This document shows, in pieces, positions 1-64,000 of a DNA stretch of 64,000 nucleotides. The stretch lies in contig JAFRPL010000007.1 in the NCBI GenBank assembly GCA_017429165.1, forward strand, positions 62,001 to 126,000, read 5' to 3'. The stretch is from Clostridia bacterium (GTDB taxonomy: Bacteria > Bacillota > Clostridia > Oscillospirales > CAG-382). A model generated the notes under the pieces. The model was not told where the DNA came from. It ran no database searches and saw only the letters and a program-made list of their open reading frames with translations. Position 1 is the stretch's first letter. Every line of letters starts with the position of its first letter. A program made the translations under genes and the position numbers.

Positions 1-1727
1 TCGCTTTCGTTTATCAAAAACCGCTTGCTCACCCCGCACGAAATGTGATCCCACGGCAGGATTTCGCCGTATTCGCGGCGGCGGTTGGCGTAGAAAGATT
101 CGTCTATGCCGACGGAAGCGAATATGTCGTGCCAGTTTTCGGCGGAAAAGAACTCGTCCCAGCTGTCGAAACGCTGGCCGCGCCTGACCGCCTCGGCGAC
201 CGCTTTGCAAAGTTTTCTGTCGCCGCGCGCGAACACGCCTTCGAGATGCGAGACTTCGGCGGTGTGATAGTTATAGGTTATCATGCGCGACCTTATCTCG
301 CTTCTCAGAAGCTGCTGCTTGCGCTTCAGCTCTTCCACCGTATCCTGAGGTTCCCACTGGAACGGCGTGAACGGCTTGGGCACGAAGCACGAAACGGACA
401 CGGTGACCCCCACCGCCCTGCCTCCGAATTCGCCTATTATACTTCCGGCGAGCTTTGCAATGCCGGTTATGTCTTCGTCGGTCTCGGTGGGGAGCCCGTT
501 CATAAAGTAAAGTTTTACGTTCTGTCTGCCGTTTTCGAAAGCCATGCGGCAGGAGCGCAGTATTTCTTCTTCGGTGACGTTCTTGTTTATGACGTTGCGG
601 AGCCGCTGGGTGCCCGCTTCGGGGGCGAACGTCAGCCCCGATTTGCGCACCGACATCACCTTTTTCATAAGCTCGGCGTAGAACGCGTCGATACGCATAG
701 AAGGCAGCGAAAGCCCCACTTTTTTCTCTTCGGTCCAGGAAAGCAGCCGGTCGACGAGCTCGTCGATATGCGAATAATCTGATATCGAAAGCGACGCCAG
801 CGACATTTCGTCGTAGCCGGTGGCGGCTATGCTCTGCCGCGCGCATTCGTCCAGCACGTCGACCGATTTTTCGCGGTAGGGACGGTATACCATTCCCGCC
901 TGGCAGAAACGGCAGCCGCGTATGCAGCCGCGGAACACTTCGAGCGTGACTCTGTCGTGCACGGCTTCAATATACGGCATCTCGAACGCCGCGGGGAACG
1001 GCGCCTTGTCGAGATCGCCGATTATCCGCTTTTCGACCACCGCGGGGACGTCTTCATATTTGGGCGCGACCGATCCGACCGTGCCGTCCTCGTTATAAAC
1101 CACTTCGTAAAGCGACGGAACGTAGGTGCCTTTTATATGCGAGGCGAGCCGCAGGAATTCCGCCTTTTTCATTCCCTTTTTGCGGCATTCGCGGTAGAGC
1201 GACGCGATTTCGCACAGATGCTCTTCGCCTTCGCCTATTGAAAACAGGTCGAAAAACTCCGCCACGGGTTCGGGATTATACGCGCACGGACCCCCGCCTA
1301 TGACGAGCGGATCGTCTTCGCCGCGTTCGGCGGAATACCACGGTATTCCCGCGAGGTCGAGCATATTGACGGCGTTGGTGTACGAAAGCTCGTACTGCAG
1401 CGTGAACGCCACTATATCGAATTCGCCGAGCGGATCGCCGCTTTCGAGCGCGTAAAGCGGGAGCTTGTTTTCGCGCAGAAGCTTTTCCATATCGTCCCAC
1501 GGAGCATAGGCGCGTTCGCACCACAGATAATCGAGCTTGTTCAGGCAGTGCATAAGTATCTTGACGCCGAGATTGGACATGCCGATCTCGTAGGTGTCGG
1601 GAAAGCAGAAGCACATGCGCAGATCGACCGCGTTCTTGTCTTTGTAAGTGCAGCCGAATTCGCCGCCGGTATATCTGCCGGGGCGTTCGACTTTTTTGAG
1701 CAAGGGCAGGTATTCGTCCTTTATCAT
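1..1727 (-). CDS. B12-binding-type radical SAM protein (TIGR03960-like), 3' end outside window
   Basis: The ATG at 1727 overlaps the uvrA stop codon (ATGA), and the frame stays open to the window edge, giving about 575 visible codons. The N-terminus reads [19 protein letters not shown], followed by a [14 protein letters not shown] segment typical of the Rossmann-like B12-binding-type domain of this family. Around 909-935 the frame encodes [13 protein letters not shown], which carries the CxxxCxxC motif that binds the radical SAM [4Fe-4S] cluster. The family is usually annotated TIGR03960 and often sits next to rodA or ribosomal genes; its substrate is not established. Here it is translationally coupled to uvrA, so it is the third gene of the uvrB-uvrA transcript. 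Its C-terminus cannot be judged because the window ends. Confidence 0.88.
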
Positions 1728-4549
1728 TTCTTTTCAAGCACCCCTTTTAGATACTCGCCGGTGGCGGATCCTTTGCATTGCGCGACCTGTTCGGGGGTCC
1801 CGCTGGCGATGATCATTCCGCCGTTTTCGCCGCCTTCCGGCCCCAGATCTATGATATAGTCCGCTGTCTTTATGAGGTCGAGATTGTGTTCGATGACTAC
1901 CACGGTGTTGCCCGCATCGACCAGTTTCTGCAGCACTTCTCCCAGCTTTTCGACGTCGGCGGAATGCAGACCGGTGGTCGGTTCGTCGAGTATATACAGC
2001 GTTTTCCCCGTTGAACGGCGCGAAAGCTCGGTGGCGAGCTTGACGCGCTGCGCTTCGCCGCCCGAAAGCGTGGTGGCGGGCTGGCCGATCTTGATATAAC
2101 CCAGACCGACTTCCTGAAGCGTGGAAAGCTTGCGGTAAAGCGAAGGATAGTTCTTGAAGAACTCCAGACCCTCGTCCACGGTCATTTCGAGCACGTCGTA
2201 AATGGATTTGCCTTTGTATTTGATTTCCAGCGTTTCGCGGTTATAGCGTTTGCCCTTGCAGACGTCGCAGGTGACGTAGACGTCGGGCAGGAAATGCATT
2301 TCTATTTCTATGGTGCCGCCGCCTTCGCACGATTCGCATCTGCCGCCCTTGACGTTGAACGAAAACCTGCCGTCCTTGTAACCGCGCGCACGCGCTTCGG
2401 GCGTGGAGGCGAAGATGGAACGGATGTCGGTGAACATCCCGGTGTATGTCGCGGGGTTCGAACGCGGATTGCGCCCTATGGGCGACTGATCTATGCTTAT
2501 GATTTTGTCTATGTTTTCGATCCCTTCGAGCCCGTCGTGCTTGCCCGGCAGCACCGAATAGCGGCCTAGCGCGCGCGCCGCCGCCTTGTACAGCACCGAA
2601 TTGACGAGCGACGATTTGCCCGATCCGCTCACGCCCGTGACGCAGACAAAGCAGCCGAGCGGGAACTGCACGTCGATATTTTTGAGGTTATTTTCGCGCG
2701 CGCCGCGCACGGTGAGGAACAGTCCGTTCCCCTTGCGGCGGATATCCGGGACCGCGATGCGTCTGCGGCCCGAAAGGAAATCGCCGGTGACGGATCTGGT
2801 GCAGGCGGCAACTTCGTCAGGCGTCCCCGCGCAGACGATTTCACCGCCGTGGATCCCGGCGCCGGGGCCGATATCCACTATATAATCGGCTTCGCGCATG
2901 GTCTCTTCGTCGTGTTCCACGACTATGACCGTGTTGCCGAGGTCGCGCAGGCGTTTGAGCGTGGCAATTAGTTTGCCGTTATCGCGCTGGTGAAGGCCTA
3001 TCGACGGCTCGTCGAGCACATACATAACGCCCACGAGCGCCGAACCGATCTGCGTGGCGAGCCGTATGCGCTGCGCTTCGCCGCCCGAAAGCGAACCGGC
3101 GGCCCGTGCGAGCGTGAGGTATTCGAGCCCCACGGCGTTAAGGAATCCCAGCCGCGCTTTGATCTCTTTGATTATCTCTTTGGAAATCTTCTGCTCGGTC
3201 GGTGTGAGTTTGAGGTTTTCGAAGAACCCGAGCGCCTTGCTCACGGTGAGCATGCAGAGTTCCATTATATTGAGCCCTCCCACGGTGACGGCGAGCGACT
3301 CTTTTTTGAGCCGCATCCCTTCGCATACCGGGCATGGGATGTTTTCCATAAATTCTTCGTAATATGCGCGCTGTTCCATGTCGGCGCACTGCTCGTAGCG
3401 GCGCTTGATGGTCGTAACGACGCCTTCGTGCTTGGGCTCGCCGAAAGCGCGCCGCCTTCCGCCCGTGTTGCGGATATTGCCGTAAAGAAGCACGTTATAC
3501 GCTTCCGGACTGTAATCCTTGATGGGCGTGTGGATATCGAAACCGTAGAACTTGCCCAGCATATTGAAGAAATTGCCCGAATACGAGCCCGGCTCTATGG
3601 ATTTGAACCCGTTGACGAATATGGCGCCGTTGAACAACGAACGCGTTTTGTCGGGGATTATCTTTTCCGGCGAAGGCACGTACGATTCCCCCAGCCCCTG
3701 GCACGCCTCGCACGCGCCGGCGGGCGCGTTGAAAGAAAACATACGCGGCGTGAGTTCGCCTATGGAAACGCCGTGCGTCTTGCACGCATAGTTCTGCGAA
3801 TATACCGTTTCGTCTTCTTCGCCGTCCGGCAGGATCACGAGTATCTTTACTATGCCTTCCGAAAGGTTGGATGCGGTCTCTATGCTGTCGGTCAGGCGCG
3901 AACGTATTTTTTCGCGGTCCATAACGAGACGGTCGACCACCACGTCTATATTGTGCTTTTTGTTTTTGTCCAGCTCGATCTTTTCGCCTATGTCGTACAT
4001 CAGTCCGTCAACGCGCACGCGCACGTAACCGGCGCGGCGGGCGTCGTCTATGACTTTGTCGTGCAGGCCTTTTTTATCCGCCACCACGGGCGAAAGCACC
4101 ATGAACCGCGTGCCGTTTTCCAGTTCCAGCACGTGATCCACTATCTCGTCCACGCTCTGCTGATCTATCACTTCGCCGCATATAGGGCAATGCGGAACGC
4201 CTATGTTGGCGTAGAGCAGACGCAGATAATCGTAGATCTCGGTGACCGTGCCCACGGTGGAACGCGGGTTGCGCACGGTGGATTTCTGGTCTATGGAAAT
4301 AGAAGGCGAAAGCCCTTCTATGACGTCGACGTCGGGTTTGTCGAGCTGTCCCAGGAACTGCCGCGCGTACGACGAAAGCGATTCCACAAAGCGGCGGTGG
4401 CCTTCGGCGTAGAGCGTGTCGAACGCCAGCGAAGATTTTCCCGAGCCCGAAAGACCGGTCATGACTATGAATTTGTCGCGCGGGAGCGTGAGCGAAACGT
4501 TTTTGAGATTGTGCACGCGCGCGCCTTTAATTACGATGTTTTCTGCCAT
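1724..4549 (-). CDS. uvrA: excinuclease ABC subunit A
   Basis: UvrA is the damage-recognition ATPase of nucleotide excision repair; it dimerises and loads UvrB on damaged DNA. The 941-residue length is normal. Visible are the first Walker A ([10 protein letters not shown]), the ABC signature [12 protein letters not shown], a second Walker A ([10 protein letters not shown]) with a second signature [12 protein letters not shown], and zinc-binding Cys pairs (CPICG, CPVCEG, CESCEG, CDVCKG). The ATG at 4549 has a GAGG ribosome site about 6 nt upstream, inside the short gap after uvrB (7 nt). The stop overlaps the start of the radical SAM gene. Order uvrB-uvrA is the common Firmicutes arrangement. 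Confidence 0.98.
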
Positions 4550-4556
4550 ATCTGCC

Positions 4557-6509
<1,953 letters not shown>

Positions 6510-6553
6510 TCTCTGCAAGACCTCCTTTTTTTCCGATTTTTTATCAGTCTTTT

Positions 6554-6582
6554 ATTATAACACGTTTTTGTAAAAAAATAAA
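6554..6582 (-). promoter_or_regulatory. possible uvrB promoter
   Basis: On the minus strand a perfect TATAAT lies at 6559-6554 with a poor -35 (TTTATT) 17 bp upstream. It is 45 nt before the uvrB ATG. The -10 is convincing, the -35 is not. Confidence 0.4.
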
Positions 6583-6655
6583 GAGCTTTTGAGGAATTTT
6601 TTCGCATACGGCGTTTTGCTTTTTACACGTGCGCAAAACGGCGGCGAACAGCGAT

Positions 6656-6690
6656 AAAACAAAAAGCGGGCGCGTGTTTTACGCGCCCGC
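6656..6690 (-). terminator. Rho-independent terminator
   Basis: Perfect 10-bp stem (6666-6675 with 6681-6690) with a 5-nt loop, followed on the minus strand by TTTTTGTTTT. It lies 22 nt after the stop of the small exported protein gene at 6713. Confidence 0.9.
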
Positions 6691-6712
6691 AACGGGTGAA
6701 TGGTATTGACTT

Positions 6713-7465
6713 TTATTTGATATTTACGCCGTTCGCGATGGCTGCGGCTTTGTATTCTTCATACAAGTTGGTTCTGACACCCGGTGTATACAAATATGTG
6801 ATCATTTTTTTGTCAAAACAGATAGAATAAATATGAATGCCGCGTTCTTCTTTTTGCCGACCGTAATAATAATCCGAAAAAGTTTCATACCCGAAATCCC
6901 CATAATTGGAAGAAAAAACATAATCGGGCGTCCATATGGAATTCGTGTTATTCAAAAGGAAAAACTTGGCTCTCTGCCCGTCATCGTTCGTGCACTCGTC
7001 AAAGCACAGATCCAAAACAGCCAGAAAAACAGCGTAAATATCGTCTTCCGACACGTTTGCGGGATCCGTAACGATCATTTTCTCCGCCGATAAACCATAT
7101 TCGGAATACTCTCCCAAAAAGTACAGGACGCAATCGTTGGCGGTGAATTTGATGCTGCATTCCGTTTTGAATAATCCCGCGCAAAGCAGATAGATCTCTT
7201 CAAGCGTGAACGGCTCGCCGACGCGTTCCGCTTTGAGTTTTGCCCAGTATTCTTCGAGCGAAACGACGGCGGGTCCTGCGGGATCGGGTTCCGGCTCATT
7301 CGCCGCGTCGGGACCGACGTTTTTATTTTCCGCCTCTTTATCAACTGCGGCGGCGGATACGGGCTCGTCTTCGTTTTTACTGCCACCGACTGCATAAACG
7401 ACGACGCCGACGGCTATCGCGGCGACAAGGAGCAGCGTGATCGTAATAAAAATTGTTTTTTTCAT
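6713..7465 (-). CDS. hypothetical exported or membrane-anchored protein
   Basis: I do not recognise this 250-residue protein. It begins MKKTIFITITLLLVAAIAVG, one strong hydrophobic segment with basic N-terminus, and no lipobox Cys, so it is either secreted or held by an N-terminal anchor. Residues about 30-70 are a Glu/Pro/Ala-rich linker. The rest is a mixed globular part with several Cys (LCAGLFKTEC, LDLCFDEC, SICFDKK) and many aromatic residues. The ATG at 7465 is preferred over the one at 7474 because AGGATGG lies 5 nt upstream of it. It is a single gene between its own promoter (7615-7643) and terminator. Confidence 0.75.
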   Translation of the reverse strand: MKKTIFITITLLLVAAIAVGVVVYAVGGSKNEDEPVSAAAVDKEAENKNVGPDAANEPEPDPAGPAVVSLEEYWAKLKAERVGEPFTLEEIYLLCAGLFKTECSIKFTANDCVLYFLGEYSEYGLSAEKMIVTDPANVSEDDIYAVFLAVLDLCFDECTNDDGQRAKFFLLNNTNSIWTPDYVFSSNYGDFGYETFSDYYYGRQKEERGIHIYSICFDKKMITYLYTPGVRTNLYEEYKAAAIANGVNIK

Positions 7466-7475
7466 AATTACCATC

Positions 7476-7610
7476 CTAAGGTTTTACTATAGAAAAACTA
7501 TAGTATGTTGTGGCGTTGTATGAGCTTGCGTTTAAATCTGAAATTTTAACTATATAAACCGTGTCCCCTGTCAAATTGTAAGCGAAAGAGGATACCTCCC
7601 CTATTTTCAT
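7476..7610 (-). CDS. possible 44-residue leader ORF
   Basis: A short frame MKIGEVSSFAYNLTGD... ends with TAG at 7476, just upstream of the ribosome site of the 7465 gene. It begins almost exactly at the expected transcription start of the promoter at 7615-7643, so it would have to be leaderless. Composition is protein-like (Ser, Tyr, Val, Asn-rich) but there is no ribosome site. It may be chance, a leader peptide, or the remnant of a longer gene. Confidence 0.25.
   Translation of the reverse strand: MKIGEVSSFAYNLTGDTVYIVKISDLNASSYNATTYYSFSIVKP
7485..7505 (-). repeat. 8-bp inverted repeat just before a ribosome site
   Basis: TACTATAG-5 nt-CTATAGTA, perfect. It sits directly upstream of the ribosome binding site for the gene starting at 7465, where a hairpin or a dimeric protein could influence expression. 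AT-rich and not followed by a U-tract, so not a terminator. Confidence 0.4.
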
Positions 7611-7614
7611 ATAT

Positions 7615-7643
7615 AGGTTAACATATTGCCGCCGGTTTGTCAA
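7615..7643 (-). promoter_or_regulatory. promoter for the 7465 gene
   Basis: Minus strand TTGACA (7643-7638), 17 bp, TAACCT (7620-7615). Leader of about 140 nt to the ATG at 7465. Confidence 0.7.
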
Positions 7644-7725
7644 CCCCCGCGCAGGTTTTTTCTGCGTTTTGCACAGATTTTGCGCGCGAAATGCGTCAAC
7701 ACGCACAACGTTTTCGGTAAAACGG

Positions 7726-7764
7726 CGCAAAAACGGCTTTGCGCGTTTATTTGCGCAAAGCCGT
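7726..7764 (-). terminator. Rho-independent terminator after the SGNH gene
   Basis: Perfect 12-bp stem (7733-7744 with 7753-7764), 8-nt loop, then TTTTT on the minus strand. Ends the cotH operon. Confidence 0.9.
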
Positions 7765-7778
7765 ATGCGTTTTATTCC

Positions 7779-9116
7779 TTATTCCACGCCGACCGCGAGT
7801 TCGCGTATGGTGACCTGCTCGTACGCCTTGCCCGCGACATAGACCTTGACGCCGGTGACGAGCACCCTGCCGTCCTTGACGTTCTGCGCGGGGATGCCGA
7901 GCTTTGAAAGCGCTATCTTTCCCTTGAGCGTCTGGTTGGGGCCGATATCGCCGACTTCGGTGCACTGCGCGCCGATTCGGCTGTTTATCACCACGTAAGT
8001 GCCTTCCGTATACGCAGAAGGCGTGGATCCGTTGAAAAACAGGATTATACTGGCGTTAACGGCGCCCGTTGAGACGTTGTAATACAGATACCCGTCCTTG
8101 ACCGATACCGAAATGGGATTGGCGGGAACGCCTTCGGCGTACGGCCACAGCCCGTTGGTGTTGGAAAAGCGCAGCGCGTTGCCGTAAGACTTTATGGTGA
8201 GCAGCGATTTGTCGGCGGTGTACCAGGCGTCGGCGCCGAGCTCGCATATATTCGCCCTGCCTTCGTCGAGCACGAGATATGTGTCTTCTTCCGAAACTTT
8301 TTGGGCTTCGGGGTCGTGTTCGTAACGCGATTCGAACCATCCGGCAAGCGTATCGGCGAATATTGCGTTGCCTCGGGCCGCGAGATGTATGCCGTCGGAA
8401 AGCAGCGTGTTGTAGTTCACGCCCTCGCACGCGGCGAACATATCTATGAGATACGCGCCGGTCTCTTCGGCGACCTTACGTGTGACGTCGTTATACACTT
8501 CCTCCCACGCGAGCGGATCGCCGCCCACGGATTCATACATGCTTTTGCTCTGCCCCTGCGCGGACCAGAATTTGCCCGGGTCGAGCGGGTTCGCGGTGAG
8601 CAGGATGGGCTCGGCGCCGCAATCGCGGACCATCTGCACCAGGGTCTTCATATTCCCGGCGAATTCCTCGGGCGTGACGCGCGGCTTTCCGGCGGCGACC
8701 ATTATCATATCGTTCATACCGAACAGCAGCGTTATATAATCCGCGCCGCGGTTGGCGGCAAACGCGGGGAATCTGTCTATTCCCTGCGCGGAGGTTATTC
8801 CGCCCATTGCGCCGTTGTAATAATACATATTGAGCCGTTCGGCGGCGGTGCGCCCCCACGAACCCAGCGCGGTGATGGAATCGCCGAACACAAGCAGCTT
8901 TTTGCCGTCGATATACGGGCTTTCTTCCGAAACCTCTTCGGAGCTTTCTTCCAAACTTTCTTCTACGCTTTCTTCCGCGGAAGATTCGGGCGTGACGGAG
9001 CTCTGTTCGTTTTGGGACATAGCGCTTTCCTCCTGCCTGCTTTCTTCGTTCTCGCCGCAGGAAGCGAGCGAAACGATAAGTATGACTGCGAGAATAATGC
9101 TTACGGCTTTTTTCAT
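7779..9116 (-). CDS. SGNH/GDSL-family esterase-like lipoprotein
   Basis: A 445-residue lipoprotein: signal MKKAVSIILAVILIVSLASC with a lipobox (LASC), then about 50 residues of Glu/Ser-rich linker, then an SGNH hydrolase domain. Block I is FGDSIT with catalytic Ser at about 80; block II Gly is in GAMGG; block III is GMND with Asn at about 145; block V is DGIHLA with Asp 251 and His 254. The family removes acetyl or acyl groups from polysaccharides or lipids; the substrate here is unknown. The C-terminal ~170 residues form a separate beta-rich domain that I do not recognise. ATG at 9116 has GAGG about 7 nt upstream; its start region overlaps nothing but lies 8 nt after the DUF6472-like stop. 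Third gene of the cotH operon, so it probably acts at the cell surface or spore coat. Confidence 0.9.
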   Translation of the reverse strand: MKKAVSIILAVILIVSLASCGENEESRQEESAMSQNEQSSVTPESSAEESVEESLEESSEEVSEESPYIDGKKLLVFGDSITALGSWGRTAAERLNMYYYNGAMGGITSAQGIDRFPAFAANRGADYITLLFGMNDMIMVAAGKPRVTPEEFAGNMKTLVQMVRDCGAEPILLTANPLDPGKFWSAQGQSKSMYESVGGDPLAWEEVYNDVTRKVAEETGAYLIDMFAACEGVNYNTLLSDGIHLAARGNAIFADTLAGWFESRYEHDPEAQKVSEEDTYLVLDEGRANICELGADAWYTADKSLLTIKSYGNALRFSNTNGLWPYAEGVPANPISVSVKDGYLYYNVSTGAVNASIILFFNGSTPSAYTEGTYVVINSRIGAQCTEVGDIGPNQTLKGKIALSKLGIPAQNVKDGRVLVTGVKVYVAGKAYEQVTIRELAVGVE

Positions 9117-9124
9117 AATACGCC

Positions 9125-9322
9125 TCAATTCTGTTTTTTAACGATTTTATATTCGTCGTAATACTCGTAATACGGGCAGTCGGCGAACGTATCCGAAAGG
9201 AATTTCATCATCTCGTCTTCGTCCAGCGACACGCGGCATTCGTAGCATTCGGCCTCTTCGTTATAATCGTAATTCACGCACGTTTCGCAGTTCGAAGCGC
9301 ACGGTTTTTTTCGGTTTTCCAT
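9125..9322 (-). CDS. small Cys-rich protein (DUF6472-like)
   Basis: A 65-residue cytosolic protein with six Cys: CASNCETCVNYDY, then ECYECRVSLDEDEM, then FADCPYYEYYDEY. The spacing suggests a small metal-binding fold, and it resembles the DUF6472 family found in Clostridia. I chose ATG 9322 (MENRKK) because GGGG lies 9 nt upstream; an earlier in-frame ATG at 9331 would overlap the ribosome site. It starts 5 nt after the cotH stop and ends 8 nt before the SGNH start, so the three genes are one operon. Function unknown. Confidence 0.75.
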   Translation of the reverse strand: MENRKKPCASNCETCVNYDYNEEAECYECRVSLDEDEMMKFLSDTFADCPYYEYYDEYKIVKKQN

Positions 9323-9327
9323 ATGTT

Positions 9328-11250
9328 TCATCCCCATTGAGTGTCGAGCCACGCGGCGCGTTTTTTAAGGTAATCTTCCAGATGCTGCGCGCTTTTCGAC
9401 GGATCTCCGGTCCCCCAGCGCTTACGCTCGGCGGCTATATCTTCGGGATTGTTTTGCGAAAATCCCGGCAGCATTTCCAGCATTGCGTCAAACGTCCCGT
9501 CGGAACGTATGCGGCGCCATTTTTCCTTTACGATATCGCGGAATTCCTCGCACTGGTAGAGCGTGATATACCATGTGGACGAGCGGTTGCCTGCGTAGTT
9601 GATGAATTCCTGAGGCTGCCACGCCGACACCCAGAAATGCTCGGTATCGAAACCGTAGCTCGTATCGAACGCCCAGGAAAGGTCCCACGGCGCGCAGAAG
9701 GTGAGCACGGGCGATTCGAGCGAAAGGTCGGCGTACATAAAGAAGCTCCCGACCCCTACGTCTTTGTCCGCCGCCAGTTCTTCCACTATATACATCGCGG
9801 CGGCGGCGTCGAGATCCATGACGTTGGAAATGCATTCGCCGGCGCTTGTGAATTCGGGCGCTTCGACTATATCGAGCGCGGCGTTGAGCTTGTAATATTT
9901 GCTTTTGAAAATTGCGTTATAAATTATGCGGTAGACGTTGTTCAGATATTTTTCGAGCGTTTTTACCTGCCCTGTCGTGAGCTCGTCGTATTTGACCGAA
10001 ACGTTCGCATAACGCGCCGTGTGCGACACGCCGTACATATCGGTGAGCCGCACGCTGTCGTACGAAAGCCCGAAATAATGCGATGCGGTCTGCGGATAGT
10101 TTTCCAGCTCCATAAGAAAGCCCGCGTCCATAGAAGAGTCGCCGTCTTTGAGTTCGGGGATATCGATGCGGTATTTGTCGATCTGCACCTGATCGCAGAC
10201 TTCGTAAACGCCCATGAATTCGCCGTTGACGAACAGCTTGGCGTAGGTGACGTCCGGGCAGAAAACGTATTTGTCGCACAGATTGCGGAACAGATAGAAC
10301 GGCGCAAGTTCGCGCAGGTAGTTGCCGTCGCCGCGCAAGAGCACCCAGCTTTTGCATTCGGCGCCGCCGTTGAGCCCCAGCATAGGCGTGCGCTCTTCGA
10401 ATTTAATGCGGTAATTGACCTTGTTTTTCTTTATCCATTCGACGTCGCCGTACATGGAAGAGGCGTTGCCGCGCACGCGCATGCCTGCCTCCGCTCCGGT
10501 AAAATCGTATCCGTCGCTGCCGACGACGCTTATTGTGCATCTGGAATACTCGTCGCGGCTGTAGACGCCCGCGCCGCTTTTGGTGACGACGCTTATGGCG
10601 GGCAGCTCGCCCTTATACGCGAAAAGCGCGTAAATATCGCCGCCTTTGATATCGTAATTGCGTTCGGGCTTTACCGATCCGTCGCTCCAGCCGACGAATT
10701 CCAGGTATTTGTCCGGGACCGCCTTGAGCGAGAGCGTGCGTTCGTCCTTGGCCCTGACTTCGATCTTTCCGCCTTCGCCCGGGACGGCGGGGACGGTATC
10801 TTCCGCGCCGGCGACGACGCCGAAACCGACGGTGCAGATCTGTTCTCTGACGGTCTTGCCGCACGTTCTGCAAGTTCCGCCCGCGTAATACACGGTCTCT
10901 TTCTTGCCGCTTATGAGGAAATACGAGGGGTCGGATATGTCGTGCCCTTTCGCGGGGAGAGTCTGCACGAGCGGTTTTCCGCAGCGCAGACACACATACG
11001 ATACCCTGCCGCCTTCGGTGCAGGTGGGTTCGGTGCGGGAAAGCAGCACGTTTTCGTGCCCGAGCGGATCGGTGAAATCGTCGATATATTCGTCGCCGCA
11101 TTTGCAGCGGTAAACGGTATATCCGCCGTTTTCGCAGCCCGGGTCGACGCGCGACGAGCTGTATTCGTGGACGTGCGACGTACCGTCCGCGCACGCGCAA
11201 AGACTCAGAAGCAGCGCACAAAAAAGTATTGCCGCGAGCGTTTTTTTCAT
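9328..11250 (-). CDS. CotH-kinase domain lipoprotein
   Basis: A 640-residue lipoprotein. Signal MKKTLAAILFCALLLSLCAC ends in a lipobox. Residues about 25-125 contain three Cys-rich repeats of the HEY...C...GG...Y.C.CG type, common in clostridial surface proteins. Next is a short InlB-type beta repeat (LKAVPDKYLEFVGWSDG). The rest is a CotH domain: MRVRGNASS, KNKVNYRIKF, WVLLRGDGNYLRELAPFYLF, NGEFMGVYEVCDQVQIDKYR. CotH proteins are atypical kinases that phosphorylate spore-coat or surface proteins. The start at 11250 has AGGAGG 8-9 nt upstream; the frame stays open further upstream but without any start signal. First gene of an operon with a small Cys-rich protein and an SGNH esterase-like protein. 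Confidence 0.92.
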   Translation of the reverse strand: MKKTLAAILFCALLLSLCACADGTSHVHEYSSSRVDPGCENGGYTVYRCKCGDEYIDDFTDPLGHENVLLSRTEPTCTEGGRVSYVCLRCGKPLVQTLPAKGHDISDPSYFLISGKKETVYYAGGTCRTCGKTVREQICTVGFGVVAGAEDTVPAVPGEGGKIEVRAKDERTLSLKAVPDKYLEFVGWSDGSVKPERNYDIKGGDIYALFAYKGELPAISVVTKSGAGVYSRDEYSRCTISVVGSDGYDFTGAEAGMRVRGNASSMYGDVEWIKKNKVNYRIKFEERTPMLGLNGGAECKSWVLLRGDGNYLRELAPFYLFRNLCDKYVFCPDVTYAKLFVNGEFMGVYEVCDQVQIDKYRIDIPELKDGDSSMDAGFLMELENYPQTASHYFGLSYDSVRLTDMYGVSHTARYANVSVKYDELTTGQVKTLEKYLNNVYRIIYNAIFKSKYYKLNAALDIVEAPEFTSAGECISNVMDLDAAAAMYIVEELAADKDVGVGSFFMYADLSLESPVLTFCAPWDLSWAFDTSYGFDTEHFWVSAWQPQEFINYAGNRSSTWYITLYQCEEFRDIVKEKWRRIRSDGTFDAMLEMLPGFSQNNPEDIAAERKRWGTGDPSKSAQHLEDYLKKRAAWLDTQWG

Positions 11251-11281
11251 ATGACCGCACCTCCTTTTTTTATCTCTTTTT

Positions 11282-11310
11282 ATTTTACCACTTTTTGCGG
11301 TTGAATGCAA
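11282..11310 (-). promoter_or_regulatory. promoter of the cotH operon
   Basis: Minus strand TTGCAT (11310-11305), 17 bp, TAAAAT (11287-11282), about 32 nt upstream of the cotH ATG. Confidence 0.65.
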
Positions 11311-11313
11311 CAG

Positions 11314-11340
11314 AAAAAAGCGGTGTAACGCCGCTTTTTT
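11314..11340 (-). terminator. Rho-independent terminator after the solute-binding protein gene
   Basis: A-tract, 6-bp stem with one G-T pair, 3-nt loop, T-tract: symmetrical, so it could work both ways. It follows the stop at 11358 on the minus strand. Confidence 0.85.
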
Positions 11341-11357
11341 CATGATTTGCAATAAAA

Positions 11358-12878
11358 TCAGTCTCCGCTGAAATAATCGACCGTCGCCTGCATCGCGCTT
11401 TCCATTTTGCCTGTCGAGGATTCGAGATACGATGTATAGTTGAACGAAGATCCGTTGCAGACCTCTGCGATGAAATCGCGGCAGCCGCCCCAGTTGAAGA
11501 TAGATCCGATGTCGTAGACGCGGGTCGAGAAGATGAGGTCGAGCATGTCGCTGTCTTCCTGGTCGCGCGCTTTCTGCAGTTTGAGTATACGCTCGTAGTA
11601 ATCGAATTTGACGGTACTTGTAGAAGCGGCGTTGAGCGCTTCGAGCATCAGCGCGGCTTTTTCGGGTTCGGGGTGGCTTGCGGGGATGACCACGCCGGTG
11701 GCGAAAATGACCGAAATATAGGTGTAGTATCTGTCCTGGTCCTTTGAATATTTCGGGGTTATGAGCATACCGAAATTGCAGTCGTACTGCGCCATATTGA
11801 GCACTTCTATAAGCGCGGTGCTCACGAACAGGGCGCCGTCGTTGCCTAGCCTGTCGCGCGTGGCGGCGTAGCATTCCTTAAAGCCGTCTGCCTGCGCCTG
11901 AGCGTTGAAGCCTTCGTCGTAAAGGACCTTGTCGTCGTGGAAAATATCGTACACCTTTTTGGCGACGGCGGCCTGCTTTTCGCCCGCGAACGCGAGCTCG
12001 GGTATGCCTTCGCTGTTCTTTTTGACGAATTTTTCGCCGGAGGCGATATAGAGCGAATTCGCGTAGTTCCAGTTATAGAAGAAGCCGATGGTGTCCTTGT
12101 ACGAAAGCCCTTCCACGCCGTCGTCGTCCTTGGTGACGGCGCGCGCCATTTCGAGCATCTTATCCATCGTCCAGTCGCCGCTTTCGACAAGCGCGTACGG
12201 GCTTTCGAGCCCGTTGCTGACGATAAGGTTCTTGTTGAAAATGAGTATGTGCGTGACGTCCATCGTCAGTAAGGAAAAGTCGCCGGTGGTCATATACAGC
12301 TTGCCGCCCAGCGAAAGGTCTTCGTCGGCGTTCTGATCCCAGTACGGGGCATTAAAATTGATGATATCGTCATAATCGTACAGGTTCAGGAACAGATCTT
12401 CCATGATGAGGGGCGCGCCCGTGGTGAGATACGGGCAGGCGATATCGAATTCCGGGATATCGAGCACCGCGTTGCGCAGAGCGGCCGTCATATTGTCGGT
12501 GCGGATCTCGGCTATTGTGCAGCCGAGTTTTTCTTCTATGAGGTTGTTCCTTTCGAGCACGGAACCGGCGATCTCGGCGCCTCTTTCCTCGTTGGGCATG
12601 ATCTCGACGGAACCGTATGAGTTCGACGCGCCGTTTTCCACAAGGAACGTTATCGTCTCGCCGTTGAGCGCGAGGTCATCGAGATGGTCGAGCGGCCCAC
12701 GCGAGACTTCCTCGGCGGAAGATTCGCCGGGAACGGAATCATCGGCGGACGCCGGTTCGGCGCTGCTTTCTCCGGCGGGCTGTTCGGAATTTTCATTGCC
12801 GCCGTTCGAGCAGGAAACCGCCAGAGAAACGGTAAGCAGTATCGCAAGGATGAGTGATATGATTTTGAGTTTTTTCAT
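11358..12878 (-). CDS. extracellular solute-binding lipoprotein
   Basis: A 506-residue lipoprotein: MKKLKIISLILAILLTVSLA then a lipobox (AVSC), a Ser/Glu/Ala-rich linker to about residue 55, and a two-lobe binding-protein-like body (ETITFLVENG, LIEEKLGCTIAEIRTDN, YDDIINFNAPYWDQNADEDL). Length and layout fit family 1-type sugar-binding proteins of ABC importers. No permease or ATPase gene is nearby, so it is an orphan. Start ATG 12878 has AGGAGG 5-6 nt upstream. It has its own consensus promoter (12910-12938), divergent from the DUF4434 gene, which suggests the two may be co-regulated. Exact ligand unknown. Confidence 0.8.
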   Translation of the reverse strand: MKKLKIISLILAILLTVSLAVSCSNGGNENSEQPAGESSAEPASADDSVPGESSAEEVSRGPLDHLDDLALNGETITFLVENGASNSYGSVEIMPNEERGAEIAGSVLERNNLIEEKLGCTIAEIRTDNMTAALRNAVLDIPEFDIACPYLTTGAPLIMEDLFLNLYDYDDIINFNAPYWDQNADEDLSLGGKLYMTTGDFSLLTMDVTHILIFNKNLIVSNGLESPYALVESGDWTMDKMLEMARAVTKDDDGVEGLSYKDTIGFFYNWNYANSLYIASGEKFVKKNSEGIPELAFAGEKQAAVAKKVYDIFHDDKVLYDEGFNAQAQADGFKECYAATRDRLGNDGALFVSTALIEVLNMAQYDCNFGMLITPKYSKDQDRYYTYISVIFATGVVIPASHPEPEKAALMLEALNAASTSTVKFDYYERILKLQKARDQEDSDMLDLIFSTRVYDIGSIFNWGGCRDFIAEVCNGSSFNYTSYLESSTGKMESAMQATVDYFSGD

Positions 12879-12909
12879 AAGTTGCCTCCTTGTGTTATCG
12901 TTCGATTCC

Positions 12910-12938
12910 CTTATAACACAAAACGCCGCAAAAGTCAA
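12910..12938 (-). promoter_or_regulatory. promoter of the solute-binding protein gene
   Basis: Minus strand TTGACT (12938-12933), 17 bp, TATAAG (12915-12910). Back-to-back with the promoter at 12958-12986; the two -35 boxes are only 19 bp apart. Confidence 0.8.
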
Positions 12939-12957
12939 TATAAAAATGGCGCCGCTA

Positions 12958-12986
12958 TTGACAACGGGGCGGGGTTATGCTAATAT
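12958..12986 (+). promoter_or_regulatory. promoter of the DUF4434 gene
   Basis: TTGACA (12958-12963), 17 bp, TAATAT (12981-12986), giving a leader of about 26 nt. Confidence 0.85.
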
Positions 12987-13018
12987 CTGCTTATAGAAAA
13001 AAAGCAGGGAGATCTATT

Positions 13019-13978
13019 ATGACAAACGGTATAAAGCCCATAACCGGCACATGGTTTTCGATCTACTGGAAAGACAGACGGCACTATTACTGGAACGGCG
13101 CCTGCCTTGAATACACCGATAAGCAATGGGAGGCGCTTATCGCCGACCTGCATTCCGCGGGCATGGAATACATCGTTATGTGCAACACGGTAGCGCTCGA
13201 CGGGCTAGCCGTGTTCAGATCGCGCTACGCGCCGATGGTCGATATGGCGGCGGAAGACCCGCTCGAGACCGTGATGTGCGCCTGCGACAGACTGGATATG
13301 AAACTGTTTATGTCCAACGACTATATCGGCGAGACCGCTTTCGGCACGCTGATGAAGCCGGAAAACGTGAAACTGCGCGAGCTTTTGATGGAAGAGCTCG
13401 CCGAAAAATACGCGCACCACAAATCCTTTTACGGCTGGTACTGGGCGAACGAATCGTGGCTTTCGCCGTATTTTCAGGAAGATTTCATAGAATACATCAA
13501 CGCTTCGTCGCGCCATGCGCGCCTGCTCACGCCCGACGCGAAGATACTCACGGCGCCGTACGGAACTTCCAGCGCGGTATGCGACGATAGATTCGTGCGC
13601 CAGCTCGACAAGCTGGACGTGGACATAATAGCGTATCAGGACACGGTCGGCTGCTACGCAACGGATATAGCCGGCTCCGAGCGCGCGTTCGCCGAACTGC
13701 GCAAAGCGCACGACAGAGTTCCCCGCATAGCCCTTTGGGCGGACGTGGAGACTTTCACCTGGGAAGGACGTCCCAACGATCAGGCGACGCCGCTCATACC
13801 CGCCGAATTCCCGCGCCTCGTTTCGCAGCTCAAGGCGGTATCGCCCTACGTCGACCGCACGCTGGTGTTCATCTTCCAGGGATTGTTTTCCAACCCGGAT
13901 TCCATCGCCCACACCGGTTACGACAAGGCGGCGAAATACTGGAACGAATACACAACTTGGCTCAAAACGAACAAATAA
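13019..13978 (+). CDS. DUF4434 domain protein (TIM-barrel, glycosidase-like)
   Basis: A 319-residue protein without signal peptide. It matches the DUF4434 type: ITGTWFSIYWKDRRHYYW at the start, LHSAGMEYIVMCNTV, FYGWYWANESW, PRIALWADVETFTWEG and VFIFQGLFSNP. Acidic residues at strand ends (NESW, DVETF) look like a glycoside-hydrolase-type barrel, but no activity is established for the family. ATG 13019 has AGGGAG 7 nt upstream. It is monocistronic, with a consensus promoter and a strong terminator, and lies divergent from an orphan sugar-binding-type lipoprotein; a role in carbohydrate use is an inference from that pairing. Confidence 0.82.
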   Translation: MTNGIKPITGTWFSIYWKDRRHYYWNGACLEYTDKQWEALIADLHSAGMEYIVMCNTVALDGLAVFRSRYAPMVDMAAEDPLETVMCACDRLDMKLFMSNDYIGETAFGTLMKPENVKLRELLMEELAEKYAHHKSFYGWYWANESWLSPYFQEDFIEYINASSRHARLLTPDAKILTAPYGTSSAVCDDRFVRQLDKLDVDIIAYQDTVGCYATDIAGSERAFAELRKAHDRVPRIALWADVETFTWEGRPNDQATPLIPAEFPRLVSQLKAVSPYVDRTLVFIFQGLFSNPDSIAHTGYDKAAKYWNEYTTWLKTNK

Positions 13979-13987
13979 ACGCAAACG

Positions 13988-14018
13988 AAAAAAGCCGTCC
14001 GCAGGGACGGCTTTTTTT
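13988..14018. terminator. bidirectional terminator
   Basis: Perfect 9-bp stem (13992-14000 with 14005-14013), GCAG loop, A-tract on one side and TTTTTTTATTTTTT on the other. It serves the DUF4434 gene (plus) and cdd (minus), which converge here. Confidence 0.95.
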
Positions 14019-14400
14019 ATTTTTTGAAATCGAATCTTCCGGGCAAAAGCTCGCCTAAAGTGAACGTGACGGGCTTGCCGTTTTCTTCAAGATAGATCTT
14101 GAAGTTTTTGCCGCAGAATTCGCTCATCACCTGGCGGCACACGCCGCACGGGAAACACAGATCGGTATTCCCGACTATCGCCATGGCGGAAAACTCGCGT
14201 TCGCCTTCCGATACCGCCTTGAAGAGCGCGGTGCGCTCGGCGCAGACCGTGGCGGAAAACGACGCGTTTTCTATGTTGCAGCCGGTATATACTTTTCCGC
14301 TTTTGCAAAGCAGCGCGGCGCCGACTTTAAAGCCCGAATACGGCGAATACGAAAACGCCTGCGCTTCCTTAGCCGCCTTTATAAGCTGTCTGCCGGTCAT
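14017..14400 (-). CDS. cdd: cytidine deaminase
   Basis: Converts (deoxy)cytidine to (deoxy)uridine in pyrimidine salvage. The 127-residue protein has YSPYSGFKVGAAL, the zinc site CAERTAL with catalytic Glu, and PCGVCRQ supplying the other two zinc Cys; this is the short tetrameric type. I start it at ATG 14400, one nt after the deoC stop, with AGGAAG about 9 nt upstream inside deoC; an in-frame TTG at 14421 has no ribosome site. Coupled to deoC, whose enzyme degrades the deoxyribose phosphate released in nucleoside salvage. Confidence 0.96.
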   Translation of the reverse strand: MTGRQLIKAAKEAQAFSYSPYSGFKVGAALLCKSGKVYTGCNIENASFSATVCAERTALFKAVSEGEREFSAMAIVGNTDLCFPCGVCRQVMSEFCGKNFKIYLEENGKPVTFTLGELLPGRFDFKK

Positions 14401-14401
14401 A

Positions 14402-15064
14402 TCAGTCCACTTCCTTTGCAAGCAATTTCACAAGCGCGCTGGTCCCCAGGCGCGACGCGCCCAGATCCAGATACGTTTCGGCGTCTTCGACGCTGCGTAT
14501 GCCGCCCGCGGCTTTGACCGACTTGCCCGTGCATTCGCGCACCAGCAGACTGACGTCCCCGGGCGTGGCGCCGTGTTTAGAAAAGCCTGTGGAAGTCTTT
14601 ATAAAATCGGCGTCCGAAGCGGCGACCGCCTTGCAAGCCAGTACTTTTTGCTCTTCGGTGAGCAGGCAGGTCTCTATTATGACTTTGAGCAGCTTTCCGC
14701 CGCACGCGGCTTTGACCGCATTGATCTCTTCGACGGCGGCCTTGACGTTGCCGCTGACTATATGGCTTATGTTTATGACCATATCTATCTCGTCGGCGCC
14801 GTCCGCTACCGCCTGAGCCGTTTCGAACACCTTGGTCTGCGTGGTCGAATAGCCGTTAGGGAACCCTATGACGGTACAGATCGCCAGTTTGCCGCAAACA
14901 TAGTCGCTCGCCTGTTTGACGAAACACGCGGGTATGCACACCGAAGCGGTGCGGTATCTCATGCCCTCGTCGCAGAGCGCGCGTATATCTTGCCACACGG
15001 AAGTCTGTTTGAGATCGGTGTGATCGCAATGCGAAAGAATGTATTCCGCGGAATATTTGCGCAT
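14402..15064 (-). CDS. deoC: deoxyribose-phosphate aldolase
   Basis: Splits 2-deoxyribose-5-phosphate to glyceraldehyde-3-phosphate and acetaldehyde. The 220-residue protein shows CTVIGFPNGYS, ADEIDMVINI, the Schiff-base segment DFIKTSTGF (Lys) and VKAAGGIR. Start ATG 15064 has AAAGGAG 8 nt upstream. No promoter is visible between it and the rpsU terminator, so deoC-cdd may depend on read-through from rpsU or on a weak promoter I cannot see. Confidence 0.97.
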   Translation of the reverse strand: MRKYSAEYILSHCDHTDLKQTSVWQDIRALCDEGMRYRTASVCIPACFVKQASDYVCGKLAICTVIGFPNGYSTTQTKVFETAQAVADGADEIDMVINISHIVSGNVKAAVEEINAVKAACGGKLLKVIIETCLLTEEQKVLACKAVAASDADFIKTSTGFSKHGATPGDVSLLVRECTGKSVKAAGGIRSVEDAETYLDLGASRLGTSALVKLLAKEVD

Positions 15065-15089
15065 GATAACAGCTCCTTTTTCAGCAAGT

Positions 15090-15118
15090 CAAAAAAAGTG
15101 GGCGTACGCTCACTTTTT
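15090..15118 (-). terminator. terminator after rpsU
   Basis: Stem AGTGAGCG/CGCCCACT with one wobble pair around 15097-15114, followed on the minus strand by TTTTTTT. It lies between rpsU and deoC, 10 nt after the rpsU stop. Confidence 0.85.
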
Positions 15119-15127
15119 AAGAACAGA

Positions 15128-15304
15128 TTATTTGTATTTTCTCTTGCGAGCGGCTTCGGCCTTTTTCTTGCGTTTGACGCTGGGTTTTTCGTAATGTTCT
15201 CTCTTACGCAGTTCCGAAGGAACGCCGCTTCTGAGGTAGGATCTCTTGAATCTTCTGATCGCGCTGTCTATGGATTCATTCTCCTTGACCTTGATTTCTG
15301 CCAT
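15128..15304 (-). CDS. rpsU: 30S ribosomal protein S21
   Basis: 58 residues: [20 protein letters not shown], ending in a Lys/Arg-rich tail ([15 protein letters not shown]). S21 sits near the anti-Shine-Dalgarno region of the 30S subunit. GGAGGGAGG lies 6-8 nt upstream of the ATG. It is monocistronic or leads deoC-cdd, with a perfect promoter at 15358-15386. Confidence 0.97.
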
Positions 15305-15357
15305 TTGTTTTCCCTCCCTCCGCCTGTGGCGAGGATTTCTTTGAACTTTACGCGGTC

Positions 15358-15386
15358 ATTATAACACGGCCGCGTTTTTTTGTCAA
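15358..15386 (-). promoter_or_regulatory. rpsU promoter (full consensus)
   Basis: Minus strand TTGACA (15386-15381), 17 bp, TATAAT (15363-15358). It begins 12 bp after the rplT stop. Confidence 0.9.
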
Positions 15387-15398
15387 CCCGCTGCCTGT

Positions 15399-15752
15399 TT
15401 AAAGAGCGGCTTTGGCTTTGTCGACGAGCGACGCGAAAGCGTCTTTGTCGCTGACGGCGAGCTCGGCAAGCATTTTACGGTTGATGATGACGCCGGACTT
15501 TTTGAGACCGTTCATAAACCTGGAATAATTTATGCCGTTGACCTTGCACTGTGCGGATATTCTGGTGATCCAGAGAGCGCGGAAATCGCGTTTCTTCTGT
15601 TTTCTGCCCGCGAACGCGTAGTTGCCGGATTTCATTACGGCCTGTTTGGCCATCTTAAAGTGCTTACTCTTCGCACCCCAATAGCCTTTGGCGGCCTTTA
15701 AAAACTTTTTTCTTCTTTTTCTCGTGGTGAGAGCCGGTTTGATTCTTGCCAT
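15399..15752 (-). CDS. rplT: 50S ribosomal protein L20
   Basis: 117 residues, normal length: [52 protein letters not shown]20 is an early assembly protein and, in Firmicutes, the autoregulator of the infC-rpmI-rplT operon by binding its leader. It is the last gene of that operon, 20 nt after rpmI. No clear terminator follows. Confidence 0.98.
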
Positions 15753-15772
15753 TTTCTATACCTCCGACCGAA

Positions 15773-15970
15773 TTAAGAATAAGGGAGCAGACGCTTGAGA
15801 TCGTCCATTCTGGTGTCGCTGACGTAAGAAGCCTTACGGAGCTGTCTCTTGCGTTTGGAATCCTTGAGGCCGAGCTTGTGACGGCGGCCGCAATGGTTCA
15901 TTTTGACTTTTCCCGTGCCGGTCAGGCTGAAACGCTTAGCGCTGGCCTTGTGAGTTTTCATTTTTCCCAT
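15773..15970 (-). CDS. rpmI: 50S ribosomal protein L35
   Basis: 65 residues, MGKMKTHKASAKRFSLTGTG, matching the usual M(P/G)KMKTH start. Its first 35 nt overlap the 3' end of infC in a different frame, which is unusually long for this gene pair. The nearest ribosome site (AAAGGA) is about 12 nt upstream, so translational coupling to infC is likely. Confidence 0.97.
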   Translation of the reverse strand: MGKMKTHKASAKRFSLTGTGKVKMNHCGRRHKLGLKDSKRKRQLRKASYVSDTRMDDLKRLLPYS

Positions 15971-16508
15971 CTTTAGGTTTTCCTTTCTGGTTTTGATTTG
16001 CTTTATTAGGCGACACGATCATTATCATGTTGCGGCCTTCGAGCACCGGAGGTTTGTCGCAGGTGCCGAGTTCGCCGCAGGCGGCGCGGAAGCGCGCGAG
16101 AAGTTCGGTGCCGTGTTCGGTGTGCGCCATTTCGCGCCCCTTGAATTTTACCAGCACCTTGACTTTGTTGCCCTGTGTTAAAAAGCGTGTCGCATGATTG
16201 ACTTTGGTGTTGAAATCGTGTTCGCCTATGGTGCAGGTGAGCTGCAGCTCTTTAAGCTCCACGATCTGCTGTTTTTTGCGGTTTTCTTTTTCTTTCTTTT
16301 CGCGTTCAAAGCGATATTTGCCGAAATCCATGAGCTTGCACACCGGCGGCTTGGCGTCGGGCGCGATCTCGACCAGGTCGAGCCCGGCTTCGTCGGCTGC
16401 GCGGAGCGCCTCTTCGAGCTTGATGATACCGAGCTGGTTGCCTTCGGGATCGATAACGCGGACTTCGGGAGCCCTGATCTCTTCGTTGATCAATGCTTTT
16501 TTACTGAT
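15936..16508 (-). CDS. infC: translation initiation factor IF-3, probable ATC start
   Basis: IF-3 checks start-codon pairing on the 30S subunit. The conserved protein begins SKKALINEEIRAPEVRVID and continues through FGKYRFEREKKEKENRK and KGREMAHTEHG. No ATG lies at the proper start. GGAGG at 16521-16517 is 8 nt upstream of ATC at 16508, whereas the in-frame GTG at 16517 overlaps this ribosome site and cannot use it. So I call ATC, giving 190 residues. In E. coli and others infC starts at AUU and IF-3 represses its own synthesis through that rare codon; the same logic would hold here. The frame stays open upstream into the leader but this is not conserved sequence. Confidence 0.93.
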   Translation of the reverse strand: MSKKALINEEIRAPEVRVIDPEGNQLGIIKLEEALRAADEAGLDLVEIAPDAKPPVCKLMDFGKYRFEREKKEKENRKKQQIVELKELQLTCTIGEHDFNTKVNHATRFLTQGNKVKVLVKFKGREMAHTEHGTELLARFRAACGELGTCDKPPVLEGRNMIMIVSPNKANQNQKGKPKDGKNENSQGQR

Positions 16509-16586
16509 AGTGGACACCTCCAAGAAATTCCCCTGTTTTATAAGGGCGGCGCGCCGCGGGAACGGTTCCCGCTGAAAGCGGCGTTT

Positions 16587-16622
16587 AAAAACAAAAAAAC
16601 GTGCGGAAGCATAGTCCCGCAC
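16587..16622 (-). promoter_or_regulatory. attenuator hairpin in the infC leader (L20-leader type)
   Basis: On the minus strand GTGCGG...CCGCAC (ends 16622 and 16601) is followed by TTTTTTTGTTTT, a classic intrinsic terminator, yet it lies 79 nt upstream of the infC start and about 90 nt after the transcription start. Firmicutes infC-rpmI-rplT leaders are attenuated by L20; a GC-rich segment upstream (about 16630-16680) could form the competing antiterminator. Confidence 0.75.
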
Positions 16623-16715
16623 AGTCAAAAGCAGCCGATAAAACGGCCGTGCTATTGACCGCGCCTGCTCAAAGCGGCGGGTGAGAACAAAACGTTCTGC
16701 TTCCTTGTACTGCGT

Positions 16716-16744
16716 ATAATATCACACGAAACGCCTTTTGTCAA
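16716..16744 (-). promoter_or_regulatory. promoter of infC-rpmI-rplT
   Basis: Minus strand TTGACA (16744-16739), 17 bp, TATTAT (16721-16716). It gives a leader of about 200 nt. Confidence 0.88.
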
Positions 16745-16818
16745 GCGCTTTTTCAAAAAAAATATCACGTTTTTGCCTGTTTTTGAATAGAATTTATAAG
16801 AGAAAGGGTGTTTTTGCC

Positions 16819-17568
16819 ATGCCAACAGTATATCTGAGTCCTTCAACGCAGGAATACAACGAATATTACGACAAAAGCGGCAGCGAAGAATACTATATGA
16901 ACCTCATCGCGGACGCGATGGTCCCGCTGCTCGAACAGCGCGGGATAACCGTCAACCGCAATTCGCCCAATATGACCGCGAGCCAGTCGGCGGCTCAGTC
17001 GGCGTCGGGGGAAAACGGTCTGCATCTCGCCATCCATTCCAACGCCGCCGGCGTCGGCAACGCGGGCAACGTGCGCGGCGTGGACGTCTATCACTATACT
17101 CCGTCCCGCGAAGGAAAGCGCGCCGCCGAGATCATTGCGCGCAACATGCGGAACATATATCCCGACCCGGCGCTGGTGCGGGTGCTGGGCAACACCACGT
17201 TCGTGGAACTGCGCCGCACAAAAGCGCCCGCGGTGCTTATTGAAGTGGGCTACCACGACAATCCGGCGGACGCGGAATGGATAAAAGCCAACATAGACGC
17301 AATAGCCGGCGAGCTGGCCGACGCCGCGGCGGAATTCCTTGGCGCGGGCGATACGGTCCCGCCTTCCGGCTGCGCCGAACAGGCGACGGTCGATACCGGA
17401 GGCAGCCGCCTCAACTTACGGAATGCGCCTTCGTTCGACGGCGAGATAATCGGCAAACTGCCGGATGGCACCGCGGTGGGCGTGATCCGGCGCGAAGGCG
17501 CGTGGACGTACGTGGACCATTACGGCAAAAAAGGCTACGTTTATTCGCAGTACCTTACTTTGGACTGA
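16819..17568 (+). CDS. N-acetylmuramoyl-L-alanine amidase with C-terminal SH3 domain
   Basis: A 249-residue zinc amidase of the Amidase_3 type: residues about 1-180 with HLAIHSNA and VLIEVGYHDNPADAEW (catalytic Glu), although the first zinc ligands (usually a His in xxDPGHGG) are replaced by MPTVYLSPSTQEYNEY. Residues about 190-249 are a bacterial SH3 domain (LNLRNAPS, GTAVGVIRREGAWTYV) that binds cell wall. There is no signal peptide, as in phage endolysins and some spore enzymes. The ribosome site (AAAGGG) is 11 nt upstream of ATG 16819. It is a single gene, divergent from infC, with a terminator at 17579-17610. Confidence 0.85.
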   Translation: MPTVYLSPSTQEYNEYYDKSGSEEYYMNLIADAMVPLLEQRGITVNRNSPNMTASQSAAQSASGENGLHLAIHSNAAGVGNAGNVRGVDVYHYTPSREGKRAAEIIARNMRNIYPDPALVRVLGNTTFVELRRTKAPAVLIEVGYHDNPADAEWIKANIDAIAGELADAAAEFLGAGDTVPPSGCAEQATVDTGGSRLNLRNAPSFDGEIIGKLPDGTAVGVIRREGAWTYVDHYGKKGYVYSQYLTLD

Positions 17569-17578
17569 GAAAGAACGA

Positions 17579-17610
17579 GCGGAGGGCGTCTGCCCTCCGC
17601 TTTGTTTGTT
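17579..17610 (+). terminator. terminator after the amidase gene
   Basis: Perfect 9-bp stem (17579-17587 with 17592-17600), GTCT loop, then TTTGTTTGTT on the plus strand. On the minus strand it also lies after the OB-repeat gene (stop 17622) and may serve both. Confidence 0.85.
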
Positions 17611-17621
17611 ACTATGGCGTT

Positions 17622-19427
17622 TTATTTCGCCTTTTTGACAACGACCGCGCCGGCGCATGCGAGCGCAGCGACTACAGCGAATACGGCGATGCCTGCGTCG
17701 CCGCTTGCGGGAGTGTTCTTCTTGACTATGACGACCGCGGAATCTTTATCGAATTCCACAGTGCCCTGATAATTAAGTATCCTGCCGGTGACTTTGATCT
17801 TGTCGCCGACTTCGATATCGGCCGCGTCGTCGCCGACGACACGGTACGCTTTGACAGTCTTACCGCCGACTTCGAACAGTACGGTGATGTTGCCGAACTT
17901 ATCCTGATACTTTTCGACTATCTTAGTGACCTTGCCGGTGAGCGAATAGGTGCCTTCGAGCGATTCGCCTTCTGCGAGCGCGAACGCGGCGGCGAGGATA
18001 TCTTTTTCGGTTTCGGGTTTCTGTGCGGAAGTTTCGGGTTCGGAAATTTCGGAAGGATCGGCTTTTTCTATGATCTGCGCGGTGCAGCCGGAGATGAATT
18101 CAACGGTCCCGTTATAATTCTTGAGCACGCCGGTGACAGCGATCTTATCGCCTTTGCCGACTTCGCCGTAGCTCTGAGCTTCCATTTTGAAGCAGAGGAT
18201 CTCTTTGTCGGCGACAGTCATTTTGACCTGATTGTCTTTTTCGAGCTTTTCGGTCACGGTGCCGGTAAGCGTGTAAGTGCCGGGGAGTATTTCGCCCTTG
18301 GGAAGCGCGAAAGCGGCGGTGAGGATCTCCTGTTCCGTCTTGGGCTGCGCGGGAGGAGTGCCTTTTTTGACCGTGGTGAAAGAGGCGCCCTTGTCGAATT
18401 CGACGGTGCCATTGTAGTTCTTGATGGTGCCGGTGACGGCGATGGTGTCGTTGATGCCGACGGTGGCGGCGTCTTCGCCTTTCATAAGATAGCACTGGAT
18501 GATCTTTTCCGCGCCGTCGTTGCCTTTGACTTTCATGTTGACGGAAACGTCTTTTTCGGTCTCGTTATACGGATTCACCATGCCGGAAACCACGCCGGTG
18601 AGGGTCTTGGTGCCGTTCAGCGATTCGCCTTTACCGAGCGCGAAAGCGGCGTCGACGATATCGGCTTCGGTCTCGTCCTCGGGCTGGCTCGCGGGCTCGG
18701 AGGATTCTTCGCCGGAGCTTTCTTCGCTCTGCGCTTTTTCGACGATGACGGCGGTGTTGCCGCTGTCGAATTCGACGGTGCCGTTATAGTTCTTGATGGA
18801 ACCCGTGACGGTGATCTTGTCGCCCACGCCTATTTCGGCGTAGTTTTCCGAATTCATTCTGTAGCAAAGTATATCTTTGCCGCCCACGGTAAAGTGGACC
18901 TGGCTGTTGCTGTCGGTCTTTGAAGTGACGATGCCGGTGAGCGAATAAGTCCCGGCGAGCGCGGTGTTGACGTCGAGCGCGAACGCGGCGGCGAGGATCT
19001 CTTCTTCTGTCTCGGGCGGCTTCTGCTCTTCGCCTTTCGCGATCGTCACGAAAGTACAGTTGGCATCGAATTCTATAAGATCCTTGCTGCCGTCTACGTA
19101 ATGCTTGATAATGCCGGTGACTCTGATGGTGTCGCCGACGCCCACCGTAGCGGCGTCTTCGCCTTGCATACGGTAGCACTGGATCACTTTATCTTCGCCG
19201 GCGCTGTTTTTGACGGTGATATTGACCGTTACGTTCTTATACTGAGAATTATACGGCGTGACAATGGCTTTGACCACACCGGTGAGAGTCTTACTGCCGC
19301 TGAGCGACTGCCCGGCTGCAAGCTCAAATGCCGCGTCGACTATCTCTTCCTCTTCGCCGGCGGATACGGTCATGACACAGGCGATCAGCAATACCGCGAC
19401 GAGCGCGAGACTGACAAGTTTTTTCAT
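17622..19427 (-). CDS. surface protein with five OB-like repeats
   Basis: A 601-residue exported protein. Residues 1-24 are a signal peptide (cleavage after TVSA is possible; a lipobox-like LIAC at 14-17 is the alternative). Five repeats of about 90-105 residues follow at roughly 29-131, 143-231, 257-355, 368-455 and 477-570. Each starts with (I/V)(V/L)xAAFxL, has LTGxV, a CYRM-like strand, VGDxIxVTG and ends NYNGTVEFD. This pattern looks like an OB fold. The linker at 232-256 is Ser/Glu-rich. The C-terminus (NTPASGDAG, hydrophobic stretch 578-597, KKAK) resembles a degenerate sortase or membrane anchor. Role unknown. Start ATG has AAGGAG 9 nt upstream; own promoter at 19482-19510. Confidence 0.78.
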   Translation of the reverse strand: MKKLVSLALVAVLLIACVMTVSAGEEEEIVDAAFELAAGQSLSGSKTLTGVVKAIVTPYNSQYKNVTVNITVKNSAGEDKVIQCYRMQGEDAATVGVGDTIRVTGIIKHYVDGSKDLIEFDANCTFVTIAKGEEQKPPETEEEILAAAFALDVNTALAGTYSLTGIVTSKTDSNSQVHFTVGGKDILCYRMNSENYAEIGVGDKITVTGSIKNYNGTVEFDSGNTAVIVEKAQSEESSGEESSEPASQPEDETEADIVDAAFALGKGESLNGTKTLTGVVSGMVNPYNETEKDVSVNMKVKGNDGAEKIIQCYLMKGEDAATVGINDTIAVTGTIKNYNGTVEFDKGASFTTVKKGTPPAQPKTEQEILTAAFALPKGEILPGTYTLTGTVTEKLEKDNQVKMTVADKEILCFKMEAQSYGEVGKGDKIAVTGVLKNYNGTVEFISGCTAQIIEKADPSEISEPETSAQKPETEKDILAAAFALAEGESLEGTYSLTGKVTKIVEKYQDKFGNITVLFEVGGKTVKAYRVVGDDAADIEVGDKIKVTGRILNYQGTVEFDKDSAVVIVKKNTPASGDAGIAVFAVVAALACAGAVVVKKAK

Positions 19428-19481
19428 ATATCTGTTCTCCTTTTCGTCCCGCCGCAGAGCGTGACGTTTTTATTCATATTA

Positions 19482-19510
19482 AATATAACATAAAGCGGCG
19501 GTTTTGTCAA
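19482..19510 (-). promoter_or_regulatory. promoter of the OB-repeat gene
   Basis: Minus strand TTGACA (19510-19505), 17 bp, TATATT (19487-19482). Confidence 0.85.
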
Positions 19511-19623
19511 CACAAATCGCGCCGAAATTTGCGCCCGCGAAACCCTTTTCGCGCCTTGCTCCGAACGCGCGCCCGCCTTTTATAAAATGTAAGATTTTTA
19601 CACGGCGTTTTTCGAGTTTTCTA

Positions 19624-19652
19624 TTGTATTTTCGCAAAGATTGTGCTATAAT
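19624..19652 (+). promoter_or_regulatory. promoter of the hydrogenase operon
   Basis: TTGTAT (19624-19629), 17 bp, TATAAT (19647-19652), followed by a leader of about 52 nt to hydC. The weak -35 would suit an activator, but no operator is recognisable. Confidence 0.7.
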
Positions 19653-19711
19653 CTATCAGAATGAGCAATATATATTCCGTAAACCAATCATTTTCCAAGG
19701 AGGATCAATAA

Positions 19712-20191
19712 ATGGCACTTACCAAAGCTCAGATCGAACAGAAAACCAAAGAACTGCGCGAGTTCATCGCAGACCACAAGGACGTTCAGGGTCCGCTTAT
19801 GCCCATAATGCAGAAAGCTCAGGAGCTTTTCGGCTACCTTTCGTTCGAGACACAGACTCTCATAGCCGATTCGCTGGGGATCCCCGTTTCGGAAGTATAC
19901 GGCGTGGCAACTTTCTACGCGCAGTTTTCGCTTCAGCCCAAAGGCGACCACGTCATAAGCGTGTGCACCGGCACTGCCTGCTACGTCAACGGCGCGCAGG
20001 CGATCCTTGAAGAAGTAGAAAAACAGCTGGGCATTTCCGCCGGCGAAACCACCTCCGACGGCAAGTTTTCCATTCAGGATACGCGCTGCCTGGGCTGCTG
20101 CGGTCTCGCTCCCGTAATGGTCATCAACGGCGACGTTTACGGCCGCCTTGTTCCCGCCGACATAAAAGGCATACTCGAAAAGTACAAATAA
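19712..20191 (+). CDS. hydC: hydrogenase subunit, NuoE/HydC-like [2Fe-2S] protein
   Basis: Thioredoxin-fold [2Fe-2S] subunit of NADH-linked hydrogenases, homologous to NuoE of complex I. The 159 residues are the usual length. Four cluster Cys are visible: C85 and C90 (VCTGTACYVNG) and C126 and C130 (RCLGCCGLAP). The helical N-terminus ends in GVATFYAQF. AAGGAGG lies 8 nt upstream of the ATG. It is the first gene of the operon and would pass electrons between the NADH site in HydB and the hydrogenase subunit. It is separated from hydB and hydA by six regulatory-type genes. Confidence 0.93.
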   Translation: MALTKAQIEQKTKELREFIADHKDVQGPLMPIMQKAQELFGYLSFETQTLIADSLGIPVSEVYGVATFYAQFSLQPKGDHVISVCTGTACYVNGAQAILEEVEKQLGISAGETTSDGKFSIQDTRCLGCCGLAPVMVINGDVYGRLVPADIKGILEKYK

Positions 20192-20225
20192 CCTCATCTT
20201 TGAGTTTTAAAGGTATATAGTTAAG

Positions 20226-20573
20226 ATGAAAATATCCGAAGTAGCAAAAGTCTTGGACGCGCGCATACTCTGCTGCGCCGAAAACGCCGACAAAGAAGTC
20301 TGTTCCGCCTGCGGAAGCGACATGATGAGCGACGTGCTCGCATACGTCAAAAATCAGGCCGTGCTTCTTACCGGGCTGGTGAACCCGCAGGTGATACGCA
20401 CCGCCGAAATGATGGATATGGTATGCATCGTCTTCGTGCGCAGCAAGGACCCTTCAAACGATATGCTAAAGCTCGCCGAACGCGCCGGCATAGTCGTCAT
20501 GAGATCCGAACACCGTATGTACGAAGCGTGCGGACTGCTTTACAGCAACGGCCTGAACGGTAAAGTGATATGA
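20226..20573 (+). CDS. DRTGG-domain protein (first copy)
   Basis: A 115-residue protein of the DRTGG type: MKISEVAKVLDARILCC, CSACGSDMMSDVLAYVKN, LLTGLVNPQVIRTAEM. DRTGG domains sit next to CBS domains or phosphotransacetylase-type proteins and are thought to bind a small ligand, perhaps a nucleotide; no mechanism is proven. The ribosome site is weak (AAAGG, 12 nt). Its stop overlaps the next gene (ATGA), so it is coupled to the ATPase-like protein. A paralogue lies at 22302; both flank the H-cluster-type sensor-like gene. Several Cys (C16, C17, C27, C30) could make it redox-responsive, which is my inference. Confidence 0.8.
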   Translation: MKISEVAKVLDARILCCAENADKEVCSACGSDMMSDVLAYVKNQAVLLTGLVNPQVIRTAEMMDMVCIVFVRSKDPSNDMLKLAERAGIVVMRSEHRMYEACGLLYSNGLNGKVI

Positions 20574-21001
20574 GCGAACAGAACGAATGCCTTACATACT
20601 CGTTTGAAGTCGACGGCGAAAACTTCACCTCTGCGGGCGAAGCCTCGGTCCAGGTGAAACGCATACTGCGCCGCATAGGATTCGACCCGGAAACGATCAA
20701 ACGCGTTTCCATCGCCATGTACGAAGGCGAGATCAATATGGTCATACACGCCGGCGGCGGAGTGGCGGAGCTTTTCGTTTACGAAGACAAAATAGTCATG
20801 AAACTGACAGACCACGGCCCCGGCATAGCCGACGTTTCGCTCGCGATGCAGGAGGGCTTTTCTACCGCGCCCGACAATATCCGTTCGCTGGGGTTCGGCG
20901 CCGGTATGGGTCTGCCGAACATGAAACGCTACACCGACGAAATGGTAATAGACACCAAGCTCGGAGAAGGAACCACCATAACAATGACTGTGAACGTCTG
21001 A
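20570..21001 (+). CDS. GHKL ATPase-domain protein, RsbW-like (first copy)
   Basis: 143 residues that consist only of a HATPase_c domain, like anti-sigma factor kinases. The N box is EGEINMVIHAGGG (Asn 56), the G1 box DHGPGIAD (Asp 81) and the G2 region LGFGAGMGLPNM. No dimerisation or phosphoacceptor His domain is present, so it is not a classical histidine kinase. Overlaps the preceding DRTGG gene by 4 nt. In the RsbW family such proteins phosphorylate an antagonist Ser or bind a sigma factor; no partner of that kind is visible in the window. A role in signalling with the neighbouring sensor-like protein is inferred from the tight operon. Confidence 0.85.
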   Translation: MSEQNECLTYSFEVDGENFTSAGEASVQVKRILRRIGFDPETIKRVSIAMYEGEINMVIHAGGGVAELFVYEDKIVMKLTDHGPGIADVSLAMQEGFSTAPDNIRSLGFGAGMGLPNMKRYTDEMVIDTKLGEGTTITMTVNV

Positions 21002-21031
21002 TATCCGTTTTGCAGTCCGAAAGGGATTCTG

Positions 21032-22315
21032 ATGTCTGAATACAAACACTCCGTCTCGCTTGATCTGGAAAAATGCAAGGGCTGTACCCACTGCCTGCGC
21101 AGATGCCCGACCGAAGCGATTAGAATACGCGACGGCCACGCGGTTATAGACCCCGCGCGGTGCATAGATTGCGGCGAATGCATTCGCCTTTGCCCGCACA
21201 AGGCCAAAAAAGCGATCTACGACAAATTCTCGTCGCTCCCCAAAGACAAATACCTCATAGCGCTGCCTGCGCCCACTTTTTACGGCCAGTTCGAAAATCT
21301 CGACGATATCGATTACCTGCTTCAGGGACTTCTGGATCTGGGGTTCGACGACGTTTTCGAAGTCGCCTGCGCGGCGGAGCTCGTGACAGATTACACCCGC
21401 AAATTCCTGCATTCCGGCAAGGCGATCTCCCCCGTGATAAGTTCGGCGTGCCCCGTGGTGGTTCGTCTGGTGACGCTGCGGTTCCCCACGCTGGTGCCGC
21501 ATCTGCTGCCGATACAGCCGCCTGTCGAACTCGCCGGCCGGCTCGCACGGCAGAAAGCCAAAGCCAAGAACCCTTCGCTCAAAGACGAAGACATAGTCAC
21601 CGTTTTCATTTCGCCGTGCCCCGCAAAAGTCAGTTACGTCAAAAACAGCTCCGACGGCGGAAAAAGCAGCATAGATTACGTCGTTTCCATAAGCGATATG
21701 TATTTCGAACTGCTGAACGTTATGAAGAATAAGGTCACCCCCGTTCCCTATTCCAAGACCGGCATGGTCGGCATAGGGTGGGCGATATCGGGCGGCGAAT
21801 CCTCGTCGCTGATGAACGACCATTATCTCGCCGCGGACGGCATTGAAAACGTTATAAAAGTACTTGAAGATATAGACACCGAACAGCACCCGAATCTGGA
21901 TTTCGTGGAGCTGAACGCCTGCAGCGGCGGCTGCGTGGGCGGAGTCCTTACCATGGAAAACCCGTATATCTGCCGTGTAAGACTGCGCAACATACGGCGC
22001 TACCTGCCCGTTTCGCAGAACCACGCTTCCGAAGGAGACGACCTGCCCGATTACGTCAAGCTGGATCTCGATTCGGAGTACGAAGCCGTTTCCAAACTTG
22101 GCACGTCGCGCCGCCACGCCATAAAGCTTATGGCGGATATCCAGAGCGTGTTCAGCACGCTGCCCGAGCTCGACTGCGGTTCGTGCGGTTCGCCGACCTG
22201 CCGCGCTTTTGCCGAAGACGTAGTCAAAGGCAAGGCCGATTACGGCGAATGCATAGCGGTGATGCGCGAAAAGCTGCGCGAAAAAACAAACGGAGAAAAA
22301 AATGACGGTAAATGA
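21032..22315 (+). CDS. H-cluster-type [FeFe] hydrogenase-like protein, probably sensory
   Basis: A 427-residue iron-sulfur protein. Residues 15-54 hold two ferredoxin [4Fe-4S] motifs (CKGCTHCLRRC and CIDCGECIRLC). Residues about 75-340 are a hydrogenase large-subunit domain in which the H-cluster Cys are kept at C140 (SSACPVV), C196 (ISPCPAK), C297 and C301 (ACSGGC). The Cys that relays protons in catalytic enzymes (first Cys of TSCCP) is Ala 139, and the L2 and L3 motifs are also relaxed. Residues 382-407 form a further [4Fe-4S] motif (CGSCGSPTCRAF...C). This pattern fits the putative sensory hydrogenases, not a main catalyst. Unlike some of those it has no PAS domain. It lies 30 nt after the ATPase-like gene and overlaps the second DRTGG gene by 14 nt. 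Confidence 0.88.
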   Translation: MSEYKHSVSLDLEKCKGCTHCLRRCPTEAIRIRDGHAVIDPARCIDCGECIRLCPHKAKKAIYDKFSSLPKDKYLIALPAPTFYGQFENLDDIDYLLQGLLDLGFDDVFEVACAAELVTDYTRKFLHSGKAISPVISSACPVVVRLVTLRFPTLVPHLLPIQPPVELAGRLARQKAKAKNPSLKDEDIVTVFISPCPAKVSYVKNSSDGGKSSIDYVVSISDMYFELLNVMKNKVTPVPYSKTGMVGIGWAISGGESSSLMNDHYLAADGIENVIKVLEDIDTEQHPNLDFVELNACSGGCVGGVLTMENPYICRVRLRNIRRYLPVSQNHASEGDDLPDYVKLDLDSEYEAVSKLGTSRRHAIKLMADIQSVFSTLPELDCGSCGSPTCRAFAEDVVKGKADYGECIAVMREKLREKTNGEKNDGK

Positions 22316-22628
22316 ACTCGCCGAAAAATTAGGTCTTGAACGCGTCTTCGTCGCCGAACCGGACCGCATTATAGAAGGCGCATACGCCGGCGACCTGCTG
22401 AGCTGGGTGATGGGAAGAGCCAAGCCCGGCAACTGCTGGGTGACCATAATGACCAACGTCAACACGCTGGCGGTGGCGTCGCTTCTGGATCTTTCGTGCA
22501 TAATCATCTGCGAAAATTCCGAAATAGGCGCCGAGCTTTCCGACGCGGCGAGCGCCAAAGGGCTGAACCTTCTGCGCACCGGAATGAACGAATTCGAAGC
22601 GTGCGCGGCGCTGAGCAGACTTTTATGA
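22302..22628 (+). CDS. DRTGG-domain protein (second copy)
   Basis: 108 residues, MTVNELAEKLGLERVFVAEP, GAYAGDLLSWVMGRAKPGN, IIICENSEIG, TGMNEFEACAALSRLL. It is a diverged paralogue of the protein at 20226, sharing the xxGxxxSDxLxxV(M/K) pattern and the final E(A)CxxLxxxL. The start ATG lies 14 nt inside the sensor-like gene with GGAG upstream; the stop overlaps the PHP gene (ATGA). Probable ligand-binding module. Confidence 0.78.
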   Translation: MTVNELAEKLGLERVFVAEPDRIIEGAYAGDLLSWVMGRAKPGNCWVTIMTNVNTLAVASLLDLSCIIICENSEIGAELSDAASAKGLNLLRTGMNEFEACAALSRLL

Positions 22629-23365
22629 ACAGGTATTATTACGACATGCACATACATTCGTGCCTTTCCCCCTGCGCCGACGACGATATGACGGTCAACA
22701 ACATAGCCGGCATGGCGGCGTTAAAAGGGCTGGGCGTCATTGCGCTCACCGACCACAATTCCTGCGCCAACTGCCCCGCTTTTTTCAAAGCGTGCAGGCG
22801 CTGCGGCGTGGTCCCCGTCGCGGGGATGGAACTGACCACCGCGGAAGAAGTGCATCTGCTGTGCCTCTTCCCCACGCTCGAGACGGCGATGGAGTTCGAC
22901 GGTGAATTCAAACAGTACCGCGTAAAAATAAAAAACCGCACCGAAATATTCGGCAACCAGCTCGTGCTCGACGAAGACGACAACGTTATTTCCGAAGAAG
23001 AATTCCTGCTGCCGCCCGCGTCGTCGCTGACGCTTGAAGAAGCGGCGGAAAAAGTGCGGTCGAGCGGCGGAGTTTGTCTGCCCGCGCACATAGACAGGCC
23101 TTCCAACGGGCTGATCGGAGTGCTGGGCGATTTCCCCGAAAAACCGCGTTTTGGGTTCGTTGAGCTTTCGGCGAACGCATACGGCGGCGAATACGCCGTC
23201 GCCCTGCCAGACATAAGCGCATACGGCGTTGTTAAAAACAGCGACGCCCACCATCTGTGGGAAATAAGCGAAGCCGAAAATTACGTTACGCTCGACGACG
23301 AGCCGTACAGCGGCGACCTTATAAGGCGGCGCCTCTTTGAATACCTGAAAGGAGAAAAAGCTTGA
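22625..23365 (+). CDS. PHP-domain metal-dependent phosphoesterase
   Basis: 246 residues. The PHP metal ligands are all visible: DMHIHS (His 9, His 11), LTDHNS (Asp 43, His 44), GMEL (Glu 69), EVHLL (His 77), PAHIDR (His) and NSDAHH (Asp, His). So it should be active as a phosphoesterase; the substrate could be a nucleotide or an oligonucleotide, as for other small PHP proteins. ATG 22625 overlaps the preceding stop. The gene lies between the second DRTGG gene and the second ATPase-like gene. Its place suggests that it makes or removes a small phosphate signal, but that is inference. Confidence 0.88.
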   Translation: MNRYYYDMHIHSCLSPCADDDMTVNNIAGMAALKGLGVIALTDHNSCANCPAFFKACRRCGVVPVAGMELTTAEEVHLLCLFPTLETAMEFDGEFKQYRVKIKNRTEIFGNQLVLDEDDNVISEEEFLLPPASSLTLEEAAEKVRSSGGVCLPAHIDRPSNGLIGVLGDFPEKPRFGFVELSANAYGGEYAVALPDISAYGVVKNSDAHHLWEISEAENYVTLDDEPYSGDLIRRRLFEYLKGEKA

Positions 23366-23922
23366 AAGAGCTTTCGCTTAACATACTGGACATAGTTCAG
23401 AACTCGCTTGCGGCGGGCGCTTCGCACATAGCGGTCGACATCGCCGAGACCGGCGATACTCTGCGCATAACCGTGACCGACGACGGCTGCGGTATGGACG
23501 AAACGACGGTGCGCAATGTGACGAATCCGTTTTATACCACGCGCAAGACGCGTTCCGTGGGGCTGGGGATACCGTTCTTCAAGCTCGCCGCGGAACAGAC
23601 CGGCGGCGACCTTACGCTAAGAAGCACGCCCGCCGGCGAAAGCGACGACCACGGCACCGTTATAAGCGCGCTGTTTTACAAAACGAGCATAGATTTCACT
23701 CCGTTAGGCGACGTCTCCTCCACGCTGTGCACGCTCGTCCAGGGCCTGCCCGACGGCACCGACATAACGTTCACCCATTCCCTTCCCGGCGGAACGATAT
23801 CGTTGGACACCGCCGAGATGCGCGCGGTGCTGTGCGGAGTACCGCTTTCCACGCCCGACGTGATAGTCTTTATAAAAGACGACCTGGCGGCTCAGTACGC
23901 CGAGGCGCGGGCTTTGAAATAA
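23362..23922 (+). CDS. GHKL ATPase-domain protein (second copy), TTG start
   Basis: 186 residues starting at TTG 23362, which overlaps the PHP stop (TTGA) and has AAAGGAG 7 nt upstream. The N box is LDIVQNSLAAGAS, G1 DDGCGMDE and G2 RSVGLGIPFFK, so residues 1-115 are a HATPase_c domain. The remaining 70 residues are a small domain I do not recognise. The N-terminus (ELSLNILDIVQNSLAAGA) is like that of the ATP-binding half of sensor kinases, without the His-containing dimer domain. Not closely similar to the first copy at 20570. Last of six genes between hydC and the 2Fe-2S gene. Confidence 0.82.
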   Translation: MKELSLNILDIVQNSLAAGASHIAVDIAETGDTLRITVTDDGCGMDETTVRNVTNPFYTTRKTRSVGLGIPFFKLAAEQTGGDLTLRSTPAGESDDHGTVISALFYKTSIDFTPLGDVSSTLCTLVQGLPDGTDITFTHSLPGGTISLDTAEMRAVLCGVPLSTPDVIVFIKDDLAAQYAEARALK

Positions 23923-23971
23923 GAAAATTCAATTTATAAAATAAAACCAAACCGAAAGGACACAGACAGCA

Positions 23972-24343
23972 ATGAAATCATTGGAAGAACTTGCTAAAAT
24001 CAGAGAACGCATGGCGGGCAAAGTTGCTTTGCGCGAAGGCGAAAACTCCATACGCATAGTTGTGGGTATGGCGACCTGCGGCATAGCCGCCGGTGCGAGA
24101 CCGGTGCTCAACGCTTTAGTCGAAGAAGTGGCTAAGCAGGGCGTTTCGGACAAAGCCACCGTTTCGCAGACCGGCTGCATAGGCATATGCCAGTATGAAC
24201 CGGTAGTAGAGGTCTTCGAGCCCGGCAAAGAAAAGACCACATACGTCAAAATGACTCCCGAAAAAGCCGTAAGAGTCGTGGCGGAACACATCAAGGGCGG
24301 CAAACCCGTCGTTGAATACACCATCGGCAACACGATAATATAA
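23972..24343 (+). CDS. thioredoxin-fold (2Fe-2S) protein of the hydrogenase complex
   Basis: 123 residues, resembling HndB and the (2Fe-2S) ferredoxin-like subunits of NAD(P)-linked hydrogenases: GMATCGIAAGARPVLNAL and SQTGCIGICQYEPVVEV. Only three Cys are in the expected ligand regions (C36, C69, C73), so it may bind an incomplete or modified cluster or only have a structural role. GAAAGGA lies 11-12 nt upstream. Placed directly before hydB, 16 nt apart. Confidence 0.88.
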   Translation: MKSLEELAKIRERMAGKVALREGENSIRIVVGMATCGIAAGARPVLNALVEEVAKQGVSDKATVSQTGCIGICQYEPVVEVFEPGKEKTTYVKMTPEKAVRVVAEHIKGGKPVVEYTIGNTII

Positions 24344-24359
24344 AACGGAGGATATATTT

Positions 24360-26159
24360 ATGATACGTGCTCATGTTCTTATCTGCGGCGGCACCGGCTG
24401 TACCTCGTCCAACAGCCCCGCTATTGCGAAAGCGCTTGAAGCAGAGCTCGAAGCCAAAGGGCTTCAGGACGAGATAAAGATCGTCCACACCGGCTGTTTC
24501 GGCCTTTGCGCGCTCGGTCCCATTATGATCGTTTACCCCGAAGGTATCTTCTATTCCAGAGTGAAAGTCGAAGACGTGCCCGAGATAGTCGAAGAGCATT
24601 TGCTCAAAGGACGTCCCGTCCAACGTCTGGTATACAGCGACCCCGCCAAGAACGCGATCGTCAGCGGCGACATAACCTCGCTTTCCGAAACGCGCTTCTA
24701 TAAGAGCCAGAAACGCGTTGCGCTGCGCAACTGCGGCGTTATAGATCCCGAAAATATCGACGAATACATCGCCATGCACGGCTACGAAGCGCTGGGCAAG
24801 GCGCTCACCGAAATGACGCCCGACGACGTCATAAAAGAGATACTCGATTCCGGCCTGCGCGGAAGAGGCGGCGGCGGATTCCCCACCGGCAGAAAATGGC
24901 AGTTCGCCAAAGCTTCGGTTTCGGATAAAAAATACGTCGTCTGCAACGCCGACGAAGGCGACCCCGGCGCGTTCATGGACCGTTCCGTGCTCGAAGGCGA
25001 CCCCCACGCGGTGCTCGAAGCCATGGCTATCGCCGGCTACGCAATAGGCGCCGACGAAGGCTACATCTACGTGCGCGCCGAATACCCCATAGCGGTCGCG
25101 CGTCTGCAGATCGCCATCAAGCAGGCGCATGAATACGGCCTGCTGGGAAAAGACATATTCGGTACCGGTTTCAACTTTGATATCAAGCTCCGTCTCGGCG
25201 CCGGCGCGTTCGTCTGCGGCGAAGAGACCGCGCTGCTCACCTCCATAGAAGGCAACCGCGGCGAACCCAGGCCCCGTCCTCCGTTCCCCGCTGTCAAAGG
25301 TCTGTTCGGCCAGCCCACCATCATAAACAACGTCGAAACGTTCGCCAACGTGGCGCAGATCATCCTCAACGGCGCCAAATGGTTCGCTTCCATGGGCACC
25401 GAAAAATCCAAAGGCACCAAGATCTTCGCGCTCGGCGGCAAGATCACACACACCGGACTCGTCGAGATCCCCATGGGCACCACGCTCCGCACCATCATCG
25501 AAGAGATCGGCGGCGGCTGCCCCAACGGCAAGAAATTCAAAGCCGTGCAGACCGGCGGTCCTTCCGGCGGATGCATACCCGCTTCGCTCATCGACACCCC
25601 CGTCGATTACGACACGCTCACCGCAATGGGCTGCATGATGGGTTCCGGCGGTATGATAGTAATGGACGAAGACAACTGCATGGTCGATATAGCCAAGTTC
25701 TTCCTGGGCTTCATAGTCGACGAATCCTGCGGTAAATGCACTCCCTGCCGCATAGGCACCAGAAGGATGCTCGACATCCTCACCCGCATCACCGAAGGCA
25801 AGGGTCAGGACGGCGATATCGAACGCCTCGAAGAGCTCGCCAACACCATCAAGGCGACCGCGCTCTGCGGACTCGGCCAGACCGCGCCCAACCCCGTACT
25901 CGCCACCATCAAATTCTTCCGTGACGAATACGAAGCTCATATTTACGAAAAACGCTGCCCCGCCGGCCACTGCAAAGCGCTTGCGAGATACACCATCGAT
26001 CCCGAAAAGTGCAAGGGCTGCTCCGCGTGCTCCAGAAAATGCCCCGTCAACGCCATCAGCGGCGTAGTCAAGTCCCCGTTCGTGATCGATCAGAACAAAT
26101 GCATCAAGTGCGGCACCTGCCTGGAAACCTGCAAGTTCGGCGCCATAAGCAAGAAATAA
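24360..26159 (+). CDS. hydB: NADH-binding hydrogenase subunit, NuoF/HydB-like
   Basis: The NAD(H)-oxidising flavoprotein subunit. 599 residues: N-terminal thioredoxin-fold [2Fe-2S] (C9, C14, C46, C50); NuoF core with FMN/NADH loop LRGRGGGGFPTGRKW (about 165-180) and NADEGDPGAFMDR; SLBB-like part; [4Fe-4S] site SCGKCTPCRIGT plus a later Cys (LCGLGQT); and a C-terminal pair of ferredoxin motifs (CKGCSACSRKCP and CIKCGTCLETC). This domain order is that of electron-bifurcating HydB. GGAGG lies 7-9 nt upstream. With HydA and HydC it would use NADH plus reduced ferredoxin to make H2. Confidence 0.96.
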   Translation: MIRAHVLICGGTGCTSSNSPAIAKALEAELEAKGLQDEIKIVHTGCFGLCALGPIMIVYPEGIFYSRVKVEDVPEIVEEHLLKGRPVQRLVYSDPAKNAIVSGDITSLSETRFYKSQKRVALRNCGVIDPENIDEYIAMHGYEALGKALTEMTPDDVIKEILDSGLRGRGGGGFPTGRKWQFAKASVSDKKYVVCNADEGDPGAFMDRSVLEGDPHAVLEAMAIAGYAIGADEGYIYVRAEYPIAVARLQIAIKQAHEYGLLGKDIFGTGFNFDIKLRLGAGAFVCGEETALLTSIEGNRGEPRPRPPFPAVKGLFGQPTIINNVETFANVAQIILNGAKWFASMGTEKSKGTKIFALGGKITHTGLVEIPMGTTLRTIIEEIGGGCPNGKKFKAVQTGGPSGGCIPASLIDTPVDYDTLTAMGCMMGSGGMIVMDEDNCMVDIAKFFLGFIVDESCGKCTPCRIGTRRMLDILTRITEGKGQDGDIERLEELANTIKATALCGLGQTAPNPVLATIKFFRDEYEAHIYEKRCPAGHCKALARYTIDPEKCKGCSACSRKCPVNAISGVVKSPFVIDQNKCIKCGTCLETCKFGAISKK

Positions 26160-26172
26160 GGGAGGAACGAAA

Positions 26173-27912
26173 ATGAATAAAGTTAATCTTACAATAGACG
26201 GCGTAAAGGTTTGCGTTCCCGCTGACTATACCGTACTCGAAGCCGCCCGCGAAGCCAACGTCAACATCCCCACGCTGTGCTATCTCAAAGACGTACAGCA
26301 GATCGGCGCTTGCCGTATATGCCTCGTTGAAGGCGGCGGACGCGGACTTCAGGCGGCGTGCGTGCTCCCCGTTGCCGAAGGTATGGATATAAAGACCAAC
26401 ACTCCCAAGATCCGTGCCGCGAGAAAGATCAATCTGGAACTGCTCCTTTCCAACCATAACCGCGAATGCACCAGCTGCATTCGCAACCGCAACTGCGAAC
26501 TTCAGCAGCTGTGCAACGAATACGACGTCGACGGATATCCTTTCGATTCCGGCAAGCTTCCCGAATCGAACGTCGACGACATCTCGCCTTCCATAGTCCG
26601 CGACAACAGCAAGTGCATACTCTGCCGCCGCTGCGTGGCGACCTGCAACAACGTTCAGCAGATCGGCGCCATAGGCGTTTCCAAGCGCGGTATGAAGAGC
26701 GTCGTAGGCGTTGTTTACGGCAAATCGCTCGCCGATTCGCCCTGCATCAACTGCGGCCAGTGCATAGTCGCCTGCCCGACCGGCGCTCTGCACGAAAAAG
26801 ATTCCACCAAAGAAGTCTGGGCGGCGCTCGCCGATCCCGATCTCCACGTCGTGGTACAGCCCGCTCCCGCGGTACGCGCCGCGCTGGGCGAAGAATTCGG
26901 AATGCCCGTAGGCACTTCGGTCACCGGCAAGCTCGCGGCTTCTCTGCGCAGACTCGGCTTTGACAAAGTGTTCGACACCGATTTCGCAGCCGACGTCACA
27001 ATAATGGAAGAAGGCACCGAATTCATCAACCGCCTCACGAACAACGGAGTGCTTCCTCTGATCACTTCCTGCTCGCCCGGCTGGATCAAATACTGCGAGA
27101 CCTTCTACCCCGAATTCCTGCCCAACCTTTCCACCTGCAAATCCCCGCACGAAATGGGCGGTGCGCTCATAAAATCTTATTACGCCGAAAAGAACGGCAT
27201 AGACCCCAAGAAGATATTCACCGTTTCCGTAATGCCCTGCACCGCAAAGAAATTCGAAGCCAAGCGCGAAGAACTCGGCAATAACGGCCTTCAGGACGTC
27301 GATGCGGTCATCACTACCAGAGAACTGGCGCGTATGATCCGCACCGCGGGCATCGACTTCAACCATCTGCCCGACGAAGATTTCGACGACCTCATGGGCG
27401 AATCCACCGGCGCTGCCGTTATATTCGGCGCCACCGGCGGCGTTATGGAAGCCGCGCTCCGCACCGTCTATGAAGTAGTCACCGGCAAAGAGCTCGAAAA
27501 AGTCGATTTCAAAGCCGTTCGCGGCACCAAAGGGATCAAGGAAGCCACCATCGACGTGGGCGGCAGAAAAGTCCGCGTGGCGGTCGCCAACGGCACCGGC
27601 AACGCGAGCAAACTGCTCGAAAAAGTCAAGGCCGGCGCAAAGTATGACTTTATCGAAGTCATGGGCTGCCCGGGCGGCTGCGTGACCGGCGGCGGTCAGC
27701 CGATAATCAATTCCAAGGATCTGTGCTATATCGACGCAAAAGCGCTCAGAGCAAAGGCGCTTTATACCGAAGACAAGAACAAGGGACTGCGCAAATCCCA
27801 CGAGAATCCCGAAGTCAAAAAGCTTTACAAAGATTATCTCGGCAAGCCCAACGGACACAAGGCGCACGAACTGCTCCACACGCATTACGTGCCCAGACCC
27901 AAATACAAATAA
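26173..27912 (+). CDS. hydA: NADH-dependent [FeFe] hydrogenase catalytic subunit
   Basis: 579 residues with the full modular set: N-terminal [2Fe-2S] (C36, C47, C50, C63); His-Cys cluster (H95, C99, C102, C108); two [4Fe-4S] (C148-C158 and C191-C201); the H-domain with L1 ITSCSPGW (C300, Ser 301), L2 MPCTAKK (C355) and L3 MGCPGGCVTGGG (C499, C503); and a small-subunit-type tail (CYIDAKALRAKALY). Ser 301 stands where many enzymes have a second Cys. It is 13 nt after hydB with GGGAGG upstream. This is the main H2-producing subunit. Confidence 0.97.
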   Translation: MNKVNLTIDGVKVCVPADYTVLEAAREANVNIPTLCYLKDVQQIGACRICLVEGGGRGLQAACVLPVAEGMDIKTNTPKIRAARKINLELLLSNHNRECTSCIRNRNCELQQLCNEYDVDGYPFDSGKLPESNVDDISPSIVRDNSKCILCRRCVATCNNVQQIGAIGVSKRGMKSVVGVVYGKSLADSPCINCGQCIVACPTGALHEKDSTKEVWAALADPDLHVVVQPAPAVRAALGEEFGMPVGTSVTGKLAASLRRLGFDKVFDTDFAADVTIMEEGTEFINRLTNNGVLPLITSCSPGWIKYCETFYPEFLPNLSTCKSPHEMGGALIKSYYAEKNGIDPKKIFTVSVMPCTAKKFEAKREELGNNGLQDVDAVITTRELARMIRTAGIDFNHLPDEDFDDLMGESTGAAVIFGATGGVMEAALRTVYEVVTGKELEKVDFKAVRGTKGIKEATIDVGGRKVRVAVANGTGNASKLLEKVKAGAKYDFIEVMGCPGGCVTGGGQPIINSKDLCYIDAKALRAKALYTEDKNKGLRKSHENPEVKKLYKDYLGKPNGHKAHELLHTHYVPRPKYK

Positions 27913-28027
27913 TAAGCGCCGGGCGGCGTAAAACCGCATGAGCGCAGACGAGTGCAGCTTTTGGCTTTGTGCAAACATACGGCAAAAGCTGCACCGTTTT
28001 ATAAAAACTGAAAAAGAGGTAAAGTAT

Positions 28028-28822
28028 ATGAACGTTAAGACAGCGCTTGTCACCGGAGGAACTTCCGGCATAGGGCTCGCCGCCGCAAAAGCGCTCGCCG
28101 AAAAAGGCGTTAAGGTATACTGTATGAGCCGCCGCGCATTTGAATGCGAAGGAATGAGCCACGTGTGCGCCGACGTCACGGACTACGGGCAGGTCAAAGC
28201 CGCCGTGGACGGGATAGTCGCCGCGGAAGGCGGCATAGACCTGGTCGTCAACTGCGCGGGCAGCGGAATATCAGGCGCAGTGGAATTCACAGAACCAGCC
28301 GACGCGCGTTTCCAGCTCGAAGTCAACTTTTTCGGGACCGTCAACGTGAACAAGGCGGTCATTCCGCATATGCGCAGATCCGGCGGCGGAAGGATAGTCA
28401 ACATCAGCTCGGTCGGAGCGCCTGCGGCGCTGCCGTTCCAGGCGTTCTATTCGGCCTCCAAAGCGGCGATCAACACCTACACCTGCGCGCTGATAAACGA
28501 ACTGCGCCCGTTCGGCATAAGCGTGACCGCCGTGATGCCCGGCGACATAAAGACCGGCTTCACCGCCGCGCGCAAAAAGAATACCGCCGGTGACGACGTC
28601 TACGGCGGAAGGATTGAGCGCAGCGTGGCGCGCATGGAACACGACGAGCAAAACGGTATGTCGCCCGAAAAAGCGGCGAAGACGATTTGCCGCGTATGCT
28701 TCAAAAAGCGCGTTAAGCCGCTTTATGCCATAGGCTTTTCATATAAAGCGGTGTGCGTGCTTTTAAAGCTTCTCCCCTGCTCGCTGGGGAACCGCGTTAT
28801 AGGCGGAATGTACGCCAAATGA
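28028..28822 (+). CDS. short-chain dehydrogenase/reductase
   Basis: 264 residues with the classical SDR set: TGGTSGIG cofactor loop, NCAGSG, ISSVGAPAALPFQAFYSASKAA (catalytic Ser, Tyr, Lys) and PGDIKTG. The Arg at about 24-25 (SRRAF) after the second strand hints at NADP(H). The C-terminal 60 residues are more hydrophobic and basic (VKPLYAIGFSYKAVCVLLKLL), so it may touch the membrane. GAGG lies 11 nt upstream of ATG 28028. It is 115 nt after hydA with no promoter seen, so probably the last gene of the hydrogenase transcript; a functional link is not shown. Substrate unknown. Confidence 0.9.
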   Translation: MNVKTALVTGGTSGIGLAAAKALAEKGVKVYCMSRRAFECEGMSHVCADVTDYGQVKAAVDGIVAAEGGIDLVVNCAGSGISGAVEFTEPADARFQLEVNFFGTVNVNKAVIPHMRRSGGGRIVNISSVGAPAALPFQAFYSASKAAINTYTCALINELRPFGISVTAVMPGDIKTGFTAARKKNTAGDDVYGGRIERSVARMEHDEQNGMSPEKAAKTICRVCFKKRVKPLYAIGFSYKAVCVLLKLLPCSLGNRVIGGMYAK

Positions 28823-28835
28823 TCTGTGTACGGCA

Positions 28836-28878
28836 GTAAAAACGCCCTGCAAAGCAAACGCTTTGCAGGGCGTTTCGT
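28836..28878. terminator. strong bidirectional terminator
   Basis: 15-bp perfect stem (28841-28855?/28860-28874, AACGCCCTGCAAAGC with its complement) with an AAAC loop; T-rich on both outer sides. Separates the SDR gene (plus) from htpG (minus). Confidence 0.93.
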
Positions 28879-28884
28879 TATGCG

Positions 28885-30651
28885 TTATATCAGCGTGAGC
28901 AGTTCGGTGTTGAGCTTGACGAACTCCTCGGTCTCTTCGGGAGTGAACCGGCGCGAAAGCATAAGCGCCGACATATAGATCTGTTTTGCCGCGAGCTTGC
29001 GGCGCGCGTCGTCGAGTTCCGGAAGCCGCGCGACCGCTTTTGAAGAAGTGTTGACGGTGAGCGTTTCGTCGGGAGCGCCGCTTTCGCCCAGCCCGTACAT
29101 ACGCATCATCTCACGCATACGGCGCATCTCCTCGCTGACGGTGATTACCGCTGGAGCAGAATCTTCGCCTAAAGACGCGAATTTGATATCCTCGGGCTTT
29201 TTGCCCGAAACTTCGGCGAAAAGGCTTGCGAGCGTCTCGTCGTTTTCGGCGGCGTCGCCCAGCGCTTCCACGCCGGAATCTATGCGGCGGAATTTGACTT
29301 TTTCGTTTTTGCTTTCCAAAAACTGCATAAACTGCGTGTCGACCATGCGCGGCGCTTCGACCACTTTTATCCCTTTGGCGTTGTAGGCGGAAATATAATA
29401 GCTCTGGGTTTCTTTTTCGGCGGTATAATAGACCGTGCCTTCGTCCTTGCCTTCGAGATATTCGCCCGCGGTCACGAGCTTGCCGTCGGTCAGGCGGAAC
29501 ATTATCGTGTCCTTGACGCGGTCGTAGAACTTTTCGTCGCGCATACAGCCGTAGCGCAGGAACAGCGAAAGATCGGCGTAATTCTTTTCGAGCTCTTCCC
29601 TTTCGGTATTGAACAGCTGAACGAAACGGTCGGCGACCTTTTTGGAAATATGCTGCGAGACCTTGTTCACGTAGGTGTTGGTCTGCAGATAACTTCTGGA
29701 AACGTTGAGCGGCAGTTCGGGACAGTCGAGCACGCCCTTGACGTAGATAAGGTAGTTTGGCAGGACTTCTTTGATGCTTTCCGAAACGAAGACCTGGTTG
29801 TAATACAGGCTGACCTTCGGCTCGACGGGTTCAAATTCGTTCTTGACGCGCGGGAAGAAAAGTATCCCTTTGAAATTGAGCGGATAATCGGCGTTGATAT
29901 GGACGTACATCAGCGGCGCTTCGTAATCGCCCGTGAGCTTTTTGTAGAATTCGTCGTACTGTTCTTTGGTGCAGTCCTTGGGGTTCCTCTGCCAGAGCGG
30001 ATCGGTGTCGTTGATCTGCTCGCTTTTACCGTCTTCTTCAAAAAAGACCGGCACGGGCATAAAAGCGCAGTATTTCTTGAGTATCGATTTGATCTTTTCG
30101 CAATCGAGATACGAAGTCTCGTCTTCGGAAATATGCATGATGACGTCGGTACCGCGCTCGGCGCGTTCGCATTCCGACATTTCGTATTCGCCGTTTTCGT
30201 CGCACACCCAGCGGACGGCGGGCGAGCCGTCGTACGACCTGGTGACGATCTCGGCCTTTTGCGAGACCATGAACACCGAATAGAACCCCAAGCCGAAATG
30301 GCCTATGATGCCCGACGAATTGCCGTCTTTGGATTCGTATTTGTCGATGAATTCCAAAGCGCCGGAAAGCGCGATCTGGTTGATGTAGCGCTTCACTTCG
30401 TCGGCGGTCATGCCTATGCCGTTATCCGAAACGGCGAGCGTGCCGGCGTCTTTGTCGAGCGAGACGGTGATCTTGTATTCGCCGCCGGATTCGCATTCGC
30501 CCAGCGATACCAGCCGTTTTAGCTTGGTGACCGCGTCGCAGGAATTGGAGACCACTTCGCGCAGGAAAATATCCTTATCGGAATACAGCCAGCGTTTTAT
30601 GACCGGAAAAATGTTTTGTGTGCTGACGGATATACCGCCTTTTTCTTGCAT
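28885..30651 (-). CDS. htpG: molecular chaperone HtpG (Hsp90)
   Basis: Bacterial Hsp90, an ATP-dependent chaperone. 588 residues: GHKL ATPase N-domain with REVVSNSCDAVTKLKRL, VSDNGIGMT and GHFGLGFYSVF; middle domain with LYYNQVFVSESIKEVLPNY, CPELPLNVSRSYLQ; a short C-domain. ATG 30651 has GAAGGA 6 nt upstream; the in-frame TTG at 30669 has no ribosome site. It is slightly shorter than most homologues (about 620). No promoter is visible between it and the hairpin at 30684-30708, so it may be transcribed from prfB through that hairpin. Confidence 0.97.
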   Translation of the reverse strand: MQEKGGISVSTQNIFPVIKRWLYSDKDIFLREVVSNSCDAVTKLKRLVSLGECESGGEYKITVSLDKDAGTLAVSDNGIGMTADEVKRYINQIALSGALEFIDKYESKDGNSSGIIGHFGLGFYSVFMVSQKAEIVTRSYDGSPAVRWVCDENGEYEMSECERAERGTDVIMHISEDETSYLDCEKIKSILKKYCAFMPVPVFFEEDGKSEQINDTDPLWQRNPKDCTKEQYDEFYKKLTGDYEAPLMYVHINADYPLNFKGILFFPRVKNEFEPVEPKVSLYYNQVFVSESIKEVLPNYLIYVKGVLDCPELPLNVSRSYLQTNTYVNKVSQHISKKVADRFVQLFNTEREELEKNYADLSLFLRYGCMRDEKFYDRVKDTIMFRLTDGKLVTAGEYLEGKDEGTVYYTAEKETQSYYISAYNAKGIKVVEAPRMVDTQFMQFLESKNEKVKFRRIDSGVEALGDAAENDETLASLFAEVSGKKPEDIKFASLGEDSAPAVITVSEEMRRMREMMRMYGLGESGAPDETLTVNTSSKAVARLPELDDARRKLAAKQIYMSALMLSRRFTPEETEEFVKLNTELLTLI

Positions 30652-30670
30652 AACTATTCCTTCTTTCAAA

Positions 30671-30708
30671 ACAATAAAAATCTGCCGGGCCCCGTATGGC
30701 TGCCCGGC
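30671..30708 (-). terminator. terminator or attenuator between the 139-residue gene and htpG
   Basis: 7-bp GC-only stem (30684-30690 with 30702-30708), 11-nt loop, followed on the minus strand by AGATTTTTATTGTTTT. It ends 41 nt after the stop at 30750 and just before the htpG ribosome site. Confidence 0.8.
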
Positions 30709-30749
30709 AAAAGTTTGGTATTTCGCTTATGTCACGAACAGCCGAAAGA

Positions 30750-31169
30750 TCAGGCGTTTTCGTTTTCTTCGCCGCCGGGAGCGTCTTCGTCGCAGTTGCC
30801 ACAGCAGCAGTCTTCGCCTTCGTTTTCGAAATTGCAGAAAACGTCGTCTTCGTCAAACGATTCGCCGAAGAGATCCTCGTCTTCTTCATCGTGCTCTTCT
30901 TCAGGGCGGCAGTTTTTCTTTTTGCCGAAAACCACGAGCAGCGCGCCGATGACTCCGCTAACGGCGGCGACCGCGGCGAAAGTTTTGGCAAGCGTGCGTT
31001 TTTTGCCCCAAAGGACTATGCTCAGCACAGTGAACACGGCGGACTGCACTATGAGCGAAATGCCCGCGATAAGACCGATCTTTTCTTCGTTTTCGATCTT
31101 GGGAAGCTCTTCTTTGATCTTGGGAAGATCCACGTTGATCTTGGGAAGTTCAACTTTAAAGTTTTTCAT
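30750..31169 (-). CDS. hypothetical protein with two membrane segments and acidic tail
   Basis: 139 residues, unrecognised. Residues 1-25 contain three repeats of a seven-residue unit ending LPKI (VELPKI, VDLPKI, EELPKI). Two hydrophobic segments follow: about 31-54 (IGLIAGISLIVQSAVFTVLS) and 62-82 (AKTFAAVAAVSGVIGALLVV). The tail is strongly acidic with five Cys near the end (CNFENEGEDCCCGNC), a possible metal site. AGGGGG lies 7 nt upstream of the ATG. It lies 20 nt after prfB, so in one transcript with it. Confidence 0.72.
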   Translation of the reverse strand: MKNFKVELPKINVDLPKIKEELPKIENEEKIGLIAGISLIVQSAVFTVLSIVLWGKKRTLAKTFAAVAAVSGVIGALLVVFGKKKNCRPEEEHDEEDEDLFGESFDEDDVFCNFENEGEDCCCGNCDEDAPGGEENENA

Positions 31170-31189
31170 AAATAATCCCCCTTAAATAA

Positions 31190-32302
31190 TTAACTCTTTA
31201 CAAGCGACCTGAGGTATGCGTCTATGAAACCTTCGAGATCGCCGTCCATTACTGCGGAAATGTTGCCTGTTTCGTAGCCGGTGCGGTTGTCTTTTACCAG
31301 AGTGTACGGCATAAACACGTAGGAACGGATCTGACTGCCCCATTCTATGTTCATCTTTACGCCCTGTATATCTTCCACTTTTTCAAGATGCTCGCGCTCT
31401 TTGATCTCCAAAAGTTTGCTCTTGAGCATACGCATGGCGGTCTCTTTGTTCTGGACCTGGCTGCGTTCGGTCTGGCAGCCGACCACTATGCCCGTGGGAA
31501 GATGCGTTATGCGGATCGCAGAATCGGTCTTGTTGATGTGCTGCCCGCCCGCGCCCGAAGAGCGGTGCGCTTCGACTTTGATATCCTCGTCGCGGATCTC
31601 GATGTTTTTAAGGTCGTCGGTGAATTCGGGCATGACTTCGACCGAAGCGAACGAAGTGTGCCTTCTGCCCGAAGCGTCGAACGGCGAAACGCGCACCAGA
31701 CGGTGTACGCCCGATTCGCTTTTAAGAAGCCCGTAGGCGTTTTCGCCGCTTATAAGCACCGAAACGGCTTTGATGCCGGCCTCGTCGCCGTCTAAATAGT
31801 CGAGCACTTTTACCTTGAATTTGCTGCGCTCGGCAAAACGGCAGTACATTCGGTAAAGCATCTCCGCCCAGTCCTGCGCCTCGGTGCCGCCCGCGCCGGG
31901 GTGAATGGAAAGTATGGCGTTGTTGGCGTCGTATTCGCCGGAAAGCATAACGGCTATGCGCTGCGCGTCGTACCGTTTCTCGAGCTCGGTCAGCTCGGGG
32001 ATCAGCTCGTCAGCGAGTTCCTCGTCGTCGGCTTCAAGCGCCAGGTCGATCATCTCGCGCAGGTCCGAAAACGCCTTTTTAAGGTCGCAGTATTCGGTAT
32101 AAGTCGCCTTTTTGCGCTTTAGTTCGGAAAGCACTTTGCGGCTGTTGTCGGCGTCGTTCCAGAACCCCGCTTCGGCGGTGACGGATTCGAGAGACGCGAT
32201 ATCCTCGCCCAATTTGTCGGCGTTCATGGAGCTGCCGAGCGATTCTATATTTTCTTCCAGCGCTTTGATGCGCGGCATATTCTGTTCGATCTTAATAAGC
32301 AC
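31190..32302 (-). CDS. prfB: peptide chain release factor 2, no frameshift
   Basis: RF2 terminates translation at UGA and UAA. The 370 residues have the SPF stop-codon anticodon (VSPFDASGRRHTS), the GGQ catalytic motif (GAGGQHINKTDS), and HPGAGGTEAQDWAEML. Unlike E. coli and many bacteria, the N-terminal helix (QNMPRIKALEENIESL) runs straight into the rest in a single frame without an in-frame UGA and slippery CUU. Start GTG 32302 has AAGGAG 11 nt upstream. It has a full consensus promoter at 32361-32389 and is followed by the 139-residue membrane protein gene. Confidence 0.96.
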   Translation of the reverse strand: MLIKIEQNMPRIKALEENIESLGSSMNADKLGEDIASLESVTAEAGFWNDADNSRKVLSELKRKKATYTEYCDLKKAFSDLREMIDLALEADDEELADELIPELTELEKRYDAQRIAVMLSGEYDANNAILSIHPGAGGTEAQDWAEMLYRMYCRFAERSKFKVKVLDYLDGDEAGIKAVSVLISGENAYGLLKSESGVHRLVRVSPFDASGRRHTSFASVEVMPEFTDDLKNIEIRDEDIKVEAHRSSGAGGQHINKTDSAIRITHLPTGIVVGCQTERSQVQNKETAMRMLKSKLLEIKEREHLEKVEDIQGVKMNIEWGSQIRSYVFMPYTLVKDNRTGYETGNISAVMDGDLEGFIDAYLRSLVKS

Positions 32303-32360
32303 TTCTGCGTGTTCTCCTTGCGTGAGATGACAAAGGGTCTGCGCCTTTGCTCTTTATATC

Positions 32361-32389
32361 ATTATATAAGCGGCAGGGCGCATTGTCAA
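32361..32389 (-). promoter_or_regulatory. prfB promoter (full consensus)
   Basis: Minus strand TTGACA (32389-32384), 17 bp, TATAAT (32366-32361), leader about 50 nt. Confidence 0.9.
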
Positions 32390-32397
32390 GCGATTTT

Positions 32398-32432
32398 GCC
32401 GCAAAATACGCAAAAACAAAAGCTTTTGCGGC
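32398..32432 (-). repeat. inverted repeat downstream of rnpB
   Basis: 9-bp perfect inverted repeat (GCCGCAAAA at 32398-32406 with TTTTGCGGC at 32424-32432). It may help end the rnpB transcript, but no T-tract follows on the minus strand; the loop itself is T-rich. Confidence 0.4.
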
Positions 32433-32453
32433 ACAATACACCGTTTTGAGTGG

Positions 32454-32803
32454 CAAACTGTCCCTGTAAGCCGGGTTCTGTTAAAAACAATCATCTATCT
32501 TGCGTTTACGTTGCCGCAAACGTCCTTGCCACCTTTGGAGCTGCCGAGCAAGCATTGACGCTCCTTATGCGGTGTTGCTCCGGATAGGGTTTACATGGCC
32601 GTACGGTCTCCCGCACGCCGGTGAGCTCTTACCTCGCCTTTCCATCCTTACCGCGGAATACCGCGGCGGTTTATTTCTGTTGCACTGGCCCTGAAGTCGC
32701 CTTCGGCGGACGTTATCCGTTATCCTGCTCTGCGGAGCCCGGACTTTCCTCACGGCAAGACCTTTCGGTATGTTGCCGCGCGATTGTTCGGAACAGTTTG
32801 TCA
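32454..32803 (-). ncRNA. rnpB: RNase P RNA, class A
   Basis: The catalytic RNA of RNase P that trims tRNA 5' ends, about 350 nt. On the minus strand the ends CAAACTGTTCC and GGGACAGTTTG pair as P1. Conserved segments are GAGGAAAGTCCGGGCTCC, CAGGGTAACG-like GATAACGTCCGCC, CAGTGCAACAGAAA, GGTAAGGATGGAAAGGCGAG, AGAGCTCACCGG and, near the 3' end, ACAGAACCCGGCTTA. The presence of these core elements with the bacterial ancestral layout argues for class A. It has its own promoter at 32812-32840 and lies upstream of prfB. Exact ends are set from P1. Confidence 0.95.
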
Positions 32804-32811
32804 CATTACGT

Positions 32812-32840
32812 ATTATAGCACACATCGCGGTGTTTGTAAA
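32812..32840 (-). promoter_or_regulatory. rnpB promoter
   Basis: Minus strand TTTACA (32840-32835), 17 bp, TATAAT (32817-32812), with the start expected at the rnpB P1 strand. Confidence 0.85.
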
Positions 32841-32864
32841 CGGATAATTTTTATATTTTTTATG

Positions 32865-32893
32865 TTGATTATTTTAAGGTTGTGATATATAAT
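32865..32893 (+). promoter_or_regulatory. murD promoter
   Basis: TTGATT (32865-32870), 17 bp, TATAAT (32888-32893), giving a leader of about 20 nt. Divergent from rnpB; the -35 boxes are 24 bp apart. Confidence 0.8.
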
Positions 32894-32919
32894 AAGTTGA
32901 ATATGTTTTGGAGTGTGAG

Positions 32920-34248
32920 TTGAGTTTGCAAAAGGACGAACTGCTTTTTGAAAAAGACAAAAAAATAGGATTCATCGGACTCGGACGTTCCAATATGCCC
33001 GTGGCGCAAATGCTGCGCTCTCAGGGGTTCAGGGTATCGCTGCGCGACAGAAAAGAAATGCCGCCCGTTGAAGGATTCGATTGCTTTTTCGGCGAGCATT
33101 ATCTTGAAAACATATATGAAGACGTGCTGTTCCTGGCGCCGGTATTAAGGCCCGACATACCAGAAGTGCTCGCTTCTCGCGAACGCGGGACTTACGTCAC
33201 CACCGAGATCAACGAATATCTCCGCCGCCGCAAAGGCAAAGTCATCGCAGTAACCGGCAGCGACGGCAAGACCACCACGACCACTCTGATCAACGAGATC
33301 CTCAAACGCGCCGGCGTAAAGACGATACTCGGCGGCAACATAGGCATAAACCTGCTCACCAGCATTTATGAAGAAGACGAAGACACCGTTACGGTATGCG
33401 AACTTTCGTCGTTCCAGCTTATGAAGGTGTGCCATTCGCCCGATGTGGCGGTGATAACCAATATTTCGCCCAACCACTTGGACTGGCACAGGGATATGAA
33501 CGAATATATCGACGCCAAGAAAAACATCTTCCGCTTTATGAAAAGCGGCAAAGTCGTGCTGTGCGGCGACGATTTGACTTCCGTGGGATTTGCGCACGAG
33601 ATCCCCGTACCCGTGGTGTTCACCTCCGGCACGCGCGCGCTCGCAGACGGCGTGTGTTTTGACGGCGAAAACATATGCGCGTTCGGCGAAAAAGTGCTCG
33701 AATGCAAAGACATACTCATCCCCGGCAGGCACAACAGATACAATTACTGCGCCGCCATAGCCGCGGTGTGGGGACTTGCTGACAATGCCGCGGTGAAGTA
33801 CGTGGCCGAAAACTTTCCCGGAGTAAAGCACCGTATCCAGCTCGTGCGCGAAAAAGACGGCGTGAAATACTACAATTCATCCATAGATTCATCCCCCACC
33901 CGCACCGCCGCCGCGCTCAATTCGTTTGCGCAGAAAGTAATAGTGATTTCCGGCGGATACGACAAGCATATCCCGCTCGAGCCGCTGGGTCCGCTTTTTG
34001 AGCAAAAGACCAAGGCCGCCGTCCTTATGGGCGTCACCGGCAAAAAGATATATGAAATTCTAAAAGACACCGGTTACACCGGCAGGATCGAGACCGCGTC
34101 TTCCATGGAAGAGGCGGTGAACAAGGCGCATTCGCTGGCGGAAAAAGGCGATACGGTCATACTTTCGCCCGCCGCCGCCAGTTTTGATATGTTCAAAGAC
34201 TTTGAAGAGAGAGGAGAAAAGTTCGTTGAATGCGTAAACGGACTTTGA
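32920..34248 (+). CDS. murD: UDP-N-acetylmuramoyl-L-alanine--D-glutamate ligase, TTG start
   Basis: Adds D-Glu to UDP-MurNAc-L-Ala in the cytosolic steps of peptidoglycan synthesis. 442 residues: N-domain GFIGLGRSNMPVAQML, ATP loop AVTGSDGKTTTTTLI, CELSSFQL, ITNISPNHLDWH, GRHNRYNYCAA, and the C-terminal SPAAASFDMFKDFEERG that marks MurD. TTG 32920 has TTTGGAG 6 nt upstream; an upstream TTG at 32908 overlaps that site. MurD is normally in a dcw cluster; here it heads an operon with three M42 peptidases and a PLP enzyme. Confidence 0.95.
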   Translation: MSLQKDELLFEKDKKIGFIGLGRSNMPVAQMLRSQGFRVSLRDRKEMPPVEGFDCFFGEHYLENIYEDVLFLAPVLRPDIPEVLASRERGTYVTTEINEYLRRRKGKVIAVTGSDGKTTTTTLINEILKRAGVKTILGGNIGINLLTSIYEEDEDTVTVCELSSFQLMKVCHSPDVAVITNISPNHLDWHRDMNEYIDAKKNIFRFMKSGKVVLCGDDLTSVGFAHEIPVPVVFTSGTRALADGVCFDGENICAFGEKVLECKDILIPGRHNRYNYCAAIAAVWGLADNAAVKYVAENFPGVKHRIQLVREKDGVKYYNSSIDSSPTRTAAALNSFAQKVIVISGGYDKHIPLEPLGPLFEQKTKAAVLMGVTGKKIYEILKDTGYTGRIETASSMEEAVNKAHSLAEKGDTVILSPAAASFDMFKDFEERGEKFVECVNGL

Positions 34249-34255
34249 AAACGGC

Positions 34256-35299
34256 ATGGAAAGATGTTTTGAACTTGCGCGGGCGCTGACCGCGCTCCCT
34301 TCGGTATCGGGCTGCGAAGAGCAGGCCTTTGAAGGACTCGAAAAGATCTGCGACGGGATCTTCGACGAATCCTACACCAATCCGGCGGAGTCTTTCGTCG
34401 GCGTGGTCCGCTGCGGCAGACCGAACGCAAAAGCGCTGCTGCTCGACGCGCATCTCGACGAGATCGGCTTTATCGTTTCGCAGGTCTTCGACGACGGGTT
34501 CCTCGCGGTCGTACGCGCCGGCGGAGTGGATCCGCGCGTGCTTTCGGCTTCGGAGGTCATGATCTACGGCAAAAAGCCGTTGAAAGGCGTGTTCATTTCC
34601 AAACCGCCTCACCTGCAGGAACCGGGCGAATCGGCAAAGAAAATAGAGCTTTCGGATCTGTATATAGACACCGGGCTCACCGGAAAAGAGCTCAAGGAGC
34701 TCGTCAAGATAGGCGATTTCTGCGAATCCGTATCGCCGGCGGTAAAACTGGCGAACGGTTTTATAATGGCAAAATCGCTCGACGACAAGATATGCATAGC
34801 GCAGATACTGCGCGCGCTGGAACTTATCGACCGCAAGAAACTCGGCGTGGACGTGTACTGCCTGTTTTCTGCCGGCGAAGAAATAGGCGGCAAGGGCGCT
34901 GTCACCGGCGCGTACGGCATCGACGCCGATTACGCCGTGGCGCTCGACGTGTGCAACGTGTATATGCCCGAGGGCAGAAAACATCTCGAAAACATCCGCC
35001 CCGGCAGCGGCTGCGTCATATCGTATTCCTCCACCACCAACCGCGCGCTGACCACCCGCCTCGTCAACACCGCGAGGAAGCACGCGATCCCGTTCCAGCT
35101 GCGCGGCGAACCGGGGCGCACCGGCACCAACGCCCATTACATACAGATCTCCCGCGCGGGGATCCCCTGCACCAATCTTTCGATGCCGCTGCGCTATATG
35201 CACACGCCGGTGGAACTTATAGACCTTAAGGACGTGATGACGGGCGCCAAGATAATCGCCCGCTTTGCCGAAGATCTGGGAGGTGAAAACGATGGTTGA
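34256..35299 (+). CDS. M42-family glutamyl-type aminopeptidase, copy 1
   Basis: 347 residues, dinuclear-metal aminopeptidase of family M42. Metal and catalytic residues are visible: LDAHLDEIGF (His, Asp), AKSLDDKI (bridging Asp), AGEEIGGKG (catalytic Glu, metal Glu), ALDVCNVY (Asp) and MPLRYMHTP (His). M42 enzymes form large tetrahedral particles that trim peptides. The start follows murD by 7 nt with only a weak ribosome site. Three non-identical copies lie in tandem, perhaps with different residue preference as in archaeal TET peptidases; that is an inference. Confidence 0.93.
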   Translation: MERCFELARALTALPSVSGCEEQAFEGLEKICDGIFDESYTNPAESFVGVVRCGRPNAKALLLDAHLDEIGFIVSQVFDDGFLAVVRAGGVDPRVLSASEVMIYGKKPLKGVFISKPPHLQEPGESAKKIELSDLYIDTGLTGKELKELVKIGDFCESVSPAVKLANGFIMAKSLDDKICIAQILRALELIDRKKLGVDVYCLFSAGEEIGGKGAVTGAYGIDADYAVALDVCNVYMPEGRKHLENIRPGSGCVISYSSTTNRALTTRLVNTARKHAIPFQLRGEPGRTGTNAHYIQISRAGIPCTNLSMPLRYMHTPVELIDLKDVMTGAKIIARFAEDLGGENDG

Positions 35300-36311
35300 A
35301 CTGCTTGAAAGACTCTGCAGCGCATTCGGTCCTTCGTCGTGCGAAGACGAAGTGCGCGGCATTATTATCGAAGCGATAAAACCGTACGCTACATCTTTGC
35401 GTACCGACAAATGCGGCAACCTCGTGGCATTCAAACAGGGCAAAAAGCGCCGCGAACACAAGATGCTGCTTTCGGCGCATATGGACGAGGTGGGCTTTAT
35501 GGTCACCGCCGTGAGCAACGAGGGGTTCGTGCTGTTCGACACCATAGGCGGTATAGACCGCCGCGTGGCTTCCGGCCGGCGGATAGTGCTTGGCGACAGC
35601 CGTATGCCGGCGGTAGTGGCGGCGAAAGCGATCCATCTGCAGACCGCCGAGGAACGCGGCGTCGTTCCGCCAATAGACAAGATGTTCATAGATATCGGCT
35701 GCCGCACCCGCAAGGACACGCTGCTGCGCGTTTCGCCCGGCGACGTGGCGGTGTTCGAGCCCAACTTTGAACGTTTCGGCGACCGCAAAATAAAATCCAA
35801 AGCCATAGACGACCGTTTCGGCTGCTGGGCCTTGTGCGAACTAATAAAGCGCGAACCCGAATACGACACGTATTTCGCGTTCGTCACCGCCGAGGAGGAA
35901 GGCTGCCGCGGCGCCATGAATATCGCTTATTCCGAACGCGCCGAACAGGTCGTGGTCGTGGAAGGCACCACCGCGGGCGATATCCACGGAGCGCCCGAAT
36001 CACGGCTGGCGTGCATACTCGGCCAGGGCGCGGTGATATCCTTTATGGATAACGGTACGGTGTACGATCCCGACGTAGTCCGCGGCATCGTCCGGCTCGC
36101 CGAAGAAAAAGGCGTGAAATACCAGCTCAAAAACCTCGTCGCCGGCGGCAACGACGCACAGGCGTATCAGCGCAGCGCGCTCCCCGCAAAAGTGGCGGCT
36201 GTATCCGCGCCGGTACGCTACATACATTCCGCGTGCTCGGTAGCCGACGAACGCGATTTTGAAGAGATAATAAAACTGCTTGGCGTCATTATTGACCAGA
36301 GCGACATTTAA
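35292..36311 (+). CDS. M42-family aminopeptidase, copy 2
   Basis: 339 residues. LSAHMDEVGFMV, SKAIDDRFGCW, VTAEEEGCRGA, VVVEGTTAGDI and VRYIHSACSV carry the metal and catalytic residues; the fifth ligand is Glu (VEG) where copy 1 has Asp, a common variant in the family. ATG 35292 lies 8 nt inside copy 1 with GGGAGG 8-9 nt upstream, so the pair is coupled. It has the shortest N-terminus of the three. Confidence 0.93.
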   Translation: MVELLERLCSAFGPSSCEDEVRGIIIEAIKPYATSLRTDKCGNLVAFKQGKKRREHKMLLSAHMDEVGFMVTAVSNEGFVLFDTIGGIDRRVASGRRIVLGDSRMPAVVAAKAIHLQTAEERGVVPPIDKMFIDIGCRTRKDTLLRVSPGDVAVFEPNFERFGDRKIKSKAIDDRFGCWALCELIKREPEYDTYFAFVTAEEEGCRGAMNIAYSERAEQVVVVEGTTAGDIHGAPESRLACILGQGAVISFMDNGTVYDPDVVRGIVRLAEEKGVKYQLKNLVAGGNDAQAYQRSALPAKVAAVSAPVRYIHSACSVADERDFEEIIKLLGVIIDQSDI

Positions 36312-36325
36312 GGGGGACTGACACA

Positions 36326-37315
36326 ATGTATAACACCGTTAAAAAATACATATCATGCTTTTCGGTCACCGGCAGCGAGAAATATCTCGCCGACGTTATA
36401 GCCGAAGACATGGCGCCTTACGCCGATTCCATAACCACCGATCCAATGGGCAACCTGATCTGCTTTAAAAAAGGCAAAGACTCGAGCAAGCGCATGATGT
36501 TCGCCGCGCACATGGACGAGATCGGCTTTGTGGTCACTTATATAGAAAAGAACGGCTATATCCGCGTTTCCAACGTAGGCGGCATCAACGCGGTCGCCTC
36601 TTCGTCGCACGAAGTGGAGTTCATCAACGGCACCAAAGGCGTGCTGATATTCGAAAGCGGCACGAGCGAATACAACGTCAAAAAGCTCTATGTGGACATA
36701 GGCGCAAAAGACAGAAAAGACGCCGAAAAGAAAGTGCATGTGGGCGATTATCTGGCGCTCACTCAGAATATCGTCCGCCTCGGCAACCGCCGCATAGCCG
36801 GCAAAGCGATGGACGACCGCCTGGGCTGCGCCGTGATCGCCGAAGCCGCCAAGCTCATAAAGACTCCGGCTTACGACACCTATTTCGTCTTCACCACTCA
36901 GGAGGAAGTCGGGCTGCGCGGTTCCAAAGCCGCTGCGAACGCCATTCTTCCCCTTTACGGCATCGCCTGCGACGTCACCCCGACCTACGATACCATCGGT
37001 TCGCAGGGCGGCGAAGTCGCGCTGGGCGGCGGCGCGGCGATAAAGGTAAAGGATTCGTCGGTCATCTGTTCCAAAAAAGTGGTCGACCGCCTTGCCGAGC
37101 TCGCCGAAAAGAACAAGATCAAATATCAGTACGAAGTCCTGCTTGCAGGCGGGACCGACACCGCTTCGATGCAGGTGGCTGGCGCGGGGTGCTATGCCGG
37201 ATGCATTTCGGTCCCGTGCAGATACGTGCATCAGCCGGTGGAAACGATAGACCTTAAAGACTGCGAAGCGAGCGTAAAGCTCTTTGCCGCCATAGCCGAA
37301 GAAGGATTTGAATAA
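36326..37315 (+). CDS. M42-family aminopeptidase, copy 3
   Basis: 329 residues. AAHMDEIGFVV, GKAMDDRLGCAV, TTQEEVGLRGS, CDVTPTYD and VPCRYVHQPVETID show the complete active site. AGGGGG lies 9 nt upstream of the ATG. Its last base is shared with the start of the PLP gene (TAATG), so all four genes after murD form one tightly packed unit. Confidence 0.93.
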   Translation: MYNTVKKYISCFSVTGSEKYLADVIAEDMAPYADSITTDPMGNLICFKKGKDSSKRMMFAAHMDEIGFVVTYIEKNGYIRVSNVGGINAVASSSHEVEFINGTKGVLIFESGTSEYNVKKLYVDIGAKDRKDAEKKVHVGDYLALTQNIVRLGNRRIAGKAMDDRLGCAVIAEAAKLIKTPAYDTYFVFTTQEEVGLRGSKAAANAILPLYGIACDVTPTYDTIGSQGGEVALGGGAAIKVKDSSVICSKKVVDRLAELAEKNKIKYQYEVLLAGGTDTASMQVAGAGCYAGCISVPCRYVHQPVETIDLKDCEASVKLFAAIAEEGFE

Positions 37316-38544
37316 TGACTGAGCAACAACTGCTTTTGCTGGCTGAAGAATGCGAAAAAGAGCTTTCGGGCGTGTTCGCCGAACTCGACCGCATTTCGTA
37401 CGCCAACACATGTAAAGTGATGCGCGCGTTTGCCGAAGAAGGGCTTTCGGAACGTCATTTCAACCCCACGACCGGCTACGGCCACAATGACGACGGCCGC
37501 GATCTGGCGGATAGACTCTTTGCCCGCGCGCTCGGCTGCGAAGCCGGTTTTGTGCGGCACAGCATAGTTTCGGGTACGCACGCCATAGGCATATGTCTGT
37601 TCGGACTCCTGCGCCCGGGCGACACTCTTTACGCCGTGAGCGGCAAACCCTACGACACGCTCGAAAGCGTTATAGGATTCAATAACGAGCCCGGTTCGCT
37701 CGCCGATCTGGGCGTGAAATACCGCGAAACGCCGCTTGTGGACGGCAAATATCTCGATATTCCGCAGATACTCCGGACCGTGCGCGAAGATGAAAGCATT
37801 AAAGTGCTCCACATCCAGCGTTCCAAGGGGTACGCTTCGCGCCGGACGCTGACCGCCGATGAGATCACGACGCTTTACGATGCCGTCAAGCAGGTGCGCG
37901 ACGTTTACGTCTTTGTGGATAACTGCTACGGAGAATTCACCAATGTGTCCGAACCGAAAGCGGATCTTTTAGCCGGCTCGCTCATCAAGAACATAGGCGG
38001 AGGCATGGCGGAATCCGGCGGGTATTGCTGCGGCGCGCGCGAATGCGTCGAGCTCGCGGCGACCCGACTGACCGTGCCCGGCCTGGGGTGCGAACAGGGC
38101 GCCTCGTTAGGGCAGAACAAAAGCATAATAAAAGGGCTGTTCTACGCGCCGCACACCGTGGCGAACGCAAAAAAGACCGTGCATTTCGCGGCCCTGCTGT
38201 TCAAAAAGCTGGGTTTTGACGTTTTGCCGGATCCGTTTGAAATGCGCGAAGACATAGTGCAGATAATATCCATGCGCACTCCCGAAAACCTTATCGCTTT
38301 CTGCCGCGGGATACAGTCCGGTTCGCCCGTAGATTCGTTCGCGGCCCCCGTTCCGGGAGATATGCCCGGCTACGCAGATCAGGTCATAATGGCGGCGGGC
38401 GCGTTCGTGCAGGGTTCTTCCATAGAACTTTCCGCCGACGGTCCCATGCGTCCGCCCTACGACGTTTATCTTCAGGGCGGCCTGACTTATGAAAGCGGGA
38501 AATACGGCATACTCACCGCCGCAAAACAAATACTCGGGATATGA
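37315..38544 (+). CDS. methionine gamma-lyase family (aluminium-resistance type) PLP protein
   Basis: 409 residues of the PLP-dependent Cys/Met metabolism fold in the branch once called aluminium resistance protein. Visible: YGHNDDGRDLADRLFA, RHSIVSGTHAIG, FVDNCYGEF (Asp), SLIKNIGGGMAESGGY with the PLP Lys, and VPGLGCEQGA. The branch has no settled reaction; lyase activity on a sulfur amino acid is the usual guess. It overlaps the last base of the third M42 gene and ends the operon before the terminator at 38559-38600. Confidence 0.92.
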   Translation: MTEQQLLLLAEECEKELSGVFAELDRISYANTCKVMRAFAEEGLSERHFNPTTGYGHNDDGRDLADRLFARALGCEAGFVRHSIVSGTHAIGICLFGLLRPGDTLYAVSGKPYDTLESVIGFNNEPGSLADLGVKYRETPLVDGKYLDIPQILRTVREDESIKVLHIQRSKGYASRRTLTADEITTLYDAVKQVRDVYVFVDNCYGEFTNVSEPKADLLAGSLIKNIGGGMAESGGYCCGARECVELAATRLTVPGLGCEQGASLGQNKSIIKGLFYAPHTVANAKKTVHFAALLFKKLGFDVLPDPFEMREDIVQIISMRTPENLIAFCRGIQSGSPVDSFAAPVPGDMPGYADQVIMAAGAFVQGSSIELSADGPMRPPYDVYLQGGLTYESGKYGILTAAKQILGI

Positions 38545-38558
38545 CAGATAAAATAATA

Positions 38559-38600
38559 AACGCGGCTTTCGGTTCGACCGAAAGCCGCGTTGTTTTGTTT
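38559..38600. terminator. strong bidirectional terminator
   Basis: 15-bp stem (38559-38573 with 38577-38591), loop TCG, then TGTTTTGTTT on the plus strand and T-rich on the minus strand. Serves the PLP gene and the convergent lipoprotein gene. Confidence 0.94.
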
Positions 38601-38623
38601 TATGCTTTAATGCTTATGTACGA

Positions 38624-40150
38624 TCATTCGTCGTCAACGACGATAACGGGAGTCACGCTGCCCCAGGTAACGTCTTTGGTTTCGGCAGTCATATTTTTAA
38701 TGGCGGCGATATCATTGAGGTCGTCGCTGTCTTCGACGTCGAAGCCTTCGGAGAAATCGATACCCCAGATCTCTTCGCCGTCCTGCTCTACGCTGATATA
38801 GCCGACGTAGATGGTGCCGGAAGCAAGATAGAAGCCGATACCGAGAGTAACGACAGCGGGATCTACTTTCCTGCCGCCGTAGCTGCCGTAAGTACCGTCA
38901 TGCGGGTTAAGGTTAGGGTAGTAGCTGGGGCCGCCGCTGGGATCGGAAGTGTCGATCTCTACCCATTTGCCTTTTTCAACGGTGGAATCCTTTGCGTAAT
39001 CAACGAAGGTAATGAGATATGTGAAGTCATCGATCTCATCCTGTTCGTAAGAATACATGTTAAGGAACACGCAGCCGTTGTTGGGCTGGCAGTCTTCGCT
39101 GAATTTAACGAGCGCTTTGATGGTGATGGGCGCGTCTTTGATGAGCGAGCCGGGAACTTTAAAATGGATCGAGGGGTCGACGGCATCGTCGCCTACGCCG
39201 GTAAGCCAGAGATATCCTTCGGGCTCTTCGTCCGCGGGTTCGCTGGGTTCTTCGCTGGGTTCGTCATCGGAAACTTCGATGACGGCGTTGGGAGCTTCGA
39301 CGCCCCAAACGGTGCCTTCATCTTCGGGACCGCAGGCGAGCCAGGCCTGGTTGGACGGAAGCAGAGGAGAACCTTCTTCGAGTTCGGGACCGTCCGCAAA
39401 ATCTATGGACCAGATCTCTTCGCCGTCCTGAGTGGCGGAAAGGCGGGCAACTTTAACAGTGCCGGTGCCCATGTAGAAACCGACGCCGAGAGCTACGAAT
39501 TCGGGAGTGGCTTTGCCGCCGACGGATTCAACTTTTGTGCTGCCGTAGGTGTGGTTGTAGGGGTTGCAGGTGTAGGAAACTTCTTTCCATACGCCCTTGG
39601 GAGTGTTGGAAGACGTTGCAAAGTCGTTCCAGCAAATGAGGTAATCAAAGTTTCTGTAGTTTTCTTCGCTGAAATAGGAATAGCAGTTTACGTAACCGAA
39701 ACCGCTGCCCTGGATATCCTCGTCGAAATAAACGAGTGCGGTGAAAGTAACGTCGCCGTCATCAAGGATCTCACCGGGGACCTTGAAAGTGAGGTCTGCC
39801 TGGTTGCCTTCGGGAATTTCGTCGAGATGGAACCAGAAATAGCTGTCCGGTTCGTCTTCGGGTTCACTGGATTCTTCAGCGGGAGCTTCGCTGGATTCGT
39901 CGGCGGGAGCTTCGCTGGATTCGTCGGCGGGAGCTTCGCTGGATTCGTCGGCGGGAGCTTCGCTGGATTCGTCTGCGGGAGCTTCGCTGGATTCTTCAAC
40001 GGGAGCTTCGCTGGATTCGTCGGCGGGAGCCTGACTCTCAGCGGGTTTCGATTCTTCGGCGGAAGTCGTACCGTTGCTGCTGCAGGATGCGAGAGCGAGC
40101 GTAAATACGAGCATAGCGCAAAGAAGAATTGCAACTATACGTTTTTTCAT
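38624..40150 (-). CDS. lipoprotein with Ser/Glu/Ala/Pro repeat and two related modules
   Basis: 508 residues, unrecognised. Signal MKKRIVAILLCAMLVFTLAL plus lipobox (ASC). A linker at about 25-95 is built of (A/V)(D/E)ESSEAP octads. Two modules of about 170 residues follow, sharing the order FKVPG, ALV(Y/K)F, NxYSY, (D/E)YLI, KGxWxE, HxxTYGS, LGxGFYxxxGT, QDGEEIWxIDF; they are an ancient internal duplication, separated by a second acidic linker (PSEEPSEPADEEPEG). The modules look like beta-sandwich binding domains. ATG 40150 has GGAGGG 7 nt upstream. Monocistronic, own promoter and terminator. Probably surface-exposed. Confidence 0.78.
   Translation of the reverse strand: MKKRIVAILLCAMLVFTLALASCSSNGTTSAEESKPAESQAPADESSEAPVEESSEAPADESSEAPADESSEAPADESSEAPADESSEAPAEESSEPEDEPDSYFWFHLDEIPEGNQADLTFKVPGEILDDGDVTFTALVYFDEDIQGSGFGYVNCYSYFSEENYRNFDYLICWNDFATSSNTPKGVWKEVSYTCNPYNHTYGSTKVESVGGKATPEFVALGVGFYMGTGTVKVARLSATQDGEEIWSIDFADGPELEEGSPLLPSNQAWLACGPEDEGTVWGVEAPNAVIEVSDDEPSEEPSEPADEEPEGYLWLTGVGDDAVDPSIHFKVPGSLIKDAPITIKALVKFSEDCQPNNGCVFLNMYSYEQDEIDDFTYLITFVDYAKDSTVEKGKWVEIDTSDPSGGPSYYPNLNPHDGTYGSYGGRKVDPAVVTLGIGFYLASGTIYVGYISVEQDGEEIWGIDFSEGFDVEDSDDLNDIAAIKNMTAETKDVTWGSVTPVIVVDDE
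39867..40034. repeat. seven 24-bp tandem repeats
   Basis: Units of 24 bp beginning CTGGATTC run without gaps; the second, third and fourth are identical, the others differ by 1-3 bases. They encode the octad (A/V)(D/E)ESSEAP of the lipoprotein. Because 24 is a multiple of 3, gain or loss of units changes linker length without frameshift. Confidence 0.95.
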
Positions 40151-40180
40151 TTCATTTCCCTCCAATTTATTGGTGTCATT

Positions 40181-40209
40181 ATTATAACTTTACGAAGCGG
40201 AATTGTCAA
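40181..40209 (-). promoter_or_regulatory. promoter of the two-module lipoprotein gene (full consensus)
   Basis: Minus strand TTGACA (40209-40204), 17 bp, TATAAT (40186-40181). Confidence 0.92.
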
Positions 40210-40251
40210 GAGGTTATACGCAAAAAAACGAAGTAAACACCTTACAAAACA

Positions 40252-40280
40252 GTAAAAAGGCGGCAAGATCGTCTGCCGCC
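40252..40280 (-). terminator. terminator after the small ORF downstream of rplQ
   Basis: 7-bp stem (GGCGGCA with TGCCGCC, 40259-40280), 8-nt loop, then TTTTTACTG on the minus strand. Confidence 0.85.
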
Positions 40281-40293
40281 CCGTATTCTTACG

Positions 40294-40503
40294 CTATTTG
40301 TCGAGCGAAACGGTTATGTCTTTCATATCCATAAAGTGGTTGGATAGTTTCAGTTCCCTGCCGTTTTCGCACACGAAATAGTTAGTGTAACCTATGGTTT
40401 CTTTGTATACCGCTTTTTCGGTATCGCCGCTGCTGAAGCGGATCAGCACCTTTTCGCCGCCGTGAAGTATGAGTTTTCCCACGAGATTATCCGTAAATAT
40501 CAC
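40294..40503 (-). CDS. possible small protein downstream of rplQ
   Basis: A 69-residue frame from GTG 40503, rich in beta-type sequence (LVGKLILHGGEKVLIRF, VYKETIGYTNYFVCENG). It lies between the terminator of the ribosomal operon and its own terminator, so the region looks like a separate short gene, but no ribosome site precedes any start codon. Not recognised. It could be a fragment whose 5' end was lost. Confidence 0.4.
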   Translation of the reverse strand: MIFTDNLVGKLILHGGEKVLIRFSSGDTEKAVYKETIGYTNYFVCENGRELKLSNHFMDMKDITVSLDK

Positions 40504-40515
40504 CCCGTTTTTTGT

Positions 40516-40549
40516 CAAAAACGGCAAGACGCGCGTCCTGCCGTTTTTG
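40516..40549 (-). terminator. terminator of the S10-spc-alpha superoperon
   Basis: Long stem of about 14-15 bp (AAAAACGGCA and TGCCGTTTTT plus inner GAC/GTC pairs) followed by TTTTTGACA on the minus strand, 15 nt after the rplQ stop. Confidence 0.9.
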
Positions 40550-40564
40550 AAAAAGAATAATGAA

Positions 40565-40948
40565 TTACTTGGATTTCTTTTCGGTCTTCTTATAAAGCTT
40601 ATCTGCGTCGACAAGCGTGATGAGCGCCATTTCGGCGCCGTCGCCGCGGCGGGGACCGACTTTATAAACAGCGGTATAACCGCCGTTTCTTTCTGCATAG
40701 AAAGGAGCGATCTGATTGAAAAGCTTATAAACTACGTCTTCCTTCTGAAGGAACGCGAGAACGCGTCTCTTGGAAGCAAGGGTGTTGTCTTTGCCTATGG
40801 TGATTATCTTTTCGGCGAGAGCGCTGACTTCTTTGGCGCGGGTAACGGTAGTTTCAAGCTTGCCGTTTTCCAGAAGGAACGTGACCATGCCTTTGAGCAT
40901 AGACATCCTGTGCGCGGTAACTCTGCCTAATTTTCTTGTTCCGGGCAT
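40565..40948 (-). CDS. rplQ: 50S ribosomal protein L17
   Basis: 127 residues: [54 protein letters not shown]. Last gene of the superoperon, 30 nt after rpoA. Normal length; a short Lys-rich tail (TEKKSK). Confidence 0.98.
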
Positions 40949-40978
40949 TTCGGTTTGCCTCCTTTAAAAATATTTGCG

Positions 40979-41929
40979 TTATTCGTCTGATTTCTTCAGA
41001 GAAAGTCCCAGCGAGCTCAGCTTCTGGATCACTTCTTCCAAAGATTTCTTGCCGAGGTTGCGGACTTTGATCATGTCTTCCTCGGTACGGTTGATAAGGT
41101 CTTCTACTGTGTCTATACCTGCGCGTTTAAGGCAGTTGAAGGAGCGCACCGACATATCGAGTTCTTCGATAGTCATATCGAGCACTTTTTCTTTTACTGC
41201 TTCTTTGCTTTCGACCATGACTTCGGCGTTCTTCGCCTCGTCGGAAAGATCGATAAACAGATACAGATGCTCGCTGAGTATTTTAGCGGCGAGCGAAACG
41301 GCCTCTTTGGCGTTGATAACGCCGTTGGTTGTAAGGTCGAGCGTGAGCTTATCGTAATCGGTAATGTTGCCGACACGGGTGTTCTGCACGTTGAAATTGC
41401 AGTTTTTTACCGGTGTGTATATGGAATCGGTGTATATGGTGCCGATAACGGGAGCGCCGTTCTGTTTGTTCCTGTCGGAAGAAACGTAGCCTCTGCCGTG
41501 ATCGAAGGTGATCTCCATATAGAACGTTGCGCCTTCTTCGAGCGTAGCTATGTGAAGTTCGGGGTTGAGTATTTCTATATCGCTGTCGCAAACAATGTTG
41601 CCGGCGGTTATTTCGGTGCAGCCGACTTCCTTGATATAAACGGTCTTGGGCGTATTGCAGTAAAGCTTGGCGACCACACGTTTGATATTGAGGACTATTT
41701 CGGTAACATCTTCCTTAACGCCTTTTACAGTGGACATTTCGTGAAGTACGCCGTCGATCTTTATGCTCGTTGCGGCCACGCCGGGAAGCGAACTGAGAAG
41801 GACTCTTCTGAGTGAGTTCCCAAGCGTAATGCCATAACCACGTTCAAGAGGTTCGATAACAAAAGTGCCGTGTTTTCCATCTTCGCTTACTTCTGCGGTA
41901 GTAATGCTCGGTCTTTCGATTTCGATCAT
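40979..41929 (-). CDS. rpoA: RNA polymerase alpha subunit
   Basis: 316 residues. N-domain for dimerisation and beta contact ([21 protein letters not shown]), and C-domain with the helix-hairpin-helix for UP-element DNA and activators ([36 protein letters not shown]). AGGAGG upstream of the ATG. Lies between rpsD and rplQ. Confidence 0.99.
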
Positions 41930-41953
41930 AATGAAATCCTCCTATGGTCGTTT

Positions 41954-42586
41954 TTATTTGGAATACAACTCCACGATGAGGTGTTCTTCGAACGGGAAGT
42001 CCACATCTTCTCTCTTAGGTAATGCTGCGACTGTAGCGACGCCGTTTTCTTTGTCAACGCTCAGCCATGCGGGAATGGTCTTCCCGCTGATATTTTCGAC
42101 AAGCATTTTAATTCTTGCGGATTTGCGGCTCTGTTCGGCAACAGCGACCACGTCGTTCAGTTTGACGATGAACGAAGGAATGTTGACCTTTTTGCCGTTT
42201 ACGGTGAAGTGACCGTGACGTACGAGTTGGCGTGCTTCTCTGCGGCTTTCGGCCATACCCATACGGTAAACCACGTTGTCAAGGCGACGTTCGATAAGGG
42301 TAAGCAGGTTTTCGCCGGTCTGCCCTTCTTTTTTGTCGGCTTTTACAAAGTAGTTCTTAAACTGCTTCTCTAAAATACCATAATATCTCTTTGCTTTCTG
42401 TTTCTCGCGGAGCTGGAGACCGTATTCTTTGGGTCTTCTTCTGCCGGAGTTGGCGCCGTGCTGACCGGGAGCTTTCTGACGTCTGTCAAAAGAGCATTTG
42501 TCGGAATAGCATCTGTCGCCTTTGAGCATGAGTTTGACGCCTTCCTTGCGGCAAAGCCTGCAAGCGGGTCCTGTATATCTTGCCAT
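41954..42586 (-). CDS. rpsD: 30S ribosomal protein S4
   Basis: 210 residues. N-terminal zinc-type motif with four Cys (CRLCRKEG and [11 protein letters not shown]) and the S4 RNA-binding domain ([22 protein letters not shown]). S4 nucleates 30S assembly. GGAGG lies upstream of the ATG; 24 nt separate it from rpoA. Confidence 0.98.
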
Positions 42587-42613
42587 TATTTAACCTCCAT
42601 TTACTTTCTGTCG

Positions 42614-43012
42614 TTATACACGTCTTCTCTTGGGCGGTCTGCAGCCGTTGTGAGGGATAGGCGTTACGTCTTTAATAGAAGTGATGTCGAGCCCTGCGAC
42701 CTGCAGCGCGCGGATAGCGGCTTCTCTTCCCTGGCCGGGACCTTTGACATAGACTTCAACGGTCTTGAGCCCGTGCTCCATAGCTGCTTTGGCGGCGGTT
42801 TCGGCTGCCATCTGAGCGGCAAACGGAGTAGATTTACGGGAACCTCTGAAATTGAGTCCGCCGGCGGAAGCCCACGAAATGGCGTTGCCCTGGGTATCTG
42901 TGATGGTAACTATAGTGTTGTTAAAGCTGGAACGAATATGCGCTGCACCGCTGGCTATATTCTTGCGCTCGCGACGTTTTTTCGAAACAACTTTTTTCTG
43001 CTGTTTTGCCAT
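42614..43012 (-). CDS. rpsK: 30S ribosomal protein S11
   Basis: 132 residues: [50 protein letters not shown] and the C-terminal [18 protein letters not shown]. Part of the 30S platform. 22 nt after rpsM. Confidence 0.99.
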
Positions 43013-43034
43013 TTGGTTTTTACCTCCTTAACTC

Positions 43035-43403
43035 TTATTTCTTCTTGTTGGCGATCGTTTTGACGGGGCCTTTTCTGGTCCTGGCGTTCGTCTTGGTCCT
43101 CTGGCCGCGAACGGGGAGGCCTTTTCTGTGACGCTGACCGCGGTAGCAATCGATCTCGACCATACGTTTGATGTTGAGCGCGACGTCTCTTCTGAGGTCA
43201 CCTTCGACGATATAATCGTTTTCGATAACGTCACGAAGCTTAGCCACGTCGTCTTCGGTAAGATCTTTGCAGCGAGTGTCGGGGTTTATACCGGTTTTCT
43301 TGAGTATTTCGTTGGAACGGCTTCTGCCTATACCGTAGATATAGGTGAGACCGATCTCAACGCGCTTTGCGTTGGGAATGTCAACGCCGGAAATACGTGC
43401 CAT
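43035..43403 (-). CDS. rpsM: 30S ribosomal protein S13
   Basis: 122 residues: [53 protein letters not shown]. Contacts the P-site tRNA and 50S. Follows rpmJ by 15 nt. Confidence 0.99.
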
Positions 43404-43418
43404 TGTTACACCTCTCTT

Positions 43419-43532
43419 TTAACCTTGTCTCTGCTTATGTTTGGGATTTTCGCAAATGACCATTACTCTGCCCTTGCGTTTGATGATCTTGCATTTTTCG
43501 CACATCTTCTTTACAGAAGGTTTGACTTTCAT
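43419..43532 (-). CDS. rpmJ: 50S ribosomal protein L36
   Basis: 37 residues: [20 protein letters not shown] and [11 protein letters not shown], the zinc-binding C-type (CxxC...C...H). Too short for most ORF callers. AGGAGG-like GGAGGT upstream of the ATG. It lies between infA and rpsM as in other Firmicutes. Confidence 0.98.
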
Positions 43533-43555
43533 TAATGATACCTCCGATCGAAATA

Positions 43556-43774
43556 TTATTTCGCTCTGTACGTTATCCTTCCCTGCGTGAGGTCGTAGAT
43601 GGAAACTTCCACCGTCACCCTGTCGCCGGTAAGGATCCTTATATAATGCTGACGCATTTTACCTGAAATGTGGGCAGTCACCATATGACCGTTCGAAAGT
43701 TTAACTTTGAAAACGGTATTGGGCAAAACCTCGGTGACAACGCCTTCGAATTCTATGACATCGTCTTTAGCCAG
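43556..43774 (-). CDS. infA: translation initiation factor IF-1, probable CTG start
   Basis: IF-1 binds the 30S A site and helps IF-2 and IF-3. The frame gives 72 residues, exactly the usual length, beginning (M)[18 protein letters not shown] and holding [15 protein letters not shown]. The residue before AKDD is encoded by CTG at 43774, with GGAGG 7 nt upstream. No ATG, GTG or TTG is available: the frame has a TAA five codons upstream (TAA GGA GGA ATC ATT CTG). ATT at 43777 and ATC at 43780 are the only other weak options. Lies 12 nt after the KOW gene. Confidence 0.93.
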
Positions 43775-43786
43775 AATGATTCCTCC

Positions 43787-44059
43787 TTAAATATTGTAAG
43801 AACTCGGTTGGTTCGCGGCGGTCCGCGCGCGGAAAACGGCTTTTCGTATCTGCCCGTTCGTAGCGCCCGGAACATCTGTCAGTCCGCTTTCGCAGACGAC
43901 TCTTATATGCCTGATCTTTTTCTTCTTTGGTTTTTCCGCTCTGCGCCTGCGCCCGTCGGCGTACCACACGTACCCGTCCCCGGACGCAAGCACCGCGAAA
44001 AATCTGCCTTTGTCGTTCCCCTTCAGTGAAACGACTATCTGACCTGAAAAATCCTTCAT
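43787..44059 (-). CDS. KOW-domain RNA-binding protein
   Basis: 90 residues: MKDFSGQIVVSLKGNDKGRF, AVLASGDGYVWYADGR, then a strongly basic stretch (RRRRAEKPKKKKIRHIRVV). This is the small KOW-domain family (L14e/L24-like fold) found between map and infA in Clostridia. It probably binds rRNA; its exact place is unknown. ATG 44059 has a weak site (CGGA, 2-3 nt). It starts 17 nt after the map stop. Confidence 0.85.
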   Translation of the reverse strand: MKDFSGQIVVSLKGNDKGRFFAVLASGDGYVWYADGRRRRAEKPKKKKIRHIRVVCESGLTDVPGATNGQIRKAVFRARTAANQPSSYNI

Positions 44060-44076
44060 ATTCCGTCGGATTGCGC

Positions 44077-44826
44077 TCAATACGGCGTAGTCAGTATCTC
44101 GGGTCCGTTTGCGGTTATTGCCACGGTGTTTTCGTAATGGGCGGAATTTTTTCCGTCCGCGGTCACTACCGTCCAACCGTCCGAAAGCTGCCTTACTTTC
44201 CATGTCCCCGCGTTTACCATCGGCTCTATCGCCAGCGTCATACCCTCGCGCAGAAGTATTCCGCGCCCGGGACGCCCGTAATTGGGAACGCTCGGATCTT
44301 CGTGCATTTCGGTGCCTATTCCGTGCCCGACGTAGTCGCGCACAACGGAAAAGCCGTTTTGGACCACATATTCTTCTATCGCCGAACCGATATCGCCCAG
44401 CCGGTTGCCGCACAGCGCTTTTTCTATTCCTTTGAAAAAGCTTGCGCGTGTAACCTCTATGAGCTTAGCGGCTTCCTCGGTGATATCACCGACGGCGACC
44501 GTTGCTGCGCAATCGCCCTGCCAGCCCTTGTAAATGGCGCCGACATCTATCTTGACTATATCTCCGTTCTTCAATTCACGCCCGGAAGGGATCCCGTGAA
44601 TGACCTGTTCATTCACCGAGACGCATGCCGAAGCCGGAAAACCGCCGTATCCGAGGAAAGACGGTCTGGCTCCGTGAGAGACGATGACCTCGTGGATCTT
44701 TTTGTTGATCTGCGCCGTGGTAACGCCCTCTTTGACCATTGCCATGCCCTCGGCTCTCGCAAGCGCCGTGATCTTGCCTGCATCACGCATTCTTGCGATC
44801 GCCTCGGGAGTTTTGATGGTTATCAT
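44077..44826 (-). CDS. map: type I methionine aminopeptidase
   Basis: Removes the N-terminal Met from new proteins. 249 residues with the five metal ligands visible: KIDVGA (Asp), GDCAAT (Asp), GHGIGTEMHE (His), IEPMV (Glu) and YENTVA (Glu). No N-terminal extension, so the short type. It begins 1 nt after the adk stop. Confidence 0.98.
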   Translation of the reverse strand: MITIKTPEAIARMRDAGKITALARAEGMAMVKEGVTTAQINKKIHEVIVSHGARPSFLGYGGFPASACVSVNEQVIHGIPSGRELKNGDIVKIDVGAIYKGWQGDCAATVAVGDITEEAAKLIEVTRASFFKGIEKALCGNRLGDIGSAIEEYVVQNGFSVVRDYVGHGIGTEMHEDPSVPNYGRPGRGILLREGMTLAIEPMVNAGTWKVRQLSDGWTVVTADGKNSAHYENTVAITANGPEILTTPY

Positions 44827-44827
44827 G

Positions 44828-45460
44828 TCAAGTTCCCAACTCCGCCAGGATGTGGCGGGTGATCTCGGGGATCGTGTCGGAACCCGATACTGTCTTCACA
44901 AGCCCTTTTGCGTTATAAAACGCTTTGAGCGGCTCGGTCTGACTGTGATAAGTGTCGAGTCTGTTCATTACAACTTTGGGGTCGTCATCCTTACGAGTGA
45001 TGAGCTCGCCGCCGCATTTGTCGCAGTGTACGTTGTCTTTGGTGGGATTGTACAGCAAATGGTACGAAGCGCCGCAGACGCCGCACAGGCGGCGGTTGGA
45101 AAGACGGTTTACGATCTCTTCGTCAGAAAGTTCTATCGAAAGCACCGCGTCGATCTTCACACCCATCGCGTCGAGTGCTTCCGCCTGCGGTATCGTTCTG
45201 GGGAAGCCGTCGAGGATGTAGCCGTTCGCGCAGTCGGGCTCCGAAAGCCGGTCCTTGATGATCGCGGTCACGACCGCGTCGGGGACCAGCTCGCCCGCTT
45301 CGACATACTGTTTTGCTTTCAGACCGGTGGGAGTGCCGTTTTTCATCGCTTCACGCAGCACCGCGCCGGTAGAGACCGTGGGAATGTTGAGTTTTTGGCA
45401 GATGATTTCTGCCTGAGTGCCTTTTCCTGCGCCCGGAGGGCCAAACAGAATTATATTCAT
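44828..45460 (-). CDS. adk: adenylate kinase
   Basis: Makes ADP from ATP and AMP. 210 residues: P-loop GPPGAGKGTQAE, DGFPRTIPQAEALD, and a LID with four Cys (CGVCGASYHL and CDKCGG) that would bind zinc, as in many Gram-positives. Follows secY by 12 nt. Confidence 0.98.
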   Translation of the reverse strand: MNIILFGPPGAGKGTQAEIICQKLNIPTVSTGAVLREAMKNGTPTGLKAKQYVEAGELVPDAVVTAIIKDRLSEPDCANGYILDGFPRTIPQAEALDAMGVKIDAVLSIELSDEEIVNRLSNRRLCGVCGASYHLLYNPTKDNVHCDKCGGELITRKDDDPKVVMNRLDTYHSQTEPLKAFYNAKGLVKTVSGSDTIPEITRHILAELGT

Positions 45461-45472
45461 AAAGGCACCTTC

Positions 45473-46819
45473 TTATTCAAGGAAACCCTTGTAGTTGCGC
45501 ATAGTGATCTGAGCTTCGAGATCGCGGGTGGTTTCGAGCGCAACGCCCACGACGATCAGCAGCGACGTACCGGTAAGGGCGACGTTTGCAAGCAGCTGAG
45601 CGATAATGCTGGTGGCGTCGATCTCGATCCATCTGGAGATCATAACGAGGATCAGGGGGAATATCGCAACGATAGAAAGGAATACAGCGCCCATAAACGT
45701 TACTTTACCGAGCACTTTGCGGATATAATCCGCGGTGGCTTTGCCGGGTCTGTGGCCCAGGATGGTGCCGCCGTTCTTCTGCAGATTGGAAGCGACCTCC
45801 ATGGGGTTGAACGATATTTCGGAATAGAAATACGCAAACGCGACGATGAGGATAAGGTAAGCTATGGCGTAGAAAGGATACTTACTGCCCGCGGAGAACC
45901 AGTCGTTGATACCGCTGCTCCAGCTCGTAAAGATGAGCGCGAGCGTGGCGGGTATCATAACGATGGACTGGGCGAAGATGATAGGCATAACGCCGGTCAT
46001 ATTCAGCTTAAGGGGCAGGAACGTATTGTTGCCGCCGTAAATCCTTCTGCCGACCTGGCGCTTTGCGTACTGCACGGGAAGACGTCTTTCCGCATTGGTG
46101 ACGTAAATGACGAACCAGATTGAGAAGACCATAACGACCAGTGCGAGCACTACCCAGATGATGTTGATAGGGTTGCCGCCTTCGCCGAAGATGAGTTTGA
46201 TGTACTGGATGATCTGACCGAGGATAACGGGGCCGCGCGCCAGGATGCCTGCGAACAGGATCATGGATATGCCGTTGCCTATGCCGTTGTTGTCGATCTT
46301 TTCACCGAGCCACATAACAATGCAGGCGCCGGCAGTCAGCGAAGCCATAATGACTATGCAGGGGAAAGTGCCGGTCGCGAACAGCATCTTCTGTCCGTCT
46401 CCGCCGCCTCTGAGCACGGTATAATAACCGTAGGAAAGGACGAGCGCGAGCACAATGGTGAGGATCCTGGTGTAGTTCTGCAGTTTTTCCTGTCCTTCGG
46501 GGCCGCTCTTGGAAAGACGTTCGAGGGCGGGGATGGCAACTGCGAGCAGCTGGATGACTATGGAAGCCGTGATGTACGGCGAGATCGAAAGCGCGAACAG
46601 CGTGCCGTTCGAGAACGATTCGCCGGACAGGAGGTTGAAATAGCCGAGCAGCGAAGTAGCGACTCCGGAATTGCTGAAATAGCTCTTGAGCGCTTCGCTG
46701 TCTATGAACGGAACGGGGATCTGAGACCCTATTCTGAACAATGCGATTATAAAGAAGGTGAATAAGAGTTTTTTACGTATATCCTGGATCTTCCAGGCGT
46801 TTTTGAACGTTTGAAACAT
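45473..46819 (-). CDS. secY: preprotein translocase subunit SecY
   Basis: The protein-conducting channel. 448 residues with ten predicted membrane segments, plug region (LFALSISPYITASIVIQLL), cytosolic loop (YAKRQVGRRIYGGNNTFLPL) and the C-terminal tail. Two adjacent ATGs (46822, 46819) overlap the rplO stop; I take the second because [11 protein letters not shown] is the usual start and GAGG then lies 7 nt upstream. Confidence 0.97.
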   Translation of the reverse strand: MFQTFKNAWKIQDIRKKLLFTFFIIALFRIGSQIPVPFIDSEALKSYFSNSGVATSLLGYFNLLSGESFSNGTLFALSISPYITASIVIQLLAVAIPALERLSKSGPEGQEKLQNYTRILTIVLALVLSYGYYTVLRGGGDGQKMLFATGTFPCIVIMASLTAGACIVMWLGEKIDNNGIGNGISMILFAGILARGPVILGQIIQYIKLIFGEGGNPINIIWVVLALVVMVFSIWFVIYVTNAERRLPVQYAKRQVGRRIYGGNNTFLPLKLNMTGVMPIIFAQSIVMIPATLALIFTSWSSGINDWFSAGSKYPFYAIAYLILIVAFAYFYSEISFNPMEVASNLQKNGGTILGHRPGKATADYIRKVLGKVTFMGAVFLSIVAIFPLILVMISRWIEIDATSIIAQLLANVALTGTSLLIVVGVALETTRDLEAQITMRNYKGFLE

Positions 46820-47262
46820 CATACCACCTCGGCTGTTCCGCCTGCCGCCTCAATCTTCTCTTTAGCAGACTGTGAAAACACATTTGCTTTAACGGTGAGC
46901 TTTTTGTTGAGTTCTCCGTTGCCGAGCACTTTGAGGCCATCGAGTTCCTTGCGGACTGCGCCGATCCCGAGAAGAGCGTTGATGTCGACGACTTCGCCTT
47001 CTTCAAAGCAGTTGGCAAGCGTGTCGAGATTTACGATAGCATACTGTTTGGAAAAATGATTCTTGAAACCTCTTTTGGGGAGTTTTCTGTATATCGGGAG
47101 CTGGCCGCCTTCGAATCCGGGCCTTACACCGCCGCCGGAGCGAGCGTTCTGACCTTTGTGACCGCGACCGCCGGTTTTTCCGTTACCGCTGCCGGGACCT
47201 CTGCCTTTTCTGAAATTGGCTTTGGTGCTGCCGGGAGCCGGAGCGAGCTCATGAAGCTTCAT
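46819..47262 (-). CDS. rplO: 50S ribosomal protein L15
   Basis: 147 residues: [41 protein letters not shown]. Basic, Gly-rich N-terminus that threads into 23S rRNA. Its stop overlaps the secY start codons. Confidence 0.99.
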
Positions 47263-47283
47263 AATTGTTTCCTCCTTGTTGGA

Positions 47284-47466
47284 TTATTTGACTTCATCAA
47301 CGGTGATGAGGTGGATTATAACGTTGATCTTACCTTCGAGCACGGCGTCTTTGTTGGCGACCGTGCTGTCGCCGGGTTTGCTGAGCCCCAGGGACTTTGC
47401 GGTGAGGATCTGTTTCTTTGCGCGGCCTATAAGGCTTTTAACGAGAGTGATTTTGACCTGTTCCAT
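47284..47466 (-). CDS. rpmD: 50S ribosomal protein L30
   Basis: 60 residues, MEQVKITLVKSLIGRAKKQI, with the L30 core (TAKSLGLSKPGDSTV). Two ATGs in a row (47469, 47466); the second has GGGAGG 6 nt upstream and is preferred. Confidence 0.97.
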   Translation of the reverse strand: MEQVKITLVKSLIGRAKKQILTAKSLGLSKPGDSTVANKDAVLEGKINVIIHLITVDEVK

Positions 47467-47479
47467 CATTTACCTCCCA

Positions 47480-47986
47480 TTAACCTTTCACTGCTTCCAC
47501 AGCTATGCCGCGTGCGAGCGCGACTTCTTCGGCGGTGCGAAGGCTGCGGAGCGCTTCGAAAGTGGCTTTGACCACGTTGGTGGGGTTGTTGGAACGCAGC
47601 GATTTGCCGCGTATGTCCTTTATGCCGACAGAATCGAGCACGGCGCGCATGGTGCCGCCGGCGATTATACCGGTACCGGGAGCAGCCGGCTTGAGCAGAA
47701 CGCGACCGGAGCCGAATTCGCCTATGATCTCGTGAGGGATCGTGGTGCCTTTGAGCGAAACGCTTATGACGTTCCTCTTGGCGGCTTCGAGCGCTTTGCT
47801 TATGGCTTCGGGGACTTCGGCGGCCTTACCGAGGCCGTAACCCACGTGTCCGGCGCCGTCACCCACCACTATAAGAGCCGAAAAGCGGGCTATACGGCCG
47901 CCTTTAACGGTCTTGCATACTCTTTTGGTGGTCACCAGAGTTTCTTTGAGTTCAGTTTCAGCGGGATTGAATTTGTTGTTAGCCAT
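47480..47986 (-). CDS. rpsE: 30S ribosomal protein S5
   Basis: 168 residues: [62 protein letters not shown]5 is part of the decoding-fidelity and mRNA-entry region. 13 nt before rpmD. Confidence 0.99.
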
Positions 47987-47996
47987 ATTTTCCTCC

Positions 47997-48353
47997 TTAA
48001 AACTTGAGTCCGGCTTCGCGTGCGCCGTTGGCGAGTTCCATAACGCGTCCGTGATAGAGGTAACCGCCTCTGTCGAAGACCACTTCGGAAATGCCTTTTT
48101 CGAGCGCGCGCTGCGCTACGAGCGCACCGACCTTTTTAGCGGCTTCTTTGTTGCCGCCGTCGCCGAAATCTTTTTCGGTGCTGGAGGCCGATACAAGCGT
48201 TTTGCCCACTGTATCGTCTATGACCTGTGCCTGGATGTTATCGTTGGAGCGATAAACGCAGAGTCTGGGGCGTTCGGGGGTGCCGAATATCTTGGCTCTG
48301 ACTCTCTTATGTCTCTGCAGACGTTTTTCGTTGCTGTCTTTTCTGTTAACCAT
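47997..48353 (-). CDS. rplR: 50S ribosomal protein L18
   Basis: 118 residues: [56 protein letters not shown]. Binds 5S rRNA. Normal length. Confidence 0.99.
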
Positions 48354-48372
48354 ATTTATTCACTCCTTCCGA

Positions 48373-48912
48373 TTATTTACCGGTCTTACCAGCTTTGCGT
48401 CTGATAGTCTCGTCGGAATACTTGACGCCTTTGCCGAGGTAAGGTTCGGGAGGACGTTTGGCTCTGATCTCTGCTGCGAGCTGGCCTACGACCTGCTTGT
48501 TTGCACCGCGGATGATGACTTTGTCGGCCTGGGGAACTTCGAACGTGATCCCTTCGGGTTCGTCGAAGATCACCTGATGCGAATAACCCAGGTTGAGCAC
48601 GAGCTGTTTGCCCTGTTTGGCGGCTTTGTAACCGACGCCGACAATGTTGAGCTCTTTGGAAAACTCGTGAGTCACGCCTACGACCATATTGTTGAGCAGC
48701 GCTCTGGTAAGTCCGTGGAGCGATCTGGTCTCTTTTTCGTCGTTGGGACGTTTGATCTCGATACGGTTGTTTTCGATCTCTATGGCCATCTGCGGGCAGA
48801 GCTGCTGTTTGAGTTCGCCCTTGGGACCTTTTACGGTGACAAGGTTGTTTTCGTCGACTTTGACTTCCACGCCGGCAGGGATATCGATATGCATCTTACC
48901 TATTCTTGACAT
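48373..48912 (-). CDS. rplF: 50S ribosomal protein L6
   Basis: 179 residues: MSRIGKMHIDIPAGVEVKVD, GPKGELKQQL, GVGYKAAKQGKQLVLNLGYSH, RAKRPPEPYLGKGVKY. Confidence 0.99.
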   Translation of the reverse strand: MSRIGKMHIDIPAGVEVKVDENNLVTVKGPKGELKQQLCPQMAIEIENNRIEIKRPNDEKETRSLHGLTRALLNNMVVGVTHEFSKELNIVGVGYKAAKQGKQLVLNLGYSHQVIFDEPEGITFEVPQADKVIIRGANKQVVGQLAAEIRAKRPPEPYLGKGVKYSDETIRRKAGKTGK

Positions 48913-48925
48913 TGCATTATCCCCC

Positions 48926-49327
48926 TTACCATACGAAGGCGAGGACTTCGCCGCCGAGATTTTCTTTTCTTGCGCGTTTATCTGTCATAAGGCCTTTGGA
49001 CGTGGAAATGATCGCAACGCCCAGACCGTTTCTGACTCTGGGGAGTTCATTGCAGGAAGAATAAATACGAAGACCCGGTTTGGAAACTCTCTTTATTCCC
49101 TGAAGGACTCTCGCTTTGTTTTCGCCGTACTTGAGAGTGACGGTGATAACGCCCTGTTTGTTTTCGGTATCCTTTACCTCAAAGCCCTTGATATAGCCTT
49201 CGTCGAGAAGGATCTGAGCGATGGCGGTCTTCATGTTGGAAGCGGGGATATCGACTGTTTCGTGCTTGGCGGAGTTGGCATTTCTGATTCTGGTGAGCAT
49301 ATCTGCTACAACGTCTGTGATCTGCAT
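48926..49327 (-). CDS. rpsH: 30S ribosomal protein S8
   Basis: 133 residues: [58 protein letters not shown]8 binds 16S rRNA and, in E. coli, represses the spc operon; no such site was identified here. Confidence 0.99.
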
Positions 49328-49339
49328 AATGTTACCTCC

Positions 49340-49525
49340 TTACCAGCTTGCTTTCTTAACGCCGGGGATCTGACCCGCATAAGAAAGGTTTCTGAAGCAT
49401 ATACGGCACACGCCGTATTTTCTCAAATAAGCGTGGGGTCTGCCGCAGATCTTGCATCTGTTGTAAGCTCTGGTGGAATACTTGGCAGGCCTCTGCTGTC
49501 TTAATTTCATGGATAATTTAGCCAT
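49340..49525 (-). CDS. rpsN: 30S ribosomal protein S14, zinc type
   Basis: 61 residues: [44 protein letters not shown]. Four Cys in two CxxC pairs define the short zinc-dependent S14, typical of Firmicutes. Confidence 0.99.
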
Positions 49526-49539
49526 TTACGATTTCCTCC

Positions 49540-50082
49540 TTACTGCTTTGCGAACGGTGCGCCGAGAAGCCTGAGAAGCTCTCTTGCTTCTTCGTCGGTG
49601 TTGGCGGTGGTCACGAAGCAGATATCCATACCGCGGATCTTTTCGATCTTATCGTATTCGATCTCGGGGAATATGAGCTGTTCTTTGAGACCGCAGGCAT
49701 AGTTGCCGCGTCCGTCGAAGCTGTTGGGGTTGATGCCTTTGAAGTCTCTGACTCTGGGGAGTGCGATGTTGAAGAACTTGTAAACGAATTCATACATCTT
49801 TTCGCCGCGGAGCGTGACCTTTGCGCCGATCTTGTTGCCGGCGCGGAGCTTGAAGTTGGAAACCGACTTTTTGGCGGTAGTGATGACGCCTTTCTGGCCG
49901 GTGATGAGCGCGAGCTCGTCGATGATATTGTCGAGCGCCTTGGGGTTGTCCTTAGCCTCGCCGCAGCCGACGTTGATGACGACTTTGTCGAGCTTGGGGA
50001 TCTGCATCACGTTCTTGTATTCGAACTTTTTCATAAGGGCGGGAGCAACATCGCTTTTATAATAATCTCTTAAAACTGCCAT
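49540..50082 (-). CDS. rplE: 50S ribosomal protein L5
   Basis: 180 residues: [58 protein letters not shown]. Binds 5S rRNA. Normal length. Confidence 0.99.
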
Positions 50083-50097
50083 AATTACTCTCCTTCC

Positions 50098-50427
50098 TTA
50101 AAGTGTTTCGCCGCATTTGACGCAGGATCTGATCTTGTCGCCGTTGGGCATCGTCTTAATACGGACTCTTCTGCCCTTCTGGCATTTGGGGCAGTAAAGC
50201 ATGACCTTGCTGGCGTAGATGGCGCCTTCGGTCTTGATTATGCCGCCGGTCTCGCCCTGTCTGCGCGCTTTAACGTGCTTGGAAACGACGTGTGCGCCTT
50301 CTACGATGCACTTGCCTTCCTTGGGGGAAACGCCGAGCACTTTGCCGACGTGCGGTTCTTTACCGTTGGAATCGGCTCCGCTTATGACGACGACGGTGTC
50401 GCCGGTCTTTATATGCATTTTGCTCAT
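50098..50427 (-). CDS. rplX: 50S ribosomal protein L24
   Basis: 109 residues: KTGDTVVVISGADSNGKEPH (KOW domain), GGIIKTEGAIYASKVMLYC, and a C-terminal pair of CxxC motifs (CPKC, CVKC), a likely zinc knuckle. ATG 50427 has AAGGAGG 8-9 nt upstream; the in-frame TTG at 50448 lies before this site. Confidence 0.98.
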   Translation of the reverse strand: MSKMHIKTGDTVVVISGADSNGKEPHVGKVLGVSPKEGKCIVEGAHVVSKHVKARRQGETGGIIKTEGAIYASKVMLYCPKCQKGRRVRIKTMPNGDKIRSCVKCGETL

Positions 50428-50440
50428 TTCCGTAACCTCC

Positions 50441-50809
50441 TTACACAACTTCCGGTGCGAGCGAGAGGATCTTCATATAACTTTTTTCACGAAGTTCTCT
50501 TGCTACCGGCCCGAAAATACGGGTACCCTTGGGGTTGTTGTCAGCGCCGAGGATGACCGCCGCGTTTTCGTCGAATCTGACGTAAGAGCCGTCTGCTCTG
50601 CGCTGCGGAGCGACCGTTCTCACTATAACAGCCTTAACGACTTCGCCTTTTTTGACGGCGCCGCCGGGGATGGCTTTTTTGACCGCGCATACGACTACGT
50701 CGCCGATGCCGGCATATCTTCTGCCTGTGCCGCCGAGAACGCGTATGCACATCAGCTCTTTTGCGCCGGTGTTGTCGGCGACTTTCATGAATGACTGTTG
50801 CTGTATCAT
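50441..50809 (-). CDS. rplN: 50S ribosomal protein L14
   Basis: 122 residues: [60 protein letters not shown]. Forms bridges with the 30S subunit. Confidence 0.99.
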
Positions 50810-50823
50810 ATCTGTCCTCCCGG

Positions 50824-51087
50824 TTATTTAGCTTTTTCGATAATTCTCACGAGTCTCCAGCGCTTTTCCTTGGAAAGAGGACGGGTCTCCATTATTTCGA
50901 CTCTGTCGCCTATTCCGCATTCGTTGTTTTCGTCGTGGGCTTTGAATTTAACGGTACGTCTTACGATCTTGGGATAAAGAGGATGCTTGACGCTGTCTTC
51001 TATTGCGACGACTATGGTCTTATCCATTTTATCGCTTACGACTTTACCGACTCTGGTTTTTCTGAGATTTCTTTTCAGTTCTTCCAT
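50824..51087 (-). CDS. rpsQ: 30S ribosomal protein S17
   Basis: 87 residues: [40 protein letters not shown]. Early-binding 30S protein. 19 nt after rpmC. Confidence 0.98.
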
Positions 51088-51106
51088 TTCAGCAAGCTCC
51101 TTTCAC

Positions 51107-51307
51107 TTACGCGTTTTCCTTAAGTTCTTTTTCGCGAAGAACGGTAAGGACACGGGCAATGTCTTTTTTGGTCTCGACGAGCTTCATGGGGTTGTCGAGC
51201 TGGTTGATGGAATGCTGGAAACGAAGGTTGAACAGTTCTTCCTTTTCTTCCCTGAGCTTCTTGGAAAGTTCGGAAGACGACAAAGCTCTGATTTCAGTAA
51301 TATTCAT
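51107..51307 (-). CDS. rpmC: 50S ribosomal protein L29
   Basis: 66 residues, all helical: LREEKEELFNLRFQHSINQL and KKDIARVLTVLREKEL. Lies at the peptide-exit site. Confidence 0.98.
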   Translation of the reverse strand: MNITEIRALSSSELSKKLREEKEELFNLRFQHSINQLDNPMKLVETKKDIARVLTVLREKELKENA

Positions 51308-51321
51308 TTGTATCTTTCCTC

Positions 51322-51741
51322 CTAACCTTCAAGATCCGCTTTGGTGACGAATTTGGTCTTTATGGGAAGCTTGTGGCCGGCAAGACGCATTGCCTCGCGG
51401 GCGTCGGCTTCGGCTATGCCGTCCATTTCGAACAGGACTCTGCCGGGTTTGACCACGGCGACCCAGTATTCGGGCGAGCCTTTACCGGAACCCATGCGGG
51501 TCTCGGCGGGTTTTTCGGTGACGGGCTTGTCGGGGAATATTTTGATCCAGACGTTACCGCCGCGCTTGATGTAACGCGTCATGGCGACACGGGCGGCCTC
51601 GATCTGATTGCTGGTGATCCAAGCCGGTTCGAGCGCGACCATACCGTATTCACCGTAGGTAACCTTGTTGCCTCTGGTGGCTTTGCCCTTCATACGGCCT
51701 CTCTGGACGCGTCTGTATTTGACTCTTTTAGGCATTAACAT
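51322..51741 (-). CDS. rplP: 50S ribosomal protein L16
   Basis: 139 residues: [57 protein letters not shown]. Start 51741 is favoured by GGAGG 9 nt upstream and by the usual ML(M/L)PKR beginning. Two nt after rpsC. Confidence 0.99.
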
Positions 51742-51743
51742 GA

Positions 51744-52406
51744 TTATTTACCTCCTTCGTTTGAAGGACGCTTGACCTCGGGAAGCACCTCGCCCTTATA
51801 GATCCAGACTTTGATACCGATACGGCCGTAAGTGGTGTTTGCCTCGGCAAAGCCGTAATCTATGTCTGCTCTGAGCGTCTGAAGAGGGATCGTACCTTCG
51901 TGGTAATGTTCGCTTCTTGCGATCTCGGCACCGCCCAAACGGCCGCTGCACATTACCTTTATGCCTTTTGCATTGAGCTTGATCGCCTTCTGGATCGCCT
52001 GTTTCATGGCGCGGCGGAAGGAGATGCGCTTTTCGAGCTGAGCTGCAATGTTTTCGGCGGAAAGCTGCGCGTTGAGATCCGGCTGTTTGATCTCCGCAAC
52101 GTTGATGGTGCAGGGATGGCCGGTGAATTTCTCGACGTCTGCTTTGAGTTTTTCGATCTCGGCGCCGCTGCGGCCGATGATGATACCCGGCTTGGCGGTG
52201 TGGATGACGAGATGGACTCTGTCGCCGTTGCGTTCGATCTCTATAGTGGGAACGCCGGCCTGATAAAGTCTCTGTTTAAGATATTTTCTGAGTTTATAAT
52301 CTGCTACGAGCGTATCGCCGAATTTTTCGTCGCTTACATACCAGCGGCTTTCCCAATCTTTGATAACGCCTACGCGCAAGCCGTGAGGATTAACTTTCTG
52401 TCCCAT
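51744..52406 (-). CDS. rpsC: 30S ribosomal protein S3
   Basis: 220 residues: [22 protein letters not shown] domain with [14 protein letters not shown], and C-domain [19 protein letters not shown]. Part of the mRNA entry channel. Confidence 0.99.
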
Positions 52407-52408
52407 AA

Positions 52409-52762
52409 TTAGCCTTCCCTTTCCTTAAGAACAATGGTTATGTGCGAGGTGCGCTTGAGAATGCGGCTCGCGCTGCCTTTTGCTCTGGGCATGGTACGCT
52501 TCATATACTTGAGCATACCGGGGGTGACGAAGCATTCCGCAACATAGAGCTTGTCAACGTCCATACCGTGATTGTTTTCGGCGTTGGCGACCGCGGAAGC
52601 GAGCAGTTTGCTCACGCTTTCGCAGGCGATCTTGTTGGTGTTCTTGAGTATCGCGGCAGCTTCGGCTGCGTTTTTGTTCCTGATAAGGTCAAGGACTATC
52701 TTTACCTTGCGCGGTGTCATGCGCAGCTGTCTGAGATGCGCTTTTGCAATTTTCTGTTCCAC
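52409..52762 (-). CDS. rplV: 50S ribosomal protein L22, GTG start
   Basis: 117 residues: [62 protein letters not shown] 52762 has AAGGAG 8 nt upstream; the in-frame TTG at 52780 precedes that site. L22 lines the exit tunnel. Confidence 0.97.
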
Positions 52763-52786
52763 TGTTAAGACTCCTTTCAACCTTTA

Positions 52787-53068
52787 TCAGTTACCGTTAT
52801 TGGAAGTCTTGGATCCGGCGTGGCCTCTGAAAGTTCTGGTGGGAGCGAACTCACCGAGCTTGTGGCCGACCATATCTTCGACAACATATACGGGAACATG
52901 TTTTCTGCCGTCGTGGACGGCTATCGTATGGCCTACGAATTCGGGGAATATGGTGGAAGAACGCGACCAGGTCTTTAAAACTCTCTTTTCGCCGTTCTTG
53001 TTCATGGCACAAATTCTGTCGTAGAGTTTCTTTTCTACAAACGGGCCTTTTTTGATACTTCTGCTCAT
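52787..53068 (-). CDS. rpsS: 30S ribosomal protein S19
   Basis: 93 residues: [58 protein letters not shown]. Confidence 0.99.
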
Positions 53069-53088
53069 ATTAATTCCTCCTTACCGAC

Positions 53089-53919
53089 TTACTTGGCATT
53101 TCTGCGTTTGACAATGAACTTGTCGGTGCGTGCCTTCTTGTTTCTGGTCTTGTAACCCAGCGTAGGTTTGCCCCACGGAGTTACGGGACCGGGACGGCCT
53201 ATAGGCGATTTGCCTTCGCCGCCGCCGTGAGGATGGTCGCACGGGTTCATGACGGAACCGCGGACGGTAGGTCTGATACCCAGGTGACGCGTCTTACCGG
53301 CTTTGCCGAGCTTGATGTTTTCGTGCTCGAGGTTGCCGACCTGACCTATGGTGGCGCGGCAGTCGAGTCTTACCAGGCGGACTTCGCCGGAAGGAAGACG
53401 GACTTGAGCGACGCCGTTTTCTTTAGCCATGAGCTGAGCGGCAGCGCCGGCGGATCGTGCGAGCTGAGCGCCGCGGCCGGGATAAAGCTCGATGGAATGG
53501 ATGATGGTACCATCGGGGATCTTGGCGATGGGAAGTACGTTGCCCACTTTGATATCGGCGTTTTCGCCGGTGTGGATAACGTCGCCCACTTTAAGACCGT
53601 TGGGAGCTATGATGTAGCTCTTTTTGCCCTCTTCGTTTTCGGTAAGAGCGATATAAGCGGTGCGGTTGGGATCGTATTCGATAGCGGTAACTTTGGCAGA
53701 GCCTTCGCCGCCGCGTTTGAAATCGACTATTCTGTACTTGATTCTGTTGCCGCCGCCCTGATGTCTTACGGTGATACGGCCGGTGTTGTTGCGGCCGGCG
53801 TGCTTTTTAAGAACGCAGATAAGACTCTTTTCGGGGGTGGTCTTGGTTATCTCTTCGAAAGAAGGGGTAACCATGTTTCTTCTCGAGGGAGTTGTGGGTT
53901 TATAAGTCTTGTTAGCCAT
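53089..53919 (-). CDS. rplB: 50S ribosomal protein L2
   Basis: 276 residues: [60 protein letters not shown]. Needed for subunit joining and near the peptidyl-transferase centre; conserved His is in the DHPHGGG loop. Confidence 0.99.
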
Positions 53920-53938
53920 GGTTCAAACTCCTTTCGAA

Positions 53939-54232
53939 TTACATAAGACTGTCGAAGAACGGGATGGTCTTGGAATCGGCGGTAAGCTTGACGATGGCTT
54001 TTTTCCATTCGCTGGTCTTGCCTGCGACGTATCTCACTCTTCTGGGCTTGGATTTCATGGTGATGGTGGTGACTTTTTCTACCTTTACCTGGAAGATCTC
54101 TTCCACGGCTTTGGCGATCTCGATCTTGTTGGCGTCGTCAGCTACGCGGAACGTGTACTTTTTGTCGTGCATGTTCGCTATTGAAGCTTCGGTGATGACG
54201 GGCGCTATTATGATATCGTGTGCAGTTTTCAT
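53939..54232 (-). CDS. rplW: 50S ribosomal protein L23
   Basis: 97 residues: HDIIIAPVITEASIANMHDK, KYTFRVADDANKIEIAKAVEE. Docking site for trigger factor and SRP at the exit tunnel. Its ATG overlaps the rplD stop by 4 nt. Confidence 0.98.
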   Translation of the reverse strand: MKTAHDIIIAPVITEASIANMHDKKYTFRVADDANKIEIAKAVEEIFQVKVEKVTTITMKSKPRRVRYVAGKTSEWKKAIVKLTADSKTIPFFDSLM

Positions 54233-54855
54233 TGTGCGTAAACCTCCTCGAGTTTCATGACCGCGTCTTTGCTGATGACCAGTTTGCCGTAGTTCACGAG
54301 GTCGTAAACGTTGACGGTGTTGTAAAGGGCTGTCATGACTGTGGGGATATTTGCTGCGGAGCCGATGACGACTTTGTCGACCTTGTCGAGCACGATAAGA
54401 GTCTTGCCGGCGGCGTTGACCGCATCGAGGAATTCCACTATTGCTTTGGTCTTGTAAGATTCAAGCGCGATATTGTCGACGACAATCAGTTCGCCCGAAG
54501 CCACTTTAGACGAAAGAGCGGAAAGCATTGCGGCTCTTTTGACTTTTTTGTTGACGGACATTTTGTAGGTTCTGGGTTTGGGACCGAGCGCTATACCGCC
54601 GTGAGTCCACTGCGGAGAACGGATGGAGCCCTGTCTGGCCCTGCCGGTTCCCTTTTGTCTCCAGGGCTTTCTGCCGCCGCCGGAAACTTCGCTTCTGGTG
54701 AGGGTGGACTGGGTACCTTGTCTCTGGTTGCTGAGGTAAGCTTTAACTACCGCGTGTACCGCGTAAGTGTTTTCTTCGGCTGCGAAAACGCTGTCGTTGA
54801 GTTCGAGCGTTCCGACCTCCTGGCCTTTCATATTGTAAACTTTTACGTTAGCCAT
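54229..54855 (-). CDS. rplD: 50S ribosomal protein L4
   Basis: 208 residues: QGTQSTLTRSEVSGGGRKPW, KGTGRARQGSIRSPQWTHGG. The extended loop reaches the exit tunnel. In E. coli L4 also represses the S10 operon; not assessed here. Confidence 0.99.
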   Translation of the reverse strand: MANVKVYNMKGQEVGTLELNDSVFAAEENTYAVHAVVKAYLSNQRQGTQSTLTRSEVSGGGRKPWRQKGTGRARQGSIRSPQWTHGGIALGPKPRTYKMSVNKKVKRAAMLSALSSKVASGELIVVDNIALESYKTKAIVEFLDAVNAAGKTLIVLDKVDKVVIGSAANIPTVMTALYNTVNVYDLVNYGKLVISKDAVMKLEEVYAQ

Positions 54856-54876
54856 TTATGTTTCCTCCCTCCCGAA

Positions 54877-55506
54877 TTATTTAACGGTGTTGCGGACGAA
54901 CACGATACCGCCGCGCGCGCCGGGGACTGCGCCTTTTACGGCGAGAAGGTTGCGTTCCGCATCGACCTTGACGATTTCGAGATTAAGAACGGTGACCTGC
55001 ACGTTGCCGTACTGGCCGGCCATCTTTTTGTTCTTCATGATCCTGGAAGGATCGCTGTTGGCGCCCATGGAGCCCGCCTGACGGTGTACGGGGCCGGTGC
55101 CGTGGGTCATTCTGAGGCGGTGGCAGCCCCATCTTTTGATGACGCCGCTGAAGCCGTGACCTTTGGAAACGCCGGTGACGTCGATCTTGTCGCCCGCCTG
55201 GAAGACGTCCGAAGTGAGGGTTGCGCCGACTTCGAGTTCGGAAGAGTTGTCGAGTCTGAATTCCTTGAGGTATTTCTTAAAAGAAACGCCCGCTTTGGTA
55301 AATTCGCCTTTTAAGGGTTTGGAAAGCTTTCTTTCCGCTATGTCTTCGAACCCGAGCTTAACGGCGGAATAGCCGTCTTTTTCCTGCGTCTTCTTCTGTA
55401 CGACCACGCAGGGGCCCGCGTTGATGACGGTGACGGGAACGACGTTCCCTTTTTCATCAAAGATCTGCGTCATGCCAATCTTTTTGCCGATGAGTCCTTT
55501 TTTCAT
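54877..55506 (-). CDS. rplC: 50S ribosomal protein L3
   Basis: 209 residues: [60 protein letters not shown]. Early assembly protein. Confidence 0.99.
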
Positions 55507-55565
55507 TTGTATTATCCTCCTTGGTTATTGGTCGGCTTTGCCGACGTGACCTGTATTTTGGTTGA

Positions 55566-55877
55566 TCAGAGTTTTATTTCGATATCCACGCCGGCGGGGA
55601 GCTCTATGGACATGAGCGCGTCGACTGCTTTGGGCGACGGCTTGATTATGTCGATAAGGCGCTTGTGGGTGCGGGTCTCGAACTGTTCGCGCGAATCTTT
55701 ATATTTGTGAACGGCGCGAAGGATGGTTATGATCTCTTTATCGGTGGGAAGAGGAATGGGGCCGGAAACTGCGGCGCCGTTTCTCTTAGCGGTCTCGACG
55801 ATCTTTTCGGCCGCCTGATCGATAAGGGTGTGATCGTAAGCTTTGAGTCTGATGCGGATTCTTTCTTTGTTTGCCAT
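55566..55877 (-). CDS. rpsJ: 30S ribosomal protein S10
   Basis: 103 residues: [54 protein letters not shown]. Also the transcription-antitermination partner NusE. First gene of the superoperon, with AGGAGG 11 nt upstream. Confidence 0.99.
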
Positions 55878-56069
55878 GGTTGGGGTTTGCCTCCTGTTTT
55901 AATGTGTGTTTTTTATTTGCCCGGCCGGCGGCAAGAGCTTGAACATCTTCTCGGGTGTTTCGGAAACTCCCCTTAAAAAATGCCTCATTTCGCCAGATTC
56001 TCTGACATACTCCACCGAAGTTACCCGCGCTGTTTCAGCGGCAATCTCCGGCTTCTACGCATACCGAGC
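55878..56069 (-). promoter_or_regulatory. S10 operon leader, about 190 nt
   Basis: From the inferred transcription start to the rpsJ ATG. It contains a tiny frame at 56067-56026 (MRRSRRLPLKQRG, then TAA) that begins almost at the RNA 5' end, a GC-rich block and the rpsJ ribosome site. No established riboswitch or L4-leader structure was recognised. No terminator-like hairpin with a T-tract is visible. Confidence 0.4.
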
Positions 56070-56075
56070 TCGAGT

Positions 56076-56104
56076 AGAATATCACATTTTGCAAGGTTTG
56101 TCAA
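56076..56104 (-). promoter_or_regulatory. promoter of the S10-spc-alpha superoperon
   Basis: Minus strand TTGACA (56104-56099), 17 bp, TATTCT (56081-56076). No promoter of similar quality was noticed inside the superoperon. Confidence 0.85.
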
Positions 56105-56206
56105 GACTTTTTTTGCTTTTTTTAAAATATTGCCCGTACAAATTGTAAACATTTTATGAACACGCAAAAAAACGCCGTTTTTTTGCAAAAATCGTCTTTT
56201 TTGCGG

Positions 56207-56234
56207 TTTACTTTTCAAAAAAGAATGATATAAT
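56207..56234 (+). promoter_or_regulatory. possible promoter of the TSCPD gene
   Basis: TTTACT (56207-56212), 16 bp, TATAAT (56229-56234), 34 nt before the ATG. Together with the S10 promoter and leader it accounts for the gene-free stretch 55878-56267. Confidence 0.6.
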
Positions 56235-56267
56235 CTTTATATAAATAACGACAAGGAGCAAAAAGGA

Positions 56268-56522
56268 ATGAAAAGAACATACGAATTCAGCGGCACCTGC
56301 AGCCGCGGCGTGACATTTGACATAGACGAAAACGGCGTTCTGCACGACATTTCGTTCATGGGCGGGTGCAACGGCAACCTCAAGGGCGTTTCGGCGCTGT
56401 GCGAGGGACTTGCCGCCGCCGAAGTGATCGAACGCCTCAAAGGCATAAGATGCGGATTCAAATCCACGAGCTGCCCCGATCAGTTCGCACGCGCGCTCGA
56501 AAAGGAGATATGCGCCGAATGA
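56268..56522 (+). CDS. TSCPD-domain protein (TIGR03905-like)
   Basis: 84 residues: MKRTYEFSGTCSRGVTFDID, FMGGCNGNLKGVSALCEGL and the C-terminal motif STSCPDQFARAL that names the family. The TSCPD domain also occurs at the C-terminus of B12-dependent ribonucleotide reductases; the free-standing form has no proven role. The Cys (11, 34, 62, 69) could bind metal. Ribosome site AAAGGA near the ATG. It overlaps the phosphomutase gene by 4 nt (ATGA). Confidence 0.88.
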   Translation: MKRTYEFSGTCSRGVTFDIDENGVLHDISFMGGCNGNLKGVSALCEGLAAAEVIERLKGIRCGFKSTSCPDQFARALEKEICAE

Positions 56523-58237
56523 ACGCCGAATATAGCAGATGGCTGGTGTCGCCGTTCATCGACGAAGAGGCGAGAAAAGAACTATATAATATAAAAGGTA
56601 ACGAAGCCGAGATCGCGGCGCGGTTCGCCTGCCCCATGGCTTTCGGCACCGCGGGGCTGCGCAGTGTGATGGGCGCGGGCATCGCCCGTATGAACGTATT
56701 GACCGTCGCGCAGGCGACGCGCGCGCTGGCAAAGCTCGTGCTCGACGCCGGCGGAGGCGACCGCGGAGTGGCGATAGCGTACGACTGCCGCAACCACTCG
56801 CGCGAATTCGCCGAGACGGCGGCGTGCGTGCTCGCCGGTCAGGGGATCAAGGTATATCTGTTCGAGTCGCTACGCCCCACGCCCGAGCTTTCGTTCGCGG
56901 TGCTGCACCACGGCTGTATCGCCGGAATAAACGTGACCGCTTCACACAATACCGCCGAATACAACGGCTACAAGGTGTACTGGGAAGACGGCGCTCAGCT
57001 TCCGCCCGAGCACGCCGACGCGGTCGCCCGCGAGATGGCGCGCATTGATGTGCTCGCCCCCGCGGAACGCGATACCGGCCGCTATGTGCAGAGCGGCATG
57101 ATAAAGATGATAGGCGCAGAGACCGACGAAGCGTATCTGAAAGCCGTGCTTGAATGCCGCATAGATCCCTCTCTTATAAAAGAATACGGCGATTCGCTCG
57201 AACTGGTCTATACGCCGCTGCACGGCGCGGGTTACAAGCTCGTCCCCGAAGCGCTCCGCCGCGCGGGGATAAGCAGGTTCCATTCGGTGCCAAAGCAGGA
57301 TATACCGGACGGCGACTTCCCCACCGTGGCGTCGCCCAACCCCGAAAACACCGCCTGCTTTGCGTGCGCGCTGGAATTCATAAAGCAAAACCGTCTCGCC
57401 ACAGACGTTATAATCGCCACTGATCCCGACGGCGACAGACTGGGAGTTGCGGTAAAGCAGAAAAACGGCGAATTCACGGCGCTGTCGGGCAACCAGATCG
57501 GCGCGCTGCTTATAGATTATATAATCAAAGCCCGCCGCAAAGCGGGCCGCCTCCCCGCAAACGCCGCCGCGGTCAGGTCGGCGGTATCTTCGGAACTGTT
57601 CGACGATATCTGCCTCAAAAACGGCGTGACGCCCGTAAAAGTGCTGACCGGTTTCAAATATATAGGCGAAAAAATAAAGGAATACGCCGCGTCCGGCGAG
57701 CACACGTTCATTTTCGGCTACGAGGAAAGCCAGGGCTTTCTTTCGGGCGGATACGTTCGCGACAAGGACGGCGTGGCGGCGGCGCTGCTTATCGCCGAGG
57801 CGGCTTGCTTTTACAAATCCGCGGGCAAAACTCTTTATGACGCGCTTTGCGATATCTTCGCAGAATACGGCTACCACGCCGAAAAGACGCTGAGCATAGC
57901 CATAAGCGGCGCGACTCCGATGACCGAGATGAAGCGCCGTATGGAAACGCTGCGTTCGCGCGCGATAGATTCGTTCGGCGGCAGCCGCGTGGCGGTTTAC
58001 GGCGACTGTATCGCGCAGTCCGAAACGGTCGCCGCGACCGGCGAAAAGCGTCCTACCGGACTTCCAATAGCCGATATGCTGTATTACCGCACCGAAAACG
58101 GTTCCGCGGTGGTGATCCGTCCTTCGGGCACCGAGCCCAAGGTCAAGGCGTATATACTCGTAAAAGGCGCCGACAGTTCTGATACCGACAGACAGATAAG
58201 CGCCGTAAGCGCCGAGATAAACGCGCTTTTCGCCTGA
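56519..58237 (+). CDS. phosphoglucomutase/phosphomannomutase family protein
   Basis: Interconverts hexose 1- and 6-phosphates. 572 residues, the long type typical of Gram-positive PgcA: MAFGTAGLRSVMGAG, phosphoserine loop NVTASHNTAEYNGYK (Ser 142), metal loop ATDPDGDRLG (Asp 302, 304, 306), sugar loop GYEESQGFLSGGY, and phosphate loop IRPSGTEPKVK. Its ATG overlaps the TSCPD stop, with AGGAG 11 nt upstream. Probably supplies glucose-1-phosphate for surface polymers or glycogen; sugar specificity cannot be read off. Confidence 0.95.
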   Translation: MNAEYSRWLVSPFIDEEARKELYNIKGNEAEIAARFACPMAFGTAGLRSVMGAGIARMNVLTVAQATRALAKLVLDAGGGDRGVAIAYDCRNHSREFAETAACVLAGQGIKVYLFESLRPTPELSFAVLHHGCIAGINVTASHNTAEYNGYKVYWEDGAQLPPEHADAVAREMARIDVLAPAERDTGRYVQSGMIKMIGAETDEAYLKAVLECRIDPSLIKEYGDSLELVYTPLHGAGYKLVPEALRRAGISRFHSVPKQDIPDGDFPTVASPNPENTACFACALEFIKQNRLATDVIIATDPDGDRLGVAVKQKNGEFTALSGNQIGALLIDYIIKARRKAGRLPANAAAVRSAVSSELFDDICLKNGVTPVKVLTGFKYIGEKIKEYAASGEHTFIFGYEESQGFLSGGYVRDKDGVAAALLIAEAACFYKSAGKTLYDALCDIFAEYGYHAEKTLSIAISGATPMTEMKRRMETLRSRAIDSFGGSRVAVYGDCIAQSETVAATGEKRPTGLPIADMLYYRTENGSAVVIRPSGTEPKVKAYILVKGADSSDTDRQISAVSAEINALFA

Positions 58238-58276
58238 TAAAGGCAAACCATATATAATAAAAACGGAGGATTTCTT

Positions 58277-58999
58277 ATGAACACCGTAAAACTCGCGAAC
58301 AAAAACAACGTAAAAATGGTAGCGCACAGAGGCGTGAGCGGGATCGAGCCCGAAAACACCAACGCCGCGTTCATCGCCGCAGGCAACAGAAGCTATTTCG
58401 GCGTGGAGACAGACGTGCGCCGCACCGCCGACGGGCAGTTCATCCTGCTCCACGACGACAACACCGAACGCATGGGGATAGACAAGCTGTATCCCGAACA
58501 GACCACGTACGAAACGCTCCGCGCGCTGAGACTGCGCGATAAGAACGGCGTGCGGTCCAGAGCTGACCTGCGCCTTTGCTCGATGGAAGAATATATAGAG
58601 ACCTGCAAGAGATACGAAAAGCGCTGCGTGCTCGAGCTCAAGGGCGGCTACACCGAAGAATGGCTGGGCGAAATGATAGAACGCATAAAGAATATCGGCT
58701 GGCTCGAAAACGTCATATTCATTTCGTTTTCGCTCGATAACCTCATAAAACTGCGTTCGCTCCTGCCCGATCAGCAGATGCAGTACCTGACCGGCCAGTT
58801 CGACGAAAACGTGTTCGACGCGATGAAAAAGTACGGCCTTTCGCTGGATATCTATATCGGCGGCCTGCACGAGGAAGACGTGAAAGTCATACACGACGCC
58901 GGACTCGAAGTCAACGTCTGGACGGTCGACCGCCTCGAAGACGCCGAGCGTATGGTATCGTGGGGCGTGGACTACATCACTTCCAATATAATAGAATAA
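58277..58999 (+). CDS. glycerophosphodiester phosphodiesterase
   Basis: Splits glycerophosphodiesters to glycerol-3-phosphate and an alcohol. 240 residues with MVAHRGVSGIEPENTNAAF, VETDVRRTADGQFILLHDDN (Glu, Asp, His of the active site) and a C-terminal VNVWTVDRLEDAERM. No signal peptide, so cytosolic. GGAGG 7-8 nt upstream of the ATG. 39 nt after the phosphomutase, probably the same transcript. Confidence 0.94.
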   Translation: MNTVKLANKNNVKMVAHRGVSGIEPENTNAAFIAAGNRSYFGVETDVRRTADGQFILLHDDNTERMGIDKLYPEQTTYETLRALRLRDKNGVRSRADLRLCSMEEYIETCKRYEKRCVLELKGGYTEEWLGEMIERIKNIGWLENVIFISFSLDNLIKLRSLLPDQQMQYLTGQFDENVFDAMKKYGLSLDIYIGGLHEEDVKVIHDAGLEVNVWTVDRLEDAERMVSWGVDYITSNIIE

Positions 59000-59014
59000 T
59001 CCGATTTAATATCA

Positions 59015-59043
59015 TTGACAAAACCCGTCGGATATGGTAAACT
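59015..59043 (+). promoter_or_regulatory. polA promoter
   Basis: TTGACA (59015-59020), 17 bp, TAAACT (59038-59043), 34 nt before the ATG. Confidence 0.75.
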
Positions 59044-59076
59044 TATAAGGATGAAAAATATGAAAAGGCGCTTTCT

Positions 59077-61569
59077 ATGAAAAGGTTTATCGTATTCGAC
59101 GGGAACAGCATAATCAACCGCGCATTTTACGGAGTCCGGCCCTTGAGCACTAAGGACGGGTTTCCCACGAATGCGCTTTTTGGCTTTGTCAACATACTGC
59201 GCAAAAACCTTTCGGAAGGCGGCTTCACCCACGCGGCGATAGCGTACGATCTGCCCGAAAAGACGTTCAGGCACAAAGCGTGCGAAAGCTACAAGGCCAC
59301 CCGCAAGGGGATGCCCGAGGACCTTGCAAAACAGCTTCCCTTTTCCAAAAAAATAGCCGCGTCTTTGGGGCTCGCCGTGATTGAATGCCCGGGCTACGAA
59401 GCCGACGATATTTTAGGCACCGTTTCGCGCATGGCGGAATCCGAAGGCGCCGAATGCGTGCTCGTCACCGGCGACCGCGACAGTTTTCAGCTGGTGAGCG
59501 AACTCACCACGGTGCGGCTCGCCGCGAACAACGAGACAAAGCTCATCACCACTCAGGCGATAAAAGAGCTCTACGGCGTAGAGCCGAAACAACTCATAGA
59601 CGTAAAATCCATAATGGGCGATACTTCCGATAACATCAAAGGCGTTCCCGGCATAGGCGAAAAAGGCGCGCTGGCGCTTATCAATCAATACGGCACGCTC
59701 GACGGCGTTTACGAACACATAGACGAAATAAAAGGCGCGAACCGCGCCAAGCTCGAAGCGGGCAAAGACAGCGCATACGAATCGCGTTTTCTGGCGACGA
59801 TAGTGCGCGACGCGCCGATATCCGCAGACGCCGGCGATTACGCCCTGCGCGAGCGCGACGACGACGCGCTGTTCGAGCTCTTCAGCGAGCTGGAGTTCGG
59901 CGCGCTCATCAACGGGATGTCGCTCAAAAAGAGCGCGGTAATAGACGAAGGCGGCGAATGCGCGCAGATAAGCGCGGAAGAGCTCTGCGCGCTCGAGGCC
60001 GGAAAGTTCTACGCCGAAATAAACGGCGATACGGTTTTCATAAGCGACGGCGAAAAGCTCTTTTCCTGCCCGCTCGATGATAACGGCGCGGCGTTTTTCC
60101 GCAAAGGAAAGACGGTCGTGTTCTGGTCGGCAAAAGAAGTCATACGCGCGTTTCTGGAACGCGGCTGGACGTTCGGATGCGATTTCGAAGACGTTTCGCT
60201 GATGGCGTATATCGTGTCGCCTGCCGAAAACGGCCTCACGCCAGAAAAAGCGGTGCTCAATTACCTGGGCATAAACGAATACAGATCGCTCTGCTCGCTG
60301 CTTCCGCGGCTCGAAAGCGCGCTCGCTCCCCTGCTTGAGGAAATGCACGGCGTTTCGCTTTACCGCGACATAGAGCTTCCGCTTGCGCGGACGCTCGCGA
60401 ATATAGAATACAGCGGTTTCGGCCTGGATACCGAAGGGCTCGCCGAATACGGCAAAGCGCTCGAAGTACAGATGAAAGAAGCCGAAAACGCCGTTTACGG
60501 CGCCGTGGGGCATGAATTCAACATCAATTCGCCAAAACAGCTTGGAGCGGTGCTGTTCGAGGAGCTGGGACTTCCCCACTACAAAAAGAACGCAAACGGC
60601 TATTCCACCTCGGCGGAAGTGCTGGAAATGCTTTCGCCCTACCATATCGTGCCCGATCTGGTGCTTGTGTACCGCAAGATGGCAAAACTCAAATCCACCT
60701 ACTGCGACGGGATGCTTTCCGCGGTGTCCGCCGACGGCAGAGTGCACACCACGTTCCGCCAGACGCTGACCAAGACGGGGCGGCTTTCTTCCACCGAACC
60801 CAATCTGCAGAACATCCCGGTCCGCACGCCCGAAGGCAAAGAACTGCGCAAATTCTTCCGCGCCAAAGAAGGATACGTGCTGATAGACGCCGACTATTCA
60901 CAGATCGAACTGCGCGTGATGGCGCACGTTTCGGGCGACGAAGCGATGATAAACGCGTTCCGCGAAGGCAAAGACATACACGCCTCCACCGCAGCAAAAG
61001 TCTTCCGCGTGCCGGAAAGTCAAGTCACGCCCGAAATGCGCAAGCAGGCGAAAGCCGTCAATTTCGGCATCATTTACGGTATAAGCGATTATTCGCTCGG
61101 CCAGGATATAGGTATGACCAAAAAGCAGGCGGGCGAATATATAAAAAATTACCTCAACACCTACCCCGACATACGCGATTATCTCGAACGCGTAAAGGCG
61201 CAGGCGCACGAGGACGGATACGTCACCACGATGTTCGGCAGAAGGCGCTACATCCCCGAGCTGCGCTCTTCCAAAAAGACGCTCATCGCGTTCGGCGAAC
61301 GAGTCGCGATGAACACGCCGATCCAGGGCACCGCGGCAGATATTATAAAAATAGCCATGATAAACGCCGAAAAAGCGCTTGAAGAAGCAGGTCTCGACGC
61401 GCGCATCATAATGCAGGTGCACGACGAACTAATAGTGGAATCGGCGGAAAAAGATTCGGCGCGCGCAAAAGAGATCCTCACCTCATGCATGGAAAACGCC
61501 GCGCGGCTTGACGTTCCGCTAACGGCGGACGCCGGCACAGGCAAGACGTGGTACGACGCCAAAGAATGA
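59077..61569 (+). CDS. polA: DNA polymerase I
   Basis: Fills gaps in repair and lagging-strand maturation. 830 residues. The 5'-3' exonuclease (1 to about 290) starts FDGNSIINRAFYG and holds YEADDILGT, VTGDRDSFQLV and IMGDTSDNIKGVPGIGEKGA. The 3'-5' exonuclease region (about 290-450) lacks the usual acidic motifs, so proofreading is probably lost, as in Bacillus and Taq. The polymerase part has motif A (DADYSQIELRVMAH), B (KQAKAVNFGIIYGISDYSLG) and C (MQVHDELIVE). Ribosome site AAAAGG about 9-10 nt upstream. Confidence 0.98.
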   Translation: MKRFIVFDGNSIINRAFYGVRPLSTKDGFPTNALFGFVNILRKNLSEGGFTHAAIAYDLPEKTFRHKACESYKATRKGMPEDLAKQLPFSKKIAASLGLAVIECPGYEADDILGTVSRMAESEGAECVLVTGDRDSFQLVSELTTVRLAANNETKLITTQAIKELYGVEPKQLIDVKSIMGDTSDNIKGVPGIGEKGALALINQYGTLDGVYEHIDEIKGANRAKLEAGKDSAYESRFLATIVRDAPISADAGDYALRERDDDALFELFSELEFGALINGMSLKKSAVIDEGGECAQISAEELCALEAGKFYAEINGDTVFISDGEKLFSCPLDDNGAAFFRKGKTVVFWSAKEVIRAFLERGWTFGCDFEDVSLMAYIVSPAENGLTPEKAVLNYLGINEYRSLCSLLPRLESALAPLLEEMHGVSLYRDIELPLARTLANIEYSGFGLDTEGLAEYGKALEVQMKEAENAVYGAVGHEFNINSPKQLGAVLFEELGLPHYKKNANGYSTSAEVLEMLSPYHIVPDLVLVYRKMAKLKSTYCDGMLSAVSADGRVHTTFRQTLTKTGRLSSTEPNLQNIPVRTPEGKELRKFFRAKEGYVLIDADYSQIELRVMAHVSGDEAMINAFREGKDIHASTAAKVFRVPESQVTPEMRKQAKAVNFGIIYGISDYSLGQDIGMTKKQAGEYIKNYLNTYPDIRDYLERVKAQAHEDGYVTTMFGRRRYIPELRSSKKTLIAFGERVAMNTPIQGTAADIIKIAMINAEKALEEAGLDARIIMQVHDELIVESAEKDSARAKEILTSCMENAARLDVPLTADAGTGKTWYDAKE

Positions 61570-61645
61570 TTCAACCCCAAACAACATTCCCAAAACAGCA
61601 CTATCAGGATAATAATATATTTGATATATAAAGGAGAACAAGGCC

Positions 61646-63190
61646 TTGAAATTCAAAGATCTTAAAGGCAGAAAAGCGCGAATGCTGCTCGTTTACCCCG
61701 ATTACACCGACCGTTCGGTGGCGGGGAGCGGCGGCGGCAACTATTCCGAAGGGCTGGCTTCGATATCCGCCGTGCTCAAAGAGGGCGGGCACGACTGCAA
61801 GCTGTATCATTTAAAGCATTATTACGACGAAAACGAATACAAAGAAGGCCTGCTCGCGCTGGGCGAGTTCGACGTCATCGGCTTTTCCATCCGCACCACC
61901 GCCTTCCCCGATTCGCAGCTTTATATAAAATGGACCAAAGAGGTCTGCCCGGACGCGTTCATCATATGCGGCTCGTACCACGCCACTCTGGTGCCCGAGG
62001 AAGTGCTTTCCGCCGAAGGCGTCGACTGCGTGTGCATCGGCGACGGCGAATACGCCGAGCTTGAACTTCTGGACAAAATGACCGCCGGCGAGGATTATTC
62101 CGCGGTAGAATCGCTCTGGTTCAAGGACGAGGACGGCTCGTTCATAAAGAACCCCGTGCGGCCGCTGTTCGCCGATCTTGACCGCATCCCCATCCCCGAT
62201 TTCGACCTTTTCGATTATGCCAATCTCGAATCGATGAAAGTCAACACCGCGATAGTGGTGGTCAGCCGCGGATGCTTTTACAACTGCACCTACTGCGGCA
62301 ACGGCAACTTCCGCAAAGTATACCCTAACAAAAAGATCTACGCGCGTTTCCGCTCGCCCGAAAACGCCATCCTCTACCTCAAAACGCTGCTGGGCAAATA
62401 CCCGCAGATACAGTTCATCAATTTCCGCGACGCCATATTCAATATGTTCCCGGAATGGTTCGACACCTTTATAGAGATGTACAAAAAAGAGATACATCTT
62501 CCCTGCACCGGCAACATCCGCTTTGACATACTCAAAGAAGACACCGTGCGCAAGATGAAAGAAGCCGGGTTCTACACCATAGATATGGGCCTTGAATCGG
62601 GCGACCAGGAGATGCGTTTCAAATACCTTAAGCGCTACCAGACCGACGAGATGATAATCAACTGCTCGAACTGGTTCCACAAATACGGCATCGCTCAGCT
62701 GACCTACAACATCATAGGCCTGCCGTTCGAGGATATACACAAAGCGCTCAAGACCATCAAGCTCAACGCAAGAATAAAATCCGACCGCGTCATACCCAAC
62801 ATATTCTATCCTTACCCCGGCACGGTGCTTTACGATATTTCCAAAGAAGCGGGATTCATCCCCGACGACCTTGACGCCAAGCGCCGCGTCCCGCTGGTAC
62901 AGCCGCAGTTCCCCGAAGTGCAGGTGCTTTATATAGAAGCGTACTTTATGCACTTTGTAAAGCGCTATAAATGGGCGTTCGCCATGCCGCGCTGGCTTGG
63001 CAAGCCTTATGAAAAATGGCTCGATCACCGCGTCACCGGCAAATTTATACCGCGCAAGTTATACGTCTGGCTCCACGACGGCTACACCGCGGTCAGAAAC
63101 AAGCTGAAGGATTTCCTGGTCCACCATCTGCCCAAGCTGTATCTGAAACTGCGTATGCTCAAGCACCGCAAGCGCGAAGAGAAGGCGTAA
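61646..63190 (+). CDS. B12-binding-type radical SAM protein, TTG start
   Basis: 514 residues. N-terminal Rossmann-like region as in cobalamin-binding domains (MLLVYPDYTDRS, GFSIRTTAFPDS, ICGSYHATLVPEEV), without the DxHxxG motif that binds B12 in the base-off mode. The radical SAM motif is RGCFYNCTYCGNG (CxxxCxxC), followed by MGLESGDQEM. The C-terminal 100 residues are basic and contain LVHHLPKLYLKLRMLKHRK. Substrate unknown; the family handles lipids, cofactors or surface glycans. TTG 61646 has AAGGAG 9 nt upstream; a frame-internal alternative with a better start was not seen. Between polA and rsmI. Confidence 0.85.
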   Translation: MKFKDLKGRKARMLLVYPDYTDRSVAGSGGGNYSEGLASISAVLKEGGHDCKLYHLKHYYDENEYKEGLLALGEFDVIGFSIRTTAFPDSQLYIKWTKEVCPDAFIICGSYHATLVPEEVLSAEGVDCVCIGDGEYAELELLDKMTAGEDYSAVESLWFKDEDGSFIKNPVRPLFADLDRIPIPDFDLFDYANLESMKVNTAIVVVSRGCFYNCTYCGNGNFRKVYPNKKIYARFRSPENAILYLKTLLGKYPQIQFINFRDAIFNMFPEWFDTFIEMYKKEIHLPCTGNIRFDILKEDTVRKMKEAGFYTIDMGLESGDQEMRFKYLKRYQTDEMIINCSNWFHKYGIAQLTYNIIGLPFEDIHKALKTIKLNARIKSDRVIPNIFYPYPGTVLYDISKEAGFIPDDLDAKRRVPLVQPQFPEVQVLYIEAYFMHFVKRYKWAFAMPRWLGKPYEKWLDHRVTGKFIPRKLYVWLHDGYTAVRNKLKDFLVHHLPKLYLKLRMLKHRKREEKA

Positions 63191-63191
63191 A

Positions 63192-64000
63192 ATGAGCGCG
63201 CTGTACGTCGTCCCCACCCCGATAGGCAACCTTTCGGATATTTCGCCGCGCGTGCGTGAAACGCTTGCTGACGCCGACTTTGTGGCGTGCGAGGACACCC
63301 GCGTGGGCGGAAAGCTGCTTGCGCTGTTGGGAATGAAAAAGCCCATGGTCCCGTACCACGAGCATAACAAAAAACAGTGCGGAGCCGAACTGCTGCGCCG
63401 CATGTCCGAAGGCGCGGTCTGCGCCCTGATCACCGACGCCGGCACCCCCGCAATATCCGACCCCGGCGAAGACCTGGTCCGGCTGTGCCACGAAAACGGC
63501 GTGACCGTCATACCGCTCGCGGGCCCCTGCGCCGCCGTCACGGCTGTTTCGGCGAGCGGTATCAACTGCCGCAGGTTCTGTTTTGAAGGATTTTTGCCCG
63601 AAAGCAAGAACGAACGCCTTGCCAGACTGCGCGAGATAGCGCGCGACGAACGCGCCACCGTGTTCTATGCGCCGCCGCACGACCTTTTGCGCGTGCTCGA
63701 TTCGGTGCGGACCGTGTTCGGCGACCGCCGCGCCACGCTGTGCAAGGAGCTGACCAAGCTCAACGAAAAGGTGGAATATTCCACGCTGGGCGCGCTGTGC
63801 GAACGCGTGGCGGCGGAAGAAAACGTGCGCGGCGAATACGTGCTGGTGGTGGAAGGATATACCGCGAACGACGAAGATATGTTCTGGCATTCGCTGACCG
63901 TGGAAGAACATGTGGCGCACTATATGAACGAGGGGCTTTCTAAAATGGACGCCATGAAAGCCGCCGCATCCGACCGCAACGTCGGCAAAGGCGAGATATA
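63192..64000 (+). CDS. rsmI: 16S rRNA (cytidine1402-2'-O)-methyltransferase, 3' end outside window
   Basis: RsmI methylates the 2'-OH of C1402 in the 16S decoding centre. The ATG at 63192 lies 1 nt after the previous stop. Visible over 269 codons: ALYVVPTPIGNLSDISPRV, CEDTRVGGKLL, YHEHNKK, LITDAGTPAISDPGEDLV, PLAGPCAAVTAVSASG and the C-terminal KLNEKVEYSTLGAL. This is the SAM tetrapyrrole-methylase-like fold. The last few residues are missing at the window edge. Confidence 0.95.
   Translation, partial: MSALYVVPTPIGNLSDISPRVRETLADADFVACEDTRVGGKLLALLGMKKPMVPYHEHNKKQCGAELLRRMSEGAVCALITDAGTPAISDPGEDLVRLCHENGVTVIPLAGPCAAVTAVSASGINCRRFCFEGFLPESKNERLARLREIARDERATVFYAPPHDLLRVLDSVRTVFGDRRATLCKELTKLNEKVEYSTLGALCERVAAEENVRGEYVLVVEGYTANDEDMFWHSLTVEEHVAHYMNEGLSKMDAMKAAASDRNVGKGEI

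Follow-up and report, generated by a model that had tools for sequence, protein, structure and literature searches.

Hydrogenases of the TamHydS kind have been recognized beside bifurcating hydrogenases since about 2010. The biochemistry of TamHydS, a group D (M2e) [FeFe]-hydrogenase from Thermoanaerobacter mathranii, fits a low-turnover sensor (PMC8163306, PMC13104023), and its C-terminal cluster is unresponsive to H2 (PMC13104023). How group D hydrogenases that lack a PAS domain transmit a signal is a question posed in the TamHydS papers. The M2e genes listed in PMC3561251 include Cthe_0335, Athe_1292, and Cphy_3798, with locus numbers that, judging from the numbering, fit the order HydS-d-p-C-G-t-B-A.

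The group C HydS/HfsB proteins (T. maritima, R. albus, Thermoanaerobacterium hfsABCD) provide a second point of comparison. Genetic evidence backs a regulatory role for the group C pairing of a HydS-PAS protein with a SpoIIE phosphatase, and deletion of hfsB alters adhE transcription. Like the system described below, group C loci encode a low-turnover sensor-type hydrogenase together with its presumed target hydrogenase – but they differ in having a PAS domain, a SpoIIE-type phosphatase, and no DRTGG, GHKL1, or PHP genes.

Here we analyze a hydrogenase locus within a 64,000-nucleotide stretch of a Clostridia bacterium contig (the window). The kind of HydS encoded at this locus and its neighborhood were already known; the extent of the module, its co-occurrence with other genes, its insertion history, and the apparent absence of maturases are what the present comparisons add.

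A gene cassette within a bifurcating hydrogenase operon

An earlier note on the window had described six genes, all on one strand and overlapping at four of their five joints, between hydC and hydB/hydA. Open reading frame calls and domain searches bear this description out: all six genes lie on the + strand with the domains previously described (Table 1). DRTGG1-GHKL1, DRTGG2-PHP, and PHP-GHKL2 each overlap by 4 nt and HydS-DRTGG2 by 14 nt, while a 30 nt gap between GHKL1 and HydS is the sole joint without overlap. GHKL2 has a TTG start with AAAGGAG upstream. The catalytic subunit HydA carries the H-cluster loops TSCSPGW, MPCTAKK, and EVMGCPGGC.

No Rfam match indicated an RNA element splitting the operon, candidate internal terminators were fewer than in shuffled sequences and fell on the other strand only, and promoter matches barely exceeded those in shuffles. 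A defense-system reading was rejected, as PADLOC gave trivial GHKL matches only.

Table 1. Genes of the hydrogenase locus (positions within the window).
Feature	Position	Strand	Basis and remarks
HydC, NuoE-type [2Fe-2S] subunit	19712..20191	+	PF01257 3e-53; opens hydrogenase operon
DRTGG1, core cassette gene 1	20226..20573	+	PF07085 3.8e-7
GHKL1, core gene 2, SpoIIAB/RsbW-type ATPase	20570..21001	+	TIGR01925 1.3e-14
HydS, H-cluster protein, group D (M2e) putative sensory [FeFe]-hydrogenase	21032..22315	+	PF02906 1e-33, PF04060 3e-13
DRTGG2, core gene 4, divergent DRTGG1 paralogue	22302..22628	+	HHalign to DRTGG1, probability 99.5
PHP phosphoesterase, core gene 5	22625..23365	+	PF02811 1e-10
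GHKL2, stand-alone HK/MutL-like ATPase with small C-terminal domain	23362..23922	+	PF02518 7e-15
hydD-like thioredoxin-fold [2Fe-2S] protein	23972..24343	+	PF01257 1e-5; position conserved in relatives
HydB, NuoF-type flavoprotein subunit	24360..26159	+	PF01512, PF10589
HydA, catalytic subunit, NADH-dependent/bifurcating group A type	26173..27912	+	NF040763 1e-277

Five of the six genes form a widespread module

The conserved module consists of five genes, DRTGG1-GHKL1-HydS-DRTGG2-PHP, and is widespread in clostridia. All five stand next to one another in this order in 56/60 class-wide loci and 77/80 named loci, far more often than chance would give. The usual hydrogenase operon in relatives is hydC-GHKL2-hydD-hydB-hydA, where GHKL2 keeps its place close to hydB. 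By position, GHKL2 is normally a hydrogenase-operon gene that lies outside the cassette; the insertion of six genes between hydC and hydB/hydA envisaged earlier thus holds for five of them but not for GHKL2. Mirror trees across 33 loci gave weak correlations, with GHKL2 following the core slightly more than hydABC, and lent no support to a positional split of GHKL2 from the core.

Insertion of the cassette between hydC and GHKL2 happened independently at least twice. In two lineages (two class-wide loci) it sits beside rnf genes rather than hydABC, and GHKL2 adjoins rnfC in two loci. Across 121 loci we found no convincing gene fusions that would reveal contacts between the parts, and in approximately 60 neighborhoods no STAS, PP2C, or sigma factor gene was conserved beside the cassette. 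Response regulator and transcription factor genes are likewise not among its conserved neighbors.

To relate the cassette to the bifurcating hydrogenase, we compared 40 cassette genomes, defined by group D HydS, with 40 genomes lacking this protein. HydB (at least 900 bits) was present in 40/40 of the former versus 9/40 of the latter (p 4e-14). This co-presence holds even where the cassette and hydB lie megabases apart, as in the complete genome G340, where the two unlinked loci are separated by about 2.1 Mb. Co-occurrence of the cassette with hydB was therefore obligate among the 40 genomes tested, so that the proposal of the earlier note survives one of its own refuting outcomes, a lack of co-conservation with hydABC in other genomes, also where the loci are distant. 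The cassette PHP gene was found in 39/40 genomes with group D HydS and 0/40 without; among cassette genomes the exceptions are G099, which lost PHP, and G072, in which PHP lies beside hydB. GHKL2 was present in all 40 cassette genomes and in 4 of the 9 genomes that have HydB but no group D HydS.

HydS is a putative sensory hydrogenase of the TamHydS kind

We compared the features of HydS with those reported in PMC8163306 and PMC13104023. The protein has two N-terminal [4Fe-4S] motifs matched by Fer4, an H-domain with SSACP, SPCPAK, and NACSGGC motifs, and a C-terminal Cx2Cx4Cx16C motif that is present in the homologues inspected (PF04060 matches residues 377-408). Within the H-domain the four cluster cysteines (C140, C196, C297, and C301) are invariant, while the C299 and M353 positions are replaced by Ala and by Ser/Thr, respectively (SSACP and SPCPAK in the window; SS[AS]CP and [STA]PC in homologues). 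HydS thus lacks the proton-transfer cysteine. The group D signature was found in every HydS homologue inspected, and a domain search for PAS on HydS gave no match. Judged by these motifs, HydS falls, like TamHydS, in the putative sensory group D (M2e) of [FeFe]-hydrogenases.

The two proteins share their domain order, the loss of C299, the change of M353 to Ser, the C-terminal Cx2Cx4Cx16C motif, and the lack of PAS, and both adjoin a bifurcating hydrogenase and a kinase-like gene. Of the charged residues described in PMC13104023 (R30, R32, K35, K58, D378, E392, D393, and D403), the window HydS has R31, R33, K59, D381, E395, and D396, but it departs from TamHydS in having His at the K35 position, Glu at the D403 position, and Asn at the M497 position, which is Leu in TamHydS. 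The loci also differ – the five genes lie inside the operon in the window, whereas those of TamHydS/M2e loci lie upstream.

The PAS domain and adjacent SpoIIE phosphatase of group C are absent from the window locus. Separate group C loci with both features, and without DRTGG, GHKL1, or PHP genes, occur in the window's own family.

Partner proteins retain catalytic and fold signatures

GHKL1 is a SpoIIAB-like protein whose kinase site is intact: the N-box (E52-x3-N56), the DxGPGI box, and the GxGMG part of the GFGAGMGLPN box are invariant. The closest solved structure is SpoIIAB, the anti-sigma F factor (4e-11). GHKL1 shares fold, size, and catalytic motifs with the SpoIIAB/RsbW anti-sigma kinases, but it scores 54 bits against the SpoIIAB model TIGR01925, well below the equivalog cut-off of 135, and the window locus has no STAS or sigma partner.

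GHKL2 is a 186 amino acid protein with a HATPase domain from residue 8. Its AlphaFold model (pLDDT 92) matches MutL/PMS2 and histidine kinases. A domain search for HisKA found no DHp domain with a phospho-accepting histidine, and we therefore rejected GHKL2 as a two-component histidine kinase. The idea that both ATPases are kinases or partner-switch proteins accordingly suits GHKL1, with its SpoIIAB/RsbW-type site, and is unsupported for GHKL2, and the cassette's conserved neighbors include none of the usual partners.

DRTGG1 conserves a flexible loop (D32-x-M-S-D36) and a T49-G-L motif. DRTGG2 scores 18.7 bits against Pfam, under the 25.2 cut-off, and was identified by profile comparison with DRTGG1. 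The DRTGG1 model (pLDDT 90) aligns with AF1212 (TM 0.83) and HPr kinase 1ko7 (TM 0.67). The best structural matches of DRTGG – AF1212, the DRTGG domain of a pyrophosphatase, and the N-domain of HPr kinase, which the cassette's DRTGG domains resemble – leave the earlier proposal that these proteins bind a small ligand unsupported. Although this predicted fold is shared with CBS-pyrophosphatases and HPr kinase/phosphatase, the window DRTGG proteins are a stand-alone paralogous pair without a CBS, pyrophosphatase, or kinase domain. A literature search for DRTGG named together with hydrogenase found nothing relevant.

The PHP protein, structurally related to EndoQ/Rnm-type enzymes, conserves its metal-site residues (H9, H11, H44, E69, H77, H155, D207, and H209). 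This intact ligand set agrees with its previous designation as a phosphoesterase, and we propose that it may remove phosphate within the cassette.

Apparent lack of HydE, HydF, and HydG in the genus

Unexpectedly, searches for HydE, HydF, and HydG drew a blank both in the window's genome and in the three further genomes of the genus. The genus thus seems to be without any known means of assembling the H-cluster active site, and it differs from TamHydS in this respect. Some complete clostridial genomes that keep HydABC and the HydS module likewise apparently lack HydE and HydG (and HydF where tested). Decay of HydA was rejected as the cause, since the three H-cluster loops are alike with and without HydG and HydA dN/dS is 0.05-0.09.

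Because these maturases were not found, H2 chemistry and a complete H-cluster at the window HydS are uncertain. The earlier assignment of the H-cluster protein as an H2 or redox sensor is favored by its putative sensory group D type, but sensing of H2 is doubtful here. Conceivably, though we consider it somewhat doubtful, HydA and HydS in such genomes either acquire the [2Fe] part of the H-cluster by an unknown route or both work without it. If [2Fe]-free, neither would be an H2 device: HydS would sense ferredoxin or redox state, and HydABC would act as an NADH:ferredoxin oxidoreductase. The apparent absence of HydEFG in part of the group calls into question whether all conserved [FeFe]-hydrogenase operons act on H2.

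A candidate phospho-switch dedicated to HydABC

We tentatively favor a conserved signaling module around group D HydS that is dedicated to the NADH/ferredoxin-linked HydABC and acts as a redox or H2 phospho-switch. This reading builds on the observed five-gene unit, its obligate co-occurrence with hydB, and the intact GHKL1 ATP/kinase residues and PHP metal ligands; the steps downstream of HydS are what we infer. By way of its Fe-S chain, HydS would respond to H2 or to the reduced state of ferredoxin, and a conformational change would be relayed to GHKL1. GHKL1 may then phosphorylate another protein, and PHP would take the phosphate off again. The targets are guesses; the DRTGG1/DRTGG2 pair is one candidate, given the invariant Ser and Asp in its HPr-kinase-like loop. 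The signal could reach HydABC through GHKL2. Because GHKL2 alone stays beside hydB (or rnfC), the signal more probably acts on the complex itself or on the subunit that binds NADH, with transcription the less likely target. The repeated insertion at one site, the lack of a conserved transcription factor, sigma factor, or STAS neighbor, and the genetic evidence for the related group C system also speak for this reading. Weighing against it are the missing maturases in the window's genus, the unresponsiveness of the TamHydS C-terminal cluster to H2, the PHP exceptions in G099 and G072, the unlinked STAS proteins of all 40 cassette genomes, and the mirror trees, which did not set GHKL2 apart from the core. 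The five-gene unit and GHKL2 thereby name candidate partners (a SpoIIAB-like kinase, paired DRTGG proteins, PHP, and GHKL2), making signal transmission by PAS-less group D hydrogenases directly testable.

Classical partner switching, in which GHKL1 would be an RsbW-like kinase/anti-sigma factor partnered by a STAS protein encoded elsewhere, and HydS would set its activity so as to tune hyd transcription by H2, seems unlikely. We rejected the argument that STAS absence counts against it, since STAS proteins are encoded elsewhere in 40/40 cassette genomes; the structural proximity of GHKL1 to SpoIIAB, the SpoIIE-type phosphatase of the group C counterpart, and the effect of hfsB deletion on adhE also speak for it. 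Such a scheme, however, gives DRTGG and PHP no role, and the approximately 60 neighborhoods hold no conserved STAS, PP2C, or sigma gene.

Quite unlikely, in our assessment, is a role in assembly or quality control rather than signaling, with the ATPases and PHP assembling, activating, or repairing HydABC (or RnfC-type subunits). GHKL2 is similar both to kinases and to MutL/Hsp90-type ATPases, it remains beside hydB and adjoins rnfC in two loci, and the cassette persists where HydEFG was not found. Yet nine genomes have the same type of hydB without the cassette, GHKL1 is of a small signaling kinase type, and the HydS active site shows sensor-type changes.

It is improbable that HydS is an additional electron-transfer or catalytic subunit of HydABC with the other genes as accessories. 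The Fe-S clusters and H-domain of HydS and its co-encoding with hydABC would suit this role, but the cassette is often distant from hydABC while always keeping its own partners, and HydS has no proton-transfer cysteine. Solved HydABC complexes are not known to contain a HydS-like subunit.

Genomic hitch-hiking of functionally unconnected neighbors is strongly disfavored: operon clustering alone can conserve neighbors, and the loci are mostly linked, but the PHP and HydB co-occurrence persists in unlinked loci, insertion at one site was repeated independently, and the genes are under purifying selection. This selection is strong on HydA and HydS, and DRTGG2 is the fastest evolving of the set (dN/dS 0.14-0.28).

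Organization of the hydrogenase-associated cassette

Six open reading frames lie between hydC and hydD-hydB-hydA in the window, all on the forward strand. They overlap by 4–14 nt at four of the five internal joints, with a 30-nt gap between GHKL1 and the H-cluster protein (HydS), and their domains are as an earlier note had named them. We found the first five, DRTGG-GHKL1-HydS-DRTGG-PHP, adjacent and co-directional in 56 of 60 wide loci sampled across many families of the class. Two of the exceptions are cut at contig ends, one (G099) lacks PHP, and one (G072) has PHP beside GHKL2 and hydB. All five genes were complete in 77 of 80 named loci (genome_contigs), the remaining three being cut.

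The order hydC-GHKL2-hydD-hydB-hydA holds whether the cassette is upstream, divergent (L063, L067) or distant; the upstream arrangement reads dgSdp-CGtBA (d, DRTGG; g, GHKL1; S, HydS; p, PHP; G, GHKL2; C/t/B/A, hydC/hydD/hydB/hydA). The earlier note's six-gene block inserted in the hyd operon therefore stands for five genes but not for GHKL2, which normally follows hydC. Members of the window's family carry the five genes after hydC and before GHKL2. In a HydS phylogeny (90 rows, FastTree, modest support) this arrangement is confined mainly to the window's clade and a separate clade of L073/L075/L106/L118/L119, which argues that it arose at least twice.

An upstream position of group D genes relative to bifurcating hydrogenases, the two being separated by a kinase-like gene, was reported previously (PMC3561251, PMC3608648, citing Calusinska 2010), and the locus numbers tabulated there agree with the gene order seen here. 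Within the open-licence literature we found no paper on the DRTGG/PHP part and no group D genetics. For this known kind of unit we redraw the boundaries and name testable partners.

Close cassette copies (L196, L198, L200, L202 and L215) also come from metagenome-assembled genomes with Atopobiaceae or Coriobacteriales (Actinomycetota) labels; some copies adjoin a second hydrogenase operon. They reflect either horizontal transfer or mis-binning.

Coordinates of features in the window and at two rnf-associated loci
Feature	Sequence	Coordinates	Strand
Amidase gene	window	16738-17568	
Repeat protein, predicted secreted	window	17622-19427	-
HydA	window	26173-27912	+
HtpG/Hsp90-like ORF	window	28885-30669	-
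Cassette with rnf genes	L101	1933-7745	
Cassette with rnf genes	L105	6702-12536	

Cassette proteins

At its N-terminus HydS carries two [4Fe-4S] motifs, followed by an H-domain (loops SSACP, SPCPAK and NACSGGC) and a C-terminal [4Fe-4S] domain (Cx2Cx4Cx16C); a domain search of the protein returned no PAS domain. The proton-relay cysteine C299 is replaced by alanine and M353 by serine, while all four cluster cysteines are kept – the group D (M2e) signature of TamHydS from Thermoanaerobacter mathranii (PMC8163306, PMC13104023). Six of eight charged residues conserved in group D (PMC13104023) are present, K35 being His and D403 Glu. From its sequence, we file HydS as a putative sensory group D hydrogenase. 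Group D was described as lacking a PAS domain, raising the question of the route by which the signal is passed on (PMC8163306).

Group C HydS proteins of the window's family carry PAS, are encoded with a SpoIIE phosphatase and, unlike group D, have no adjacent cassette genes. Their loci (L122-L135) contain neither DRTGG nor PHP genes and make up a parallel regulatory system; a further hydrogenase of ~480 aa is often present. Among Hfs relatives of group C, a regulator role is backed by genetics (PMC5707799, PMC11837493).

GHKL1 matches SpoIIAB structures (4e-11), with an invariant N-box (E52-x3-N56) and G boxes. GHKL2 comprises an HATPase domain beginning at residue 8 and a small C-terminal domain, with no histidine-bearing dimerisation domain in the protein; its model (pLDDT 92) resembles the ATPase domains of MutL/PMS2 and of histidine kinases (TM ~0.4–0.55). 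The two DRTGG proteins are paralogues. The DRTGG1 model (pLDDT 90) matches AF1212 (TM 0.83), a pyrophosphatase DRTGG domain and HPr kinase 1ko7, and its loop D32-x-M-S-D36 has the highest conservation and, among inner parts, the lowest model confidence. In PHP the metal-site residues are conserved, and its nearest sequence matches are EndoQ and Rnm-type enzymes. HydS, GHKL1 and DRTGG1 are under tight constraint (dN/dS 0.03–0.10); DRTGG2 evolves fastest in the cassette (0.14–0.28).

Co-occurrence with HydB

Consistent with the proposed co-conservation of cassette and bifurcating hydrogenase, a HydB match of 900 bits or more occurred in 40/40 genomes with group D HydS versus 9/40 without (p 4e-14), in a sample of 80 mostly complete genomes. 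The cassette PHP followed the same division (39/40 versus 0/40, p 8e-22), as did GHKL2 (40/40 versus 4/40). HydS and hydB are far apart in G340 (~0.61 and ~2.76 Mb), G087 and G121, so the link is more than adjacency. Among the 49 HydB genomes, GHKL2 accompanied 40/40 with the cassette versus 4/9 without (about 7e-5, calculated by hand); GHKL2 thus depends on both cassette and HydB. At L101 and L105, cassette and GHKL2 are followed by rnfC and more rnf genes (NCBIfam; rnfC-D-G-E-A-B at L101) instead of hydABC, from which we infer that the positional partner of GHKL2 is a HydB- or RnfC-type NADH-binding subunit.

Maturases

The window's genome (2.16 Mb, 37 contigs, 97.8% complete) encodes only two H-cluster proteins, HydA and HydS. 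Using models with cut-offs, we detected neither HydG nor HydE in this genome or three congeners (G045-G047); HydF was above cut-off in none of the four, the best match (~96 bits versus 325.55) being at the level of other GTPases. All four genomes nonetheless carry hydABC and group D hydS. Relatives in the family have all three maturases (520–930 bits). HydG over cut-off was missing from 13 of 70 genomes picked for group D HydS or this HydB type, including a single-contig genome (G125) that likewise lacks HydE.

The gap implies another maturation route, function of HydS and HydA in the absence of the [2Fe] subcluster, or maturases too divergent for the models to pick up. HydA H-cluster loops do not differ between genomes that have HydG and those that lack it, and HydS and HydA are under purifying selection within the genus (dN/dS 0.05–0.09). 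Some acetogens lack HydG but have HydE and HydF (PMC9431212). Because no maturase was found in the genus, the 'H2 sensor' label, part of the earlier reading as an H2- or redox-sensing switch, is weakened for this HydS.

In every HydA read (the window's and homologues, 40 loci), with or without HydG, the first H-cluster loop is TSCSPGW, placing serine where cluster-binding C300 of CpI is expected.

A possible signalling route

What is established is the five-gene unit, its obligate pairing with HydABC and its intact kinase and metal sites; the cassette is real and conserved, and its role is probably regulatory. HydS would report H2 or redox state to GHKL1, which may phosphorylate the DRTGG pair or a Hyd subunit; PHP would undo this phosphorylation, and GHKL2 could couple the state to HydB. 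Across the neighbourhoods compared, no transcription factor, sigma factor, STAS, PP2C or response regulator gene is conserved adjoining the cassette, which favours output on the hydrogenase complex; an unlinked STAS protein is a possible alternative partner.

Another GHKL ATPase, the HtpG/Hsp90-like protein, is encoded a short distance downstream of the hydrogenase operon, in convergent orientation. Elsewhere in the window, a 601-aa protein with several ~90-aa repeats of one pattern (LTGTVT...ITVTGxIKNYNGTVEFD) is encoded beside an amidase gene.
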